From positions 14,464,501 to 14,528,500 of the forward strand of contig NC_092569.1 of the NCBI RefSeq assembly GCF_037975245.1: 64,000 nt of DNA, given 5' to 3'. The stretch comes from Apostichopus japonicus. Taxonomy: Eukaryota; Echinodermata; Holothuroidea; Aspidochirotida; Stichopodidae. This document shows positions 1-64,000 of this stretch, piece by piece. Numbering within the stretch: the stretch's first letter is position 1; each line of letters begins with the position of its first letter. Under the pieces are notes generated by a model. It saw only the letters and a list, made by a program, of their open reading frames with translations, was not told where the DNA came from and did not search any database. A program made the translations under genes and the position numbers.

Positions 1-294
1 AGTTTATAACTGTTGCATGTGTTGAAGACAAACTTTACTATTAGTGATCTGTTGTTTGCAGCATTTTCCTTGAACCTGTGACTAAGCACTGACTCCACTC
101 TTAGATTATAGCGCTCCTTGTAAAACATTCAGATATCAAAATCGACTCACTGCAAGACACCCTCCCAACCACCTCCAAGCTTTCCCCCACCCCACCTATA
201 AACATAGCATCATTAATGGTAACCTATATAATATGCTTTTAAACAATAACTCTCATGAAATTTCATTTTGTTCTTTTTTTTTTAAATTTTTAAG

Positions 295-543
295 CAATTT
301 TTGCAAATGTTGCAAGGTGACGAAGAAGAACATGCGGTGTTGTTAGTCAATTACTTCATGCATCTTGGCAAGACTGCGTACCTGGTACTGGGAACTGCCA
401 TCCCCGAGGGGCCCACCAGCTACGTACTGTCCAAAGAGGGCAACGAGTTCTGGGTGTGGAATCCAACGACGGGCGAGAAGTACCAACAAACAAACAATTT
501 CTGTCCGCTCAAGTCAGTCGGCTGTCTGGTAAACCAGGAAAAT
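295..543 (+). CDS. CC2D2A: CC2D2A internal exon (transglutaminase-like region)
   Basis: First of five consecutive exons of CC2D2A, a coiled-coil and C2-domain scaffold of the ciliary transition zone (MKS/B9 complex). The acceptor is a pyrimidine-rich tract ending in AG at 293-294, the donor is GTAAGT at 544. The reading frame gives 83 residues in phase 0 to phase 0, including GDEEEHAVLL, AIPEGPTSYVL, VWNPTTGE and FCPLKSVGCL, which I recognise from the C-terminal part of vertebrate CC2D2A. This part is described in the literature as an inactive transglutaminase-like fold shared with CEP76. The upstream exons with the coiled coil and C2 domain lie before the window. No stop or frameshift is seen. 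Identity is by recall of the family, not by a search. Confidence 0.93.
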
Positions 544-1823
544 GTAAGTTTGTGAATATTCATATGATGGACATGGGTATTATGGAATGATTCAGTTATT
601 TAGAATGATTTTATGCCCTTAAAACAGGCTTAAGTATAAGTAAATATAACTTCGACGTATCTTTCATTTCATTGCATCATCTGATGGCTCCGGCCTTGTC
701 TGTATTGCTTTGGTTTATATCACATGTCCGGATTTATCAAACATTAACAAAACATGTGTGGAGTTTTATTTTTAAGAAGTAATTTTGGTCAAAAGCCACA
801 TCCTCATAGTATCAAAGAAGAACCATTGTCATCAAATCTGGTGAAAGAAGTTCATTAATTAACAAAAGTTGCTGTTAATTTATATTTTAGGCTCAAAACC
901 GTGTTCATATAGAGCTAGTTTCAACTAACATTATGGAATACTTTTCTCCTTAAAGATGTAAGTGTTTGCATTATCTGCCTAGTGATTCCTGTCATCTTGG
1001 GGCTGGTCTATATTCTCAACCAACCTATTCATTGATTTGAAAAAAATACATGTATTGCTTGAAGTGAATATTGACACCTGGGGTTGGTAACTGCAACATA
1101 CAGGTAGTTGTATGCACCCCGTTAAGCACTCCATAGGGTAGCATACGCCCATGAAAAGCCCCATTGACTTACATACTAAATATAGCTGACAATTTGGCCT
1201 TTCATGGCACCATCAATTTTCCTTATCATGACCATGCAGATTTGTTGCTATCCGAGTCTGAAGTTTTCGCCACTTGTAAACAAACCTCTTCACTCTGTAG
1301 TAAGCAATTTTTGTACGCTGCTCCTGGGAGGCCTGAAGGGGTCTAAAATTGCCTCAATTGAACCAATTATTGCACCACATGTACTTCCATTCATGCTCTT
1401 CAACATGCAAGCCACAAAAAACTAGATCATGATGGATAACAGGTCACAAGAGATGTTCTCCTACTGTTTTTTTGGCACTTTTCCTGAAGGAGAACAATCA
1501 AGCGGATGGATATAGACTCTAATAAGAGTATGCCACCTTAGTGGTGTATGGGTCATTATGTATATTGGAAATTCATTAACTTCACTCTAAAAACTGGTTA
1601 CAGAGCATTTGGATCACAGATCAATGGTGGTGATGACTGAATCTGCTCTACCAATTCTAGGCTGCCAATTGTTAGTCTTCAGAAGTCTTCTGAAGACAGG
1701 TAAGCATAATGCATCTGACAAATACCTCAAACCTGGTGGGAATTTTGGATGTATCGAAGACAAAGAAAGAAGAGAGGTCTGTCATAACAAAACTTGTATA
1801 TTTTTCATTTCTGTGTGTTTCAG
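544..1823 (+). other. CC2D2A intron with dispersed repeat
   Basis: Intron between the first and second exons seen here, GTAAGT to CAG. It holds one copy of a dispersed repeat (1161-1538, listed separately). I see nothing else structured in it. Confidence 0.85.
1161..1538 (-). repeat. Dispersed coding-like repeat, copy A
   Basis: About 380 bp that matches 26852-27290 with clear, slightly gapped similarity from a shared start (CCATTGACTTACA) to a shared end (GAGTATGCCACCT). Read on the minus strand both copies keep the peptide core FVACMLKS-NGSTCGA and DPFRPPRSS, with stops elsewhere in copy A. That suggests a decayed protein-coding element rather than a SINE. I do not recognise the protein. 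Confidence 0.75.
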
Positions 1824-1946
1824 ATTTGGGCCAATATTCAAGTCAACGCTGAACCGAGCCGAATCGATTTTGATGTCAGCAAAACCAGCAATTGGAAACC
1901 CCTCTTTACTAAGAGCTTCCCCAATCCTGGTCTTTCCAGCATTCAG
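1824..1946 (+). CDS. CC2D2A: CC2D2A internal exon
   Basis: 41-codon exon, phase 0 at both ends, acceptor TTTCAG at 1818-1823 and donor GTGACG at 1947. It begins IWANIQ, which continues directly from the ...NQEN end of the preceding exon, and finishes FPNPGLSSIQ, close to the vertebrate CC2D2A segment. The donor is weaker than its neighbours. The reading frame is clean across the exon, so it is almost certainly used. Confidence 0.92.
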
Positions 1947-2681
1947 GTGACGGCTTTATTTGTTTATCTTTCTTTGGTTTCATTAACGCAAGTTAAGACA
2001 TGACAAGAGTCTCGGTTTTTGTGTTAGCATCGGGGGATCATGCAGAGAAACTCAAGCGATGATTAGCATCAAAAAGAGATTATCTTCTGGAATCCAATGA
2101 CAGAAAGTTTGATAAATGCAGGAAAAATTTGAATTTTGAAGGAAGTACGACTGAAATAATTCAGTATATTCTTATACTGCCAGCTTTTGTCTTGTAGAGC
2201 TTATAGGGTGGGTTAATGTCCTAGTTGCCTTACAACACATAAAATTCAAGAAGAAGGCACCTGTGTTGTTTGTTACATTAGATATTAGAAGAATTCAGAA
2301 ATAATGCCATGAAATTAAAGATTGGGAAAAACCCCTCCAGCAGCCTGTTACAAAGTTTTGTCTCATCTCTAAACTTAAGCATCATGAAAGTGTTAATAGC
2401 TTTCAACTTCTGCTTCATTTTCTGGATGCTAAAGCCATCCAAACTACCCAGATGTTGAGGAGTGGCTAAACTTGACTGCAATTGAATGTCTCAGTGAGAG
2501 AAGGTACTATCTAAGTACTATCTATGCTCAGTCAGTGAGAACAGGGATGTTCAGTGACTGAGAGCAGGGATCTCAACATGTTACTGAGTACTATTAATAC
2601 TGGTGTGGACATCTGCTCTGGTATTGCAATCTCTTAACACCTATATAAATGATTATTTTACATTTTCTATTTTCTCTACAG
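1947..2681 (+). other. CC2D2A intron
   Basis: Intron of 735 bp. A short imperfect direct repetition of AGTACTATCTA and CTCAGTCAGTGA-type words lies at 2490-2600. Nothing else is recognised. Confidence 0.8.
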
Positions 2682-2740
2682 CCTCCAGAGCTTGTGTATC
2701 ACGAAACAGATGCAGAGTTTGTCGCAGAGCTCCAGGATAA
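2682..2740 (+). CDS. CC2D2A: CC2D2A small exon
   Basis: 59-bp exon too short for an ORF scan. Acceptor TTTCTCTACAG ends at 2681, donor GTAAGT starts at 2741. It reads PPELVYHETDAEFVAELQD plus two bases of a split lysine codon completed by the next exon (phase 2). The segment fits between PGLSSIQ and IEKKLRDCVMDW, as in vertebrate CC2D2A. Confidence 0.9.
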
Positions 2741-3928
2741 GTAAGTCATCTTCGATTGCATGAATTTAATTTAAATTCTTATTTTAAGTTTCTTCAGCTT
2801 TTGTTTGCAGCAATAAATTTCACCTTCAGTTCCTCATGTCGTTAAAATATTACCTTCTCCTTTGTATTTGATGTTTCTCTCATTTCCCGAACCACCCTAC
2901 CCCCCCTCTCCCCATCCCTATCCAAGTTATTATATTAATTCATTGCGCTGTTGTGTTTTTTGGGATGGGTGGGGACAGCAGCTCGTAATATTTTTATTCT
3001 TACAGCAACTAGTTGAACTCTAATGTAATTTTACTCACCATCAAAACAATGTTATCAATAAAAACTAAATTGTTCATTTGCTTCATTACCATCACATTGG
3101 ATGTATTATAGTTTGAAGAAGTCTGCTACTTTGCAAAAATTATATGAACGCATATACCCTAGATCTGCATAGCAGATAAATGTAGCCTAGCTTTTTTGTT
3201 ACATGTAAGGTACATAGCCAAGATTCTTACAATCATCTTTTTAAGTCATCGTTTTTCTATTTCGTTTAATTATTGAAACTAATCACCCCCTAATTACAAC
3301 TTCTTGTACAGAAGCAAAACAATTTCTTGACATCGTACAAAACATTGCACTAAATATTGTGGAAAGTTTGATTTGGTTATAAAATACAACAAGCTATATT
3401 AATGTTCATTAAAAGAAAAGCTCATGGGAAATTTCTTTCTTTTCTTTGGACAAAGAAACACTAAAAGTGGCCTGGTGTGACATTTTTATGCAATTTCCTA
3501 CAAAGCATTTTGGAATTTTTTTTTTCAATTTGTTTTAATAATTTTAAGAATAGCAGTTTCTATAATAAATGTACAATTAAAGAAGATTTTTCTTTTTACT
3601 GTTTTGGCATCCAACTTTATCTGAGAGACTGTGTGAGGTTCACAATACACAAATGACTGAATGGGATTCATATTGAGATGCATCATTAGTAGACAATTGT
3701 GTATAAGTTCTGAAGAGAAACATACATATTTTTTTTCAGTTTTCTTCCACAACATCACCAACTGTTTGCATCAAGTTCACCCCTGGTATATAATCTGTCA
3801 ACTTCAAATGTTGTTATCTCAAAAACCAATACATTGTAAGAATATGTTCTTCATTCATCATTCAAAATCATATAATTTCACCTGGACCATCCATTTTAAT
3901 GCTCTTGTCATTCTCTTCCCTTCTGCAG
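2741..3928 (+). other. CC2D2A intron
   Basis: Intron of 1188 bp, AT-rich, with T-rich runs at 3520-3530 and 3730-3740. No repeat family or exon recognised. Confidence 0.8.
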
Positions 3929-4100
3929 AATTGAAAAGAAGCTCAGAGATTGCGTCATGGATTGGCGTACAAGACACATCACTCGCTGGAATCGATACTG
4001 CACTCAGATCTTTCGTCAGATCTTGAAAAAGTTAGAACACAATGAGAGCACTGGGCATGATTACAGCAATGACTTGCAGCAAGTCTTGGAGTCGTACAGT
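3929..4100 (+). CDS. CC2D2A: CC2D2A internal exon
   Basis: 172-bp exon. Its first base completes the split codon from 2740; 57 codons follow, then donor GTGAGT at 4101. Acceptor is CCCTTCTGCAG ending at 3928. It contains VMDWRTRHITRWNRYC, the most conserved stretch of the CC2D2A C-terminus, followed by a variable acidic helix ending LESYS. Confidence 0.95.
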
Positions 4101-5263
4101 GTGAGTACTACATTCCCGTTCCCATTCCATCCTAGTCTAGGGTACTATTGTCTGTTAGCTAATATTACAGATGCTAAGAAGGCATATGTCTTAGGTGGGG
4201 TTTATCTTTGTTACATTCCCATTCCAACCTAGTCTAGGGTATACTATGGGATCGGCTCACCTGCGTAACGTTAGAACATTGTGGTGTAGTGTTTTAGAAG
4301 GTGACTCATCTCCAATGTGAAAAAAATTCAAAACGATTTTTGACATAGTTCTGCATAGAGAGTATACAGTGGATTCATTCACTGACACAACACTGAGTCA
4401 AGAAAATTATTGGCTGGGGCCTCCTTGACTCAAAAACTAAAAATATAGCGAATGATTTGTGGCGACTCTGTTGTAAACTATGACATCATTGACAGTGGTC
4501 CTCTGGTTAAATATTCTCATGTTATCAGTGTTATATGTGTCTTACATGACCTTGGTCATAAAAAAATAAAATTGCAGTGTTACCCTAGATCTTAGCAATT
4601 TTTTACTCAAATTCAATTTTATGAGAGTATATAATATATCCAGAATATCGTAGCAAAATGCTATACAATATTTCTTTTCAAATACAAAGATGTATAGCAG
4701 TTTTGTACACTGCAGGAATCATAGTCCTTCACTTGAGGCCAAAATCAGAAATCAAAAATGCTAAATGTATCAAGCAGGTTTGGATAACCCTCAAGAAGTG
4801 AAACGGTCTTCATAAACCAATTACAAATAATAACCTGCTATTATTCCTAAACTGCAATTCATATTTAACACTACTTCGTAAAGCAGTGCTTAATTAGCCA
4901 AACCAGTATGTTGCAACCAAAATCAGTGTCTTTCAAACTGCAAGTTCTATCTCTCATTTGGTTGGGACTTATCAAATCAGTTGTAAATTATCTACAGAAT
5001 GTAAGATAGCAGATCAGCAGGTCCCTGTTATCTGTCAATTATTTGTCCCTCTTATCTGGTATGTGGCCTAATTTTGAAAGGTTCAATGAGTTGTTTATTT
5101 TATTTTATCTCTATTTTGACATTTAACAATGGTACCATGATAATGCTGATAAACAATAGAAGCAATTGTCAACCACCACATGACTATGTTTCCAATCATG
5201 GTAGTAGAAGTTTGGCTCTTTCGATTAAAAGTTTTCTTTCTTTGTAATATATTTATCTTTCAG
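4101..5263 (+). other. CC2D2A last intron
   Basis: Intron of 1163 bp. The first 30 bases after the donor are echoed about 100 bp downstream: TTCCCATTCCAnCCTAGTCTAGGGTA occurs near 4120 and again near 4218, a small direct duplication. Otherwise nothing recognised. Confidence 0.75.
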
Positions 5264-5452
5264 CTCTGTGGCTTTCCACTTCACATGCCATACACCGACA
5301 TGAAGTCAGTCATAGAGAGAGTCCGTAGCACCGGAGTTCATCTCACTGAGTCACCGGACACTGAGTTTGCACTCGCTGTCCATATACATCCTTACCCTTG
5401 CAATGTTCTCTCTGTGTGGGTCTACATTGCCTCTTTGACAAGAAAACTCTGA
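5264..5452 (+). CDS. CC2D2A: CC2D2A terminal coding exon
   Basis: Acceptor TATCTTTCAG ends at 5263. The exon codes 62 residues and ends at TGA 5450-5452. It starts [17 protein letters not shown] and includes [12 protein letters not shown] and [11 protein letters not shown], which match the extreme C-terminus of CC2D2A, so this is the true end of the protein. The five exons together encode about 263 residues without a break. The neighbouring 3' UTR contains two simple tandem repeats. Confidence 0.95.
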
Positions 5453-5481
5453 CAAATTGTAGAGAAAGTGATATATACCAA

Positions 5482-5521
5482 TGGTTGGTGGGTGGGTGGG
5501 TGGGTGGGTGGGTGGGGGGGG
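5482..5521 (+). repeat. (GGTG)n microsatellite
   Basis: Nine or so GGTG/GGTT units ending in a run of G, 30 bp after the CC2D2A stop. Confidence 0.9.
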
Positions 5522-5588
5522 ATAATACGTTATTTGGTGGATAGAGACTTGTTACGGGTGACAAACTCTTCAAAGAGGGGGTAAGTAC

Positions 5589-5757
5589 AGGTGTCCAAGT
5601 GGTACTGGTCTTGAGGCAATGAGGGGGTACCCACAGGTGTCCAAGTGGTATTGGTAGTGAGGCAATGAGGGGGTACACGCAGGTGTCCAAGTGGTACTGG
5701 TCATGAGGCAATGAGGGGGTACCCACAGGTGTCCAAGTGGTACTGGTCATGAGGCAA
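5589..5757 (+). repeat. 46-bp minisatellite
   Basis: The word GTGTCCAAGTGGTA recurs at 5591, 5637, 5683 and 5729, an exact 46-bp period, giving about 3.7 copies with few differences (TTGAG/TAGTGAG/CATGAG variants). It lies in the presumed 3' UTR. Confidence 0.95.
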
Positions 5758-6694
5758 GAGAGTGCCTCCTGTCATACATAATATAACAAGGGGTTAGCCT
5801 ACATGACTTGTGCCCCATGAATGCGTGACTCTTCGTAAAGTGTCATTGTTTTCACGATGGGTAGAAGAGGGAGGGACTATTCGTCCACAGTTTGATAGCT
5901 CTATATTTATTTGTTGAGCACTTAAATCAAGAAAAGAGAAAAACAATACATGGAAAAGTGCAATTACATACTTAATGTTAGCATCGATTGTGTCACAGCA
6001 GTACTAAAACCAGTACAAACATACATCATTACAAACATACATTATTACAAACATACATCATTACAAATGGATATAAAATGAAAAGTTAACAGTTTGAAGA
6101 TCACAATCCTGTCTGGAGGTAAACATTTAAATCTACTTGGCTTTTGTGTTTAATTAACCTTCTTCAGAGGCCTGTGTTGATAACAAGCCTGTAAACAAAT
6201 TCATACAGGAAGGAGAGTGCATCATTTTTGGTGGGATGCAGACTTACTGTAATCCTCCTCCTCCTCCCCCCCCCCCCTCCCCTGCACACGTACACAACAC
6301 ATTCCACATTCAAATCATTAGTGATGTAATATTTGCAATTATTGACATCCTTAGTACATTGGTGCCAAAATAGCATGTTAAAGGTTGATTCCGCCCATAG
6401 ATTACTTAGCTCCCCATCCTCACCCACTCATCTCTCTCAACCCCCCCACCCCCATCTTCTCTCCCCCCCCCAAAAAAAATTTACAAACTTTATCCAGAAA
6501 TTGCTCACTCGTAGGTTGCATTCCATGTGCGTTCACTTAAAGTAATATTAATCGATACCAATAAGTGCTGAAGTTCCATCCATATGTGATGCCAGTATGT
6601 GGCAATATCACCTTGAAATATAATTATATTTCCCTTTCATATTTTCAATGTGAAATTCTGTTGTCATTTATACATTGTATTACTTAAATGTGTA

Positions 6695-6700
6695 AATAAA
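6695..6700 (+). terminator. Candidate poly(A) signal of CC2D2A
   Basis: AATAAA, the first canonical hexamer after the CC2D2A stop, with a T-rich region 30-50 bases downstream. Confidence 0.45.
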
Positions 6701-6720
6701 TATATCCACCTTGATATATC

Positions 6721-7069
6721 CAACAGCTGTTTTGTTTTATTCTTTATTTTTGCTGTGTAACAATGTTTATATGTTAATTAATTTTTCATTACTTTTATGA
6801 TTTTTAATTCGCCTGTTACTTTTGGCACCTTTCAAGATGTGACACATGGAGTAAAATTTCTCTGTAAAGTTGTGGTGCCTTCAAATACAACAGATGAGCT
6901 AAAGAAAAACAATGCATGTTAATTAGTGTCAATCAGAATAAGTACTTTCAATTTCAAAAGTGATTAGTTTGAAATCATCCCCAAAAACGAGAACTCCATC
7001 GCCTTTGGTCGGCTCCACATGAAGCATTGTTTTGTGATATTAAAACAAATGTTTTATGATATTTAAATA
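6721..7069. other. Intergenic, nothing recognised
   Basis: AT-rich sequence between the CC2D2A poly(A) signal and the first MITE. No ORF, repeat or signal that I can support. Confidence 0.6.
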
Positions 7070-7441
7070 CAAGGGCGTAGGAACCGGGGGGCTGGGGGGG
7101 GGGCGCCAGCCCGCCAGTGAAAAATATAGGGGGGCGGAAGTATCGTTCCGCCCCCCCCGCTCCGCAAGTCAGAAAACCCCTTTTTCATTTCCAAATGAGA
7201 AAAAAAATCTCATTTGAAGCACCAAATTACATCTAAGGCCAGGTGAAAATGCAAAATTCTTTACAAAATGGAGTGGGTGTTGAAGTGTGCTATATTGCAC
7301 CAAATTGCATCTGAGGCCACCTGGAAATGCAAAAAAATTCCAAAGGGGAGGGGGACACCCCCTCCCCTTAGACCCCTCCCCCAGGGCGGCCATCAGTCTT
7401 CAGCCTCCCCCCCCACTCAAAAGTACCTTCCTACGCCACTG
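7070..7441 (+). mobile_element. hAT-type MITE with 8-bp TSD
   Basis: 372-bp non-autonomous element. The left end CAAGGGCGTAGGAA and right end TTCCTACGCCACTG are inverted repeats of each other with two mismatches. The flanks are a perfect 8-bp direct repeat TTTAAATA (7062-7069 and 7442-7449). An 8-bp duplication with CA...TG ends is the hallmark of hAT transposition. The interior is G/C-run rich and contains two related segments around CACCAAATT(A/G)CATCT. No coding capacity. Confidence 0.85.
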
Positions 7442-7449
7442 TTTAAATA

Positions 7450-8122
7450 TCAAAATGTGTCTGCTGGGCGACGAAAATCTCAGAAATGTATATTAGAAAT
7501 TGTATATAGCAGGGTATCTTCTAATTCAGCGGTCCGCACACTTTTAGACTAGCGACCATGGGTCCTCTGTGGGAATTGAGCCATGACCCACCAGACTCCT
7601 TCCTCTCAGAATCGATGTACAGAATGCATGCCTGCTACTTTGAACTAAACACATGATAAAGTAAATCGATCGCCATTGACACGTTTCAAAAACTGTAGTG
7701 GATTTTCCGACGTCTGGAAAAATCCGTTGATTACGTTTTTTATTGCAATACTCAATGGAATTGGTAAATTTTCCAGAATGAAAAATCTCAAGAAGCTGTT
7801 TTGACCCAATCTTTTTCAGCTTTTCCAGTAAACTTGCTCATTACGTATATATTTTATATTGATTTTAAGTCTTACCGGGCACACTGTAGACAGCCTTTCA
7901 TCTTATAAAAACAATGTCTGAACGTGGTATCACGTAGGTTTATTTGTTGAACTGGAACTACCTTGAAAAATGATCATGCAGATTATAGCAATACCGTTAA
8001 TACAATGCAATGAGCTTAACAGCGCTAGTTACGATGCCTGGTCACTCAGCCAAGCGTATTCATAATCGATAAATACGGTACATTGCGAGGACATGTTGCA
8101 CTCAATATATGAAGTGACTATA

Positions 8123-8123
<1 letters not shown>
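7450..8123. other. Intergenic, nothing recognised
   Basis: AT-rich sequence without supported ORF or repeat. Confidence 0.6.
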
Positions 8124-8184
<61 letters not shown>

Positions 8185-8187
8185 TAT
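8124..8187 (+). repeat. (TG)n(TA)n microsatellite
   Basis: TGTGTGTG followed by about 25 TA units and then TATATTATATTAT, directly abutting the U2-like sequence. Confidence 0.95.
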
Positions 8188-8376
8188 ATCGCTTCTCGGC
8201 CTTTTGGCTAAGATCATGTGTAGTATCTGTTCCCTTAGGGAATGGTGATACACACCTGACGATGATCACACAGTCACAGTCCCGATGCAAGGGGACTGGG
8301 GCTGAGAGCGGATCAGTCGTTTGGTAGTTTGGTTTTCGTGCCCAGGTTCTTTCCTGGGTGACTTTTTCTTAAAAAG
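8188..8376 (+). mobile_element. SINE-like element with U2 snRNA 5' head
   Basis: The first 45 nt (8188-8232) match the 5' end of U2 snRNA with a single difference, including the conserved CTTCTCGGCCTTTTGGCTAA and the branch-point-pairing GTAGTA. After position 45 the U2 sequence stops abruptly. The remaining 140 nt instead resemble a second locus at 36.0-36.19 kb: CTAAGGG/CTTAGGG, GTGATAC, ATGATCACA, GCAAGGGGAC, and a 3' hairpin CCCAGG-TTCTTT-CCTGGG followed by GTGACTT...AAAAAG. The flanks share TATATTATATT (8175-8185 and 8377-8387), a possible target duplication, though in simple-sequence context. Snc-RNA-headed SINEs with U1 or U2 heads (SINEU) are known from crocodilians; I know of none here. 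Confidence 0.75.
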
Positions 8377-8422
8377 TATATTATATTGCGGTAATCTTCG
8401 ATGACAAATATGCCCCAATATT

Positions 8423-8820
8423 ACCCAAGGCAACGAGGTCAAAATTCCAAATGTTGACTGTGGTCTAAGGGACCCTTTCCTCTCTTGTGATTCTAATAAT
8501 GTTATTTACATATTCTACTGTGTACTTTGTGAAGAGGGTAATTATGTAGGTGAAACAGGTTCTCGGTTCCACTTACGTTTCAATAATCACAACCACAACA
8601 AATATATATTCGTGATAATTTTGTAGAATTCCCGGTTTCCAAACATTTCAATCTTCATAGTAGATCTCTCAAAAAACTAAAATGTATTTTAATTGCCTCG
8701 AACTTCAAATCCGCAGCTGAACGTAAACGAAAAGAAAGCGATTGAATCTTTTGTATTAATTCTCACATCACCAGCCTCAACAAAGACTTGGGACCCCTTA
8801 ACAACTTTCAGTTCTACTAA
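8423..8820 (+). pseudogene. Penelope-like element C-terminus (GIY-YIG), decayed
   Basis: One frame reads NVIYIFYCVLCEEGNYVGET followed by GSRFHLRFNNH, the GIY-YIG endonuclease pattern of Penelope-like retroelements (Cys pair, YVGET, R...H). It continues with a PVSKHFNLHSRSLKKLK-type linker. After a frameshift near 8740 the ending LNKDLGPLNNFQFY appears in another frame, terminated by TAA at 8818-8820. The reverse transcriptase part is absent upstream, so this is a 5'-truncated, inactive copy. A LINE or other GIY-YIG carrier is possible, but the linker and ending favour Penelope-like elements. Confidence 0.65.
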
Positions 8821-9302
8821 CCTATGTAATCCGTTCTTTGTTCGTTAATCCGCTTTCTGTATAGTCATGGCTTATTTGGTTTTAATGCCATCAATACCAC
8901 TTACACTTATCTAGCATAATACTTTCATTGTGTTACATTTTGTACTTTTCATTCGACTGCCAAGTATCGCTGAGGGGGGCCGAAATTCCAATATATTTGC
9001 TAAAATAATACTCCTTACCTGTAAATTATGAGTCATTTCTTAGGCTATTTCTCTGTATTTTCCTATAGATAAATTATTATATGATATAGAAGCCTAATTA
9101 ATTGCTTTATCTCTTTGTATATGGACATCGCCTCATGCATGGCTAAAATCTGGAACTTCCTGCGCTCATAGTTGGTATTTTTTTAAATTTATTTTTTATT
9201 ATTTGAAAGAATGGCACACCCAAGTAAAATTTAGGTAATACTAGTATAGAAGTTATTCGGCAGCCTTGTATTACCGCCGCCAATACTTATATATTGTCAT
9301 AT
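8821..9302. other. Intergenic, nothing recognised
   Basis: AT-rich stretch, no supported feature. Confidence 0.55.
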
Positions 9303-9977
9303 TGTGACGAGCCCGGCTCCTCCCATAGTAATACTATATCGGGACTCGAGATAGAAAGGTAATGGGGTTATCTTGATGCCGTATTTTATGTTTCTTCAGG
9401 AGACGTCTCGAAGGGCGATAGAGGAAAACAATGAGTTCTCAGAAAAACAAGTTGACACGATAGGATTTGATTATTGATTCGGTATAATTTCTTCTCTGTC
9501 GATTCTCTTACAACAAAATTACAATGATTTGACTCCGTCAATTACGCAATTAGAAGCAGTGATGAAATGGTGACGAAGCAATGACGAAGCGACGAACTGA
9601 TGACGGAGTGATAAACTTGCGGGTCCATGCCGCCTTTTATACCTTACTTCTATAAAATCCCACTGCGCACAATCAGAAGGCAGCCAATAACCTGACCATC
9701 CTGTATTAGCTAACGATATAAATATCACTACGTATATGACTGATCTGCCCTCATTGGTTGGGAGTTTGGAAGTCCACCCCTTTCTATGGAAACTTCCATA
9801 CCACGTGAGAAGAACTTTCTCGAATGTTCTACAGACACAATGGAATCTATTTTGGGAAAAGGCCCTGTAACAAGATTCAATAAGATAGTTAAAACTTCTC
9901 GTGGGAAAACTGAATCCATGACCTAGATAAATATATAAGGGGCCTGTAAGGTGTCTCGATGGTGTTTTTCGGTAACA
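9303..9977 (-). mobile_element. Candidate solo LTR
   Basis: 675 bp bounded by TGTGACGA at the left and GGTAACA at the right, i.e. TGT...ACA on either strand. Read on the minus strand it has a TATA box TATAAAAGG (plus coordinates 9633-9641) about halfway, followed by a run of CTTCGTCA/TTCGTCAC-like repeats. No matching target duplication is visible (CATAT versus TCAAA), so the boundaries or identity may be wrong. No internal retroelement coding region lies beside it. Confidence 0.3.
9633..9641 (-). promoter_or_regulatory. TATA box in candidate LTR
   Basis: TATAAAAGG on the minus strand, well placed inside the LTR-like block. Confidence 0.4.
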
Positions 9978-10770
9978 TCAAAGAGGCAGTATTACTATTT
10001 CATAACAATATATGCTAACAGTTTTTACAGATTTATTTATTTTTAATTAAAATTATAAATATAAAAAACAGAGAAGTAAGATGACACATTCTTGACAATA
10101 AGGGAATACTGTATTAGAAAATATATTGGAATTTTCGGTCCCCCCCCCCCTCCCGGGACCTTCAGCAATACTTGGCACTGAGTAATCGTCTATTCTCTGC
10201 TTTCATTTATCCCTATGATCTTCTTCTGGAGTACATTTTAGTTAAAGAATGTAATATTAAATACCGGAAGTTTAATACAACAGTGGGGGGGGGGGGGGGC
10301 TCTAGTGCCGGACTAGTAATTTACCGGTATAGCTGTGTGCCTGCTACACATAAATGCATACTAAGGGAAGTCCCAATTTAGGGCGCCACAGTCTATAGCT
10401 AAAATAAAGTAGACCAATTGCAGCTTTATGAAAACTCAGGGCCCTCTCCATCGCATGGAGAGGACCCTGTTTCTTCTTGTTTTCTCTTCTAAAGCAGGCA
10501 AGTACAAATAGACAGCACAACCGACGCAAGCAAGGTGGCCCTTTCGTATCGGTCAAACAGATGGACAGATTCCCGCTCATGACTTTAAGCGCGCAATGAT
10601 TTTCACAATGTATGTATTTTAGATACTCCTGTATGCAGAACTCTAGAAGAAGCCCTCATTAGCTTATCAAAGCCGTAAGCTTACCGAAGTCAGTCTCTTA
10701 GATTCATATTTAACGTCCATGATTTTGAATTGTCAACAACTCTGTAACTGGACGACATACACTAATCTTG
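9978..10770. other. Intergenic with long G/C runs
   Basis: Contains a run of ten C at about 10141 and a run of fourteen G at about 10287. No gene recognised. Confidence 0.55.
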
Positions 10771-10840
10771 TTGTGACTCGAACTCGGGACCTTATATGTG
10801 AAAGCACCGGCGTTGACCTCTGAGCTCACACTCCTAGCAT
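10771..10840 (-). mobile_element. tRNA-like SINE head
   Basis: On the minus strand GTGAGCTCAGAGGTCAACG fits an A box, and GTCCCGAGTTCGAGTCAC fits a B box, about 35 nt apart, with an anticodon-loop-like CTTTCACA. The acceptor arms do not pair, so it is not a functional tRNA; a tRNA-derived SINE promoter is the better reading. Its 3' limit (toward lower coordinates) is unclear. Confidence 0.5.
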
Positions 10841-10844
10841 ACTA

Positions 10845-11100
10845 TCGTGTTGGGGAACATTATCGTGTTGGGGAATCACCCAGTGCGCATGCCACCGTCG
10901 TTCCGGTGGCGTGTTCGTGCCGTCCCCGCGCCGGCCTCGAAACGCCGCTGTAACGCCGGTGTGGCAGTAATGAGTGTCCGGGCGTCCGTAGGACACTTAT
11001 TACTAGGAAATAGTGTCTCATTTGCGTGAATAGTGTCTCAGGGACACTTTCCCTTGCTTTCTACGCCACCGTGGAAAGTGTCCGGGTTCTCTTCAAAGAG
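10845..11100 (+). repeat. CpG-rich GTGTCCG palindrome repeat, copy 1
   Basis: Locally GC- and CpG-rich island in AT-rich surroundings. It contains GCCGGTGTGGCAGTAATGAGTGTCCGGGCGTC, of which the corresponding words recur in reverse orientation at 24.4-24.7 kb, and several GTGTCC...GGACAC inverted words (10975-11080). An 18-bp duplication of TATCGTGTTGGGGAA opens it. Confidence 0.65.
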
Positions 11101-11894
11101 CTTTAACGTGGTTCTGTTGAGTGACAAACATTTCTGGCCCTATATACGTTCCCTTATTACTTAAAAGGAGGTAATTTACTAGCGAAGACCAGGTTGACAA
11201 TTATATATCGGTCAGCATGCACCCTCAAAACTCGGTTAAAGCATAACTAATACTTCGAGTGTCGACTGTTGTGGGAGGAGGCGGCAAAATGTTATTATTA
11301 TCATGGAGACTACACTCCAGAGGGACGCTGTCCGCTCTATTTCGATCGTCGACTGTCAGAAGGCTGCATAATGAATGTTAAACTTATCTTCCGAACTAAT
11401 TAGTCATGTCTGTCTGACTCTGCTGCTTATCAATCGTTACTACCATTAGGTAGTTGTTTGGAAGGTCGGAATTTCTAAACGTTGGAGAAAGATCAACCAT
11501 GTAGGTCGAAGGTAAATGTATTTTAACCGATACGCGGCGGCGATAGTTCCCCGCCATCCGGAGCACGGAGGTCAATTCCGGGGTCAGAGCAGGGAGTTGT
11601 TATGGAAAAACTCCCTGGTCAGAGTCAATATATTTTATTCAGTACGCGGGAAATGTGGAAATCTCCCGCTCTACGTTCTAGGTGTGACAAAGTTTTTATT
11701 TCACGCATGCGTATTTGCATTCTACTGTAAAATGTATACTGCTGTTTACTCAGTGAAGTAAGCCGAATGTGCCGTCTACATCGTTACATGTCGCAGGCCC
11801 AAAATTTCTTAGTAGTTGCATATATGCACGCACAGTAATAATTGCATTAAGAGTTGAGACCGTTAACTTACTTAGCCCGATCTGATATTACAAG
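11101..11894 (+). other. Region upstream of the integrase-like gene
   Basis: No TATA box or clear promoter found before the candidate ATG at 11895. Nothing else recognised. Confidence 0.45.
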
Positions 11895-12134
11895 ATGACT
11901 TCTCCTGACCTGGATACCGATGACGAGTAGGCCTACATTATCATTGGAAAATATCTTTCGTCAGGACTGTACCCTGAAAAGTCTACGTTAAATCTAGAAA
12001 GATCGATAAGGGGAAGATCGAAGAGTTTTAGACTGACGGGAGATGCCGATCTAGTTTACGTCGGCCCACATGGCAACGAAGATAGGCCCTTGACCAAAGC
12101 CCACAAAATTAAAGCTTACAAGAAGGGTTTGGTG
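11895..12134 (+). pseudogene. Integrase-like gene, exon 1 (in-frame TAG)
   Basis: Reads MTSPDLDTDDE, then TAG at 11928-11930, then AYIIIGKYLSSGLYPEKS through GDADLVYVGPHGNEDRPLTKAH to KGLV at donor GTAAGT (12135), phase 0. The part after the stop resembles the N-terminal region that precedes the zinc finger in gypsy-type integrases of the GIN and Ginger groups. An acidic start followed by an uninterrupted frame suggests the TAG replaced a Glu or Gln codon. Alternatively TAG is an acceptor and the start lies in an unseen upstream exon, but no pyrimidine tract precedes it. The H2C2 zinc-finger exon expected next was not found in 12135-15109. Confidence 0.6.
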
Positions 12135-13120
12135 GTAAGTGTATTATTTGTTTATTTGTATAAAACTTTTAGGAATTATTTCCACTGAAGAAAATGATTC
12201 CATAGATATGCATATAACTTGAACTAAGTGCATTGGCCATTTGGGCCTTGCAGATTATAGGTATATTTTATTATTTGTAATCACCTAAGAGTAGAACTGA
12301 AAAGTCTAAACTTTATTAGTGTTAGAGAATATCGTGCTGCATAATTAGTCGGCAAGACACGAATAGTATTAGGCTACTATAGGCTAGCCTACTGTAGCCT
12401 AGGAGTAGGACTTCGAGAGTTAACCCTTTTTGCAAATAATTTGCTTTATTCAAATTTAAGCCACTCCGATTGGCAATCTCTGAAATAAAGCCTACTTGGT
12501 ATAATTTTTGTTACTCTGGTAGTTGCCAAAACTCCCAGATCAGTTGTCAGTTACATATCAGCTGTGTATTGTGTACCCATGCTACCATGAGTATACAAGC
12601 TTTTAATTTCAATAATGATTATGTGTTTGAAATTGCTAGGTTAAAAACAAAAAGAAATCTTCAGGATAGGACTTTTCAGATTTTCTGAAAGATATGTCCT
12701 GGGATTAGTCCCCTTACTAGTTAAAACACAAGGTAGCAAGGGATAGGGGGGGGTCCCTGTCTTGTCCATTTGGAGGATCAATTAAATTAATGAGTATTAC
12801 TTTATTATCTCTTTCTTTTTAGAGGTTTTCCCATATTTTTTTAATATATTGGTGCCGGGATGTGCACAGACACTGCAGCAGGTCGAATATATGCTATAGG
12901 TAATCAGTTGGCCACCTGCCCATCACTTCATTGTCAGAAGGTTAGCTGTGTTGGCTAATAATTTTTAATAAGTTTAATGGGCCTTTTTGCTGGTGATATT
13001 TTAATTATGCAAACATGTACATGGTTATGGTATGAATATTCATTAAACATTCTTCCACAGTAATTAAGGTTGTTAATATATGCACAAAACAATGTTGCAA
13101 TTAAATTAGTGCAGGTTAAA

Positions 13121-13156
13121 CCATGGAGCTATAAACCTGGGATTATAGCTCCATGG
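13121..13156. repeat. Perfect palindrome CCATGGAGCTATA
   Basis: Arms CCATGGAGCTATA and TATAGCTCCATGG, 13 bp each with no mismatch, around a 10-nt spacer. The same arm forms the ends of the MITE at 49994-50278, so this is probably a minimal internally deleted copy of that family. Confidence 0.8.
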
Positions 13157-14608
13157 ACCAAGTTTGTATCATTTATATTAAATTTGCAATGTATTATCAC
13201 ATGTAGACACTGCTTGGTGATATACTGTAGTATTGCTAGAATAGTGACCAGAATGGACCTAAAAAACTGATATAGGCCTAGTGTAATCTCTTTGACAAAT
13301 TTGAGGGTGGGTGAATAAATTTCTATTCAGGAGGATAGCTGGTTGTTGAGAGAAACAATTGAAAAAAGAGCAAATAAAAATGCACAACAATTTGCTTTCG
13401 GTTTATCCCACATGTTATCATGAACTTATTTGACCAAATGATAGGAGTATTTTGGTATAAGACCCTAATTTGAAAGAAAGGGATCTGAGAAGGTGGCTAA
13501 ATCAATAGAAATATCAGGTTCATTTCAATTTCTGTAAGAGTCCTTGTAGGACACGAGTGGTGACAATTTCACCACCTAAGTATTATTTTCATCTGCATTT
13601 CAGCAGGAGGCACATGTACACCTGATTTTGATGGAATCTGCAATGGAAGTTGTGTAACATGTTTTGTTTTTTCAAATACCTATCCTAGCTCATAGGCCTT
13701 ACATGTTAATGGAATACATATGGACCACCTTATGCGTTCAGCTTATAAATGCTAGGCCTGGGTCGAAAATACTGTTCACAAGCAGCACAGTTAATTATCA
13801 CTAAATCACTTTGTTTTTTGTCATCTAAAGGCAATATTTGTTTGCATGATTGTAACTGCAAAGTCATTCACCATATGCATATCAAGTTATCAACCGATGC
13901 TTAAAGTTTGCATCCCTTTGTTGGCCAGTGCAAGAGTATAAGGAGTATGTGTGGAGATTGCCCAGAGAATGAAAGATCTAGCTCATTCATTTGTTCTCAA
14001 AGTTATAATTTACTAAGCATATATTAAAGATGATCATGATGGTGGTACATTCAGTAGACTTAATGACTCGCAGTACTGTCAGGAATTTTCATGTACTGCA
14101 GCCATAAACACAAATTTCGCTAAGAACACATTTTGGTATTTTTTTTAGCTGCGTATAATTAAAGCAACAGGAAAACCTTTACATAGGACTTCATAATTAT
14201 CTGATATGAATTTCAAAATGAAAAGAAAACTGAATTGTGATATGAAGCAAGAATGACACATGAACATAACAGAGTTCAGTAGTTGAATTGTTGTCATAAA
14301 GAAGTATCCGAGAAAATGTCCTAGGTACGTACATTCATATGCAGTTCATAACTAAAATACCAACAGAGCCATAGCCTTTTGTCCATAATTCATCCCCAAT
14401 GAACCCATATGCTTATTTCAACATCTATTTAAGTAAAATTTGCTACTTGGTTAATAACCAAGAAGTCTTTCCTTCCATACTGTAACTCTACAGTGTGAAT
14501 TTCTGTCATTAATATAAAAAAATCTGCAAATTCCCTTCAAAGATTAATTTGTAACATTTCTAAATGCTTACAATATATAGATACCAAAGTATAGGTTGTA
14601 CCAATTGA

Positions 14609-14692
14609 TGCTTCCTACATCAGTTAGGTGTAACCCTGTCATCTCATTACTGCTTCCTACATCAGTTAGGTGTAACCCTGTCATCTCACTGA
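14609..14692 (+). repeat. 42-bp tandem duplication
   Basis: TGCTTCCTACATCAGTTAGG and the following 20 bases occur at 14609 and again at 14651, identical, period 42. Confidence 0.95.
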
Positions 14693-15109
14693 CAGATTCC
14701 AAGGCAATTTTCTGACTAACTATCAATCACTCATCCAGGTACTTATACATCTGTTCCCCCCCCCCCCACCCCACATTCAAAGGTGATGAAAATGGTTACC
14801 AGGCCTATGATAGTCCCTAGTGACAATTACCATCTAGATTGTCAGCTAGATCACTGCATGTGACTTGCATCTCACTTCAGAGATTTCCCATTGGACTTCC
14901 ATATAACAACTGGGTTTGACAAGTCAGTAAGTAACAGGTTTGGTAATGAAGAAAAAAATTGGTAAAAGAGTCTTCCAGTGTGAGTTACAATAAAAAAAAA
15001 ACAATTGAATGTTTAGCATTTTACAAAACTCAGATATAAATGACTTGAACATCAGTTCGTATGATTAGATTGTGTATGGTTCTGAATGCCATTTTACTTC
15101 TTTTTTTAG

Positions 15110-15270
15110 ATGGGTGTGGATATGATTGGACCCCTTCCAGAGACCATCAATGGAAATAAGTACATCATATAAACCCTATGTGACTATTTTTCAAAATGGC
15201 CAGAGGCTGTTGCTGTAAGAAACAAAACAGCAGAAACTGTTGCAAACTTTCTGTTTGAAACCATGGCCAG
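15110..15270 (+). pseudogene. Integrase-like gene, exon 2 (core start, in-frame TAA)
   Basis: Acceptor TTTTTTTAG ends at 15109; donor GTAAAT at 15271. It encodes MGVDMIGPLPETINGNKYII, then TAA at 15170-15172, then TLCDYFSKWPEAVAVRNKTA. This is the first part of the retroviral-type integrase core, with the first catalytic Asp in VDMIG. The stop sits where related proteins have a sense codon inside the beta sheet, so the protein from this copy would be truncated. Confidence 0.85.
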
Positions 15271-15584
15271 GTAAATATCCATCTACTTTTGTTTCTACTT
15301 TACATGGAATTAGTTACGCAGACCTGCATTTGCACTGTTTTAACTGTGACCCAGAAAGCGGCCAAATGGTTACAGGAATTTATAGAAGTTGTTTTTTAAG
15401 TTAATGTCAATAAAATGTTAGTGGGATATGGTCAGTGCTTTTAACTTACTTTTTTTTTTTTAAATCAGTGCTGAAATGATTTCCTGATTAAACCATGTAG
15501 CCATTCTGCAGATGCCAGTAGTTCATTACATTACTCGTAATCAATATTTTAACAATAGTTATTTAAATGTTTCCATTTATTTAG

Positions 15585-15875
15585 ATTTGGGTGCATGAAA
15601 ATTGTCATCTCAGACCAGAGAGGAGAATTTGTTAATGCTCTGAACAAGTCCCTGTTTGACATGATAGGGGTAGACCACAGAAAATCCTCTAGCTACCACC
15701 CACAGACCAATGGGCTTGATGAAAGATTCAACCAAACTCTGCAAAGGTCACTCATCAAGGTTGTCAATGAAAACCAATATGACTGAGATGAAATGCTGTC
15801 TTCAATTCTCATGGGGTACCATACAGCCAAACATGGTTCAATAGGTCTTTCACCTTTTACTGTGATGTTTGGAAG
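15585..15875 (+). pseudogene. Integrase-like gene, exon 3 (core, in-frame TGA)
   Basis: Begins after ATTTAG (15584) and completes the split Arg codon. FGCMKIVISDQRGEFVNAL supplies the second catalytic Asp (ISDQ), and SYHPQTNGLDERFNQTLQ the catalytic Glu, so the D,D,E triad is complete. A TGA at 15784-15786 stands in NENQYD-stop-DEMLSSIL, where a Trp (TGG) is expected by family pattern. It ends GLSPFTVMFGR at a weak donor GTTTGT (15876). Confidence 0.87.
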
Positions 15876-16445
15876 GTTTGTAATAATTTAAACCTGCCAT
15901 TGCTGAATAGAGATTTACATTTGCTAAGGCCATATACAGAGAAAAAGCAATCAGGGATAAGAGAGTTTGGACAAATCTTGCATAGCTACACCAGTCCTCT
16001 GTACGATAAAATCTAATTTGACACATCCCGAAAAACCGCTAAATAGAGGACCATCAATAACCCAATTTAAGTTACAATATCTAAACAAATAAATATTAAC
16101 CCTGTATATGGTACACTCTGCAGCAAGTACAAAATATGAACATTCATTAAACTGTAAATGCATGCCCATTAACTTAAAAGATACATGCAATTAATGTCAC
16201 TGACAATGGTTTTGTTTTTCATATACTATATATTTATCATAATTGACTGGTATGCAAGTTGGACCTATAACAGCACAGAATATATATAAGGGTTTTATAT
16301 TTGTGCTGGTTTGAGTATGTGATGTGACTCAAATTTCTGGTTCAATGGTCTTAATAGTGAAAATAAAATATATAAAAATTTATTTATTCTTCAGTCAACA
16401 AAGTGTTGTGAATAATTGAATGTTAATTTATCTTCATATATCCAG
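15876..16445 (+). other. Intron of the integrase-like gene
   Basis: AT-rich, no repeat recognised. Confidence 0.6.
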
Positions 16446-16646
16446 AGAGCCATTGCGACCAGTCGACATTGAAGACTCCATTGTCCAACCAGAAGCTCCT
16501 ACTACAGACTGCAGCGATGCACAGCGGGAGAGGGTTTTTGAACTCATGTCACAGTCGCGGGACATAATCAAAGGTGTTGTGAAAGAAAATATTGGCAAAG
16601 CCCAAGAACGGCAAAAAAAGAATTTGGATAATAGGCACCAAAAAAG
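16446..16646 (+). pseudogene. Integrase-like gene, exon 4
   Basis: Acceptor CATATATCCAG, donor GTAATT at 16647; phase 2 at both ends, consistent with neighbours. Encodes REPLRPVDIEDS through RERVFELMSQSRDIIKGVVKENIGKAQERQKKNLDNRHQKR, the helical linker following the integrase core, typical of gypsy-class proteins (a helix of the form KENI-KAQERQKK). No internal stop. Confidence 0.8.
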
Positions 16647-16756
16647 GTAATTATATAATGCTATGTTGTACATTGAAGTTGTAGTTAAATGAATGGCAAC
16701 ATATACATTGTATTATGATGTTTACGTATATATGCTGGATTTTATTTTATTCAGAG

Positions 16757-16959
16757 CTTTGAAGTTGGTTCCAGTGTTCTCGTACGGAATGCTAGAAAGG
16801 ATGTCCGAATAGGAGGGAAGCTTGAAAACTCTTGGCTAATCGGGCCGTATGAAGTGAAGGCTGTGAATGAGAAAGGACTGTACACACATATTAACAGTAC
16901 CACAGGCCTTCCTCAGAAGAAGAAATTCAATTCAATTTTACTTAAAGAATTTTGCACAA
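16757..16959 (+). pseudogene. Integrase-like gene, exon 5 (GPY/F domain)
   Basis: The acceptor that keeps frame is CAGAG ending at 16756; donor GTAAGA at 16960. FEVGSSVLVRNARKDVRIGG followed by NSWLIGPYEVKAV is a GPY/F module, the C-terminal DNA-binding domain of gypsy integrases, GIN genes and Ginger transposons. Continues to KEFCT in an open frame. Confidence 0.8.
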
Positions 16960-17399
16960 GTAAGATTTCTTTGCAGTATTTTTTTTTTTGGGGGGGGGTG
17001 GGGGAGGAGGAGGATTGGCATGATTCCTCCAGAATTTCCTTAAAAATAATCAGCAACTTAATCAGTTCTGAGTATTTGCTGGCTTATGTGAGGGTAAAGG
17101 ACTGTAGCGGTCTTCACACAATAAATCAGTTTCGACTTAATGGCCTAAGAAATTAACCATTATTGCCAACAATAATAAAGACAGGAATAAGTTAATTAGA
17201 AGAAAACTTCAGTTCCCTGACAATTGTTTTCAGAAATTAAATTCCATTTGTTTTAGTTTTGAGAAGATAATTTTATGTGATGTCAGTTTGAAACTCTGCA
17301 ATTTAATGTTCAACTTCTGAAGAGCAGCTTTCCTGGCTTTAATAATAATCGTAACCTATTCATTCATGCTGGCGTGTGTGTGCGTGTCTTTGTAACGCC

Positions 17400-17805
17400 C
17401 ACATTGTAAAAATCGAAGCTTAGATTGATCCCATAGTTTGTGCAAAAGAGTACATTGTTGAGTACAATCAGCGTATTGTATTGTTTGAGGTCAAAGGTCA
17501 TTCGGGTCAAATTGTGAAACCTTGTAAACATGGTATCTCAATATTGGAAGCTTGGGCAGATCTCGTACTTGGTAAGATAGTGCATAACATATTGAGTAAA
17601 AGAAACTGTTTGATTTTGTCGGAGGTCATAAAGGTCATTTGAAGTCAAAAAATGCCAAACAGTTACCTCACTCCCCTCTAACCTGTCCCTACACTAACGC
17701 ACCTTCCTAAACATAATATCTCAGAAGCTTGGAACGATCGCATATATGGTATGTAATTGTACCACATTGAGTACAGAAGCCTAATGTTGTGGGCCGAGGT
17801 CATAG
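17400..17805 (+). repeat. GGTCAAA-type dispersed repeat, locus 1
   Basis: Contains GAGGTCAAAGGTCATT, GGTCAAATTGTGAAACCTTG, ATATCTCAnnnTnGGAAGCTTG and TACCACATTGAGTACAnAAG words in an order that also occurs at 21.4-22.0 and 55.07-55.65 kb. Two partial units of roughly 150-250 bp are seen here. Confidence 0.75.
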
Positions 17806-18090
17806 GCGTACGGGACCATTTTAGTTTGGGGGGGGCAGAAAGTTTTGTGCCCGAAAGTTCCCATGACACTATCTAAGCGGAGCGCCACCATCGGTTGGTG
17901 CGTAGCGTACAAGAAAATTGTTGGCAAAAAAAGCCTCTCAGATTGCCGAAAACGGCACATCTGAGGCCTTGCAAATTCCATATAAACATTCTTTATTTTA
18001 TAATCTCACATTTTAGAAATTTACACTTCCTCAAAAATTTGGCAAATTAGAAGAAGAAAAATTGGTTACATCACTTTGAAGAGGAAAAAT
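17806..18090 (+). mobile_element. hAT MITE relative, right end unclear
   Basis: Starts CATAGGCGTACGGG, like the ends of the hAT MITEs here, and shares GGAGCGCCACCA-CGGTTGG-GCG-AGCGTAC with the element at 24844-25243. I could not place the right terminus or a target duplication. Confidence 0.5.
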
Positions 18091-18545
18091 AGGACAGAAT
18101 ATTTTTTAAGCTCATATTTAGTTACCGTATTTATTATTTTAACACAGTACTGAGCTACCTCCAGAAAAACATACATTGTTCAACGACACGTAGGCGGGAT
18201 AATGTCGCTGTGTCGGGTGAGACTGCAATTTGTCTCACAAAACAGTATAAAATGTAACAAAGAATATGATAAACCTGGACTTCTAGGCTTGTAGGCACTC
18301 CCCCCCCCCCCCACCATCCATTCCATCAAAAGGAAAATGTTTCTTATATACACTCATGTCGGAGATGTCCAGGTATACAGTTGACTAGTTAGAAAAAAAA
18401 TTGATCGCGCAAAAAGCGTGGTAGCCCAGGTGAGCTGTGCTTACGGTGGTGTTACACGGAAATATTCGGGCATCATTATGCTAAATAAAGAAAATCAATG
18501 AATTGTCGGGCAAAAATTTGAAAAAGATTTGGGCAAGCTACTGCA

Positions 18546-18547
<2 letters not shown>

Positions 18548-18596
<49 letters not shown>

Positions 18597-18608
18597 ATAT
18601 ATACATAT

Positions 18609-18669
<61 letters not shown>

Positions 18670-18672
18670 TTG
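18548..18672 (+). repeat. (TA)n microsatellite
   Basis: About 125 bp of nearly pure TA with interruptions at 18583, 18603-18613 and 18643. Short apparent ORFs of Ile/Tyr come from this run. Confidence 0.97.
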
Positions 18673-19487
18673 TTTCTCCTCTTAGGCTGCCCGAATTTTT
18701 CAGGACTTTTGCCCGACTTTCTTGTCCTCTGGAAATTTGTTTTTTAAGACTCCCCCCCCCCCAGGCCTATTTTTACAATTCATGGTTAAGTAAGTTTCCA
18801 GTGTGCTATGATTGTGTTCTTTGCTTTGATTCAACAGAGATCTGTTTGCAACAGTTTTTCTTCAAGTTCCACGAAGCAGTTGTATGACCACTTACAAGTA
18901 CTTACTGTACTTACAAGTACAGTAAGTGTTAAATATTTCATGCAGTTACTGATACCAACCTCAGTGGTATACATTGGCAGTTACAAGCAAAATTTTGTAG
19001 TGCTTAAGCAATTCTCAAAATTCAAGCACAAACAAATATTGATTAATATTAATGATAAAGGTGCTCTACCTGTTACCTATCATCATCATCGCTCGGCCAA
19101 ACGCTTTTAGATGTTTCGCTACTTGTTGCAAACTTTTGTTGTGCTATATAGTAATGATATGTATACTTTCAATGGTTAAGCACTACATTTAAAGGAACTT
19201 TTTATTGAAAAATGGGATCCAGTCCTAGGCTTCTGGTCATATCATTGTTTGTAAGTTTATCGCCCTAAGCCTTGCCTTGTCATGAATTTTACTTTCTGTG
19301 ATTGAGTGCTTGAACTGTGGCCCGTCCTGCCAGAAAATTTGAATCTAACACTGACTTACGTCGAGACGTGACCTTAGTGCTGCACATAGGTCACACTTGA
19401 TCAGATCTCACTCTAAGCTTGGCATTGATACAATACACAGGAATGCGTACAGACTTCAATAGGCTATCAACTTGCCATACTGTATAT

Positions 19488-19930
19488 CTGAATGCTCGCA
19501 TGCTCAAGGAGGATCAGATCCCACACTTGGGGATTCAAGTTGCTATACTCTGAATAATCGCATGCTTAAGGAGGATCAAGCAGACCCCACAAATGAGGTG
19601 ATCAACTTGCTAGTCTGAATCTCACATGCTCAAGTAGGACGAGACGTACAAGGGCGATCAACTTGCTATAGTTTGCATTCTCGCATGCTCAAGGATGATC
19701 AGACCCTACAATTTGGGTGATCAATGTCCTATAGTATAAATTATTGCATGGTTAAGGAGGATCAGACCCACAAGGGCGAACAACATGCTAGTCTGAATAT
19801 ACTCCATACATGCTCACGGTGGATCAGACCCACAATTGGGGGATCAATTTGCTACAGTCTGAATGCTCGCATGCTCATGGAGGATCAGATCTGCATTTGT
19901 GGCAATAAACAATATTGCTAGTCTGAATGC
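19488..19930 (+). repeat. 57-66 bp minisatellite, about 7 units
   Basis: Units start at about 19488, 19550, 19615, 19672, 19733, 19793, 19859 and 19923, each of the form CTGAATGCTCGCATGCTCAA-GGAGGATCAGACC-CACA-GGGGATCAACTTGCTA. Length varies from 57 to 66 bp and divergence is moderate, so the array is old. Confidence 0.9.
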
Positions 19931-20086
19931 TTCACCTTGTTATTATCGAATGCTGCAACATACATCACTTTGAAGTACCCATTCGTAATGATTGCTGAAA
20001 TCATGTTTTCACAGTAATATTTACTTTCTATTTAATTTCTGTAACTTTAAAGCAATGCTTACTATTCATGCGTCCTTTTCTGCAGG

Positions 20087-20211
20087 CTGAGTTACCTCAA
20101 TGACGTTCTTGTCTCTCATGCTATGGACCATCTCTACCACCTTGTCACAGGTTGCACCGAAACAGAAGCTGAAGCAGCCTGTAGTCAACTGCGCAAAAGC
20201 TTACCAAAGTA
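20087..20211 (+). other. Candidate terminal exon
   Basis: A good acceptor (CCTTTTCTGCAG ending 20085) precedes LSYLNDVLVSHAMDHLYHL and CTETEAEAACSQLRKSLPK, closed by TAA. Codon usage looks coding. It could be the last exon of the integrase-like gene, but the phase does not fit the GTAAGA donor at 16960 without another exon between. A second frame is also open here, which lowers confidence. Confidence 0.35.
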
Positions 20212-21419
20212 ATGATCCTGATGCACAATTATCTTTTCAATATGATAAGTGGTGTAAACATGCATTTTTTTTAGCTTGAATGTGGTTACTTATTAACTTC
20301 TCTATTCAGTCAATAATTTTAAACTTTTATGTATAGGTATAGGTTGGTGCCAAGGGTCAGAGCATTTCACCAGGATATGAAGGGAGGCTATCCAAGCTGA
20401 ATATGATCAGGTTGGAGATAATCAGGTGTTTGAGTATAACAACCAGTGGTTAAGACAAGAACTTGATAATTTATGATAAAAAGGTTTCTTTCATGCATAT
20501 CGTTATTGTTTGTCCCCCCACCCCCACTGATAGACAATTCCAGAAAAAAAATCCCGCTTAAAGTTTAAGTATGTTTATATGTGCAAGATAGATTAAAAAC
20601 AGCAAGCAACAAGAAAAACAAAGCATAAATGCCGTCAGATAGCACTTTTTGGAACTGGCAATAAGTGTCCTTATATTAAGCAATATTTAATTCACACATT
20701 CCCTCTGTTCAAACCACACTAGATTGGTTTTTCAATTCAATTCATACCCCCCCCCCCTCTCTCACAGACACACTTCCTCCCCCTCCATATATATCAAAGG
20801 GTCTGTTTTTCTCCCCCTGGCAAGGAGGAAAATGTGCACACAATTAGTATACTGAATAGAATTAGTATTTCTATTATCTTATAATGCATAAGTAATGTCA
20901 TTGTAAGGTTGAATCAAGAGCAATGTTCCCAGAGAACTCCAGTCAGAATGATGGTATAAGTAAATCCTGGGATTGTTTTTGTTGATTGTGAAGTTCAAAG
21001 GACTGTAAGGTGACAAAATTCTAACAAAAGCCTCACATAACAAGCATATATTTTACCACACGTAGAAATTAAGTTGTTCTATTGGTAGTTGTAATCTATA
21101 AACTCATGTGTCACATCCAGGACAGTAAATGGCAGTTAGTTCATCTTTCTTCAGGTAAATGGAAGTTTTACATTCACCATCTAATTTGTTCAATTCTGTT
21201 CTGCCATGCTTTGCTTTGGTCACACGAATAGGTACTTATTAACAGAAAACTGGCTAAAACAAGCAGAACAATTATCTTTCCAAGATGAGGGAAGCCAGCT
21301 CACTTGATATAGCATACATTCATTGTTAGTTCTAAGCATAAACTTAGAGTCGTGACGGTATGGGTTAGAAAAAAATGATTTGTCATATTGCGTCATCTCA
21401 ATATCAATGCTTAATTTGT
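20212..21419. other. Intergenic, nothing recognised
   Basis: Contains C/CT-rich tracts near 20510 and 20745. No supported gene. Confidence 0.55.
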
Positions 21420-21990
21420 TTGCTGATTTAATAAACATATGCGTTAATACTTGTGTGTGCGGTATGACACCTGGCTTCAAACACGCTATCTCAAGAAGGG
21501 AAGCTTGGAAAATGTAAGATTTGGTATGTATGTGAATCATATTGATTATATCCTATATTTTTGGGGTGGATGTCAAAGGGTAAACAGGGTTCAAGTTGTG
21601 AAAACCTTGTAAAAATTACAAGTTCAAGAAAGGAAGCTGAACAGATATCATATTTAGTCTGTAAGTATACCACATGGCTAAAAGAGGCCTTTGTTATTGT
21701 GGAGATTAACAGTGGTCAAATTTTGTAAACCTTTAAAACTTGATATCTCAAGATGAGGAAGCTGGAAGAAATCTCATATTTACTGTAGTATGTATCACAT
21801 TGAGTGAGTACAAGCAGGCTATCAGTGGCCATTTGTGTCAGCATCTGTCATTGTGAATATACTGTTTGTCAATTCTCGCTGTATTACTAAGATCAAGTGT
21901 GTCAGTATGTCCCATTCATATGAAAGGATACTCATGTTGGATCATAGAAACCACAGTCTGGTTTATGCATACATGCTACTTGACAGCTGT
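21420..21990 (+). repeat. GGTCAAA-type dispersed repeat, locus 2
   Basis: At least three diverged units carrying ATCTCAAGAnGnGGAAGCT, GATCTCATATTTnGTnTGTA and GTGAAAACCTTGTAAA, then TTACTAAGATCAAGTGTGT, matching loci at 17.4 and 55-56 kb. Confidence 0.75.
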
Positions 21991-22069
21991 CCTCATATGC
22001 CATTCAAGTATATCAAGGCAAGTAACAACTGGGATATAGTTTCTTTATCTGTGATGCATTATGTAGTTG

Positions 22070-22620
22070 TTGCAACTGAATAAGCGTTTTCGTAGAAAAG
22101 GTCTTGTATCATGTAAGTTAACTAAAATCTCAATTAAAGATGCGGAAGTAGAACGCACTCATCATACAGTATATCTAGGTGTTTGTATTGATGACAAACT
22201 AAGTTTCACTGGTCATATAAGCAGAATACTTAAACGGGTGTACTTCATAGTCTCAACTCTATCGTATATAGTTCCATATTTTCATGTTGATGTAAGGAAA
22301 AGAGTTTTTACTGCCAATATCTTACCACACCTTATATATGCTGTTTCTGCTTGGTATCACTTTTTACTAATTAAAGATAACAAGAGAATTTTTTTTTTTT
22401 TTTAAGTATTGTTCTAGAATTTTTAATATAGATTTTAACTTTCTTATGAGTACTGTAAACAATCCTGCTAAAAATGAGTTCATTAGAAGTGTAAATTGCA
22501 TACAGAGAAATGACAGACATTCTTTGCATACCGAACTTAACTCTCTACTTTGAGAAACTACTAGGTATAATCTGAGAAACAAAGCAATAACACCAAAATT
22601 CAGAATTAATGTGTATAGAT
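22070..22620 (+). pseudogene. LINE reverse transcriptase C-terminal fragment
   Basis: QLNKRFRRKGLVSCKLTKIS, HHTVYLGVCIDDKLSFTGHI and FTANILPHLIYAVSAWYHF are the post-YADD thumb segment of CR1/Jockey-type LINE ORF2 (the YLGV-D-LSF-HI signature). A T-run at 22390 coincides with a frame break, after which RIFNIDFNFLMSTVNN and RHSLHTELNSLL-ETTRYNLRNKAI continue the C-terminus. A 5'-truncated, inactive copy. Confidence 0.8.
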
Positions 22621-22704
22621 AGTTTTATAGTTTATTTATCGTGCTGCTATTTACAAAATGGTAATCTGGATAATTTATTGTAGACAGCTGCACTTGTACG
22701 TTTT

Positions 22705-22795
22705 GTATATATATATATGTGTGTATATGTATGCGTGTATGTATGTGTGTATTTATGTATATGTATGTATGTGTATATATGTGTATTTTTATTTT
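22705..22795 (+). repeat. TATATG/TGTA microsatellite
   Basis: Interrupted (TA)n, (TG)n and TATG units just downstream of the LINE fragment, possibly grown from its tail. Confidence 0.85.
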
Positions 22796-23184
22796 CAGTG
22801 TTGACTGGCCTTGGATGCTCCCCAGTAAAGGATTCAGGTGATTATACTGTTGACTGTGTCAAGACCAAACTTTTAGTGCAAAGAATATTTATTTAATGTC
22901 AAAGGAAAAGGTGGGCCAAATATGTAGACAAAAAGCAAGAGAAATGTTAACTGATACCAAGTTGTGTGAATTGTGTACAAATATGATTTTACTGGCTTCA
23001 GCTTGCATTTCCCAATTAGCCCTAATTGATTTTTTTTTCTGTTCCAACATTGGAACAATAGTCATTGAGATACTTTGACTAACACTAAACAATCTGCTGA
23101 GTGTAGTAGAACTGGTTCTCACACAGCCTCCTTTCCCAGTATTTATGTTAAGCCTGATACTTAGTGTGACCAGCAGCATGTCAT

Positions 23185-23420
23185 TTGAAGGTAGTCTGTA
23201 TAGGCCACAAAGTTGTATTGTGACATCAAGAAGTACTTTCCTTGAGGTCTTTATAAACTCCAAATTTTTCTCAGACATTTTAAAAGAACATGCAAAAGGA
23301 CAGAATGTCCCAGTGAGGTAAATTTCCTACAGGTGGTACAAAAACAGTTTAATAATTTTGACCATCGGTGACCATATTTTAGTATCTGGCATATTTGAAG
23401 CCAATGCAACATAACTTTCA
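23185..23420 (+). repeat. Dispersed repeat, copy 1 of 3
   Basis: AAGTACTTTCCTTGAGGTCTT, TTCTCAGACATTTT, CCCAGTGAGGTAAATTTCC and ATTTTGACCA-TG-TGACCATATTT also occur in the same order at 34068-34315; the start recurs at 34385-34480. Confidence 0.8.
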
Positions 23421-24444
23421 GCTTATTTTTGTTGAAAATAATTGATATAGCTTAGAGGCCTTTATGCCCATTAACAATACATCGTAGCAACAAACGTTTT
23501 TGGTGTTTATCAATACCAGTTGTGCATGGTGAGATATTCGTTTGGAAATACCTTCTAATGAATAATGCACTGCCTGACTGCAGGCAATATATCATGATTC
23601 GATTGTTGACATGTCATGAACACACGAAAACACCCTACACAAACCCTCTGCTCCTATACCATATGATTTTATATTGCTTCCCAAGTACCATTTCCAACCA
23701 GCTAGGCATTGCCCAATCTTAAAATATAGCACATGAAAAGGAATTCCCAAGTATTTTCACCATAGTTAACATTCACAGCCTGTCGATAATTGGATTAACA
23801 ATAGTCTACCTTTAATTGATTGCCTGACCAACAAATACTGCTAGGCTACAACTGTGGACGCCAAAGCATGGTTTACTTTGATTTATGTAACCTTTTTTTC
23901 CCATGTGAATGTCATTTTGTCTTGAGATCCCCAAGATTTCAAAAGTTACTAGATGTGAGGCTATCTGTTATTGTCAATGGTTGTCAAGCATTAGTATTAA
24001 AAGTAGAAGGGAAATTGGATGATTTTTATAAAACAAAGTATTTGAAACAGCTTGTACTAAAAATAAAGAAACAGATACAGTTGTTCTATGTCACAATAGA
24101 CGTAGGATGTTGCACGAGTCTTGCAGCACTTTTGTCATTTTTTAGAAATGTATTTATCTTATGCAGCAGAGAACATGAAGGAGAATTAAATTTGCAATAA
24201 ATTTTAAATTAAATTGATATTTCCATTCATTTGTGTCTGTCCAAATAGTATCATGCAAGAAATCATTAATGACCATATATTTCAGCCGTTCATCATGTAG
24301 CGAAATTGGTCTAAAGTTCCTCTATAAATCCTGCCATTAAGAAATGCAATTAAGATGAAAAGGCATACTCCAAAGAAGCCTTGCTGTCCTGATGTTTTTG
24401 CACTACGTTTCCATACAGAAGAGCTTGTAGGACACATTTATCCG

Positions 24445-24715
24445 TGCTATTCTCTCATCCTGTCCGCGCGGACAGAAAATCACCACACACGGACGTTTTT
24501 TCCTAGTTAATAGTGTCCGTCCGGACAGATAATACTGTCCGCCGGACACAATTCCCCCCGAGAAAGTTGTCCTACGGACACAATTCCCGTGGAATAGTGT
24601 CCGTGAGACGCCCGGACACTATTCCCTGTCACACCGGCACTGTTTGCATACTGAAATTCCGGGGAAAGACGGCTGACGGCGATCCGCCGTCGTTTCGCCT
24701 CTGGCAAAATTCAAT
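24445..24715 (-). repeat. CpG-rich GTGTCCG palindrome repeat, copy 2
   Basis: Five inverted words of the form TGTCCG...CGGACA: TGTCCGCGCGGACA (near 24460), GTCCGTCCGGAC (near 24525), TGTCCGCCGGACA (near 24536), GTCCTACGGAC (near 24568) and GTGTCCGTGAGACGCCCGGACAC (near 24598). Reverse-complemented it aligns to copy 1 at GCCGGTGTG-CAG-AAT-AGTGTCCGGGCGTC. Confidence 0.7.
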
Positions 24716-24843
24716 CTAACTGTACTCTTGCAACTGTTGAGGTTGAAACGGACATACATGTTGTATAGTTATGTACTCTTCACTAAGATGGCTATGATGT
24801 ATTATTTCTGCAGGTGGTCGAGGGGTTGGAGGCTGCCCCTCCC

Positions 24844-25243
24844 CAGTAGCGGAGCTAGAGACATTGGTTGGGGGGGGGGGGCGAGAATGGTCTATAGGGG
24901 CGCTATCGAGACTATCGAAGTGGAGCGCCACCACAGGTTGGCGCGGAGCGTACAGAAATGTTTTGAGTAAAGATACTCCCTAGATCGCTGGAAATGACCC
25001 TTTCCGGGCCTTGCTAATTTGCAGATAAACAAAGAATAAATAGGTGTCATCGCCATTTTGTCAGAAAATTACACCAACAAAATGTGACAAATGTCAATAG
25101 GTGTTTGAGAGCGCAATCAAAAAGTCAATAATCGCGAATAAGTCAAAAGTGGTAAAAAGCTGAAAAGGGCGCCAGCAGTCCATTTGAGTCCGCCAGGGGG
25201 GGGGGCATCCGCCCCCTTTGACTGTATGGACGCTCCGCCACTG
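24844..25243 (+). mobile_element. hAT-type MITE with 8-bp TSD
   Basis: 400 bp, ends CAGTAGCGGAGC and GCTCCGCCACTG (one mismatch), flanked by CCCCTCCC at 24836-24843 and 25244-25251. Interior shares a segment with the 17.8-kb relative. Non-coding. Confidence 0.85.
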
Positions 25244-25695
25244 CCCCTCCCCAGATGTTGCCCTCCGGTTTCAATGCCTTATTATCATTTTGGTAATACC
25301 GAGAGAAAAAAATGACACCGACATTCCAAAAATTACTATAGAAATAACAAAAATCGACGAAGTGTAAGAATGTTACCACCGTCGCAAGTAGCAAACATCA
25401 GCATTAAAAATATAACAAGTGTTTTTTTTTTTCTCTCAGTTTTCTTTTTTAATTTAATTTTTCCCTTTTTGAGTTAACGAACAATCTAGGGTGAGAGCTA
25501 GTGATATTTTATGACCCATAACAGCGCCATAAGTTATGATATGAATATTCAGTATGAATAGTGTGAATAATCAGCACGTTACACGTGAGTGACAGGGCAC
25601 GAGTATTGTTAGAGTAAATAGCTTGTAGCATAGCTTAGCATGTACAAGGAATACGTACAAAGCATACATATCGTACATATCATACATGTGTACAT

Positions 25696-25968
25696 ATGGT
25701 TCCAGGTCGATTACTGCAAGCAAAATCTCGCATGGAATCAAATTGTAAAACGGAATCCGGTGAACATTCTGACTATTATTTTCGCACATTTGAATGGGCA
25801 ACGAACTACATTATTTTAAATATGTTGGATTTAGTTCACAAGCCAGGGGAGTGTATACTTCAGAGGAAAAAAACAGCAAAATTGGCTTGTAATATTAGGA
25901 CATACTACCCAGATGGATATCGCAAAAGAGCGGCTGGACTTTGTTTTCGTAGCGAATCCAAGAATGAG
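25696..25968 (+). CDS. NUDT3/4-like: Diphosphoinositol polyphosphate phosphohydrolase, exon 1
   Basis: First coding exon of a NUDT3/NUDT4/NUDT10-type Nudix hydrolase, the enzymes that remove the beta-phosphate of inositol pyrophosphates (PP-InsP5) and also act on dinucleoside polyphosphates and mRNA caps in the cytoplasm. The exon ends YYPDGYRKRAAGLCFRSESKNE at donor GTGAGT (25969), phase 0, matching the family's N-terminal edge of the Nudix fold. In-frame ATGs lie at 25696, 25732 and 25822. The longest start would give an N-terminal extension of about 70 residues not typical of the family; 25822 leaves a more usual but still long leader. The start is therefore undecided. No TATA box is seen. 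Confidence 0.88.
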
Positions 25969-28785
25969 GTGAGTCGCCTATTTAGGCTACTGTCTCCACG
26001 ACTGACCTTCCAATCCCTAGCCTGGGTCTAAGACAAGATTCAAATGTTTTTTAGCGTTCAAATTGCCCTTGTCCTACGGTGATCATGTTTGATATTGAAA
26101 GGATGCATTTCTAATGCTATCGTGTTTCCATTCCGGGAAACACGGTAACACTTTCTTCTCTATCATGGTTAGGCAGGAAAGCCTGGCCTATGCTTATGCA
26201 GTAATGTCCTATGCTTACAACTTAAATTATACTCGGGTATTGGATACTACTGACCTACTGTAGGCCCAACAATGTTACTAACTGTTATGCTTGTAGCCTA
26301 ATAGGTATAGTCAGCTCTAGGTACCCATATGATCTAGTCTAGACTGAACTTTACTTCTTAACCGTCTGGACGGATAAATGACCAGTAGTAGTACTGTAGT
26401 GGTTGGGATGCCAGGAGGGGTCGCTGGTGGTTGTATACTGCCAGTGCCAGGTGAATTTGGTCCACCACAGCATTCCCTTCAAGATGAAATTCTATTAAGT
26501 TAGGCCTAATATGCTGTTACACTTACAGTAGTCTAGTTGTATTTTTGGGCCTACAGCAAGTAACAGCATGATGTTACCACCACACAGGTTTATTTCTTTT
26601 AACATTTAGGCCTAGGCTATATAGGGCCTAGGCTAGGCCCTATGACTGTGAGGATTGGACTTCTTTTTGCACAGTGGGCTTGGGTGCCCCCAAAGCATGA
26701 AACCTCATAGATTTAGAAATTCTAAAGCCTACTAAGGCTAGGCCTAATTATTGTTACAAGGATCTACACATATAAACTACAGTAGTCTACTGTAAGCCCT
26801 AAATTTGATGACTCGAGGTAATACAGTACTGTATGTACAACTATTAACAGGCCCATTGACTTACACACTAAATCACAAAAGTAATGTGGTCTCTAAGTCT
26901 GGATAGGAGTTCTCACAAGCTAAACACTACCCATCACTGGATAGCTGACAAGTTGGCCATTCGTGGCATCATCAATTTCCCATTTCTTGATGATGCAGAT
27001 ATTTGCTATGAGAGGCTGAAGTTTTTGTCACTTGTAAACAAACCTCTTTACTTTTACAATAGCAGTAAATCATTTTTGTAGGCTGCTCCTGGGAGGCCTG
27101 AAGGGGTCTAAAAGTGCCTCAATTGAACCAATCATTGCACCACATGTACTTCCATTAATGCTCTTCAACATACAAGCCACAAAAAGACAAAACCTTATTG
27201 ATAACATATCAAAAAAGATGTTATCCTGGTGCTTTATGGCATTTTTCCTGCAGATGGATTGATAAAGACTCTCATAGGAGTATGCCACCTCGAGTGAGCC
27301 CCCACTTCCCTGTCTGTTATTTCTTTATTCTTTTGCACAGTATGTTTCATGATTTATAGGGGAGGTCGACTCGAAACAACAATATGTTTTCATCCAAACC
27401 CAATTATTAATTGAGTGATTTGACTGAACTTCTCACTTAATAATTGGGCAGGATATTAACTAAAAATTAGAAAAGAAAAACATGAATTGTAATGCCAATT
27501 TTTTTCTCTAGGTTTGTTTCCTTCACACTCTCAGCTTTATTCTTCCCATTTTTCCTCCCTTATTCTAGAATTTTGATCACAAACAAGTTTGAGGTCTTCT
27601 ACAAAACACACCTCATTTTGCAACTTATACGGTCAAGGTACTGCACATATATGTACAGTAGGTCAAACCATTTGTAGATAAAGTGCCCAAAACATGAGAA
27701 ATGTATGCAAATCACAAGAAAAGTAACAATTTTAGTAAGCACTGCATGTTATGAGTGTAGCTCTACTGTAGGTTAGTTCCAAAATGTTTGCATTTTCCTA
27801 ACACTTTTTTAGGAAATTTTTAGGAAGGCTATTGAACGTTAAGATATTTCATTTGAAACCTGCAGTAAGAAAAGGGGCCATTCATGCTAAATATCAATTT
27901 AATTACAATGAGTACAACAAGCCAAATCATCACCGTTGTAAACGTACTGTATGTAGTACAGTATGGTGGAAACAGTGATACAGTAAAAGCAAATTTCTAC
28001 ATATTTAGACATACATATTTCGACAAGTTGCAGAAAATTGGTGCCAAATTCTGTATAATATGTATATTAACTAAGTCTACGTTGCTGTCTTTTAACACCT
28101 TCATGTGCAATATATACTGTACTGTAGCCAACACTGTGGAGATTGGGAGGAAACATTTTCTGAGTTATTTTTTTATGGACAACATTTTTATATTGTACAT
28201 ATTTTTAGTTGCAGCTGTTTACCCTTGGCAGCTGATGCTTTGATTGTTTTCAGTGCAGGGATAGCTTCATACTGAGATCTCTGGTGGTTTCCTGTTTAGT
28301 GGCTCTAGTCTAGGTGTATATATTGAGACAGTAGTTTTGTGGTGGCATTGTGGATTTGTGGGTAGTAACTTAAGGTTACAACTTACGTATATTGATAGGT
28401 CATAGTTGAATATGGAAATTATTGTTTTTTTTTTGGGGGGGGGGGGAAGTAAGTCTATGATGATTTTTTGTTTTTTGTATGGTACAGCAAATGCCCTTTA
28501 AAGTATGGTATTTGAAATATTAATGATTGGCTAGGATTCTGAGCAATACCATACTGCAAGTATGTGCATGTGATTTGATTGATATGTAGTAAATACTGTA
28601 GTACTACATACAGTGTGTGTGCTGTAGCATCTGCCCAGCTGCCTGGGTACATGTATGTATTAGAATACACTTTAGAGTATAATATACAGTACATTATATA
28701 TAAAATTAAATTAAAATATTTTGATATATGAACAGTATCCGTATCCTTTTATTTTGCTTTTTTGTTTGCTTTGTGTTTTACCCAG
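25969..28785 (+). other. NUDT3/4-like intron 1
   Basis: 2.8 kb. Contains dispersed repeat copy B (26852-27290), many AGGCCTA words near 26600 and scattered TACAGTA/TACTGTA words. A G-run lies at 28433. Confidence 0.8.
26852..27290 (-). repeat. Dispersed coding-like repeat, copy B
   Basis: Partner of 1161-1538. On the minus strand it keeps an open frame of 72 codons (27070-27288) including ACMLKSINGSTCGAMIGSIE and DPFRPPRSSLQK, whereas copy A has stops. The function of the peptide is not recognised. Confidence 0.75.
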
Positions 28786-28896
28786 GTATTACTAGTGTCC
28801 AGCAGTAGATCATCTAATGCATGGGTCATTCCAGGGGGCGGCTTAGAGCCGAACGAAGATTCCAGCTGTGCAGCGGTACGGGAGCTTCTAGAAGAA
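28786..28896 (+). CDS. NUDT3/4-like: Diphosphoinositol polyphosphate phosphohydrolase, exon 2 (Nudix box)
   Basis: 37 codons, phase 0 to 0, acceptor TTTTACCCAG and donor GTAAGT (28897). VLLVSSSRSSNAWVIPGGGL followed by EPNEDSSCAAVRELLEE is the Nudix box GGGxExxE...AAVREL-EE; the closing AGV lies at the start of the next exon, so the catalytic box is split by an intron. All metal-binding Glu residues of REL-EE are present, consistent with an active enzyme. VSSSR and WVIPGGG are signature words of the DIPP subfamily. Confidence 0.95.
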
Positions 28897-31823
28897 GTAA
28901 GTCAAACGTGAATGTCAAAGCACACATTAACAGTACAGTACTGTAGGACACAGTCATGCAGGGCTCCGCAGTTAGGTTAAGTTTATATACTGTACGTGGT
29001 ACGTGTGTGGGCCAGATCAAAACATTGGTTGATCGAGCTAAGAGCCAGATAGGCCTTTTAACTTTACAAACTTGAGAAATGGGCAGAATTGGAATTGGAA
29101 TATGGAACAATGTAATATCAAACCATGTACCATCTAGGCCTGTACAGGTGTACAGCATTTATTGTACTTCTTAAATTTACACAACTCTTTTTCATTTTTA
29201 AGAAAGAATTTTGTACAAGATAATAGGTATGAGACACAGCCTAAGGCCCTAACTCAGTTTAGAACTTAAGTGGACAGTGTACAGCGGTATATTAATTCTA
29301 CATAGAAACAAAGTTACTGCAATTGCAGTTTGTTGACTTTGAGCCTTCCCTTAAGAACAAACATTTTAATTATGTAGGCCTACAGCTATTAACTTAGGCC
29401 TACAGTTCTAATCCTTTACTGTCTTTAAATTCTTAACAACCTTTTGTAAACAATGTTGCAATGTTTGTACTTTAGATAAAAGCCTCAACAAAAGTGTTCA
29501 CAAATAATCTGATTGCTGTTTACTGTGTCCGTTGCTGTCAAAAACAATCTAACAGAACAAACAGGGTATGTCAACCCCATTTTCCAACTTTACTGTGACC
29601 CTCAAATCAGTTTACAACTTTTGGCATGCTATCATACAGTAGGTAACAATACTAATGACCCAACAGCTATAATTACAGTATGTTCTTGAGAGTGTGTGTA
29701 CATTAATTTTCTTTAATAGTGTGACATCATTCTTCTTCAGTACATCCTTCTGTAGGAAAATCAAATGCTGTGTAAGGGAATAACTTGTCCAGTAGTGTAT
29801 CGCATACATCTCAATATCACGCAAACCTTGGCAAATTGTAACACAGATCGTGGGGGAGACCTCATAAAGGCTCATATCAGTTTCTTATTCACTAGAATTG
29901 CATAAATTTGTACAATTTTTCCATATTTAATGAGAAGAAATTTGTCAGTAAAACTCATAAACCCTGAAGAACTGGCACTGAATAAAAAGAGATGCTTCAA
30001 TATAAATTATTCCATTGCTGATACTGTATACATGTACTATATAGTCATTCAGGATAGAAGCCTGGTGTGTACAACACATGTTATTCATTAAAATGGCATA
30101 TTGGTATCATAGAGCAGTATGTACAGTAAACAGGTACATGTTATACAGTATGTACTGTACCATCTACAGGTTGTAGAACAAGCCTACATAGACCTCAATG
30201 TTGTCTATATATAGACATAGCCATCTTCATGTTAATAGTGCACAACTTGATTGGAACATAAATTTATGCCCCTTAAATTCTCATTCCAGTAATGAAAAAA
30301 TCAAATTTACAGTACTTAACCCACCAGATTTAGTCTCATTTCTCTCAAATTAAATGCTCGTTCTGCCGAGATGGATCATTCGCATTGCCTCGGACTGCCA
30401 GTCTGCCCGACATTTAATAACAGTACGTACAGGATCGAAGGGTTGTACCCCCGCCTGTAGGACATTATTAATGTCAGCTATTTTTAGCGCCTCTCTATAT
30501 TTTATTGAAGAGCCGTGCTTGTAGCTCATTGAGGATAGCTCTTGGATCTGTCAATGTGACATTCCAGCTCAGTGGATCTCATTTTTAATGAAAATTTAGA
30601 GTCCATGATGTTAAAGAAGAAGTTGTCAATCAGCCATGTTACCCTGGCATTAAGACAGGTCGTGCTGGTTGATGACAGTGTGTCGCCCCTGTACGTCGCT
30701 TTGATTCGTTTCTGCTCGTAAAACTAAAACGTGCAGTTACTGTATAAATTACAAGAATGTTAATTGCTGGGATATGGTGTATACCGTACAGTAGTGGGGC
30801 TGCAGGATCCCGTAGAATTAAATTGTCATTTATAAAATACTGAACTGTCGTTGATGTTCACAAAAAGAGCTAAAGCTCTATATACAGTATACTGTTCGGC
30901 ACATCCATATCAGTTTGACCCATTTCGCAAACATTTTGCGATGCGATACAGGGTCAATTATTCCCATCTGAGTAGTGATGCCTACCGTACAGTACAGTAC
31001 ATCATTATTACAACATTTGTGTGCAATTTCATACGTGTGCAGCTCTTAGAAGTGGCTTCCACTTCTATACATTTGTTATTGTTGTCTTGTGACTCTCCGC
31101 CACGCCATGTCACAAAATGATGAAACTTTGATTTATTTTTCCAATGTTCGTTGACAGAATTGTTTAGCTAGCAGATTAATAGTTGACAACTTTAGTGAAA
31201 CATAAACAGTTTCTTGGGACTGTAACGCCTTCTTTCAGTTTCAAGTACAGTATACAGTATAAATAATGTCATATTCACACTGTGGTAGGGTGTATTTACC
31301 AAAGTCACTTTGAATCATGGATGTTTTCGTGAACTTTTGGACTCTGCTCTAGTAACCTTCCATGTACAGTAACTACATTACAGGTAAATAACACTAAGTG
31401 GCTCATACATCTATACACTTTTCAATATATCTGTGTATCATATTTCAATAGAGCTCTCTAAATTCTTGATTTAATCTTTGTACTGACTGATGTAATGTTT
31501 ATCATCATCATGAGGGGATCATAACAGGGAGGGCAAAGGTTTTGTAAATTACATTGCATAAATACATCCTCCAGTGAATACAGTACTGTACAGTATTTAC
31601 TTTATACATTGGGTGATCCGTGCAGTCTCAGTGGCGTTCTGAGAAAGCCTAGGGTTAGTAAACTTAGCTATATTTTGAAGTGCCAATTGTGGTAACATTT
31701 TGTTACTTTTCAGTTACAATATTTACTGTAAAAGTTAAATTACAATGTTACATATTCAATCGCCGTGTGCAGATATGTAGTGTTGTAGTTCAACTGCCGA
31801 CGTCAGATTTATCATTTAACAGT

Positions 31824-32366
31824 AGGGTGCTCCAGATCAGATCCCCTGAAAGTTATCAGAGTTCTAATCATCTCTCCATGGGGTAAACTAATGCATTGAT
31901 CCGGACACATTTACACTTTTATCGTACTCTGATACGTCCCCAGCTTTTCACCGGATGTTGATAAAAATTCGGATTGGAAATGTGTCATGCGCAGCCGTGT
32001 ATCGCGTAGTACATATACTCCAAAACTTTTGTTGTCATGGTTGCATAGCCTTAGGGTGGCAAAACTCTATGCACGGCCCACACACACTCAATCTACATAG
32101 GAATTAGCACAATCATGATACAGGACTGGAATTTCACTCGAGAATGCATGTGACGTAATGAGGGACATCTCGGCGCACTGTTGATGCGGGAGTGTTTACA
32201 TTGCAAAATTGATCTCGACATTCGGATCAGATCTTGGTCTATGCCAGCATCAAAATAGGAGGATCAGATCCGGATCTGAAGTGGGTTTACACTACAGCCG
32301 TGATCTCGACGTCAGGATCAGATGACGACATCGATATCTGATGTAGATCTAGTGTAAAAGCACCCT
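31824..32366 (+). mobile_element. Candidate MITE with GATCAGATC subterminal words
   Basis: Ends AGGGTGCT (31824) and AGCACCCT (32366) are inverted. Beside and between them occur repeated CAGATCAGATC, CGGATCAGATC, AGGATCAGATC and GTGTAAAAG/ACATTTACAC words. No clear target duplication, so boundaries are tentative. Confidence 0.4.
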
Positions 32367-34067
32367 TAATCACATACAGAACAATAACATACAGAACGTA
32401 CCATACACGTTACCGTTTAGTTTCAAGTCAGCCACTTAACCTCCATTTCATTTTAAATTATAAAACCAGAGTACTACAGTCCGAGTGACTAGTCACCCTA
32501 ATAAATGACAGTAAATAGAAATGGGATTTTAGTGTCAAATAGCAACTACAAATTAATCATGGCCACTGCTACTCTAAGGTCAATGCTCCTTGAAAGTCAT
32601 ATGAGCTTCAAATTGTAACAATGTATTTTAGGTGCGACATCTTGCCAAAAACTTGCAGGTTGTGCTATGTGCATGAATTTAGTACCCTGTGGTTTAGTAT
32701 GTATATCTGTACAGTTGTACACAGTAATATTTTGATTTCTGAGCACAATACTGTGTGGCATGCATTCATATTATTTTTCTACCCTCATGGTACTAATTAG
32801 TTATAAACAGTGTTTAGAGAGCCCTATATATACATGTACCTGTACATAATGAAAAGAAAAAATTCTGTTTTTTTTTATATTTTGTTTTGTCAATTTTCTT
32901 TCTTTGTATAGCTCTAGTTCTGCTTTCTGGATGAAATGTGAAGGATATTTAAGTGAATGCACATTGTGTAAATAAACGATAATTTTGCAAATTGTGCATT
33001 CTCAACTAAATGTGTGGAATTACAATAATTTTGCAAAGTTTGCATTCTCAACAAACCTTCATGAGTAGGATGAAAACGTTGAAACAGTTTTACTGTACAT
33101 AGACCTTCGTCAGTGTCTCAGCTAATAAGAACGAGCAGCAGTATGAAGAAAGGAGTTGAATTAATCAATTTCTTCTCTCTTGCGGCAGTGTCTGTAGCCC
33201 AGACTCTGACACTGGTTTGAGAATAGTAGGGGTAGAGGGAGGGGGGAGGGAGGGAGAGAGAGATGAAAGAAGCCAATAGTCCCATTTTCCCCTCCCATAG
33301 TGTCTGGGACCTGTGTACAATTTTTTTTTTTTTTTAACCTCTGACTTTGCCATACTGTACCTTGTTATAACTTGTAAATGGTAAACATTTGTCTCTGGAC
33401 ATCTGCCTTTGTTAGTTTAGGTACTGACCAGGTATGTGTATTCAGTACTGCCCAGTACATGTTGATGTAGAGCTCAAAACAAACGGACTGTTATACAGTA
33501 GGTAGATATGCAAGCAAATTTGATTCAAGCAAAGGTCAGCTATAATGGTTGACATAACAGTCAAAATCACAACAAGCGTCACAACCTCTTGTACTGTACA
33601 AGCAACTTGGCCTGAGTCACACCTTCATCACAGTGCACTTTGTACTTTACAAACTTAAGACATGCAATATGTTACTTTAAAGGGTGTGAAGACTCCAGCA
33701 AAAGGAAATGCAATCTGACCTAGTTTCGAATGAGGTGTAACAGAAGTGTTAGACACCACCATCAATCCCAGAAAATACACACACAGCTTGCTACTGTCGG
33801 TAATTAGACACTAGTGCACAGTCAGTACATGCAGCTAGGGTCAATACCAACAGCACAGTGTACATATAATAGCAGCGATGGACATCTCAGGTCTAGATAA
33901 AAGATAACAAGGTATCACGTTTCATTACTGTACCCATTTTGTAGGGACACGAACAAAACGTCACTTGCAAGCAATGGAAAGTTAGCTTTTTCAGATGAAC
34001 GCACACGGTTTGGGGCGAGTCTTCAATGCCTTTAAGACAGGCAGTATATGTTACCTTAAACTTAAAG

Positions 34068-34315
34068 ATAGTCAGTATAGGCCCCAAATTATAGCATGCG
34101 ATAATTGCTAGAAGTTTTCAAAAAGTACTTTCCTGGAGGTCTTTAGTTCTTTACCCTCCAAATTGTTCTCAGACATTTTGAAGTCACAAGATGACTGAAT
34201 TTCCCAGTGAGGCAAATTTCCTTGAAGGTTGTAATGAAAACAGATAAAGAATTTTGACCAATGATGACCATATTTGAATATCTAGCATATTTGGGGCCAA
34301 TACAGCATACCTCTA
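34068..34315 (+). repeat. Dispersed repeat, copy 2 of 3
   Basis: Collinear with 23185-23420 (AGTACTTTCCTGGAGGTCTTT, TTCTCAGACATTTT, CCCAGTGAGGCAAATTTCC, TTTTGACCAATGATGACC). Confidence 0.8.
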
Positions 34316-34384
34316 AGTTACTGTATTCTAGTATCAAATGGTCCATTGTGGAGACAATTACAGGTACAGTCAAGAATGTGAGAA

Positions 34385-34480
34385 TGTGTTTTAAGGGTTG
34401 TCAGTATGGGCCACAAAATTTATGATGCCAAAAATTGCATGAACCTTTGAAAAGTATTTTCTGTGATGTATTGACCACTC
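34385..34480 (+). repeat. Dispersed repeat, partial copy 3
   Basis: GGTTGTCAGTATGGGCCACAAA and GAAAAGTATTTTCTGTGATGT correspond to the first third of the other two copies; it follows copy 2 at about 315 bp, a local tandem duplication. Confidence 0.6.
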
Positions 34481-35964
34481 TGAAACATCTTCATGACATA
34501 CAGGTATGGGTTCACTTAATAGACAAGATGCAGTTACAGTTAGTAACAGATCTGCTAAATTGTGGGTAGCAATAAAAAATGTGGGAACATAGTGGATCAA
34601 TACTTGACATTCTAGCATGTTATGTGGGTGGGTGGGGATGACGTCTAACATTAGGTGTAAGCATTTGAAAATTGTGGTCCATTTTGCAGATTTAGCATAT
34701 TTTGTGGTCACTTGGTTTAAATATATACTGTATACCTTTAAAGCCTCTTACTATCACTTTAAAGAGAGATTCTAAAATCCATGTTATCTCCTAGCGTGTT
34801 ATGATGTAATCATTTCCCTATTGGTGGTAAACACTGTGTAGGTATCTATCTACTGTACACTATACTGTACGTCATACACAGTTGTGCACATTGAAGCTAT
34901 ATTGTTTTGACAAAGTCTGTAACTGCTGTATATATACTAAGGATCTAAGCTTTCATTGTTTACATTCCTTCCCAGGAGAAGGAAGAAGGTTTCGTCAGGG
35001 GGAATTTTCTACAAATGTAACAACAGATTTCAAAACCCACTCATTGCATATTGCGACACCCCGTGCTTCGTAAAAGGCTCACACAGTGAACTTCCACATA
35101 CACATGCTATCCACATGGACAGCTGATGACTGGCATCAAGCCAAATCTCGTTCAAACTTCATTCATTGGTTCTTCAATAGTGTGGGTTGTCCAAGGATAT
35201 GAATATTCATAAGTCATGCATAAACATACAATACAGTAGAGCTCATTTCTCCACTGGGTGCAATTTTCTCAGTATTGTTTTGTAATGTCAGAGTCTTTTT
35301 TTGGAAATTGCTTTTTCTTTTTGTTGAGGTTGGAAGGTTTCTATTAATACTTAAAAAAAAGCATGGTCCAGAGGACATCTGGAATACATTAGCTGGAAAA
35401 GGGTGAAAGAAGGGTCAGAAGAAATAAAGAGATCTATGCAAAAATAGTATCAATATGCTTTGCCTTTGATTTCAAGTGTTATTTTGCAGGTTGAAAAGTT
35501 GAACACACAAATTCTCCATATGTTTACTGTGGCAGTCATATATTCAATTCTTAATAGCACTTTTAAAAGCTACACTAAGTAATGAACATCTGGTAACAGT
35601 GATTTACGAGATATTTTTCAAGGAACAGGAAAGATGAAATTTGCTAAATGTTATTGGTTACTATGGTTGATTAATTTAATTAAGTAGAGAGGCCCACCAA
35701 AATAAGGAACAAGACAAACAGGAACTGCAAAAGCACCCACACATGTGCATACTTTACTGTATGTATGGGAACTTCCAGAGATGGTTCTGTCAATCAGCAC
35801 ATGTATGCAGCACAAAGCTTGTCAACAACATTTGCACCAACAAATATGGACGGCACTTTCTCAGAAGGCAAATTTATGAGGAAGTTTGACAAAGATTTTT
35901 TTTTTCATTATTGGGGTTTTAAGATTATGTGTACACCTGTGTTGTACAGTAGTGTAGTGTAGTA

Positions 35965-36188
35965 GATCCCTCATTAGCTCAAGCCGTTGTCATAGGTGTG
36001 TAATATCTAGCTTCCCTTTCTAAGGGACTCGTGATACTACACTTGAGGTGCAGTAGCGCAGACATCATCATGTGGCTATATGTACAGTAGTCTCAATGTA
36101 AGGGGACCAGTTGAAAAAGCTGATGCAGTTCTTTTTTTTCTTTCTCGTACCCAGGCTCTATCTTGGGTGACTTCACCTAAAAAGTTAT
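35965..36188 (+). mobile_element. tRNA-headed SINE sharing the body of the U2-headed element
   Basis: Starts GATCCCTCATTAGCTCAAGCCG, an A-box-like TTAGCTCAAGCCGT, with GGGACTCGTGATACTA about 35 nt further as a weak B box. From TTCCCTTTCTAAGGG onward it aligns with 8230-8376: GTGATACTACAC, ATCATCATGTGG, TGTAAGGGGACCAG, and a 3' hairpin CCCAGG-CTCTATC-TTGGG then GTGACTT--CCTAAAAAG. Confidence 0.6.
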
Positions 36189-36986
36189 AAAACCAGCAGC
36201 TATGTAGGAATTACTTTCACAGTTGGTCCAGAAATTGTGAGAATATCACCTACGTAGAACCCTCATATGTACAATAGTTGGGAAAGGTGTGTGTATTGCA
36301 ATGGGGGCATTGCATTGATAATATTGTTATGGAACCAGTCAACAATTTACTTCGAATTTAAGTTCTCTGGTAAACTGCGGTAAATTTTATGCAGACTGTA
36401 AACCCTGTTCAAACAGGTTGCCGAAATCAATGGCTGGAAGCTGTGTTAAGGCATTCAGCTAAGATGTTTCATATAGCAGATTACCGCAGGGAATGCTGTC
36501 ACAATGGTCCCTACTTCCATTTCCCTCTATCCCTCATCCCCCCTGCCATCATTCCACTTTCAACTGTACCTGCACATATCAGGCACGCATGTTGATTTAT
36601 TATGACTGTCAGCTTTTTACATGTACAGACACTCTGACCCCAATTTAAAACTACATTTACTTTGCTCCTCGCTTACCTGTCTCCTCACAACCTTAGCATA
36701 TCGTTCTACCGTGTCTAGAATGAACTTGTAACCCAATTTAAAACTGTAATACAAAACAGCAGCAAGTGTAGATAGGACAAATAAGTACTACATATATATT
36801 AAGTACACACTTAAACTTCTTACACTGTCTAAGATATTAACCTCGGCACATGTCATGATGTCATAATCAATGTTTTGCCTAAGGAGAGTCCAGAATTTTG
36901 GTCAACAATATACTGAAATTTTAATTAAATATTTTTTCCCCTTTCTCTAGCCATTCATCCCTCTCTATCTCTCTCTCTTTCTTCAG

Positions 36987-37125
36987 GCTGGTGTCACAGG
37001 AACGGTGATCGGTACGTTGGGTCCCTTTGACGACATCACAGCCAACGGTACCAAACACAGAACGTCGGTTTACAGCTTTGTAGTCACGGAGGAATTCGAA
37101 TTATGGGAGGACAAACTCAGAATAG
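36987..37125 (+). CDS. NUDT3/4-like: Diphosphoinositol polyphosphate phosphohydrolase, exon 3
   Basis: Acceptor CTCTTTCTTCAG (36986), donor GTAAAA (37126), phase 0 to 1. AGVTGTVIGTLGPFDDITAN completes the Nudix box (AGV), then KHRTSVYSFVVTEEFELWED and KLRIG follow. KHRT-VY and WED are diagnostic of NUDT3/4-type enzymes (substrate-binding face). The donor is followed by a long A-run. The frame is intact. Confidence 0.95.
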
Positions 37126-37399
37126 GTAAAAAAAAAAAAACAACAGTTGCGCTTCGGCTGTCAACTGTTACATGCTGTACAGTGTAAACTGTTTTATAGT
37201 TACAGTTTTATAGCAAACTGCTGTAATGCACTAATTATGCGTCCATGGATACTTTTTGCTGTATCGTTTCATGTTTTTTTACTCTCCTTCTTGTCGTTTT
37301 GTTGTTTTTCTTCTTTCATTTGTTCTTCTTCTTTTTCTTCTTCTTCCGTTTGACGGGGCCTGTATCTCAACTGTAAATCCCCCAATAGTTTCTGCAGTT

Positions 37400-37765
37400 A
37401 CAGGTGTTTGTTTATAAGTCTCACGCCTCGATTGATCTGGCTTCTTCCCAGAGTAGATTTTGTGGATGGGTAATTTGCAAGGCAAGGCACTTTATCTCCA
37501 TTGCCCCTCTTCACCCAGGTGAATAAATGGGGACTTGCGAGGTGACTTGTAAATATAGTTGCGTGCGCTGGTTTGTGGCTGCACCCTATGGGAAGTCCCC
37601 CAGGGGACACGTGGCTGTGGTGCACTATGGTGCCCCAGGAGAGATTGTTTGAATTGTGCACACTTTGGTGTGTAGGTGTGACAAGTTACCAATGACCAGG
37701 GTTAAGTACAGCGCAGCGAGACTTTATTGTAAGTTGCGCTATATAAGAACTGAGAATTATTACAG
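37400..37765 (+). mobile_element. SINE-like element (GCGCTATATAA tail)
   Basis: Carries AAGGCACTTTATCTCCATTGCC, CACCCAGGTGAATAAATGGGGAC, AAGTCCCCCAGGGGACAC, and ends TTGCGCTATATAAGAACTGA-ATTATTA, a tail seen in a widespread marine-invertebrate repeat type. A second copy lies inverted at 50610-50892. Confidence 0.7.
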
Positions 37766-39110
37766 TAATTATACAAATTGCACTCTAGTGCAGTATATAG
37801 TAAGACTGTATGCATAACATGCTGTATAATTTAAGAGCTGAATTTTAAAATAGAGATGAAGTGGGGATACTATTGTTTATAGCTCAATGAAGTGTCCTCC
37901 CTGTTGTGTTTAGTCTCAATACCTCGGGGAACCCATACCCAACTTCCTTATTAAGTCTCCTGTCCCAAAGATCAAGTTTTACGATGTTTTTCTTCCCTTT
38001 CCCCATGCGCTCAATAAACTAAAGAAAGCCATTATTTAAGTAGCTCTCATTAGCCTGATGAGAAATAGCGATTGGATTGTCCTCATGTGGCTCCATCCTT
38101 CATCTTCTGCTAGTGCTTCTCATCTAGGTCTGTTGTTATTATATACTATTTTTTTTTTTTTTATATAGCTCACTGTTGAATATACAAAAGTTGACCTACA
38201 ACAACAAGTAATTGTTTTCTTGTTAGCTTGCTTGGGGGGGGGGGAGGGGGGGTTGCTGATATTTTCTCACCTCACTGACATATATCATAAATCCTTATAA
38301 TCCCTTATACTCAGTTGGCTTGATTAGAAGACAAAACTCAGCTGCTTAGTTCACAAACTTGTCTTAGTTCACAAGTTTGTCGTTTGGTGAAAGGAAAGGT
38401 GTTTTATAGTTACAACCTGGTATTACAGATTTGTGTATATCTGTGTATGTGTATAATATATACATGGGACTGCAGAGTTTAATTTGCTCTTGTTTACACA
38501 ACATGACACAGATTGGGTGACATAAGTAAAATTCCAATTAACTGTGAACGTTGCTGTCAGGCCTTCCCCTTGGGGGTGCCTCTGGTTGTGGGAGGATGAA
38601 GTATTAAGTACTCATAGACATGACGTAAGTAGCCAGATTGATGGAGACGTAACGACGATGGAAATCACGTACAGCCTGCGTGTACAATGTCAGAGACAAT
38701 AAAACAGAAACACGTCAATGGAGGTTTAGTGAGGTCATAGTGCAGTGCCTGGGTATATATTAGACCACGGTATATATTAGAGTGTACTTCCAATTTTAAT
38801 TTCCAAATAGGTGTGTTATAAGATGATAAATTTATAGAGCATCCAATCAGCCCCCAGTTTCCAGTGCTGGATGATACATGTATGTACAAAATAGTGAAGA
38901 AAAATAGAAATTAGAAAATAGTTCCCCTTGAGCGATACAAATTTGGCACATGGTAACCTATAAGCTCCTCTCTCAGTGACGAGATCATTCCGGCCTACTG
39001 CCCTCCTTCTTATTCTACCACCGAAATTAGTGTCTGGAGCACGTAACAAGAGTAGAAAGGTCTTTATCCTACTGTAGCTTCAGTATCTTGACAGGTCTAG
39101 CCTAGTCTGA

Positions 39111-39200
39111 TCATGGAGCTATAAACAGAAGGAGAAAACCCACTTTGAAGTATCATTGTAACCGACAAAATTTGATCGCCATAAGTAAACATGCCTCAGG
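39111..39200 (+). mobile_element. CCATGGAGCTATA MITE fragment
   Basis: TCATGGAGCTATAAACAGAAGGAGAAAACCCACT equals the right end of the element at 49994-50278 read in reverse, followed by ATCATTGTAACCG which lies further inside that element. An internally deleted, one-ended copy. Confidence 0.65.
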
Positions 39201-39659
39201 GCACAAACACGGGTAAAGCCATCATCAGCTATTACGTAATCCTGGTACAAAGGTCATTTCGTATATAGCGTCCCTCACAACATAGCAACAGACACTCCGA
39301 TCCTAACGTATATGTAATTGAAATAGTATACACAGTACTCATATATGTTACGTTACGCATACCTGTAATAATTTCGATCGGAATATATCTTTCATTTCTC
39401 ACCGAATCATGCGAAGATTCGTACTTAATAATTAATTGTTTATCTCAGCATATATTTCATCGCAATATATGAACAAGTAATGGCGAAATAGGTACTTTTA
39501 GTCAAGTATTTTCCGATAAAACTTTTCTTCGTTCGTTAGGCAAATAACGTTAGCGATGTTTGTTATTGCATTGGGAACCTAGTGTTATAAAATTAACAAA
39601 ATTAATTTAACACGAAACATGGCTGCCAAAAAACTTTGCATCCGCCGAGGACATTAGAA

Positions 39660-40320
39660 ATATTCATGCTACAGGATATAGTTGAATTTATGGTGAAGCT
39701 GATGATTGAAGAGTTTGAGAGGCTGGATGTTCCAGACGACATAAATTTGGAAGATACATTAATTGTTGAAAAACATGAGGAACAAATTCTAAGATAATTA
39801 GCAGGTTATGTGCCATTTGCCCTTAAAAAACGTTATATGAAAGTTAAGAGTACTCAGAATGCTTTAATATTTTTACAGTACTTAAACTGTATGTCTGTTG
39901 CAGGTGAAGTAAAGCCTGGGTGGAAAAACAAAATAGAGGTGGATTACTCTTAGTTAATGATAATATTTTCATGCTTTTCAAGACTGGAATTTCAGACAAA
40001 GCAAATTTTAAACATGAAGACCTTGCTTATTTTGAGAAATAAAAATGTGAAAGACCATCTTCTGCAAAAACTTCTGCAACACGAGCCAGTTCAGAATCGG
40101 TGGGCAGATCTTGTTAAAGAATTGTTAAACGAGGACTTAAGTGGGCAGTTGCTTCAAATTTCATACGTTTGTTGTTTATTGGGTAAAATTAATAGTAAAT
40201 GCTTTTGTTAGAATGTAAATGGAGATAAGTTACAAAAAAGGAAGACTTCTTGTAGCAAGAAAGGAGAGAAGCATTCAGAAAAGAATTGGCAAGTGAAAGC
40301 AAGGAGTGAAACTGAGAGTA
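39660..40320 (+). pseudogene. Decayed transposon-type ORF of unknown family
   Basis: With stops and frame changes, three frames in turn give EKHEEQILR-stop-LAGYVPFALKKRY, then NRGGLLLVNDNIFMLFKTGI, then HLLQKLLQHEPVQNRWADLV and a Lys-rich end (KGEKHSEKNW). The words AGYVPFALKKRY and NRGGL-LVND recall a multi-copy uncharacterised protein that I have seen in cnidarian and echinoderm genomes, probably carried by a DNA transposon. I cannot name the family. Confidence 0.5.
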
Positions 40321-41519
40321 ACATGATTGGTATCTATATATCTTGATTTTATGATAATTATGTTGTATACTTACATAGTTCGTTTGTTCTTTCCATGGCA
40401 AACCTTATCTTTCAAGCTTATAACAAGTTTACTTTAGTTCAGAGAAATATAGTGGAACTAGAATATTGTCAGTTTTGTACAAATTAAAAGTTTAAACTTT
40501 GTTGTGATTTGTTTCCTTGTAAATTACAGTATATTGATTTAGGTCAAAGGTGACACATGCTTTCTCTTCAACACCACCTACTGTAGGTCTGGTAGGTAGG
40601 ACACCATCCGCTCTAAATTGGACTATGGCAGCATCGCCACAGTGACAACCACAAAACTCACCTTCGCAATATTTACACCCTCTTGAAAGAAGCACTTTAG
40701 CTCAGCATGGAAGATTTCATCCCTTTCTTTCTGTTGGCAAAGCTTAATCTTCTCTACACCCCCAATATCCTCACCAGCATTTAGAATCCTTCCCACAACT
40801 TTCGCAGATGCCGAACTCCCTATCTCTCAAAAGTAAAACCCTCATACTACCTTTGGCATTTGGAGCTCCATAAACTCACCATCAATACCATCAAGCTGGC
40901 TCCTTCTCTTGACCCACCTTCACTCCTTCAGACACCCACTAACCCCCCCTCCCACCTCACTATCTTCCTAGGCCTTGTGCCAGCAAAATTGAAATATATT
41001 TAGCTACATGAGTTTACTTATATGGACATAATTCGAGCACAAAATGTGATTTTAATCCCCAATGGGCACAATGTAACCATTAGTAACAGCCAGGATGGCA
41101 TCCCTTCAAGTCGCTTGACCACTACACTCTGGTTGACAACTTGACTATTCAATGTTATGCATATGATTATAAGGGCACCTTTCCCTTCATTTATGAGAGC
41201 TGGCAAAAAACAGAACAGCAAGTTGGAGTTCCTTTACTGTATATATTGTACTAAAAAAGAAAATAAAACTACTTCACAAGATAACATGAAAACTATACAA
41301 GATCAAATCACCACATTGTTATTTAAATATACTGTACTAGTTCCACCAAAAAATAATCTAGAGCACATGGACAAATGACAATGTTCTTCTAACAGAAATC
41401 CCCACTTTAAGTACTAGTACAACAAAGGTACAAATAAAAAATTAAAATACTGTGAAATAAATCTACTGTAGTGCTATACAGAACAATCAAATCAGTTTGA
41501 GTTCATTTACAGTACTGTA

Positions 41520-41832
41520 CAGTGGCGTAGACAGTGTGGGCGAGTTCCCCCCCCCCACAGAATTTTTTGGGGACGTGAGTGGTGACGGTGACAAATCATA
41601 GGGAGCAAAAAATATTTAAATGTACTCCTCTTAGTACACAAATTCAGTTCAAAGAATGGAAACGATAACAACCCCTTTGAATCTTAAGCCCTTTTTTAAA
41701 CAACATTTTTCAGGGGAGGAGGATGCCCCTTATACCCTCCCCAGGACGTTGTTCCACCGCTTAGTGCCTGAAAATGGGGACAGAAGTTGACTTTGCCCCC
41801 CACCCCATACCAGAAACCTGGCTATGTCCCTG
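41520..41832 (+). mobile_element. hAT-type MITE with 8-bp TSD
   Basis: 313 bp with ends CAGTGGCGTAGACA and TGGCTATGTCCCTG (inverted, four mismatches). Flanked by GTACTGTA at 41512-41519 and 41833-41840. The target lies in one of the TACAGTACTGTA palindromes common in this intron. Confidence 0.85.
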
Positions 41833-42097
41833 GTACTGTATTAATCAAAGAAAACATTTATGCAAAAGATTTTGAAAAATCTATAGAACATTAACTCATT
41901 ATTACAATTTACCAGTTCCACGTAAATAAAAATTCTGTTACTTCACATGGAAATGTACTGAAAAATTGTTCCATACATAAAGTGAAAAAAGTTGGTTTAA
42001 CTGCGATCTGCTTCCTCCTCTCTTGGCCTTTTGCGGCAGTAACTACGTAATGAACTGATTGCCTTGGAACTTGCAACCATCAAGGACAAAACATTGT

Positions 42098-42439
42098 ATA
42101 ACAGAGAGCATTTTACTGTTATCACAAGAGATCATCCACACTGTAACCTCCAGTGTAACTTTCTACAACCAAAACCCTACACCTGTTTGTGCACCTTTTA
42201 TTATGTAATCTTCAGCAGGATGTGTGGTTAGCTTCACACTAGCTTAACCACTGTTTATGTAGACAGAGTAACATCCTGTCCCATCCTCTTGTAATCCATT
42301 GTAAAAGAGTATATAAGATGCAACTTTCACCATTTGTATTTAGTAGCATACATCCAGCCAAGGAAGATACAATATACTCTGCATTAAACTCAACTACTTG
42401 TTTGTGCCTTTATTTTCTTGTTCATATACCGCTGTGACA
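42098..42439 (+). repeat. 5' LTR
   Basis: 342 bp from ATAACAGAG to GCTGTGACA. The T at 42097 could belong to the LTR instead, which would make the duplication 4 bp (ATTG). Compared with the 3' LTR it has 15 extra bases, TAACCTCCAGTGTAA at 42144-42158. Confidence 0.95.
42310..42317 (+). promoter_or_regulatory. LTR TATA box
   Basis: TATATAAG in the 5' LTR, with an ATTAAA poly(A)-like hexamer about 70 bp downstream (42383-42388), a normal U3/R arrangement. Confidence 0.65.
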
Positions 42440-42462
42440 ATTTGGTGGAGGAGCAAAAATTC
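42440..42462 (+). other. Primer-binding region
   Basis: Directly after the LTR, ATTTGGTGGAGGAGC; the TGGTGGAGGAGC part could pair with a tRNA 3' end reading GCTCCTCCACCA. The tRNA is not identified. Confidence 0.55.
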
Positions 42463-42478
42463 CTATTTTAAGTTTTAC

Positions 42479-43480
42479 ATGACACGTTCTCCGTATTTCC
42501 TTCGTTCATCTACTCGTTTCACAATGGCTTCAACTGTTCCAGCAATTGCACCCACCCCTTATCATGGGTTATCTACAGAAAATGCCAAGCGTTGGCTGGC
42601 TCGCTTAACCCAGTTTGTAACACTTAAAGGCTGTAAAGATGAAGATGCCTTAGCTATGTTTGGACTACTCCTTAGAGATTCTGCTTTGGATTGGTTTACT
42701 TGTCTTGATGACTCTGTCAGGAAAGACTTCACACAAGTCAAAGCTGCGTTTTTGTTACGCTTTCAGGATGTGGTGCCCACTTGGCAAAGACTAAGCTCGT
42801 TTTTTACAGCTAAACAGGAACCAACTGAAACTGTTAACGATTTTACATCTAGGATGAGCATGAGGGGTTCAGATCTATCTCTCTCGTCAGAACAAATTGT
42901 CCAGGCTACTCTGGCAGGCCTACTTTCCCACATCAGGCCCTTTGTCCTACAAAAAGACCCTACCACTGTCGAGGAAATACGTAGGGCGGCAAACCAACTC
43001 GCCACTTCTGTGGATTCGTCACGACAGGAAGAAGTGTTGATGGCTGTCCAAGGATTAGCAGACCAACTCCAACAGCTAACCACAACCCAGGAGAGCTTTG
43101 CAGATCGGTTACATTCCCTATCCACTACGGTAAATGCAGCCTCACTGGACCAGTCTCACAGTGGAAGGAGAGGTCAACCACCACCATCTCCGCAAAAACA
43201 GGGGAGACGGACCTGGCAGAAATCTTCCCCTCCATCACAGGATGGCCCGAGTCCTTGGCATCGTCAACCATCACAGACACAGCGTGCTTGTTCTGGGTGT
43301 GGTGAGTACGGTCACTTAAGGTCTTATTGTCATGCTCAAGATCTTAGCTGTTACAACTGTGGTAAACTAGGACATATAGCTCGAGTATGTAGGTCTGGCC
43401 GTTATGTACCCCCCTTTTACCCAACCAACCCCTTCCTCCAATCTTCTGGGCAGCACCAGAATGATCAACAGCCCCAATAG
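42479..43480 (+). CDS. LTR retrotransposon Gag
   Basis: 333-residue capsid/nucleocapsid precursor. I take ATG 42479 because the earlier in-frame ATG at 42398 is inside the LTR. The N-terminal two-thirds is a retrotransposon gag domain (DWFTCLDDSVRKDFTQVKAA, RFQDVVPTWQRL, residues about 80-160). The C-terminal part is Gln/Ser/Pro-rich with two CCHC zinc knuckles, CSGCGEYGHLRSYC (about 271-284) and CYNCGKLGHIARVC (about 291-304). The ORF ends at TAG 43478-43480, immediately followed in the same frame by pol. Confidence 0.93.
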   Translation: MTRSPYFLRSSTRFTMASTVPAIAPTPYHGLSTENAKRWLARLTQFVTLKGCKDEDALAMFGLLLRDSALDWFTCLDDSVRKDFTQVKAAFLLRFQDVVPTWQRLSSFFTAKQEPTETVNDFTSRMSMRGSDLSLSSEQIVQATLAGLLSHIRPFVLQKDPTTVEEIRRAANQLATSVDSSRQEEVLMAVQGLADQLQQLTTTQESFADRLHSLSTTVNAASLDQSHSGRRGQPPPSPQKQGRRTWQKSSPPSQDGPSPWHRQPSQTQRACSGCGEYGHLRSYCHAQDLSCYNCGKLGHIARVCRSGRYVPPFYPTNPFLQSSGQHQNDQQPQ

Positions 43481-43489
43481 CAATTACTG
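43472..43489 (+). promoter_or_regulatory. Candidate stop-codon readthrough site between gag and pol
   Basis: The gag stop reads CAA-TAG-CAA-TTA, the tobamovirus-type context UAG-CAR-YYA that promotes efficient readthrough. gag and pol share one frame, and pol has no in-frame AUG until about codon 156 after the stop, beyond the protease active site. Both facts point to a Gag-Pol fusion made by suppression. Confidence 0.75.
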
Positions 43490-46400
43490 TCACACAGGCC
43501 CTCCTCCCCTGTGAATAGTTACTGTTGTGAGGCATCTTGTAGGGACTCTGTAGCAGCCATTTCTGCCACGCCCTCTGTGACTTTAGTGACCCCACTTCAA
43601 AAGAATTTGGTTAATGTGTCCCTAAATGGTTGTACTTCTAAAGCCCTTGTTGACACAGGAGCTTCCATTTCTTGTATATCTCTGTCTCTCATACAGAGAT
43701 CTTGTATTCTCAAAGTGTCTACACTTGGTGACTCTACCATTAGTCATATTAAAGGGGTGTGTGGTGAAACTCACACTGTTCTTGGGACAATCAATCTGCC
43801 TGTTACTATTAACAAGCTGTGCTTATATCAGACATTCTATGTATTTCAAAGACTGCACCACCCACTTATACTAGGTCTAGATTTTCTAACGACAAATAAG
43901 GCTTCCATTGATCTTCACAACCATTGCCTATCTCTTCATGATGGTATGACCGAAGTGTCTTTCCTTCAGGCTGATCGTGAACGACATGAAGTTATAAGAT
44001 TGCAGACTTCAGTTACTGTCCCAGCAAAAACTGAAGTTATTTGCCCTGTTAAGGTTATTAACCCTGACTTTTCCCATAGTGTTTGCCTTTTAGAGCCAGC
44101 ATCGTCTTTAGCTAGTAAGTTCAATATTTTCACGGCCAGGTCTGTATGCTCAGTTGCCAATTCTAGTGTTATTGTTAAGCTTATGAATCCCACTAATTCT
44201 GCTGTGTGTATTCCTGTCAATACTACCGTTGCTTATGCACATGAATATGAGGACATTCGTGACTTTTCGGGTTCTGAGCCTGATCTGTCCGACTTTAATA
44301 TTTCGTCATTGTTCGATAAGACTTCTCCTGATGATGATGACCAATACGTCACCTTAGCTCAGGATATGGGTATAAATTTAGCAACTTCTGATCTCTCTGA
44401 GGTACAACAACGAGAGCTTCTTATTTTAATCGGCAAGAACCGTGATGTTTTTGCCACTGACCTGTCTGAACTTGGTGAAACTAATCTTTACCATCACAAT
44501 ATTGATACAGGGAGTGCACCTCCCCAACGACAGCGTTTTTACCGCACGACCCCTAAAATCAAAGACGAAATTGAAAAACAAGTCAATGATATGCTGCAAA
44601 ATGGTATAATTGAGCCCAGCATTTCAGAGTGGCAGAGTCCTGTTGTTCTGGTCAAGAAAAAAGATGGCAGTTACAGGTTTGCTGTCGATTATAGGAAACT
44701 CAATAGCGTTACTAGGCCAATGCACTTTCCCTTACCTCTATTGGAGGATGTTTTTGATGCGGTGGGTGAATCTGAAGCACAAATCTTTTCTGTGCTAGAC
44801 CTCTTTTCAGGGTTTTGGCAAGTCCCTATGGACCCTGACTCAAAACATAAGGCTGCATTTGTGACTCATCATGGGGTCTACCAATGGAAAAAGCTCCCAT
44901 TTGGCTTAATGAATGCACCTGCCTCATTTCAATTGGTCATGGCAGAAGTACTAAGAGGCTTGAATTGGAAACATGCTCTTGTGTATGTTGATGACATCCT
45001 TATTCTAAGCAAAAATTTTCAGGATCATTTAGACCATCTTCAGGATGTTTTTCACCGCCTCCGAACTGCCAATATGAGACTCAAACCTTCTAAATGTGAC
45101 TTTGCTGCACAGAAAGTTACTTATTTAGGACATGTCATCACAAAAGATGGCGTTCAGGCTGATCCCTCTAAAACTGAGGCCATTTCTCAATTTCCTTGTC
45201 CTCGGGATGTCTCTACTTTACGAGGTTTCCTTGGCCTTTGTAATTATTACCGTAGATTCGTACACGGTTTTGCCAAAATTGCTGCCCCACTAAACAACCT
45301 CCTAAAAAAGGATGTTCCCTTCACCTGGTCTAAACAATGTGAAGATGCCTTCGAAAGTCTCAAACATGCTTTAACCACCCCACCCATACTAGCTTATCCT
45401 AGTATGTCTAAACCTTTCATTGTTTCAACTGATGCCTCAGGGAGTGCCATCGGTTATATTCTTGGACAGCGTGATAGTTGTAACAGGGAACGTGTGATTG
45501 CCTATGGCGGACGATCTCTTAACAAAATGGAAAAGAAATGGTCTATATCAGAAAGAGAGTGCCTTGCTCTTATTGAAGCAATTCAGTCATTCCGTCCGTA
45601 CTTAGCTAACAACAAATTTACTGTTTTGACTGATCATATAGCTCTTAAGTGGTTACATAAAATTTCACATGCGACTAATGGTCGTTTAGCTAGGTGGTCT
45701 ATAGCGCTTCAAGGGTATGATTTCACTATTGAACACAAGGCAGGAAAACTACACCAAAATGCAGATGCCCTTTCTAGGAGAAGCTATGATTCACAACAAA
45801 TTCCATCAAAGGCTGAGGGAATGTGCATTGAACAAACTAAGACCAGTCACCTTGATCAGGATACCACTGTAGAATATCACATTGAATATGCTAGCAATCC
45901 TAGTGTACCTTCTGTAGGAGCTGTTTCAGAGAAGCCAGATATTGATCCTGTGGCTGTTAAATCATTTCAGAGGGAGTGCTCAGACTTTTCTTATTTGGTT
46001 AAGTATTTAGAAACAGGTGAGCTACCTGAGGACCAGAAAGTAGCTAAAAAAGTTGTTGTTGAAGCTGAACAATATGTGTGTCTTGATGGCACTCTTTATC
46101 ATTTATTTTACCGTCGAGCTAAAAATCTTTCACAGGCGGATAGGGTAATTAAGCAACTAGCTGTGCCTAAGGTCCTTCGACCTGACGTTTTATTGTCATA
46201 TCATGACTCTATTGCGGGAGGGGGTCATCAAGGGTTTGATCGAACTTATCATTCGATTCGTTTAAAGTACTATTGGCCAAGAATGTATTCAGATATTTAT
46301 GATTACGTTAAATCATGTGATGCCTGTCAAAGAGCTAAACGTCATTTTCATGGCCACCCTGCCCCACTGCACCCAATGCCTGTTGAGGATGCATTTAAAC

Positions 46401-47566
46401 GGTGGCATATGGACATCCTTGGTCCACTTACCACCAGTTCAGACGGTCACAAGTATGTATTATTAGTTACAGACAGTTTTACTCGTTGGCCAGAAGCTTT
46501 TCCTCTTAAGTCTCAGGAAGCAACTGTCATTGCACAAGTATTGTACAAAGAAATTTTCTGTCGTTATGGTGCACCACATACCCTTATCTCAGATCGTGGA
46601 AAAAATTTCATGTCAAAGTTAATTCAAGCATTGTGTGAGTTGTTTGACATCACCCGTCACCATACTAGTTCCTATCACCCACAGACTAATTCGACATGTG
46701 AGAGGTTTAACTCAGTTATTGCACAATCCATGAGAGCCTATTGTGGGGGAAACGATTCCAAATGGCCAGATATGCTACCTGGTATTTTAATGGCTTATCG
46801 TATGTCCCCTGCGATCAACTCAACCCAATTTTCACCTTACTTTCTTTTGTTTGGTAAGGATATGCGTACTCCCTTGGATGTTAGTTTACACCCTACTGAC
46901 ACCATGGGTAGAGATGCAAAAGAGCATATCACTTCTGTTATGGACAAGTTAGACACCTTTCGTAAGGTTGCAAAGGAAAACATTGTTCAGGCACAACACA
47001 AGAACAAACAAACTTATGATGCTAATGCCAAGGAACCATCATTTCATTTGGGACAAAGTGTACTAGTTTTTAACCCTCAAGTACCACAGGGCCATTCGAC
47101 CAAATTACATCGTAAATGGTGTGGGCCATATTATGTCTGTGAGTTAGGTCCTAATGACACCTTCAAACTCAGGAATTGCTCTGATAACAAGGAATTGCAA
47201 TCTCTGGTTCATGCCAATCGGCTGAAGCCCTATCATGACCCGAGGGACAGGAAAGTGCCTACTGTGCCACACCCTACCCTGTCTTCTGAAACTAAAACAC
47301 TTCCTGGGACTAGTCCTACTGGAGCTTCCCAAGAAACCCAACATATAAGAGAACAAAGTTCATGGAAAGATGTTGATCGAATTCTTCAGGCACGTAAATA
47401 TAATGGTGCTATGTATTACAAAGTTAAGTGGGCAGATAAAACACCATCTTCATGGGTTCTTAGTGGGGATTTATCTTCTAATCTTATTAGAGAATATCAC
47501 ATCACCCGTACTCTGCAAGGCAGAAAACGTAAACGTCCATTGAAACGACATAAGTTCTTCATTTAG
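43481..47566 (+). CDS. LTR retrotransposon Pol (PR-RT-RH-IN)
   Basis: 1361 codons after the gag stop, numbered here from the first one. Aspartic protease ALVDTGASISCIS (Asp 58). Reverse transcriptase with SPVVLVKKKDGSYRFAVDYR, LDLFSGFWQ and catalytic YVDD (502-505). RNase H with STDASGSAIG (Asp 651), SERECLALIEA and VLTDHIALKWL. Integrase zinc finger H2C2 from about 908 (HDSIAGGGHQG...SCDACQ), core WHMDILGPL (Asp 978), ISDRGKNF (Asp 1038), YHPQTNSTCERFN (Glu 1074), spacing D-x35-E. Then GPY/F at about 1215 (KWCGPYYV) and a chromodomain-like tail 1295-1345 (VDRILQARKYNGAMYYKVKW, SWVLSGDL) ending in a basic stretch. All key residues are present, so the enzyme set looks functional. The apparent start at 43511 is a GTG with no support as an initiator. 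Confidence 0.95.
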   Translation, partial: QLLSHRPSSPVNSYCCEASCRDSVAAISATPSVTLVTPLQKNLVNVSLNGCTSKALVDTGASISCISLSLIQRSCILKVSTLGDSTISHIKGVCGETHTVLGTINLPVTINKLCLYQTFYVFQRLHHPLILGLDFLTTNKASIDLHNHCLSLHDGMTEVSFLQADRERHEVIRLQTSVTVPAKTEVICPVKVINPDFSHSVCLLEPASSLASKFNIFTARSVCSVANSSVIVKLMNPTNSAVCIPVNTTVAYAHEYEDIRDFSGSEPDLSDFNISSLFDKTSPDDDDQYVTLAQDMGINLATSDLSEVQQRELLILIGKNRDVFATDLSELGETNLYHHNIDTGSAPPQRQRFYRTTPKIKDEIEKQVNDMLQNGIIEPSISEWQSPVVLVKKKDGSYRFAVDYRKLNSVTRPMHFPLPLLEDVFDAVGESEAQIFSVLDLFSGFWQVPMDPDSKHKAAFVTHHGVYQWKKLPFGLMNAPASFQLVMAEVLRGLNWKHALVYVDDILILSKNFQDHLDHLQDVFHRLRTANMRLKPSKCDFAAQKVTYLGHVITKDGVQADPSKTEAISQFPCPRDVSTLRGFLGLCNYYRRFVHGFAKIAAPLNNLLKKDVPFTWSKQCEDAFESLKHALTTPPILAYPSMSKPFIVSTDASGSAIGYILGQRDSCNRERVIAYGGRSLNKMEKKWSISERECLALIEAIQSFRPYLANNKFTVLTDHIALKWLHKISHATNGRLARWSIALQGYDFTIEHKAGKLHQNADALSRRSYDSQQIPSKAEGMCIEQTKTSHLDQDTTVEYHIEYASNPSVPSVGAVSEKPDIDPVAVKSFQRECSDFSYLVKYLETGELPEDQKVAKKVVVEAEQYVCLDGTLYHLFYRRAKNLSQADRVIKQLAVPKVLRPDVLLSYHDSIAGGGHQGFDRTYHSIRLKYYWPRMYSDIYDYVKSCDACQRAKRHFHGHPAPLHPMPVEDAFKRWHMDILGPLTTSSDGHKYVLLVTDSFTRWPEAFPLKSQEATVIAQVLYKEIFCRYGAPHTLISDRGKNFMSKLIQALCELFDITRHHTSSYHPQTNSTCERFNSVIAQSMRAYCGGNDSKWPDMLPGILMAYRMSPAINSTQFSPYFLLFGKDMRTPLDVSLHPTDTMGRDAKEHITSVMDKLDTFRKVAKENIVQAQHKNKQTYDANAKEPSFHLGQSVLVFNPQVPQGHSTKLHRKWCGPYYVCELGPNDTFKLRNCSDNKELQSLVHANRLKPYHDPRDRKVPTVPHPTLSSETKTLPGTSPTGASQETQHIREQSSWKDVDRILQARKYNGAMYYKVKWADKTPSSWVLSGDLSSNLIREYHITRTLQGRKRKRPLKRHKFFI

Positions 47567-48136
47567 AAATACTGTGTACTATTAAAGTTGATCGTGTAAA
47601 CAAATATGGTTAGTCTGTTGCTTCCATATTTATCAGACTCTACGAGTAAACCTTCTTTCCATGTCAAAGGCTTTTTCATTGTTTATAATATATTCATTCC
47701 TTTGTTTTATATCTTGAGCATGACATTATTTTAACAGTATGTGACCGTACTGCCACAATTTTCTATTTTGATAATCATTGATACATTGCTTTTGTTTTTT
47801 AATGTTGTGACAGTAAATGTATGTCATTATGTTCTTTCAGGTTTTCCTGTAATTTTTTTTTTTTCTTGCCTTTGTCGACAACATTTATAGATGTATATGT
47901 TATTATCATTTGTTTTTTTTCTCAAACAGTGAGACATTACTGGTCATGTTTCTTTTATTGAGTTTCATCACTATTTTCATATATCAATGGTTCACCTTAC
48001 CTTTGAAATTACATTCGAGCATTTTATATACGTTTTTGTTAACGTATTCTGTAAGGACTTTTACTTTCTGCAATTCTTAGTGTTTGCTGTTTCTTCATTC
48101 TTTCTTTTCCTTTCACATTTGGGGACCAAACTTTTT
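47567..48136 (+). other. Retrotransposon 3' untranslated interior
   Basis: About 570 bp, T-rich, between the pol stop and the polypurine tract. No env-like frame with signal and membrane anchor. Confidence 0.75.
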
Positions 48137-48146
48137 AAGGGAGAGG
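48137..48146 (+). other. Polypurine tract
   Basis: AAGGGAGAGG, five bases before the 3' LTR; the expected plus-strand primer. Confidence 0.7.
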
Positions 48147-48151
48147 CAATT

Positions 48152-48478
48152 ATAACAGAGAGCATTTTACTGTTATCACAAGAGATCATCCACACTGCTT
48201 TCTACAACCAAAACCCTACACCTGTTTGTGCACCTTTTATTATGTAATCTTCAGCAGGATGTGTGGTTAGCTTCACACTAGCTTAACCACTGTTTATGTA
48301 GACAGAGTAACATCCTGTCCCATCCTCTTGTAATCCATTGTAAAAGAGTATATAAGATGCAACTTTCACCATTTGTATTTAGTAGCATACATCCAGCCAA
48401 GGAAGATACAATATACTCTGCATTAAACTCAACTACTTGTTTGTGCCTTTATTTTCTTGTTCATATACCGCTGTGACA
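48152..48478 (+). repeat. 3' LTR
   Basis: 327 bp, by eye identical to the 5' LTR apart from lacking 15 bp near its left third. Confidence 0.95.
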
Positions 48479-49993
48479 ATTGTGCCCAATATCCAAGCAT
48501 GGTATCTCTGTTTAGTTTTTGGTGCCTTGTCACTTTGGATGGTCTTTGAGCTGCCACATAATCACCACAATGTTCTTAAGCATTCCTGATGGGCACTAGT
48601 CATACCTTGAGAAAAAGAAATGGCCAAAGTGTAAGCAAATTAACATTATGTTTTAATTTACATGTAGGCCTACTTTTACTTCCCACATAAAATCAATGTT
48701 TTTTTCCAAATGGGTCAATAAACTTATTGAATAAAACAGAAGGAAATCTTTCTTTTGGGCATCAATGGTACTTGATACTTATACTATTGCTTTTCTTTAT
48801 TTTTCTTTTTTCGTTTTCGACCTGTGTAAGCCGAATCTCCTATTGTGGACAATACCTTCAAATTCAATTCAATCAATGCAGTGATGTAACACTGTGGCCC
48901 AGTGCAGTCAGTTCTTTGTAGTACCGTAAGAGACATAAATACAGTAGGTTGATATTTTATAGCACAATTGCAGTTCAATCCAATGCATCTGGTTTGCAAT
49001 GGAATCTACCTAAACTCCTACTTTATGAACATTTTCAAGGAGCCAATATAGTCAGGACAGGAGCATGCACATAACTATTTAGAAAATTATCCATATTTTC
49101 AATGGCCTTGGGCTTAGAGCCTGCATGGATTTGTATTTTTTATTTACTGGTGTGTGGGTCACATTGCCACAGTAGCAACTACACCGGCCTACACATGGTC
49201 TATGTTATGTAACTTAATCTGCTAGGCCCAATCTAGCCCAGGGCATGAACCACAAAAATATTAGGCCAATCGAATAAATATAAGTCAAGCAATCGAACAG
49301 AGATTCTTCTTTTGTTGGATACTGACCCAGGGTTACTGACAATGTAAAGACTTAATGTAGCCCTTGAATCTCAGTTAAGTGTTCACAACATGTCTTACAA
49401 TAAGTTTTTTCATTCACACTTGAGATTGGCCAAGCAAGGGACTAGTATTATTCATATTATAAGCCAAGGCTCTCGACCCTAACAGTGACACTTATTATAA
49501 ATTAGGCCTAGCCTATGGCCAGTGGACTACAATTTTAACCCTCATGAAATGGGCTAATGGTCATTTATTTTAAGCATCATTATTAGAATCACTTTAAAAA
49601 CAATTACTCTTGGACTGCATCCGTGTCATTGTGCAAGTTATCACAGACGCCATTTTGTGCAACCTGTAATTTCGGCAGTCAGAGTGAAAATACATAGCAA
49701 ATTCTAAGTCGAATAGCATTTTCGTACATACCCGTACACTATCCTGTCGTTGTACACTGTGAACAATAGGTCGTCCTAAGCACATAACACGATGGTTTTC
49801 AATCCGGAGATGTCCGGAAAGCGAGAAAATACGCGAAAAACAGGGCAGTTTTTCGGTCGAAGTCAATAAAATCTGAATCTTGAAAAACAAGGCTAACTCA
49901 GTGCATGTTTCGTGCAAACATATCGGGTTTCTTTTAGACCAAAGATATAGCTTTTAGCGTTGGACTTAATCAGATTTTAATCTCGAAGCTGTC

Positions 49994-50278
49994 ACCATGG
50001 AGCTAGAAAACAGAACTAAACATGCACTTGACGCACTTTGAACTTTAGTACATGCATATTCATAAGCTTTATTTTTACACATCCAGTCGTTTTCTCCATT
50101 TGCGGCGGTTACAATGATGCAAGATCAAAGGAGCTCTCGCGGTCGCTTCGCACTGCCCGATGTAACATGATCGCTACTGATATTAGTCGCGAAACTCAGC
50201 GGGGTGGTTAAGGCGATGATTGATTGTTTTACGGACATTAGAGAGTGGGTTTTCTCCTTCTGTTTATAGCTCCATGGT
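49994..50278 (-). mobile_element. CCATGGAGCTATA-ended MITE
   Basis: 285 bp with inverted ends ACCATGGAGCTAgAAAACAG and CTGTTTATAGCTCCATGGT (19-20 bp, one or two mismatches). No coding capacity and no evident target duplication. Reverse-complemented it matches the fragment at 39111. Confidence 0.7.
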
Positions 50279-50609
50279 CTGATTAATAAGCACATACTGT
50301 ACTTATCAGCACTGAAACTGTTTATAGTCTGTTAGTGGCACTACTGTAACTGCTGAAACACAGTTAACCAGTTTCCTTACTATAGTGTTAGAAGTGCAGA
50401 CCATTTTGGTTGAGTAGAAGGAAGTTACATTATACCGGTTTCACTATATAGGTAGAACACTGCACTCAGGGATGGTAACTCCAATGAATTTGTTTGCAAC
50501 AATATATGAATTTATGAGGTACGTACAGCCAGGGGTACAAGATGCCAAGTTCCTCGTTTTCTTAACACTATCCTATGAGCTTGAGTACAGTAAAAGTTAA
50601 AGGTTTACA

Positions 50610-50892
50610 GTATTGAGGCCAAGGCCTCCTCACACTACCTTGTTCACTGGTAACTTGTCACACTCACGCACCAAAGTGATCATAATTCAAACAATCCCTC
50701 CTGGGGTTGCATCTATGTGTCCACTGGGGGACTCCCCATAGGGGGCAGTATGCAACTATATTTACGAGTTACCTCACAGGTCCCCATTTATACACCTGGG
50801 TTAAGAGAGGCAATGGTCATAAAGTGCCTTGGGCAAGGACACAACGTAATGATCTGGCCAGAACCTGCAAATCACCTTAGATGACAACTTGA
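50610..50892 (-). mobile_element. SINE-like element, inverted copy
   Basis: Reverse complement aligns with 37400-37690 (AAGGCACTTTATGACCATTGCC, ACCCAGGTGTATAAATGGGGAC, AGTCCCCCAGTGGACACAT, GGGATTGTTTGAATT). It lacks the GCGCTATATAA tail. Confidence 0.75.
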
Positions 50893-51470
50893 CCACAACG
50901 CTGTTAGTACAGTACATAGCAGACTGAAAAGGATCCAAATCAAAACAAAACTGTTAGCAAACTGCTCATCCACTAAAAGAGCCTTCGTAAGAGAATGTGT
51001 TAAAGTAAGAGGGCCTAGCAGGATATTCGTTCATAGGCTGTATGACATGTTACAGTAACAGAAGGGACAAATACACACATAAAATACAGACAGGTTTAAT
51101 GAGCATGGTGAACACAAAAGAGAAAGATGTAAGAGGATTAGTAGACAAGGGATGGAGAGAATTAAGGATCGTTGCATAATACCCTAACTTGAGCGTTAAA
51201 GTACAGTAGGGCCAGACAATGCTGGTACAGTAGTTTAACAGGTCGGCCCTCAGTACATTGAAGTTGCTATTGTTGTGAGGAGAAAAGTAAGTGAGTTGCA
51301 TGTCAATATCAAAAAGCGGGAAAGTTTTTGGAATAGAGTGAGTCAGTTTTGCTAAAGATATTTCATTTTGTGCAAACAGGAAAGAGACTGCTATTATCAT
51401 GCTCAGAGTTGTATGTCGTTTCCAATTTTGTTTGAGTTTTATCTCGATTCTTCATCTCGTACGTCTACAG

Positions 51471-51570
51471 GGAGGGTGAGGAAGTGGTTTCCAATTGAAG
51501 ACGCCTTAAGGCAACTCCGCCTGTACAAGCCCAACCAGGAGCGGTACCTCAGAAAAGCGGTCATGGACAC
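51471..51570 (+). CDS. NUDT3/4-like: Diphosphoinositol polyphosphate phosphohydrolase, exon 4
   Basis: Acceptor TACGTCTACAG (51470), donor GTGAGT (51571). Two leading bases complete the Gly codon split at 37125, giving IG-RVRKWFPIEDALRQLRLYK, then PNQERYLRKAVMDT with the last codon split. R-WF-IEDA and YKP are the C-terminal helix motif of the NUDT3/4 family. The exon follows intron 3 with its retrotransposon and remains in frame. Confidence 0.92.
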
Positions 51571-54500
51571 GTGAGTGACTGGGTCAAAGGTCAACCAAGG
51601 TCTAATACATTGGAGATGACTTGATGCCACCCCCGTGGAAGAATTTATCTCAGGGAATTTCTGTAAACAAAAGAGAGAGAGAGACAGAGAGGGAGAAGAT
51701 TCAGATTGCCGAGGCGATAAATATGGATGACATTCATCCAGATGCGAGTAAACCGAGTCGAAAGTAAACCTCAACTTCCAGTGAACTTTGTTACGTCAAG
51801 CGACTCGAGCTGTAAACAACACAAGTGCGGTGATGTGATGTGTGAGACCTCAATTTTACTGCACATTGGCTAGAAATATTTTATCAGATTGTAAGATCAA
51901 AAGTGTGTCATTTTGCTGCATGACAGGATCATAAATATATGGAAGAAGGTCGGTAAATTAGGTGTGAGCAGGTAATGACATACTAAACTTAAATATGGAA
52001 CTGGCTGATCATATTTGTGCTAAGTGGGCTTTACAGTCATGAACTTTCTGTTTAATATGTATTTATGTACTGCAACCTACAAGTGTGTACAACATACTGT
52101 ATCATGGAAGAATGGGGCGGCATTCATGAAATACTTGTGGGTGTTTTCATGGAGCTATTCTGATAATGGGATATACAGTATGGGTGGGACTGGGTATCAT
52201 TTCAATTAACATGAAAAGAGAATATCAAAAGCATCTACAAATATCAAACTTCTACAACTGTGAATCGTCATAGGGTGAACTTTGACAACACGCTTCTACA
52301 ATACTTTGATGGCATTTCAGTCTATTTCCGTCCATTTCCAAGGAGAGATGCTTTAAGGGATCAGGTTGCCCGCTGATTCGCAGTGAGTTTACTGTATGTC
52401 GTGAACAGTTTTGATGTTTGTCAAATAGTCAACACTACTGTCCTTTAAAAATGAAGCCTTTTGGTGGGTACAGTAGATTCTATCCAGTCACCAGTGACAT
52501 GCATCTCTTGAGCACGATTTCACAGTTGAAGAAAAACTCTAAATTCTAGTGCATCCCTGCAAGAAGAAAATGCTGTAAGTGTAAGGCTTGCTCAATTTAA
52601 TCTCTATATCACTTCTGTTTTTTATTTCCCCGGACACCTGTAGGTCTTTGCTTCTGTTGCCCTTTCGTTGTGTGCGTCTCGTGGGTATTCAATATGCGTT
52701 TATGACCTACGGTGCACTAGCGCCGTAGGTTCAACAACAAGTGATAGATAAAAAAAAATAGAGAGAAAAGAGAACAGTTGGAGACTGATAAATATGCTAA
52801 GATAATATAATAACTCTGCATTTGACATTTTGGATTCAGAGTTGATGGATATGATAAGTATAGTATATATATTAATTTATACAACAAACAGCAACAGAAA
52901 GAATCACTTGCTTTTACCAAAAGGGGAGGAAGTGTGAACTTAACATACGATATGTGTGGGATTCTTGCAGTACTTAACATAGAGTGTCAAATGTTTCATA
53001 TGGATGGACAGGGGGAGGGGGTGGGGTGGTTTCTTGTTACTGGTTGAAACAAACAGGTGAATAAATCATCATCCTTGTCCACCCACAGTAGACCAAAATT
53101 GCAAAAAAACAAATCTGCATTATGTAAACCTTTCTTTGCTATCAGTACATTACTAGGGAGAGTTATACATTCATTTCAAAGGAAATGTTTTGTGTATGTT
53201 GGAGGAGGGAGGAAGGGGGACAGGGGAGGGGGAGGGGAAGACAGTGAAGTGGTAGGACTACTTCCTACATGTATCTCTTTGTTGCTTTACTTAACCACAG
53301 CTGGTAAGTTTAAAAAGGCCTCAAGGGCAAATCTCAAAAATCGCTCTGCTTAAAGCTGTTCTGGGAAATTTCCATAATATTAATTATTTTGTGAATATTC
53401 ATGTTTGATCAGTATACAACCATAAAAAAAAAAAATTAAGTCTTCCTTTAACATCCTTTACCACCATAGACAACTTGCTTCTTTTTTTTCTTATTTTTTT
53501 TTTTCTCCTTCCAAATCATGTCATTGATTTTGTTTTGTTTTTCTATTTATTAGCTAAAGGGATACAGGTAGGGAAAGAAGATTAAAAGTCAAAAACTAGT
53601 TAAACTTGGTTTAACGTAATTCACATCTCGGGGCGCATCTTTTCTGGTTTACATTTCGCAAATTTATGAATCTTGATATGAATAAATAATTATCAATTGG
53701 GACACCATTTTTGTTCCTGCACAAAGTGATAAAGTTCCTCATTTCTGTCCAAACAATACTGCGGTATATCCAGTAATGATGTTAAATTAAAAAGTATTAA
53801 TTGTTATGATTCAACTTTCACAAATATTGTTCACCAGACATATTGCTCTGCATCAGATATGCATCCGGTATCCCTTTTAAAAGATGGTATTGGTATTAAC
53901 CGGCAATGGATTTAACCTCTATTAACTACTATTTCCGGAGAGATGGGTTGCCTCTCATTAAACTAGTGAAGTGTTTTAAGCAAAGCAAGCTATTCATGAA
54001 CCATTCCAGTTACTGCATGTCCAGGCAAAGTTCACAACTCTCTGGTCTGGTGACTCCTGTCATAGGTTGTCTGTGGAAAGACACAGAGCTCTCGATGGAA
54101 ATTTTTACCTTGTTTCAGACATGTGTGGGTGTGTGTAAAGAGTTCTGACAATTTTTTAACACTTTCAGCAAAGTATTAAAACAATATTTTTGAAGATGAC
54201 ACACCAAATTCACTCACTGTCTGGCGGAAGTTTTTGTATAAATCCTGATTATATTTAAAATTGTGAATCTTAAGGCATAGAACAAAATTTAAAGTATGTT
54301 ATCATTGAATAATTCAATATTTCCATTAGAGTCACAGAGGAATCGGTGAGGAATTATCAAGTCACATGAATCCAGATCAAAAGGAGGAGAACTTGCATTG
54401 TCTTTAACTTTTTCATTAATTATGAAATGAAGAAGTGACTTCATTGCCTCATCTTCTCACAAAAAAAAAAGGATTTTTAAGATGAATTATGTATTCTATG

Positions 54501-54801
54501 GTACATTGAATGCTGAAATGTACAAAAGAAAAACTACCACTATTTTTGCTATTTGGAACTAAACTGTGAACAAAACTTCTAAGACTGTATAAAAGGTGAT
54601 GTATAATTATTCGCTTTATCTTTGAATGTCATATTTGTCCATTTCAATCATTGCTTTCTTCCACCAGTGTCCTTTTTCTCCCACATCCCTTTTTTTCTTG
54701 TATATTCTCTTTTTTTTTCGGTGGGGGGATGGAAGATGGGATTGAAGGGTGTGGTCGTGCAGTTAACTTGAAATATAACTGATCACTTTTGCTTCAATTA
54801 G
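51571..54801 (+). other. NUDT3/4-like intron 4
   Basis: 3.2 kb. Contains a hairpin at 52705-52730, AG-rich runs at 51670-51690, G-rich runs at 53010-53240 and T-runs near 53480. No repeat family recognised. Confidence 0.5.
52705..52730. other. Short hairpin
   Basis: ACCTACGG ... CCGTAGGT, extended by GC/GC pairs across single mismatches, loop ACTA. Isolated, CpG-bearing; no family or function assigned. Confidence 0.6.
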
Positions 54802-54931
54802 GGAACACAATGTGTTCTACCACTCCACAGTGGATTCTAAAAATTCATATTCATTCGGAATTCACACCGCACATCCATCAGAGGGATACTCATTCTGCAA
54901 GACTATGATGATATCAAGGTCCATGGGTTGA
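54802..54931 (+). CDS. NUDT3/4-like: Candidate last exon of the NUDT3/4-like gene
   Basis: A strong acceptor (CACTTTTGCTTCAATTAG) is in the right phase for the split Thr codon left by exon 4. The frame runs 42 codons, TEHNVFYHSTVDSKNSYSFG... ending RSMG and TGA at 54929-54931. The family's C-terminal tail is short, Ser/Thr-rich and poorly conserved, which this fits. Against it, the last ten codons overlap the first unit of a tandem repeat (54905-55070), and no motif proves homology. Confidence 0.45.
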
Positions 54932-55070
54932 GTCCAGGGTACCTACCCTCTTGTGGTATAGGGTGTGTCTGATAATATCTAGATCCATGGGTTGAGTCCT
55001 CCAGGGTGTACCCTCTTGTGGTTATGGGTGTGTCTTATATCAAGGTCCCTGTATTGAGTCCTTGAGGGTA
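54905..55070 (+). repeat. 62-65 bp tandem repeat, about 2.5 units
   Basis: ATATCAAGGTCCATGGGTTGAGTCC, ...TACCCTCTTGTGGT...GGGTGTGTCT recur at about 54910, 54975 and 55037. Confidence 0.9.
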
Positions 55071-55650
55071 CCCATTTTGGCTGAGGTCATTTGGGTCATC
55101 AGAGGTCAAATTGTGAAACCTTGTAAAATGACATTAAGTACAAGAAGGCTATTATTTTGTGTAGAAGTCAAATTTTTTGTCATTTGGGTTCAACAAATGC
55201 CAAACATTTACTTCACTCCCCTCTTACCTGTCTCTCTACACTAACACACATTCATAAACATAATATCGCAAAGGCAGCTTTGCATATTTGGACAGATTGC
55301 ATATTTGGTATGTAATTGTACCACATTCAGTACAAGAAGCCTAATGTTGTGGGCGGAGGTCAATGGTCGTTCACCAGGGGTCAAATTGTGAAAACCATGT
55401 TTTAAGACAATATTTCAACAAGGACATATATGTCATATTTAGTATGTTGATGTATCTGTCACATTTAGTACTAGAAGTCTGTTGTTGGGGTCAATGGTCA
55501 TTTCAGGACAGCCTGTGTCATTGTGAATTTATTTGTTGTCACATCACACTGCTTTTCACTGTATTTCTAAGATCAAGTATGTTGTACACTATATATTACG
55601 TCTGATTCATGAAGAAAACTGCTCATGTTACATCATCGGAAGCACAATGC
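55070..55650 (+). repeat. GGTCAAA-type dispersed repeat, locus 3
   Basis: Same words as loci 1 and 2, including CAAATGCCAAACATTTACTTCACTCCCCTCTTACCTGTC, which is nearly identical to 17648-17690, and ATTGTACCACATTCAGTACAAGAAGCC. Confidence 0.8.
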
Positions 55651-55815
55651 ATTTTTGCATAGTGGTTTTCTTCTTGATATTGTATAAGCTCTTAATATTA
55701 ATTTCAGTCAAATTCAAGATTTTTTTTTGCATAGAATATGTTGATTATCTTTATGAATGTATGGAATTGTGTGTGATATATTTTGTTTTTTGTTTTATAA
55801 TATGATTGTACATTA

Positions 55816-55821
55816 AATAAA
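55816..55821 (+). terminator. Candidate poly(A) signal
   Basis: AATAAA, the first clear hexamer downstream of the candidate NUDT3/4-like stop, about 890 bp away. Confidence 0.3.
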
Positions 55822-55872
55822 TTTGTGATTTAAAAGATTGTCGACTGAAAAATGAGATATTGGTGCTTGAAA

Positions 55873-55898
55873 TATAATAATAATAATAATAATAATTC
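55873..55898 (+). repeat. (TAA)n microsatellite
   Basis: Eight or nine TAA units. Confidence 0.95.
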
Positions 55899-56064
55899 AA
55901 TTTAAATTTTAACAAATTCTTTTGTTTCATTTTCTTTCATTAATAAAAGCACCTCAATAGTGCTTGTACGAGATGGAGGAGACAGGTAAGGGTGGGGGTT
56001 GGGGGGGTGGATAAAGCCCAAGGCCAACAGGAGATATTACCTTTCGCTATCCCCCCACACCGTA

Positions 56065-56200
56065 ATGAGACTGCTTTTCACTGTATTAATAAGATCAAAT
56101 ATGTTGTACACCCTCACTGTACATTACGTCATATTCATGAACAAAACTGCTCATGTTACATCATCGAAACCACAATGCATGTTTGCGTTCTGGTTCATTT
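56065..56200 (+). repeat. Partial copy of the locus 3 repeat
   Basis: ACTGCTTTTCACTGTATTAATAAGATCAAATATGTTGTACA through CTGCTCATGTTACATCATCGAAAnCACAATGCATG repeats 55548-55655 at about 515 bp distance. Confidence 0.85.
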
Positions 56201-56239
56201 TTATAAATATGGAAGGTTATATTGGTATACATAAATAAT

Positions 56240-58250
56240 CAGGTTCCGTAATAAGGACAGAGAAAACTTGACAGTATCAAGTACTAATAATGATAGCCAC
56301 TTCCATGGGCTTCACTTAAATGGATGGGAGGGATAGTATGTGGGGGGGGGGGCTGCGTTTTGATGTACCCTTGTAGTGTTATCAAGTACTTTCGACATAC
56401 AAGTGGATATACTCTTGGATATACAAGTCCTCATCCTTGCACACTTCTTGTTCAACTCCTAATTTAAATGCTTTGTAACGATCGGGCTAGTAACTAGGTG
56501 TACTAAGCATGTATACTAACTCGATCACAATGTATAATACCTACGTCAGTCGATCTCAATTTCCTAGTGTCATCTTTCAATTCGACCATCAAAGTCGATG
56601 ACAGTTTATAAATCGTGAACAGAGAACGGTAATATAATATCTTAGCTCGTGAATAACTATTTCTGGTTAGACCAATCTCGACTTTGTCAGCAGAATTAAT
56701 CCTATGCAAAGTACATCCTACCATAGAGCTATAGCTCCATGATCCTACTCAACGGAATATAACAAACTGATGGCGCTCTATCACTTTGGCGAAATTTGGC
56801 AAGTGCGAATAGGTGGCGCCCTTACACTAAACGGACTAGAGCTCTTTTAAAACCGACCAGATAGAGATGTACGGCTCTGAAACGGAATATAACTAAGAAA
56901 ATAGATTACAAAGATCTAGTAGGAAACATGACTCATTTTCAAGCAGGAGGATCTTATTTACCTGGTTTTCATGTCGGCCCTAATAGGCTACCGTAGAATT
57001 CAGTAATGGAGACAGCATAAACAACTATACGTATGATGTGTTAGTCAAGTTGCTACCTTTTGAAATAACTAAAAGCTATGCTGATGTGTCGTCAAAAACT
57101 AAACTACACTGATTTAGTCTTTGAACTAATGATATCACATACAAAATTAATATGGATATTTTGTAAATCGTTGATAAAACACAGTGACTTCTTTCAATCC
57201 ATGCTACATTTCTATAAATCTTTGATGTTGTAAACTAATGGATAATATATAGACTAAATAAAGAGAATGCTATACTAGTTCCTCACATGCAACACAAAAC
57301 TCAATGAAAGTAATACGACATTTTGTGGTCTCAAATGGCATGTCTACAATGCATTGTGATGGACAAATGCTGTTTAATGTTATCCAAGGGTCACATGCTT
57401 TCTTGTTTATTATAAAGCTAAAAGATCGTGTTCTGGTGAAGTTATTAGAATTTATTTAACACCAAAAAAGCTGCATTAACATATAAGGCCAGCACCGATG
57501 TGACAACGTCATCATCATGTCAGAATTAAAGGAGTATTCGAACGATTCACTATATAGTGTTTTGAAGGCCTGTATAAGCTATGTATATATACTATAGCAG
57601 TTATTCTTTCTCTCTTGCATAAACTTTGACACATCGAGACTAAAACTCTGCTAATCCTTTGGAGAAGACAATGGCGCATTATAGTGTAGTGAGTAATATG
57701 AAGCAGCCAACTTTTTCTGAAGATGGACTGGACAAAAAGTGCATTCTCTAGCCAGGAGAAAGTGGATCTTTACAGATGGGAGGGTATAGGTGTGTGTATG
57801 TGTGTGTGTGTGGGGGTGGGGGTTGGGTGGGGCGGGCAGATGTCAAATTGATTATCAAGAAATTATAGGGGGTACAACGGAACTCGCGAATATCTTTAAA
57901 GCTACCTTATTTGATTTTGTCAAATTTAAGGGGTGCTGATGGTAAGATATCTTGCTAGATTAAGATTCGTATATGTCTTGGAAGATTTTGCAAGATAAAT
58001 ATACTAATAATACTTGTAATTGAACGGATTGCCACATTTAACACACTCAGACATAGGGTCATTAACCGTAGCTTCCTATGTCTAGTTAATTAGCAGTGTG
58101 AACACAATATATGACAACCATTTATAACTTTTCCACTGTGTAATAATTGTTAATTTACTTTAGTTTAATAGAAAAATGGATCAGGAAGGATACTCAAGTC
58201 CCCATCAAGGACCCTAAAGGAGGGAGGGGGGGAGGTGAGGACACAAACAC
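56240..58250. other. Intergenic, little structure
   Basis: A G-run at 56341, a short CATAGAGCTATAGCTCCATG palindrome at 56722-56741 related to the CCATGGAGCTATA family, and a (TG)n/G-rich run at 57789-57835. No gene recognised. Confidence 0.5.
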
Positions 58251-58372
58251 TCAGACCCGATTACTTTGCTTATAGTGCTTGTCCAAAGCATTCTTAAACC
58301 CATTCACACTACTTGCAAGTACAATTTTCTCAGGCAAACCGTTCCACTCATTCACAACCCTATTAGAAAGTT
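58251..58372 (-). pseudogene. LINE ORF2 C-terminal fragment
   Basis: On the minus strand LSNRVVNEWNGLPEKIVLAS and SVNGFKNALDKHYKQSNRV then TGA, the classic tail (R-VN-WN-LP---V-A-SVN-FK--LD) of CR1/Jockey-type LINEs. Strongly 5'-truncated. Confidence 0.8.
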
Positions 58373-58509
58373 AAAAGTTATGCCGAAGATTGCGAGGGGG
58401 GGGGGGGGGGATATATTGATATATTCATTCACCAAATGTCTACAAACCGTTTGTAAAATCTTCTATAGAATAGTACTAATCACATTGTCATTAATTATTA
58501 AGCGGCGTG

Positions 58510-58524
58510 GTTGCCCATGGTAAC
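58510..58524 (+). promoter_or_regulatory. RFX X-box-like palindrome
   Basis: GTTGCCCATGGTAAC fits the X-box consensus RYYNYY-N(1-3)-RRNRAC perfectly. It lies 398 bp before the first signal-peptide exon. Confidence 0.5.
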
Positions 58525-58921
58525 AAAGTAATATTGGTACAATCTATTTAAACATCATTGTGTCATGATCGTAATTTATTTATGAGCAAACAGTCAGATT
58601 AAAAATTCATTTATTTCCCAGTACAACAGATAGAGAGTGGAAAAATGACACAAAAGAGAGATGAATAAATGAAAGGTTCTTTTTTTGTGTGAACAATTAC
58701 TTACACTTTATCGGTTCACCGGCTGGGTATATTCAATTTCTTCCTTCAAATTCAATATTAGTGAAAGACTTGCTTTTCATTTGAGAGCTTGAGATATCAC
58801 AATATTATCTCAACTATATATAGTACTATTATTTTCTCCTTTGGTTTAAGAACATCGAACGCTTGTAATTTTGGTTCAGTGGATTTGTTTTGAAGTTCAT
58901 CAATTTGTCAAAGGATGAGAA

Positions 58922-58991
58922 ATGGCATTGTTTATCTCTTCGAGCGTAATATCAATCATCTTTATTATACTTGGTGTTAGTTGCTACAGAG
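58922..58991 (+). CDS. Signal-peptide first exon, tandem paralogue 1
   Basis: MALFISSSVISIIFIILGVSCYR then one base, donor GTAAGC (58992), phase 1. A short N-region, a hydrophobic core of about 15 residues and a small-residue GVSC end make a clear signal peptide. A near twin exon lies at 63041. A phase-1 intron directly after the signal peptide is typical of modular extracellular proteins (Ig, EGF, CCP, scavenger receptor). No downstream exon could be recognised before the twin, so product and fate are unknown. Confidence 0.6.
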
Positions 58992-58999
58992 GTAAGCTA

Positions 59000-60840
59000 T
59001 AACATTATTTATTGGTTCAAATAGCGATCATGATAATATAATTATATAGCTATTCCTCGCACGATTTTGACCATAGCTGCCAATTTTTTATCCTCCGGTA
59101 CATGTTCGAATAGCGGCCCTATTATGTAGCTAATATGCAATTTGCAACCTCGTATGCAAGTATAAGAGAAGGGAGCTTAATTGATTACCATTTTCGACAT
59201 TTCTGTTTTTTCTTTCATACTTCCTGACATGAATTTCATCTATTTGCATTTGCTAAGTTATATTTCAGTATACGACTAGAGAGCTTCAAACGTTACCATT
59301 GTTGGCATGTGTCTCTTGTTTCTTACAATCTTTCTCACATATGTTTCATATTAATTTAGAAAAAAAAAATCGCAGCAATTCTACACTTATATATTTCATG
59401 CAATTTCTTTGTGGCGTTTTTGTTTTCATCCTTGACAGGGATCTTTTTCTATTTCCTGTTTTCTTTATACGTTGCACGTGATATTTTCAATTTAAATGTG
59501 AATTGCATAATTTTGAAGAGCATCATCATTCCATTTTACATTATTTGAATTTTCCCCCTCTACTTATTGGATGAATTCAGTAATTTGAACTCGAAATGTA
59601 TCATTATAAAGCCCCGTATACTCCACGCATGCATATGTGGGTTTGGATCATCAAGTCCCAGAACACAACTTGATCTATATAATCTATGCACATGCAGATA
59701 TTGTCTGTTCAGCAGCTTAACCACATGCGCCACACGCATACACACTTACAACCACGTCCTACAACGCACGGGTAAACACGCGATCGCAAACGTATACAAC
59801 GTTTATGGGGCGAAGGTATTCAGGAAAGCAAAATAAACTAAGCAGGCTAAATACAGGCAGCAAATTAATCAATATACGTCAATTGCTAATTACTATTAGT
59901 TTTCCAACGATTTGAGACATAGAAAAAACTATCGTTTTTGACAGAAAATGTGGGCAACCCATTATTTATTTTTATTTGTTTTATATTTTTATTATTGTCA
60001 TCTTTAATGTGGGTAGTCCTGCTCAGTGCAGTGTTTGTAAGTGTTATGAAAACAGCAACAAATGACTGACTAAGGAGATACAGAATATCCTAGATATTAC
60101 TTCGCTGTAAATTATAGGATTCACTTAACATCTTGAGAACGTTTAAGAACGGTATTGAATATAAATGAACTGGTAATCAAATTGTTATTTCACACAATTT
60201 AAATTAATATACACACAGAAATCAACAGACCACCACCGCCCCTTTTCGAAATTTTTATTTACTCATGAAGATAATATGATCTTTTGGATTCGTTATTTCG
60301 TGTATGTGTGCGAGTGTGTGTGTGTTTATGTGTAATATGCTTGTAGTTAGTCAACAATAACAATCAGTATTTTATTGGAGGGGGGGGGGGGGAATAATTC
60401 AACAAACACTTCCATTGCATATGTACGAAATGTTCACGTTATATACTATCAACTTGATTTCACAGGAAAAATTAAAGTAGCTGTGTTCACTTCTCTATGT
60501 GAGGTCATATCCAAAGTATACTGTGGGTTTGAATCTCTATACCTCTCTAATCTCATTTATATTTTGTCAACTGAACTGAACTTCAACTTAATTTCAGTAA
60601 GATTATCACAACTCTTAAGAACTAGACTCGATTATAATTATGATCAGTGGCCGTCCGATAAAATCTTGTTAACTAACTCGCTCCAAAGAACTTAACATTA
60701 AACAACATGTATTTCCGAATCGACGATACGAGAACATTTCAAGCACATTCGAGATAGGCATAAACGGACACTCTGAGGCATGTATGCACGCGAGAAAAAG
60801 AGTACTACAAACGACTTTTCCAAGACTACTTTACTCGCTG
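59000..60840. other. Intron or intergenic, nothing recognised
   Basis: Contains a (TG)n stretch near 60305 and a G-run at 60378. No supported exon. Confidence 0.5.
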
Positions 60841-60842
60841 AA

Positions 60843-61788
60843 ATGAATGCATAATTCCAGTATATGTTGTATCATAACTCTTTCAAAGGGAGCAGATCAC
60901 TTCGCCCAACAACCATTTCGCCCAACTGTCATTTCGCCCAGCCAGCCTGGTCATTTCGCCCAACCAGCCTGGTCATTTTGCCCAACCAGCCTGGTCATTT
61001 CGCCAACCTTGTTGGTCTTTTCGCCCAACCATTTTTTTACTCATATTCAGTCAGAATAATGTTCCTTTTTCTATTTCGCCAGTTCAATTTGATTTATTTT
61101 GGGTTATATTACTTCGTGGTAGGTAAATGAAGTGAGGTCCGCTCGATATCGATCGGAGTCTGAGCAGTTATTTCGGGTATAATGGTAGGATTACACTACT
61201 TTAGGCGGTTACGCATGGATTGGAAGTTATTTTATTACACAAACAAATGGGAATCGGTGTGGAATAATATCACCTTTTCTATTTCACTAGTTCAATTTGA
61301 TTTATTTTGGGTTATAGTATTACACTACTTTGGCGGTTACGCATACAATGGAAGTTATATTATTATGCAAACAAAGGGGAATCGGTCTCCATATAAACCT
61401 ATCAAACCTTTACCCCTAAAACACTGATCCATACTACCGACTAACAATCCCCGAACGTTTTCCTTTTTAAATTGAAAAAGAAAAGAAAATATAAAACCTG
61501 TCCATAATATTGAAGTATTATACTTAATCAATGTAACCACTGTATCAATGTAACCACGACTTCAACTTTCCTTAATATTCGGTTCGTATCCCGTAACGTT
61601 AACAATTCCCGAACGTTTTTAAGTATAATATTAATCAAGGTTGGGCGAAATGACCAGGCTGGTTGGGCGAAATGGTAAGGTTGGACGAAATGGCAGTTGG
61701 GCGAAATCGCCGAAATGGTTGTTGTGCGAAGTGACCTGCTTCCTTTGAAAGAGTTATGGTACAACATATACTGGAATTATGCATTCAT
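60843..61788. mobile_element. Fold-back element with repeat-built inverted arms
   Basis: 946 bp starting ATGAATGCATAATTCCAG and ending with its perfect reverse complement. The left arm (to about 61030) and right arm (from 61638) pair over 150 bp or more: TATGTTGTA-CATAACTCTTTCAAAGG, then tandem TTTCGCCCAACCAGCCTGGTCA units. The left arm has two more units than the right. The interior carries direct duplications of TTCAATTTGATTTATTTTGGG (61083, 61287) and TTACACTACTTT-GGCGGTTACGCAT (61192, 61321). No coding capacity and no clear target duplication. Confidence 0.88.
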
Positions 61789-62640
61789 TAGTATAACACG
61801 TCGAAAAACAACGATTTTTTATATTTTTTATCACCATTATTTTTTTTATATTTTTTATTGTCGAGTTGAAAACTGACCGTGCAATGCAGCAAAGTTAAGG
61901 TATAACAGACTCGTAACGTTTCAACTCTTCATCATTATGTCGACATTTTTAAACGTATTGACAAGAGACGTGGAACGCAGCAACTCGACAATTTCATCAT
62001 TTTTGTCAAAATATAATATTATCGTATCGTGTCAACTCGACAGATATCGAAAAGTTGGAATATATTGTCATGTTACGTGTTGGTCAGCTCCATACAAATA
62101 TACAAATCCGTCGTGTTGTCATTCTACATTGATAGGCTAAGTCTACAACAAGCATGTCCTTTCAGACCATCGTATAGCTAATAGTTCACAATTATGTGTC
62201 TATTTATGTTCACATTAACATGTTGCGTGTATAGCTGTAATGATAGGCTTAGTTGATGGTTACGATGATTTGTGTAAACAATCAACATTTGTCAACGGCC
62301 AGTGGTGTTGAGGTACTTCCTTGGAGTCTTCATAAATCCTGGAGTATATTATGAAAATGAGAAAACATGTATTTTCCTGGCTTCTCAACCCCCCCCCGCA
62401 ACCCCCTCCCCCAGCCCCTCAAAGGCTAGGATACAGTCAGCAATCCCCTCGTCTCTATGGCAACGTATATAAACTGCTGCTGGCAGAAAGGAGACAGTTT
62501 GTACACGTTACTTACTCACTTCTAAGCAGTTAGCACTGAGCGTTTGTTTGAATGAAAGGTTTTTCATTTATTGCTACCGTTTGTTTAGGTCGTCTTTTTA
62601 ATAAATTTGTGTGATTTGCATAGATATTAGTCAAAATGTG
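61789..62640. other. Intergenic with a TATA box and C-run
   Basis: TATATAAA at 62466-62473 follows an X-box-like GTCTCTATGGCAAC (62451-62464) by two bases; a C-run at 62390. No recognised ORF starts downstream except a short MKGFSFIATVCLG frame at 62551. Confidence 0.45.
62451..62464 (+). promoter_or_regulatory. RFX X-box-like site beside a TATA box
   Basis: GTCTCTATGGCAAC matches RYYNYY-NN-RRNRAC. Confidence 0.4.
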
Positions 62641-62658
62641 TATAAACTCATCTATCTG

Positions 62659-62673
62659 GTTGCCTGTAGTAAC
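62659..62673 (+). promoter_or_regulatory. RFX X-box-like palindrome
   Basis: GTTGCCTGTAGTAAC fits the X-box consensus and sits 368 bp before the second signal-peptide exon, the position homologous to 58510 before the first. Confidence 0.5.
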
Positions 62674-63040
62674 AATTTGGAAACAATGTAAGCGACCATA
62701 GTATAATCTTTTTTTTCAAACGCTTTAATATCGTATTTTGTTCCCAGCAAACGGTGACGTCACTTGTTCTTTTCAAGAGTCTTTCAGAGAGAAACAGAAA
62801 ATAAAGGCAAAACAATTATAAGGATATTAATAAATTGAAGGATGTGATAGGTATATACTGTCTTTTAACAGTCACTAATGACTTTTCATATCCGTCAGCA
62901 ATATTCTTACTTTTCTAAGAGTATAGCTCAACCTCTAAAAACTCTCACTCAGCTAATATTTATCTCCCTCTTGTGGTTTTGAAACATTTGGAAGATTTGC
63001 AATTTTGGTCAGGATAGACTCTTCTCAAAAAGTTTGGAAA

Positions 63041-63113
63041 ATGGTACTGTGTGTGCGGACTATGGAAGGGATATATCTCATATTTATTCTCCTCGGTGGT
63101 ATTTGCTGTAAAG
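63041..63113 (+). CDS. Signal-peptide first exon, tandem paralogue 2
   Basis: MVLCVRTMEGIYLIFILLGG then ICCK and one base, donor GTAAGC (63114), phase 1. The second Met (MEGIY) is an alternative start with a more usual N-region. The donor, phase, ILLGG-xC end, 5' flank (TTGTGGTTT-GAA-AT---G-A-ATTTG-AATTTTGGT) and first intron bases all resemble the exon at 58922, so the two are tandem duplicates about 4.1 kb apart. Later exons lie beyond the window. Confidence 0.6.
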
Positions 63114-63549
63114 GTAAGCCTATATCAATTATTTTACAAATGGCGGTCATAACAAGCAATAGTGTATCCCTTGCCCATACTTTTTTTCGGACGCGTTCTA
63201 AATCTGGGATAAGAGAACTTATTAGTTGAAAACATTGCATCTTACTAGAAACAGGTCCCACTGATCTATCATTTTCTCCTTTGGGGGTGGGGGGGGGGGC
63301 GGGCTGTGTATGTTATACACTATGCACACTTGCTGTTCCTCAGACAAACAAGAGAAAGCTCTCTTAACTTTACTTATGAACCTGATAAAGTTAAAGCTGA
63401 ATGATTTTCTTTAAATTCTTAGATATTTGTATTTCTTAAAATGTTTATAAGTATTTCCACATAACAGGAGAATAATAAGAGTTTTATTCAGTCCCCCCCC
63501 CCTAGTAAACCTATAGTTCGATCACAACTATGATATGTCTTCGGTCATG

Positions 63550-64000
63550 TAAACTCAAATGTACCAGAGAAGCATTAAACGGCATAGGTGAATTGCTGAA
63601 GAGGAGGAAGATTTGGGTGGAAAGTAACAACCTCGGGACCTTGTTGTCGCAGTCTCGTCCCTTTTTGTTCTTCACTGCCAAAGTAGATGATCTGGAAAGG
63701 GAGCGGACTCCAAAGCATCTGTATGGCGAATGAAAGAGGAATTATTAGAGCAAATGCGACGAAGACCCGAAGTGCTTGACTGTAGGCAATTCCAGACTTG
63801 CAGTGACAGCTAGAAGAATGGAGATACTGGGGTTTGTCTGCGGGCTTGGTGTTTAAGTCTGTAGAGAGAGAGAGAACCGCGTTCCTTGCAAACAGTCACA
63901 TCGAGAAAGGTAACCTGTTGGTGAGAGTAATCAGAGGTGAATTTGATGGTGCTGTGGAAAGAATTGATGTGATTGATGAAGGTGAGCAGGCTATCCTCAT
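63550..64000 (-). pseudogene. Penelope-like reverse transcriptase fragment
   Basis: On the minus strand from the window edge: EDSLLTFINHINSFHSTIKF, QQVTFLDVTVCKERGSLS, then across a frame change TKPADKPQYLHSSSCH and IAYSQALR. FLDV-V-K, the KP-D-HQYLH-SSCH and PYSQALR words are the RT thumb region of Penelope-like elements. Frameshifts and stops show it is dead. It continues beyond the window, toward the 5' part of the element. Confidence 0.75.

Follow-up and report, generated by a model that had tools for sequence, protein, structure and literature searches.

A putative tobamovirus-type UAG readthrough signal between gag and pol of a Ty3/gypsy retrotransposon in an echinoderm genome

The window, i.e. 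the whole stretch of 64,000 nucleotides that was analysed, carries a Ty3/gypsy LTR retrotransposon at positions 42097-48478, the host of which is probably Apostichopus japonicus. The features of the element are as follows:

42093..42096, no strand: left target-site duplication ATTG, with the right copy at 48479-48482
42097..42439, + strand: 5' LTR of 343 nt, repeated at 48151-48478 and also present at the five other full copies, where the flanks differ
42443..42454, + strand: probable primer-binding site, labelled from its position only, beginning with TGG just inside the 5' LTR
42479..43480, + strand: gag ORF including the stop TAG, with a capsid-like domain, two CCHC knuckles and in-frame ATGs at 42479 and 42524
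43475..43486, + strand: CAA-TAG-CAA-TTA, a type I readthrough context, identical in seven of the eight genomic junctions found
43481..47566, + strand: pol ORF of 1361 codons with protease, RT, RNase H, integrase and a weak chromodomain
43486..43519, + strand: possible small hairpin, beginning 5 nt past the stop (-9.4 kcal/mol)
48151..48478, + strand: 3' LTR of 328 nt, without 15 nt that are present in the other 11 LTRs compared

The element shows the features of the Ty3/gypsy group, namely LTRs with a target-site duplication, a gag with capsid domain and CCHC knuckle (Pfam matches Retrotrans_gag and CCHC, both upstream of the TAG) and a pol in the order protease, RT, RNase H, integrase. Among sequences of solved structures, Ty3 was the best match. 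The Pfam Chromo match at the C-terminus of the integrase, which would mark the chromovirus branch, is weak (E 0.0024; 18.2 bits, below the cut-off of 25.1). A comparison of the two LTRs revealed no substitution over all 328 shared positions, and the 15 nt missing from the 3' LTR are present in the 5' LTR as well as in all ten LTRs from the five further copies. No tRNA genes were found within the 64 kb, and a Pfam search of three other ORFs found no domain. An Rfam match to U2 spliceosomal RNA at 8188-8271 (+ strand, 53.3 bits) covers 84 nt of the 192-nt model and is therefore probably a shortened pseudogene. Used as a query of the genome, the LTR gave 43 matches, 12 of which are the LTRs of the six full copies. 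Ten of the 43 span only LTR positions 29-277, with the same two end points and 94-96% identity (for example C3:25543988-25544237 and C1:15549305-15549554); these are perhaps a separate short repeat built from the LTR of the element.

The gag and pol frames are separated by a TAG at 43478-43480 within CCC-CAA-TAG-CAA-TTA-CTG, which is the only stop in the common frame between 42347 and the TAG that ends pol at 47564-47566. Pol has its first in-frame ATG at residue 156, while the protease motif DTGAS is found at residue 58 and thus before any ATG. Hence three statements of an earlier reading, which had been made from the sequence only, were borne out: gag and pol lie in one frame, otherwise clean, with a single TAG between them; no in-frame ATG precedes the protease motif; and the element is young, as judged from the LTRs without substitution, apart from the 15 nt missing in the 3' LTR. 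An annotated A. japonicus protein of 333 aa (P0121) is 99% identical to the window gag and ends at the same residue, but may stem from another assembly's version of one of the six copies and is hence not independent evidence. The assignment of the host to this sea cucumber is based on the 99% identity.

The stop is followed by CAATTA, which agrees with the type I motif of UAG and CARYYA, and the frame behind it stays open for 1361 codons. From the base composition, the chance of CARYYA after a given stop was calculated as 0.0023; the hexamer was counted at 6 of the 1679 in-frame codon positions of gag-pol and after 7 of the 1694 TAGs on both strands of the window, so that the overall chance amounts to about 0.002-0.004. 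In the 671.6 Mb assembly, the 12-mer occurs at 196 sites compared to 129 for its reversed control. Accordingly, the 12-mer is no rarity in itself, and its significance lies in its position.

Other recoding signals at the junction were also considered. Between 43301 and 43660 no slippery heptamer was found in the -1 register, and pol of the window lies in the same frame as gag. Nested folds of 74-121 nt around the stop were no better than those of shuffled sequences (z of -0.17, 0.86 and -0.55) in a test that covered nested folds as opposed to pseudoknots, while the 60 nt ending in the stop gave a z of -2.02. For the 35-nt stretch just past the stop, 8 of 1000 simple shuffles were as stable, and so were 128 of the 5007 stretches of the element, for which reason the hairpin at 43486-43519 was set aside as a functional part. 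Read by eye, its pairing shows one break in the diverged copy L019.

Copies of the element were searched with 360 nt around the junction as DNA query, the counts being lower bounds. At least eight places were found, six with 99-100% identity and two diverged (L019 and L020, which are not counted among the full copies); a query of 1008 nt from pol gave the same eight places. Each of the six full copies has its own 4-nt target duplication, perfect in four cases and with one mismatch in two, and the five other full copies match the window from the LTR onwards. Based on these two observations, the six full copies are independent insertions. Within the LTR pairs of the five copies other than that of the window, 0, 0, 1, 1 and 1 differences were counted. 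At the junction, the 12 bases CAATAGCAATTA are identical in all six full copies in spite of their different target sites, and no full copy differs from the window anywhere within 43460-43500. The copy in the window thus does not owe its stop to a private mutation. The pol frame comprises 1361 codons in four of the six, and 1048 and 520 codons in the other two. A shortened frame was observed in L025 and an extra stop in pol at 45041 in L026. With CAATAGCAATTA in every full copy and an intact pol in four, the stop-bearing elements are the ones that moved. As evidence of a constraint on the hexamer, however, sequences as similar as these six do not suffice.

The two diverged copies give different pictures. 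The identity between L019 and the window amounts to 92% across 913 nt of gag and 81% across 150 nt of pol, and L019 contains stops inside gag. It keeps the stop and the hexamer in CAATAGCAATTA within an unchanged run of 34 nt, for which a permutation of the mismatches gave p = 0.05 in this one copy; the stop is not covered by the longest such run, which measures 63 nt, starts at 43347 and belongs to gag. There is thus a weak indication that the hexamer is more conserved than its flanks. Among the differences between L019 and the window, 51 of 96 are nonsynonymous compared to 74% expected (p = 1e-5). Judged by this synonymous bias, the two lineages appear to have split at least partly under coding constraint. 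L020, on the other hand, is a degenerate, gapped fossil with 72-74% identity to the window, and its junction reads CCCCAATTGAACAATTGCTG, which is 2 nt longer, comprises no stop in the gag frame and has a changed hexamer. The sequence-only reading had named a sense codon in other copies as one observation that would speak against a recoding signal; it is absent from the six full copies and L019, all with the same 12 bases, whereas the fossil L020, the one exception among the eight junctions, has no stop there. On the other observation named, a CAATTA that varies freely, the copies point neither way.

Selection on the frames was assessed by counting changes among five copies, and among four for the last third of pol. 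Owing to indels that shift the register, L026 was left out altogether and L025 from the last third. In pol, the stop-bearing copies showed 18 synonymous and 22 nonsynonymous changes and no new stop, corresponding to a dN/dS of about 0.41 (p = 0.005). The first two thirds gave a synonymous to nonsynonymous ratio of 16:15 (p = 0.002, rising to 0.005 if transitions are weighted more heavily); no selection signal was seen in the last third (2:7), and gag alone did not reach significance (5:8, p = 0.24). The synonymous bias, which resembles purifying selection and rests on 40 changes, suggests that the pol behind the stop was probably used as a protein in the spreading lineage.

A different arrangement was observed in other Ty3/gypsy families of the same genome. 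Beyond the six copies, a protease query gave loci of 26-41% identity, the best-scoring one with 30%. The survey comprised the 24 top-scoring of the 105 other matches of this query (L027-L050), eight loci picked by hand from the same list and two (L072, L073) of the 20 examined from a gag search, the other 18 having been left out as no protease motif was found in them. Among these 34 sampled loci, 31 have pol in the -1 frame, which is not a count of independent events as the loci are copies of few families, and none has an in-frame stop between gag and pol. GGGAAAC or TTTAAAC in register was found in 8 of 16 representatives examined, with GGGAAAC at the junction of L096, L098, L100, L102, L103 and L042 and TTTAAAC at that of L027 and L073. 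In 7 of the 18 loci left out, the frame stays open as far as the piece extends, and these may be single-ORF families.

The window family appears, from its protein identities, to be closer to proteins from other sources than to these host loci. Among the matches listed, pol shows 45% identity to such proteins in its first 420 residues, and its RT up to 62%, compared to 35-48% for the host loci. In the RT tree, six host loci stand across a starred branch from the window element, the placement of which is not firm, since no starred set holds it; L042 forms a long and unsure branch. A search of genome contigs for relatives gave four distant loci with 32-37% identity in bacterial MAG records, and a search of viral contigs gave none. 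Three Ty3/gypsy pol proteins (P0010, P0082, P0100) are filed under bacterial MAG names (Sedimenticola, Thiodiazotropha) and are probably animal host DNA in symbiont bins.

Three other explanations for the production of Pol have to be weighed against readthrough. A spliced RNA without the stop could yield Pol, and a donor-like GGTGAGTAC is indeed present at 43301 in the gag zinc knuckle, from where P0123, a gene model of A. japonicus, connects gag directly with the RT at about 44513. However, this join removes the protease together with the stop and cannot give a protease-bearing Gag-Pol; it may also be an artefact of gene prediction, P0122 and P0123 being partial or chimeric models. As splicing would furthermore leave the type I context unexplained, it is considered unlikely. 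Still less likely is a separate start of Pol, by reinitiation or at a non-AUG codon just past the gag stop. A CTG codon directly follows CAATTA, and nearly all of the pol proteins of relatives that were inspected (120 of 1845) start with Met, many of them shortly before the protease, although gene callers choose ATG starts, so that these say nothing on the expression of pol. Against such a start stands that the earliest ATG in the pol frame of the window, residue 156, is located past the protease motif.

The least probable of the three is that the stop is a disabling mutation, propagated by copies for which other elements provided Pol in trans. With six full copies found, the family is small, and its members are near-identical, so one founder could have carried the stop; the fossil L020 lacks it. 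Contrary to this, four copies have an intact pol, and the changes in the frame past the TAG are biased towards synonymous ones. The older L019 also carries the stop, not one of the six full copies is without it, and its location is precisely the boundary of gag and pol, in a leaky context.

Altogether, type I UAG readthrough of the tobamovirus class, as used by tobacco mosaic virus, yielding Gag-Pol, is considered the likely best explanation, based on the combination of a family-wide stop, a pol that varies as if selected and the type I motif. Gag would be made by termination at the UAG, while a fraction of the ribosomes would decode the UAG via a near-cognate tRNA and continue in frame to Gag-Pol. 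The following CAAUUA and the preceding CAA would favour this decoding, and the ratio of Gag to Gag-Pol would be set by readthrough, where other families of the same genome appear to use -1 frameshifting. We infer for this element the readthrough, its rate, the tRNA and the hexamer as the only signal needed. The leaky UAG proposed in the sequence-only reading thus gains from the same three observations, the motif being an exact type I motif, while a conservation of CAATTA above its flanks, which had been named as support, is not clear. The wider claim, that an animal Ty3/gypsy lineage relies on a bare type I UAG signal, the same as in tobamoviruses, as the sole determinant of its Gag to Gag-Pol ratio, while the other families sampled from this genome mostly use -1 frameshifting, is favoured to a lesser degree, at somewhat better than even chances.

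Among the known systems, Providence virus is an insect virus, the suppressed stop of the soybean element SIRE1 lies in a CARYYA context, and OPRL1, used in a readthrough reporter, is a mammalian gene. According to PMC3542737, type I readthrough is defined by UAG-CAR-YYA and takes the form A-UAG-CAA-UUA in tobamoviruses, for which no structure is described as required. The window element shares with them the UAG, the CAAUUA after it and the A before it; there, the signal lies in the replicase of a plant RNA virus, here, as a putative signal, in gag-pol of an echinoderm LTR retrotransposon. The replicase gene of Providence virus, likewise an RNA virus, is listed in the same source with the type I motif UAG-CAA-CUA, and CARYYA in the OPRL1 setting is reported to give about 15% readthrough, very similar for UGA and UAG (PMC4132726). 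Based on these two cases, a type I signal would be expected to work in animal cells. By calling the signal plant-virus-like, the sequence-only reading had thus made it appear odder than it is.

Stop codons also occur in other retroelements. The fission-yeast Ty3/gypsy elements Tj1, Tosmo1-3 and Tcry1 are described as having a single in-frame stop between gag and pol, which share their frame, and for Tj1 a pol without AUG and a need of the stop for transposition are reported (PMC10085805, PMC4600332). They differ from the window element in their UGA, its GAA-TGA-CT context and their fungal hosts. SIRE1 is reported as an LTR retrotransposon with stop codon suppression (PMC2194720, PMC2829016), but belongs to Ty1/copia of a plant and has its stop between pol and an envelope-like gene. 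Gammaretroviruses (MuLV) share the in-frame UAG between gag and pol; they are assigned to type III, with UAG-G and a compact pseudoknot (PMC3542737), whereas C follows the stop in the window and no nested fold stands out as significant. The frameshifting families of the same genome also have gag and pol as separate ORFs, but their pol is in the -1 frame and generally overlaps gag. A survey of 2003, as cited in PMC5009743, counted pol in -1 in 28 of 51 animal elements and in +1 in two. In our literature search, which covered mostly open-access papers and is weak evidence, no animal LTR retrotransposon with a type I stop at gag-pol was found. The precedents of the OPRL1 reporter, Providence virus, the fungal UGA elements and SIRE1 lower the novelty.

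If readthrough holds true, animal Ty3/gypsy elements would have another route to Gag-Pol, the third after frameshifting and a fused ORF, and a short tobamovirus-type signal could serve an animal element without a pseudoknot. It would also constitute a natural UAG readthrough site in an echinoderm, and one genome comprising both modes would allow their direct comparison.
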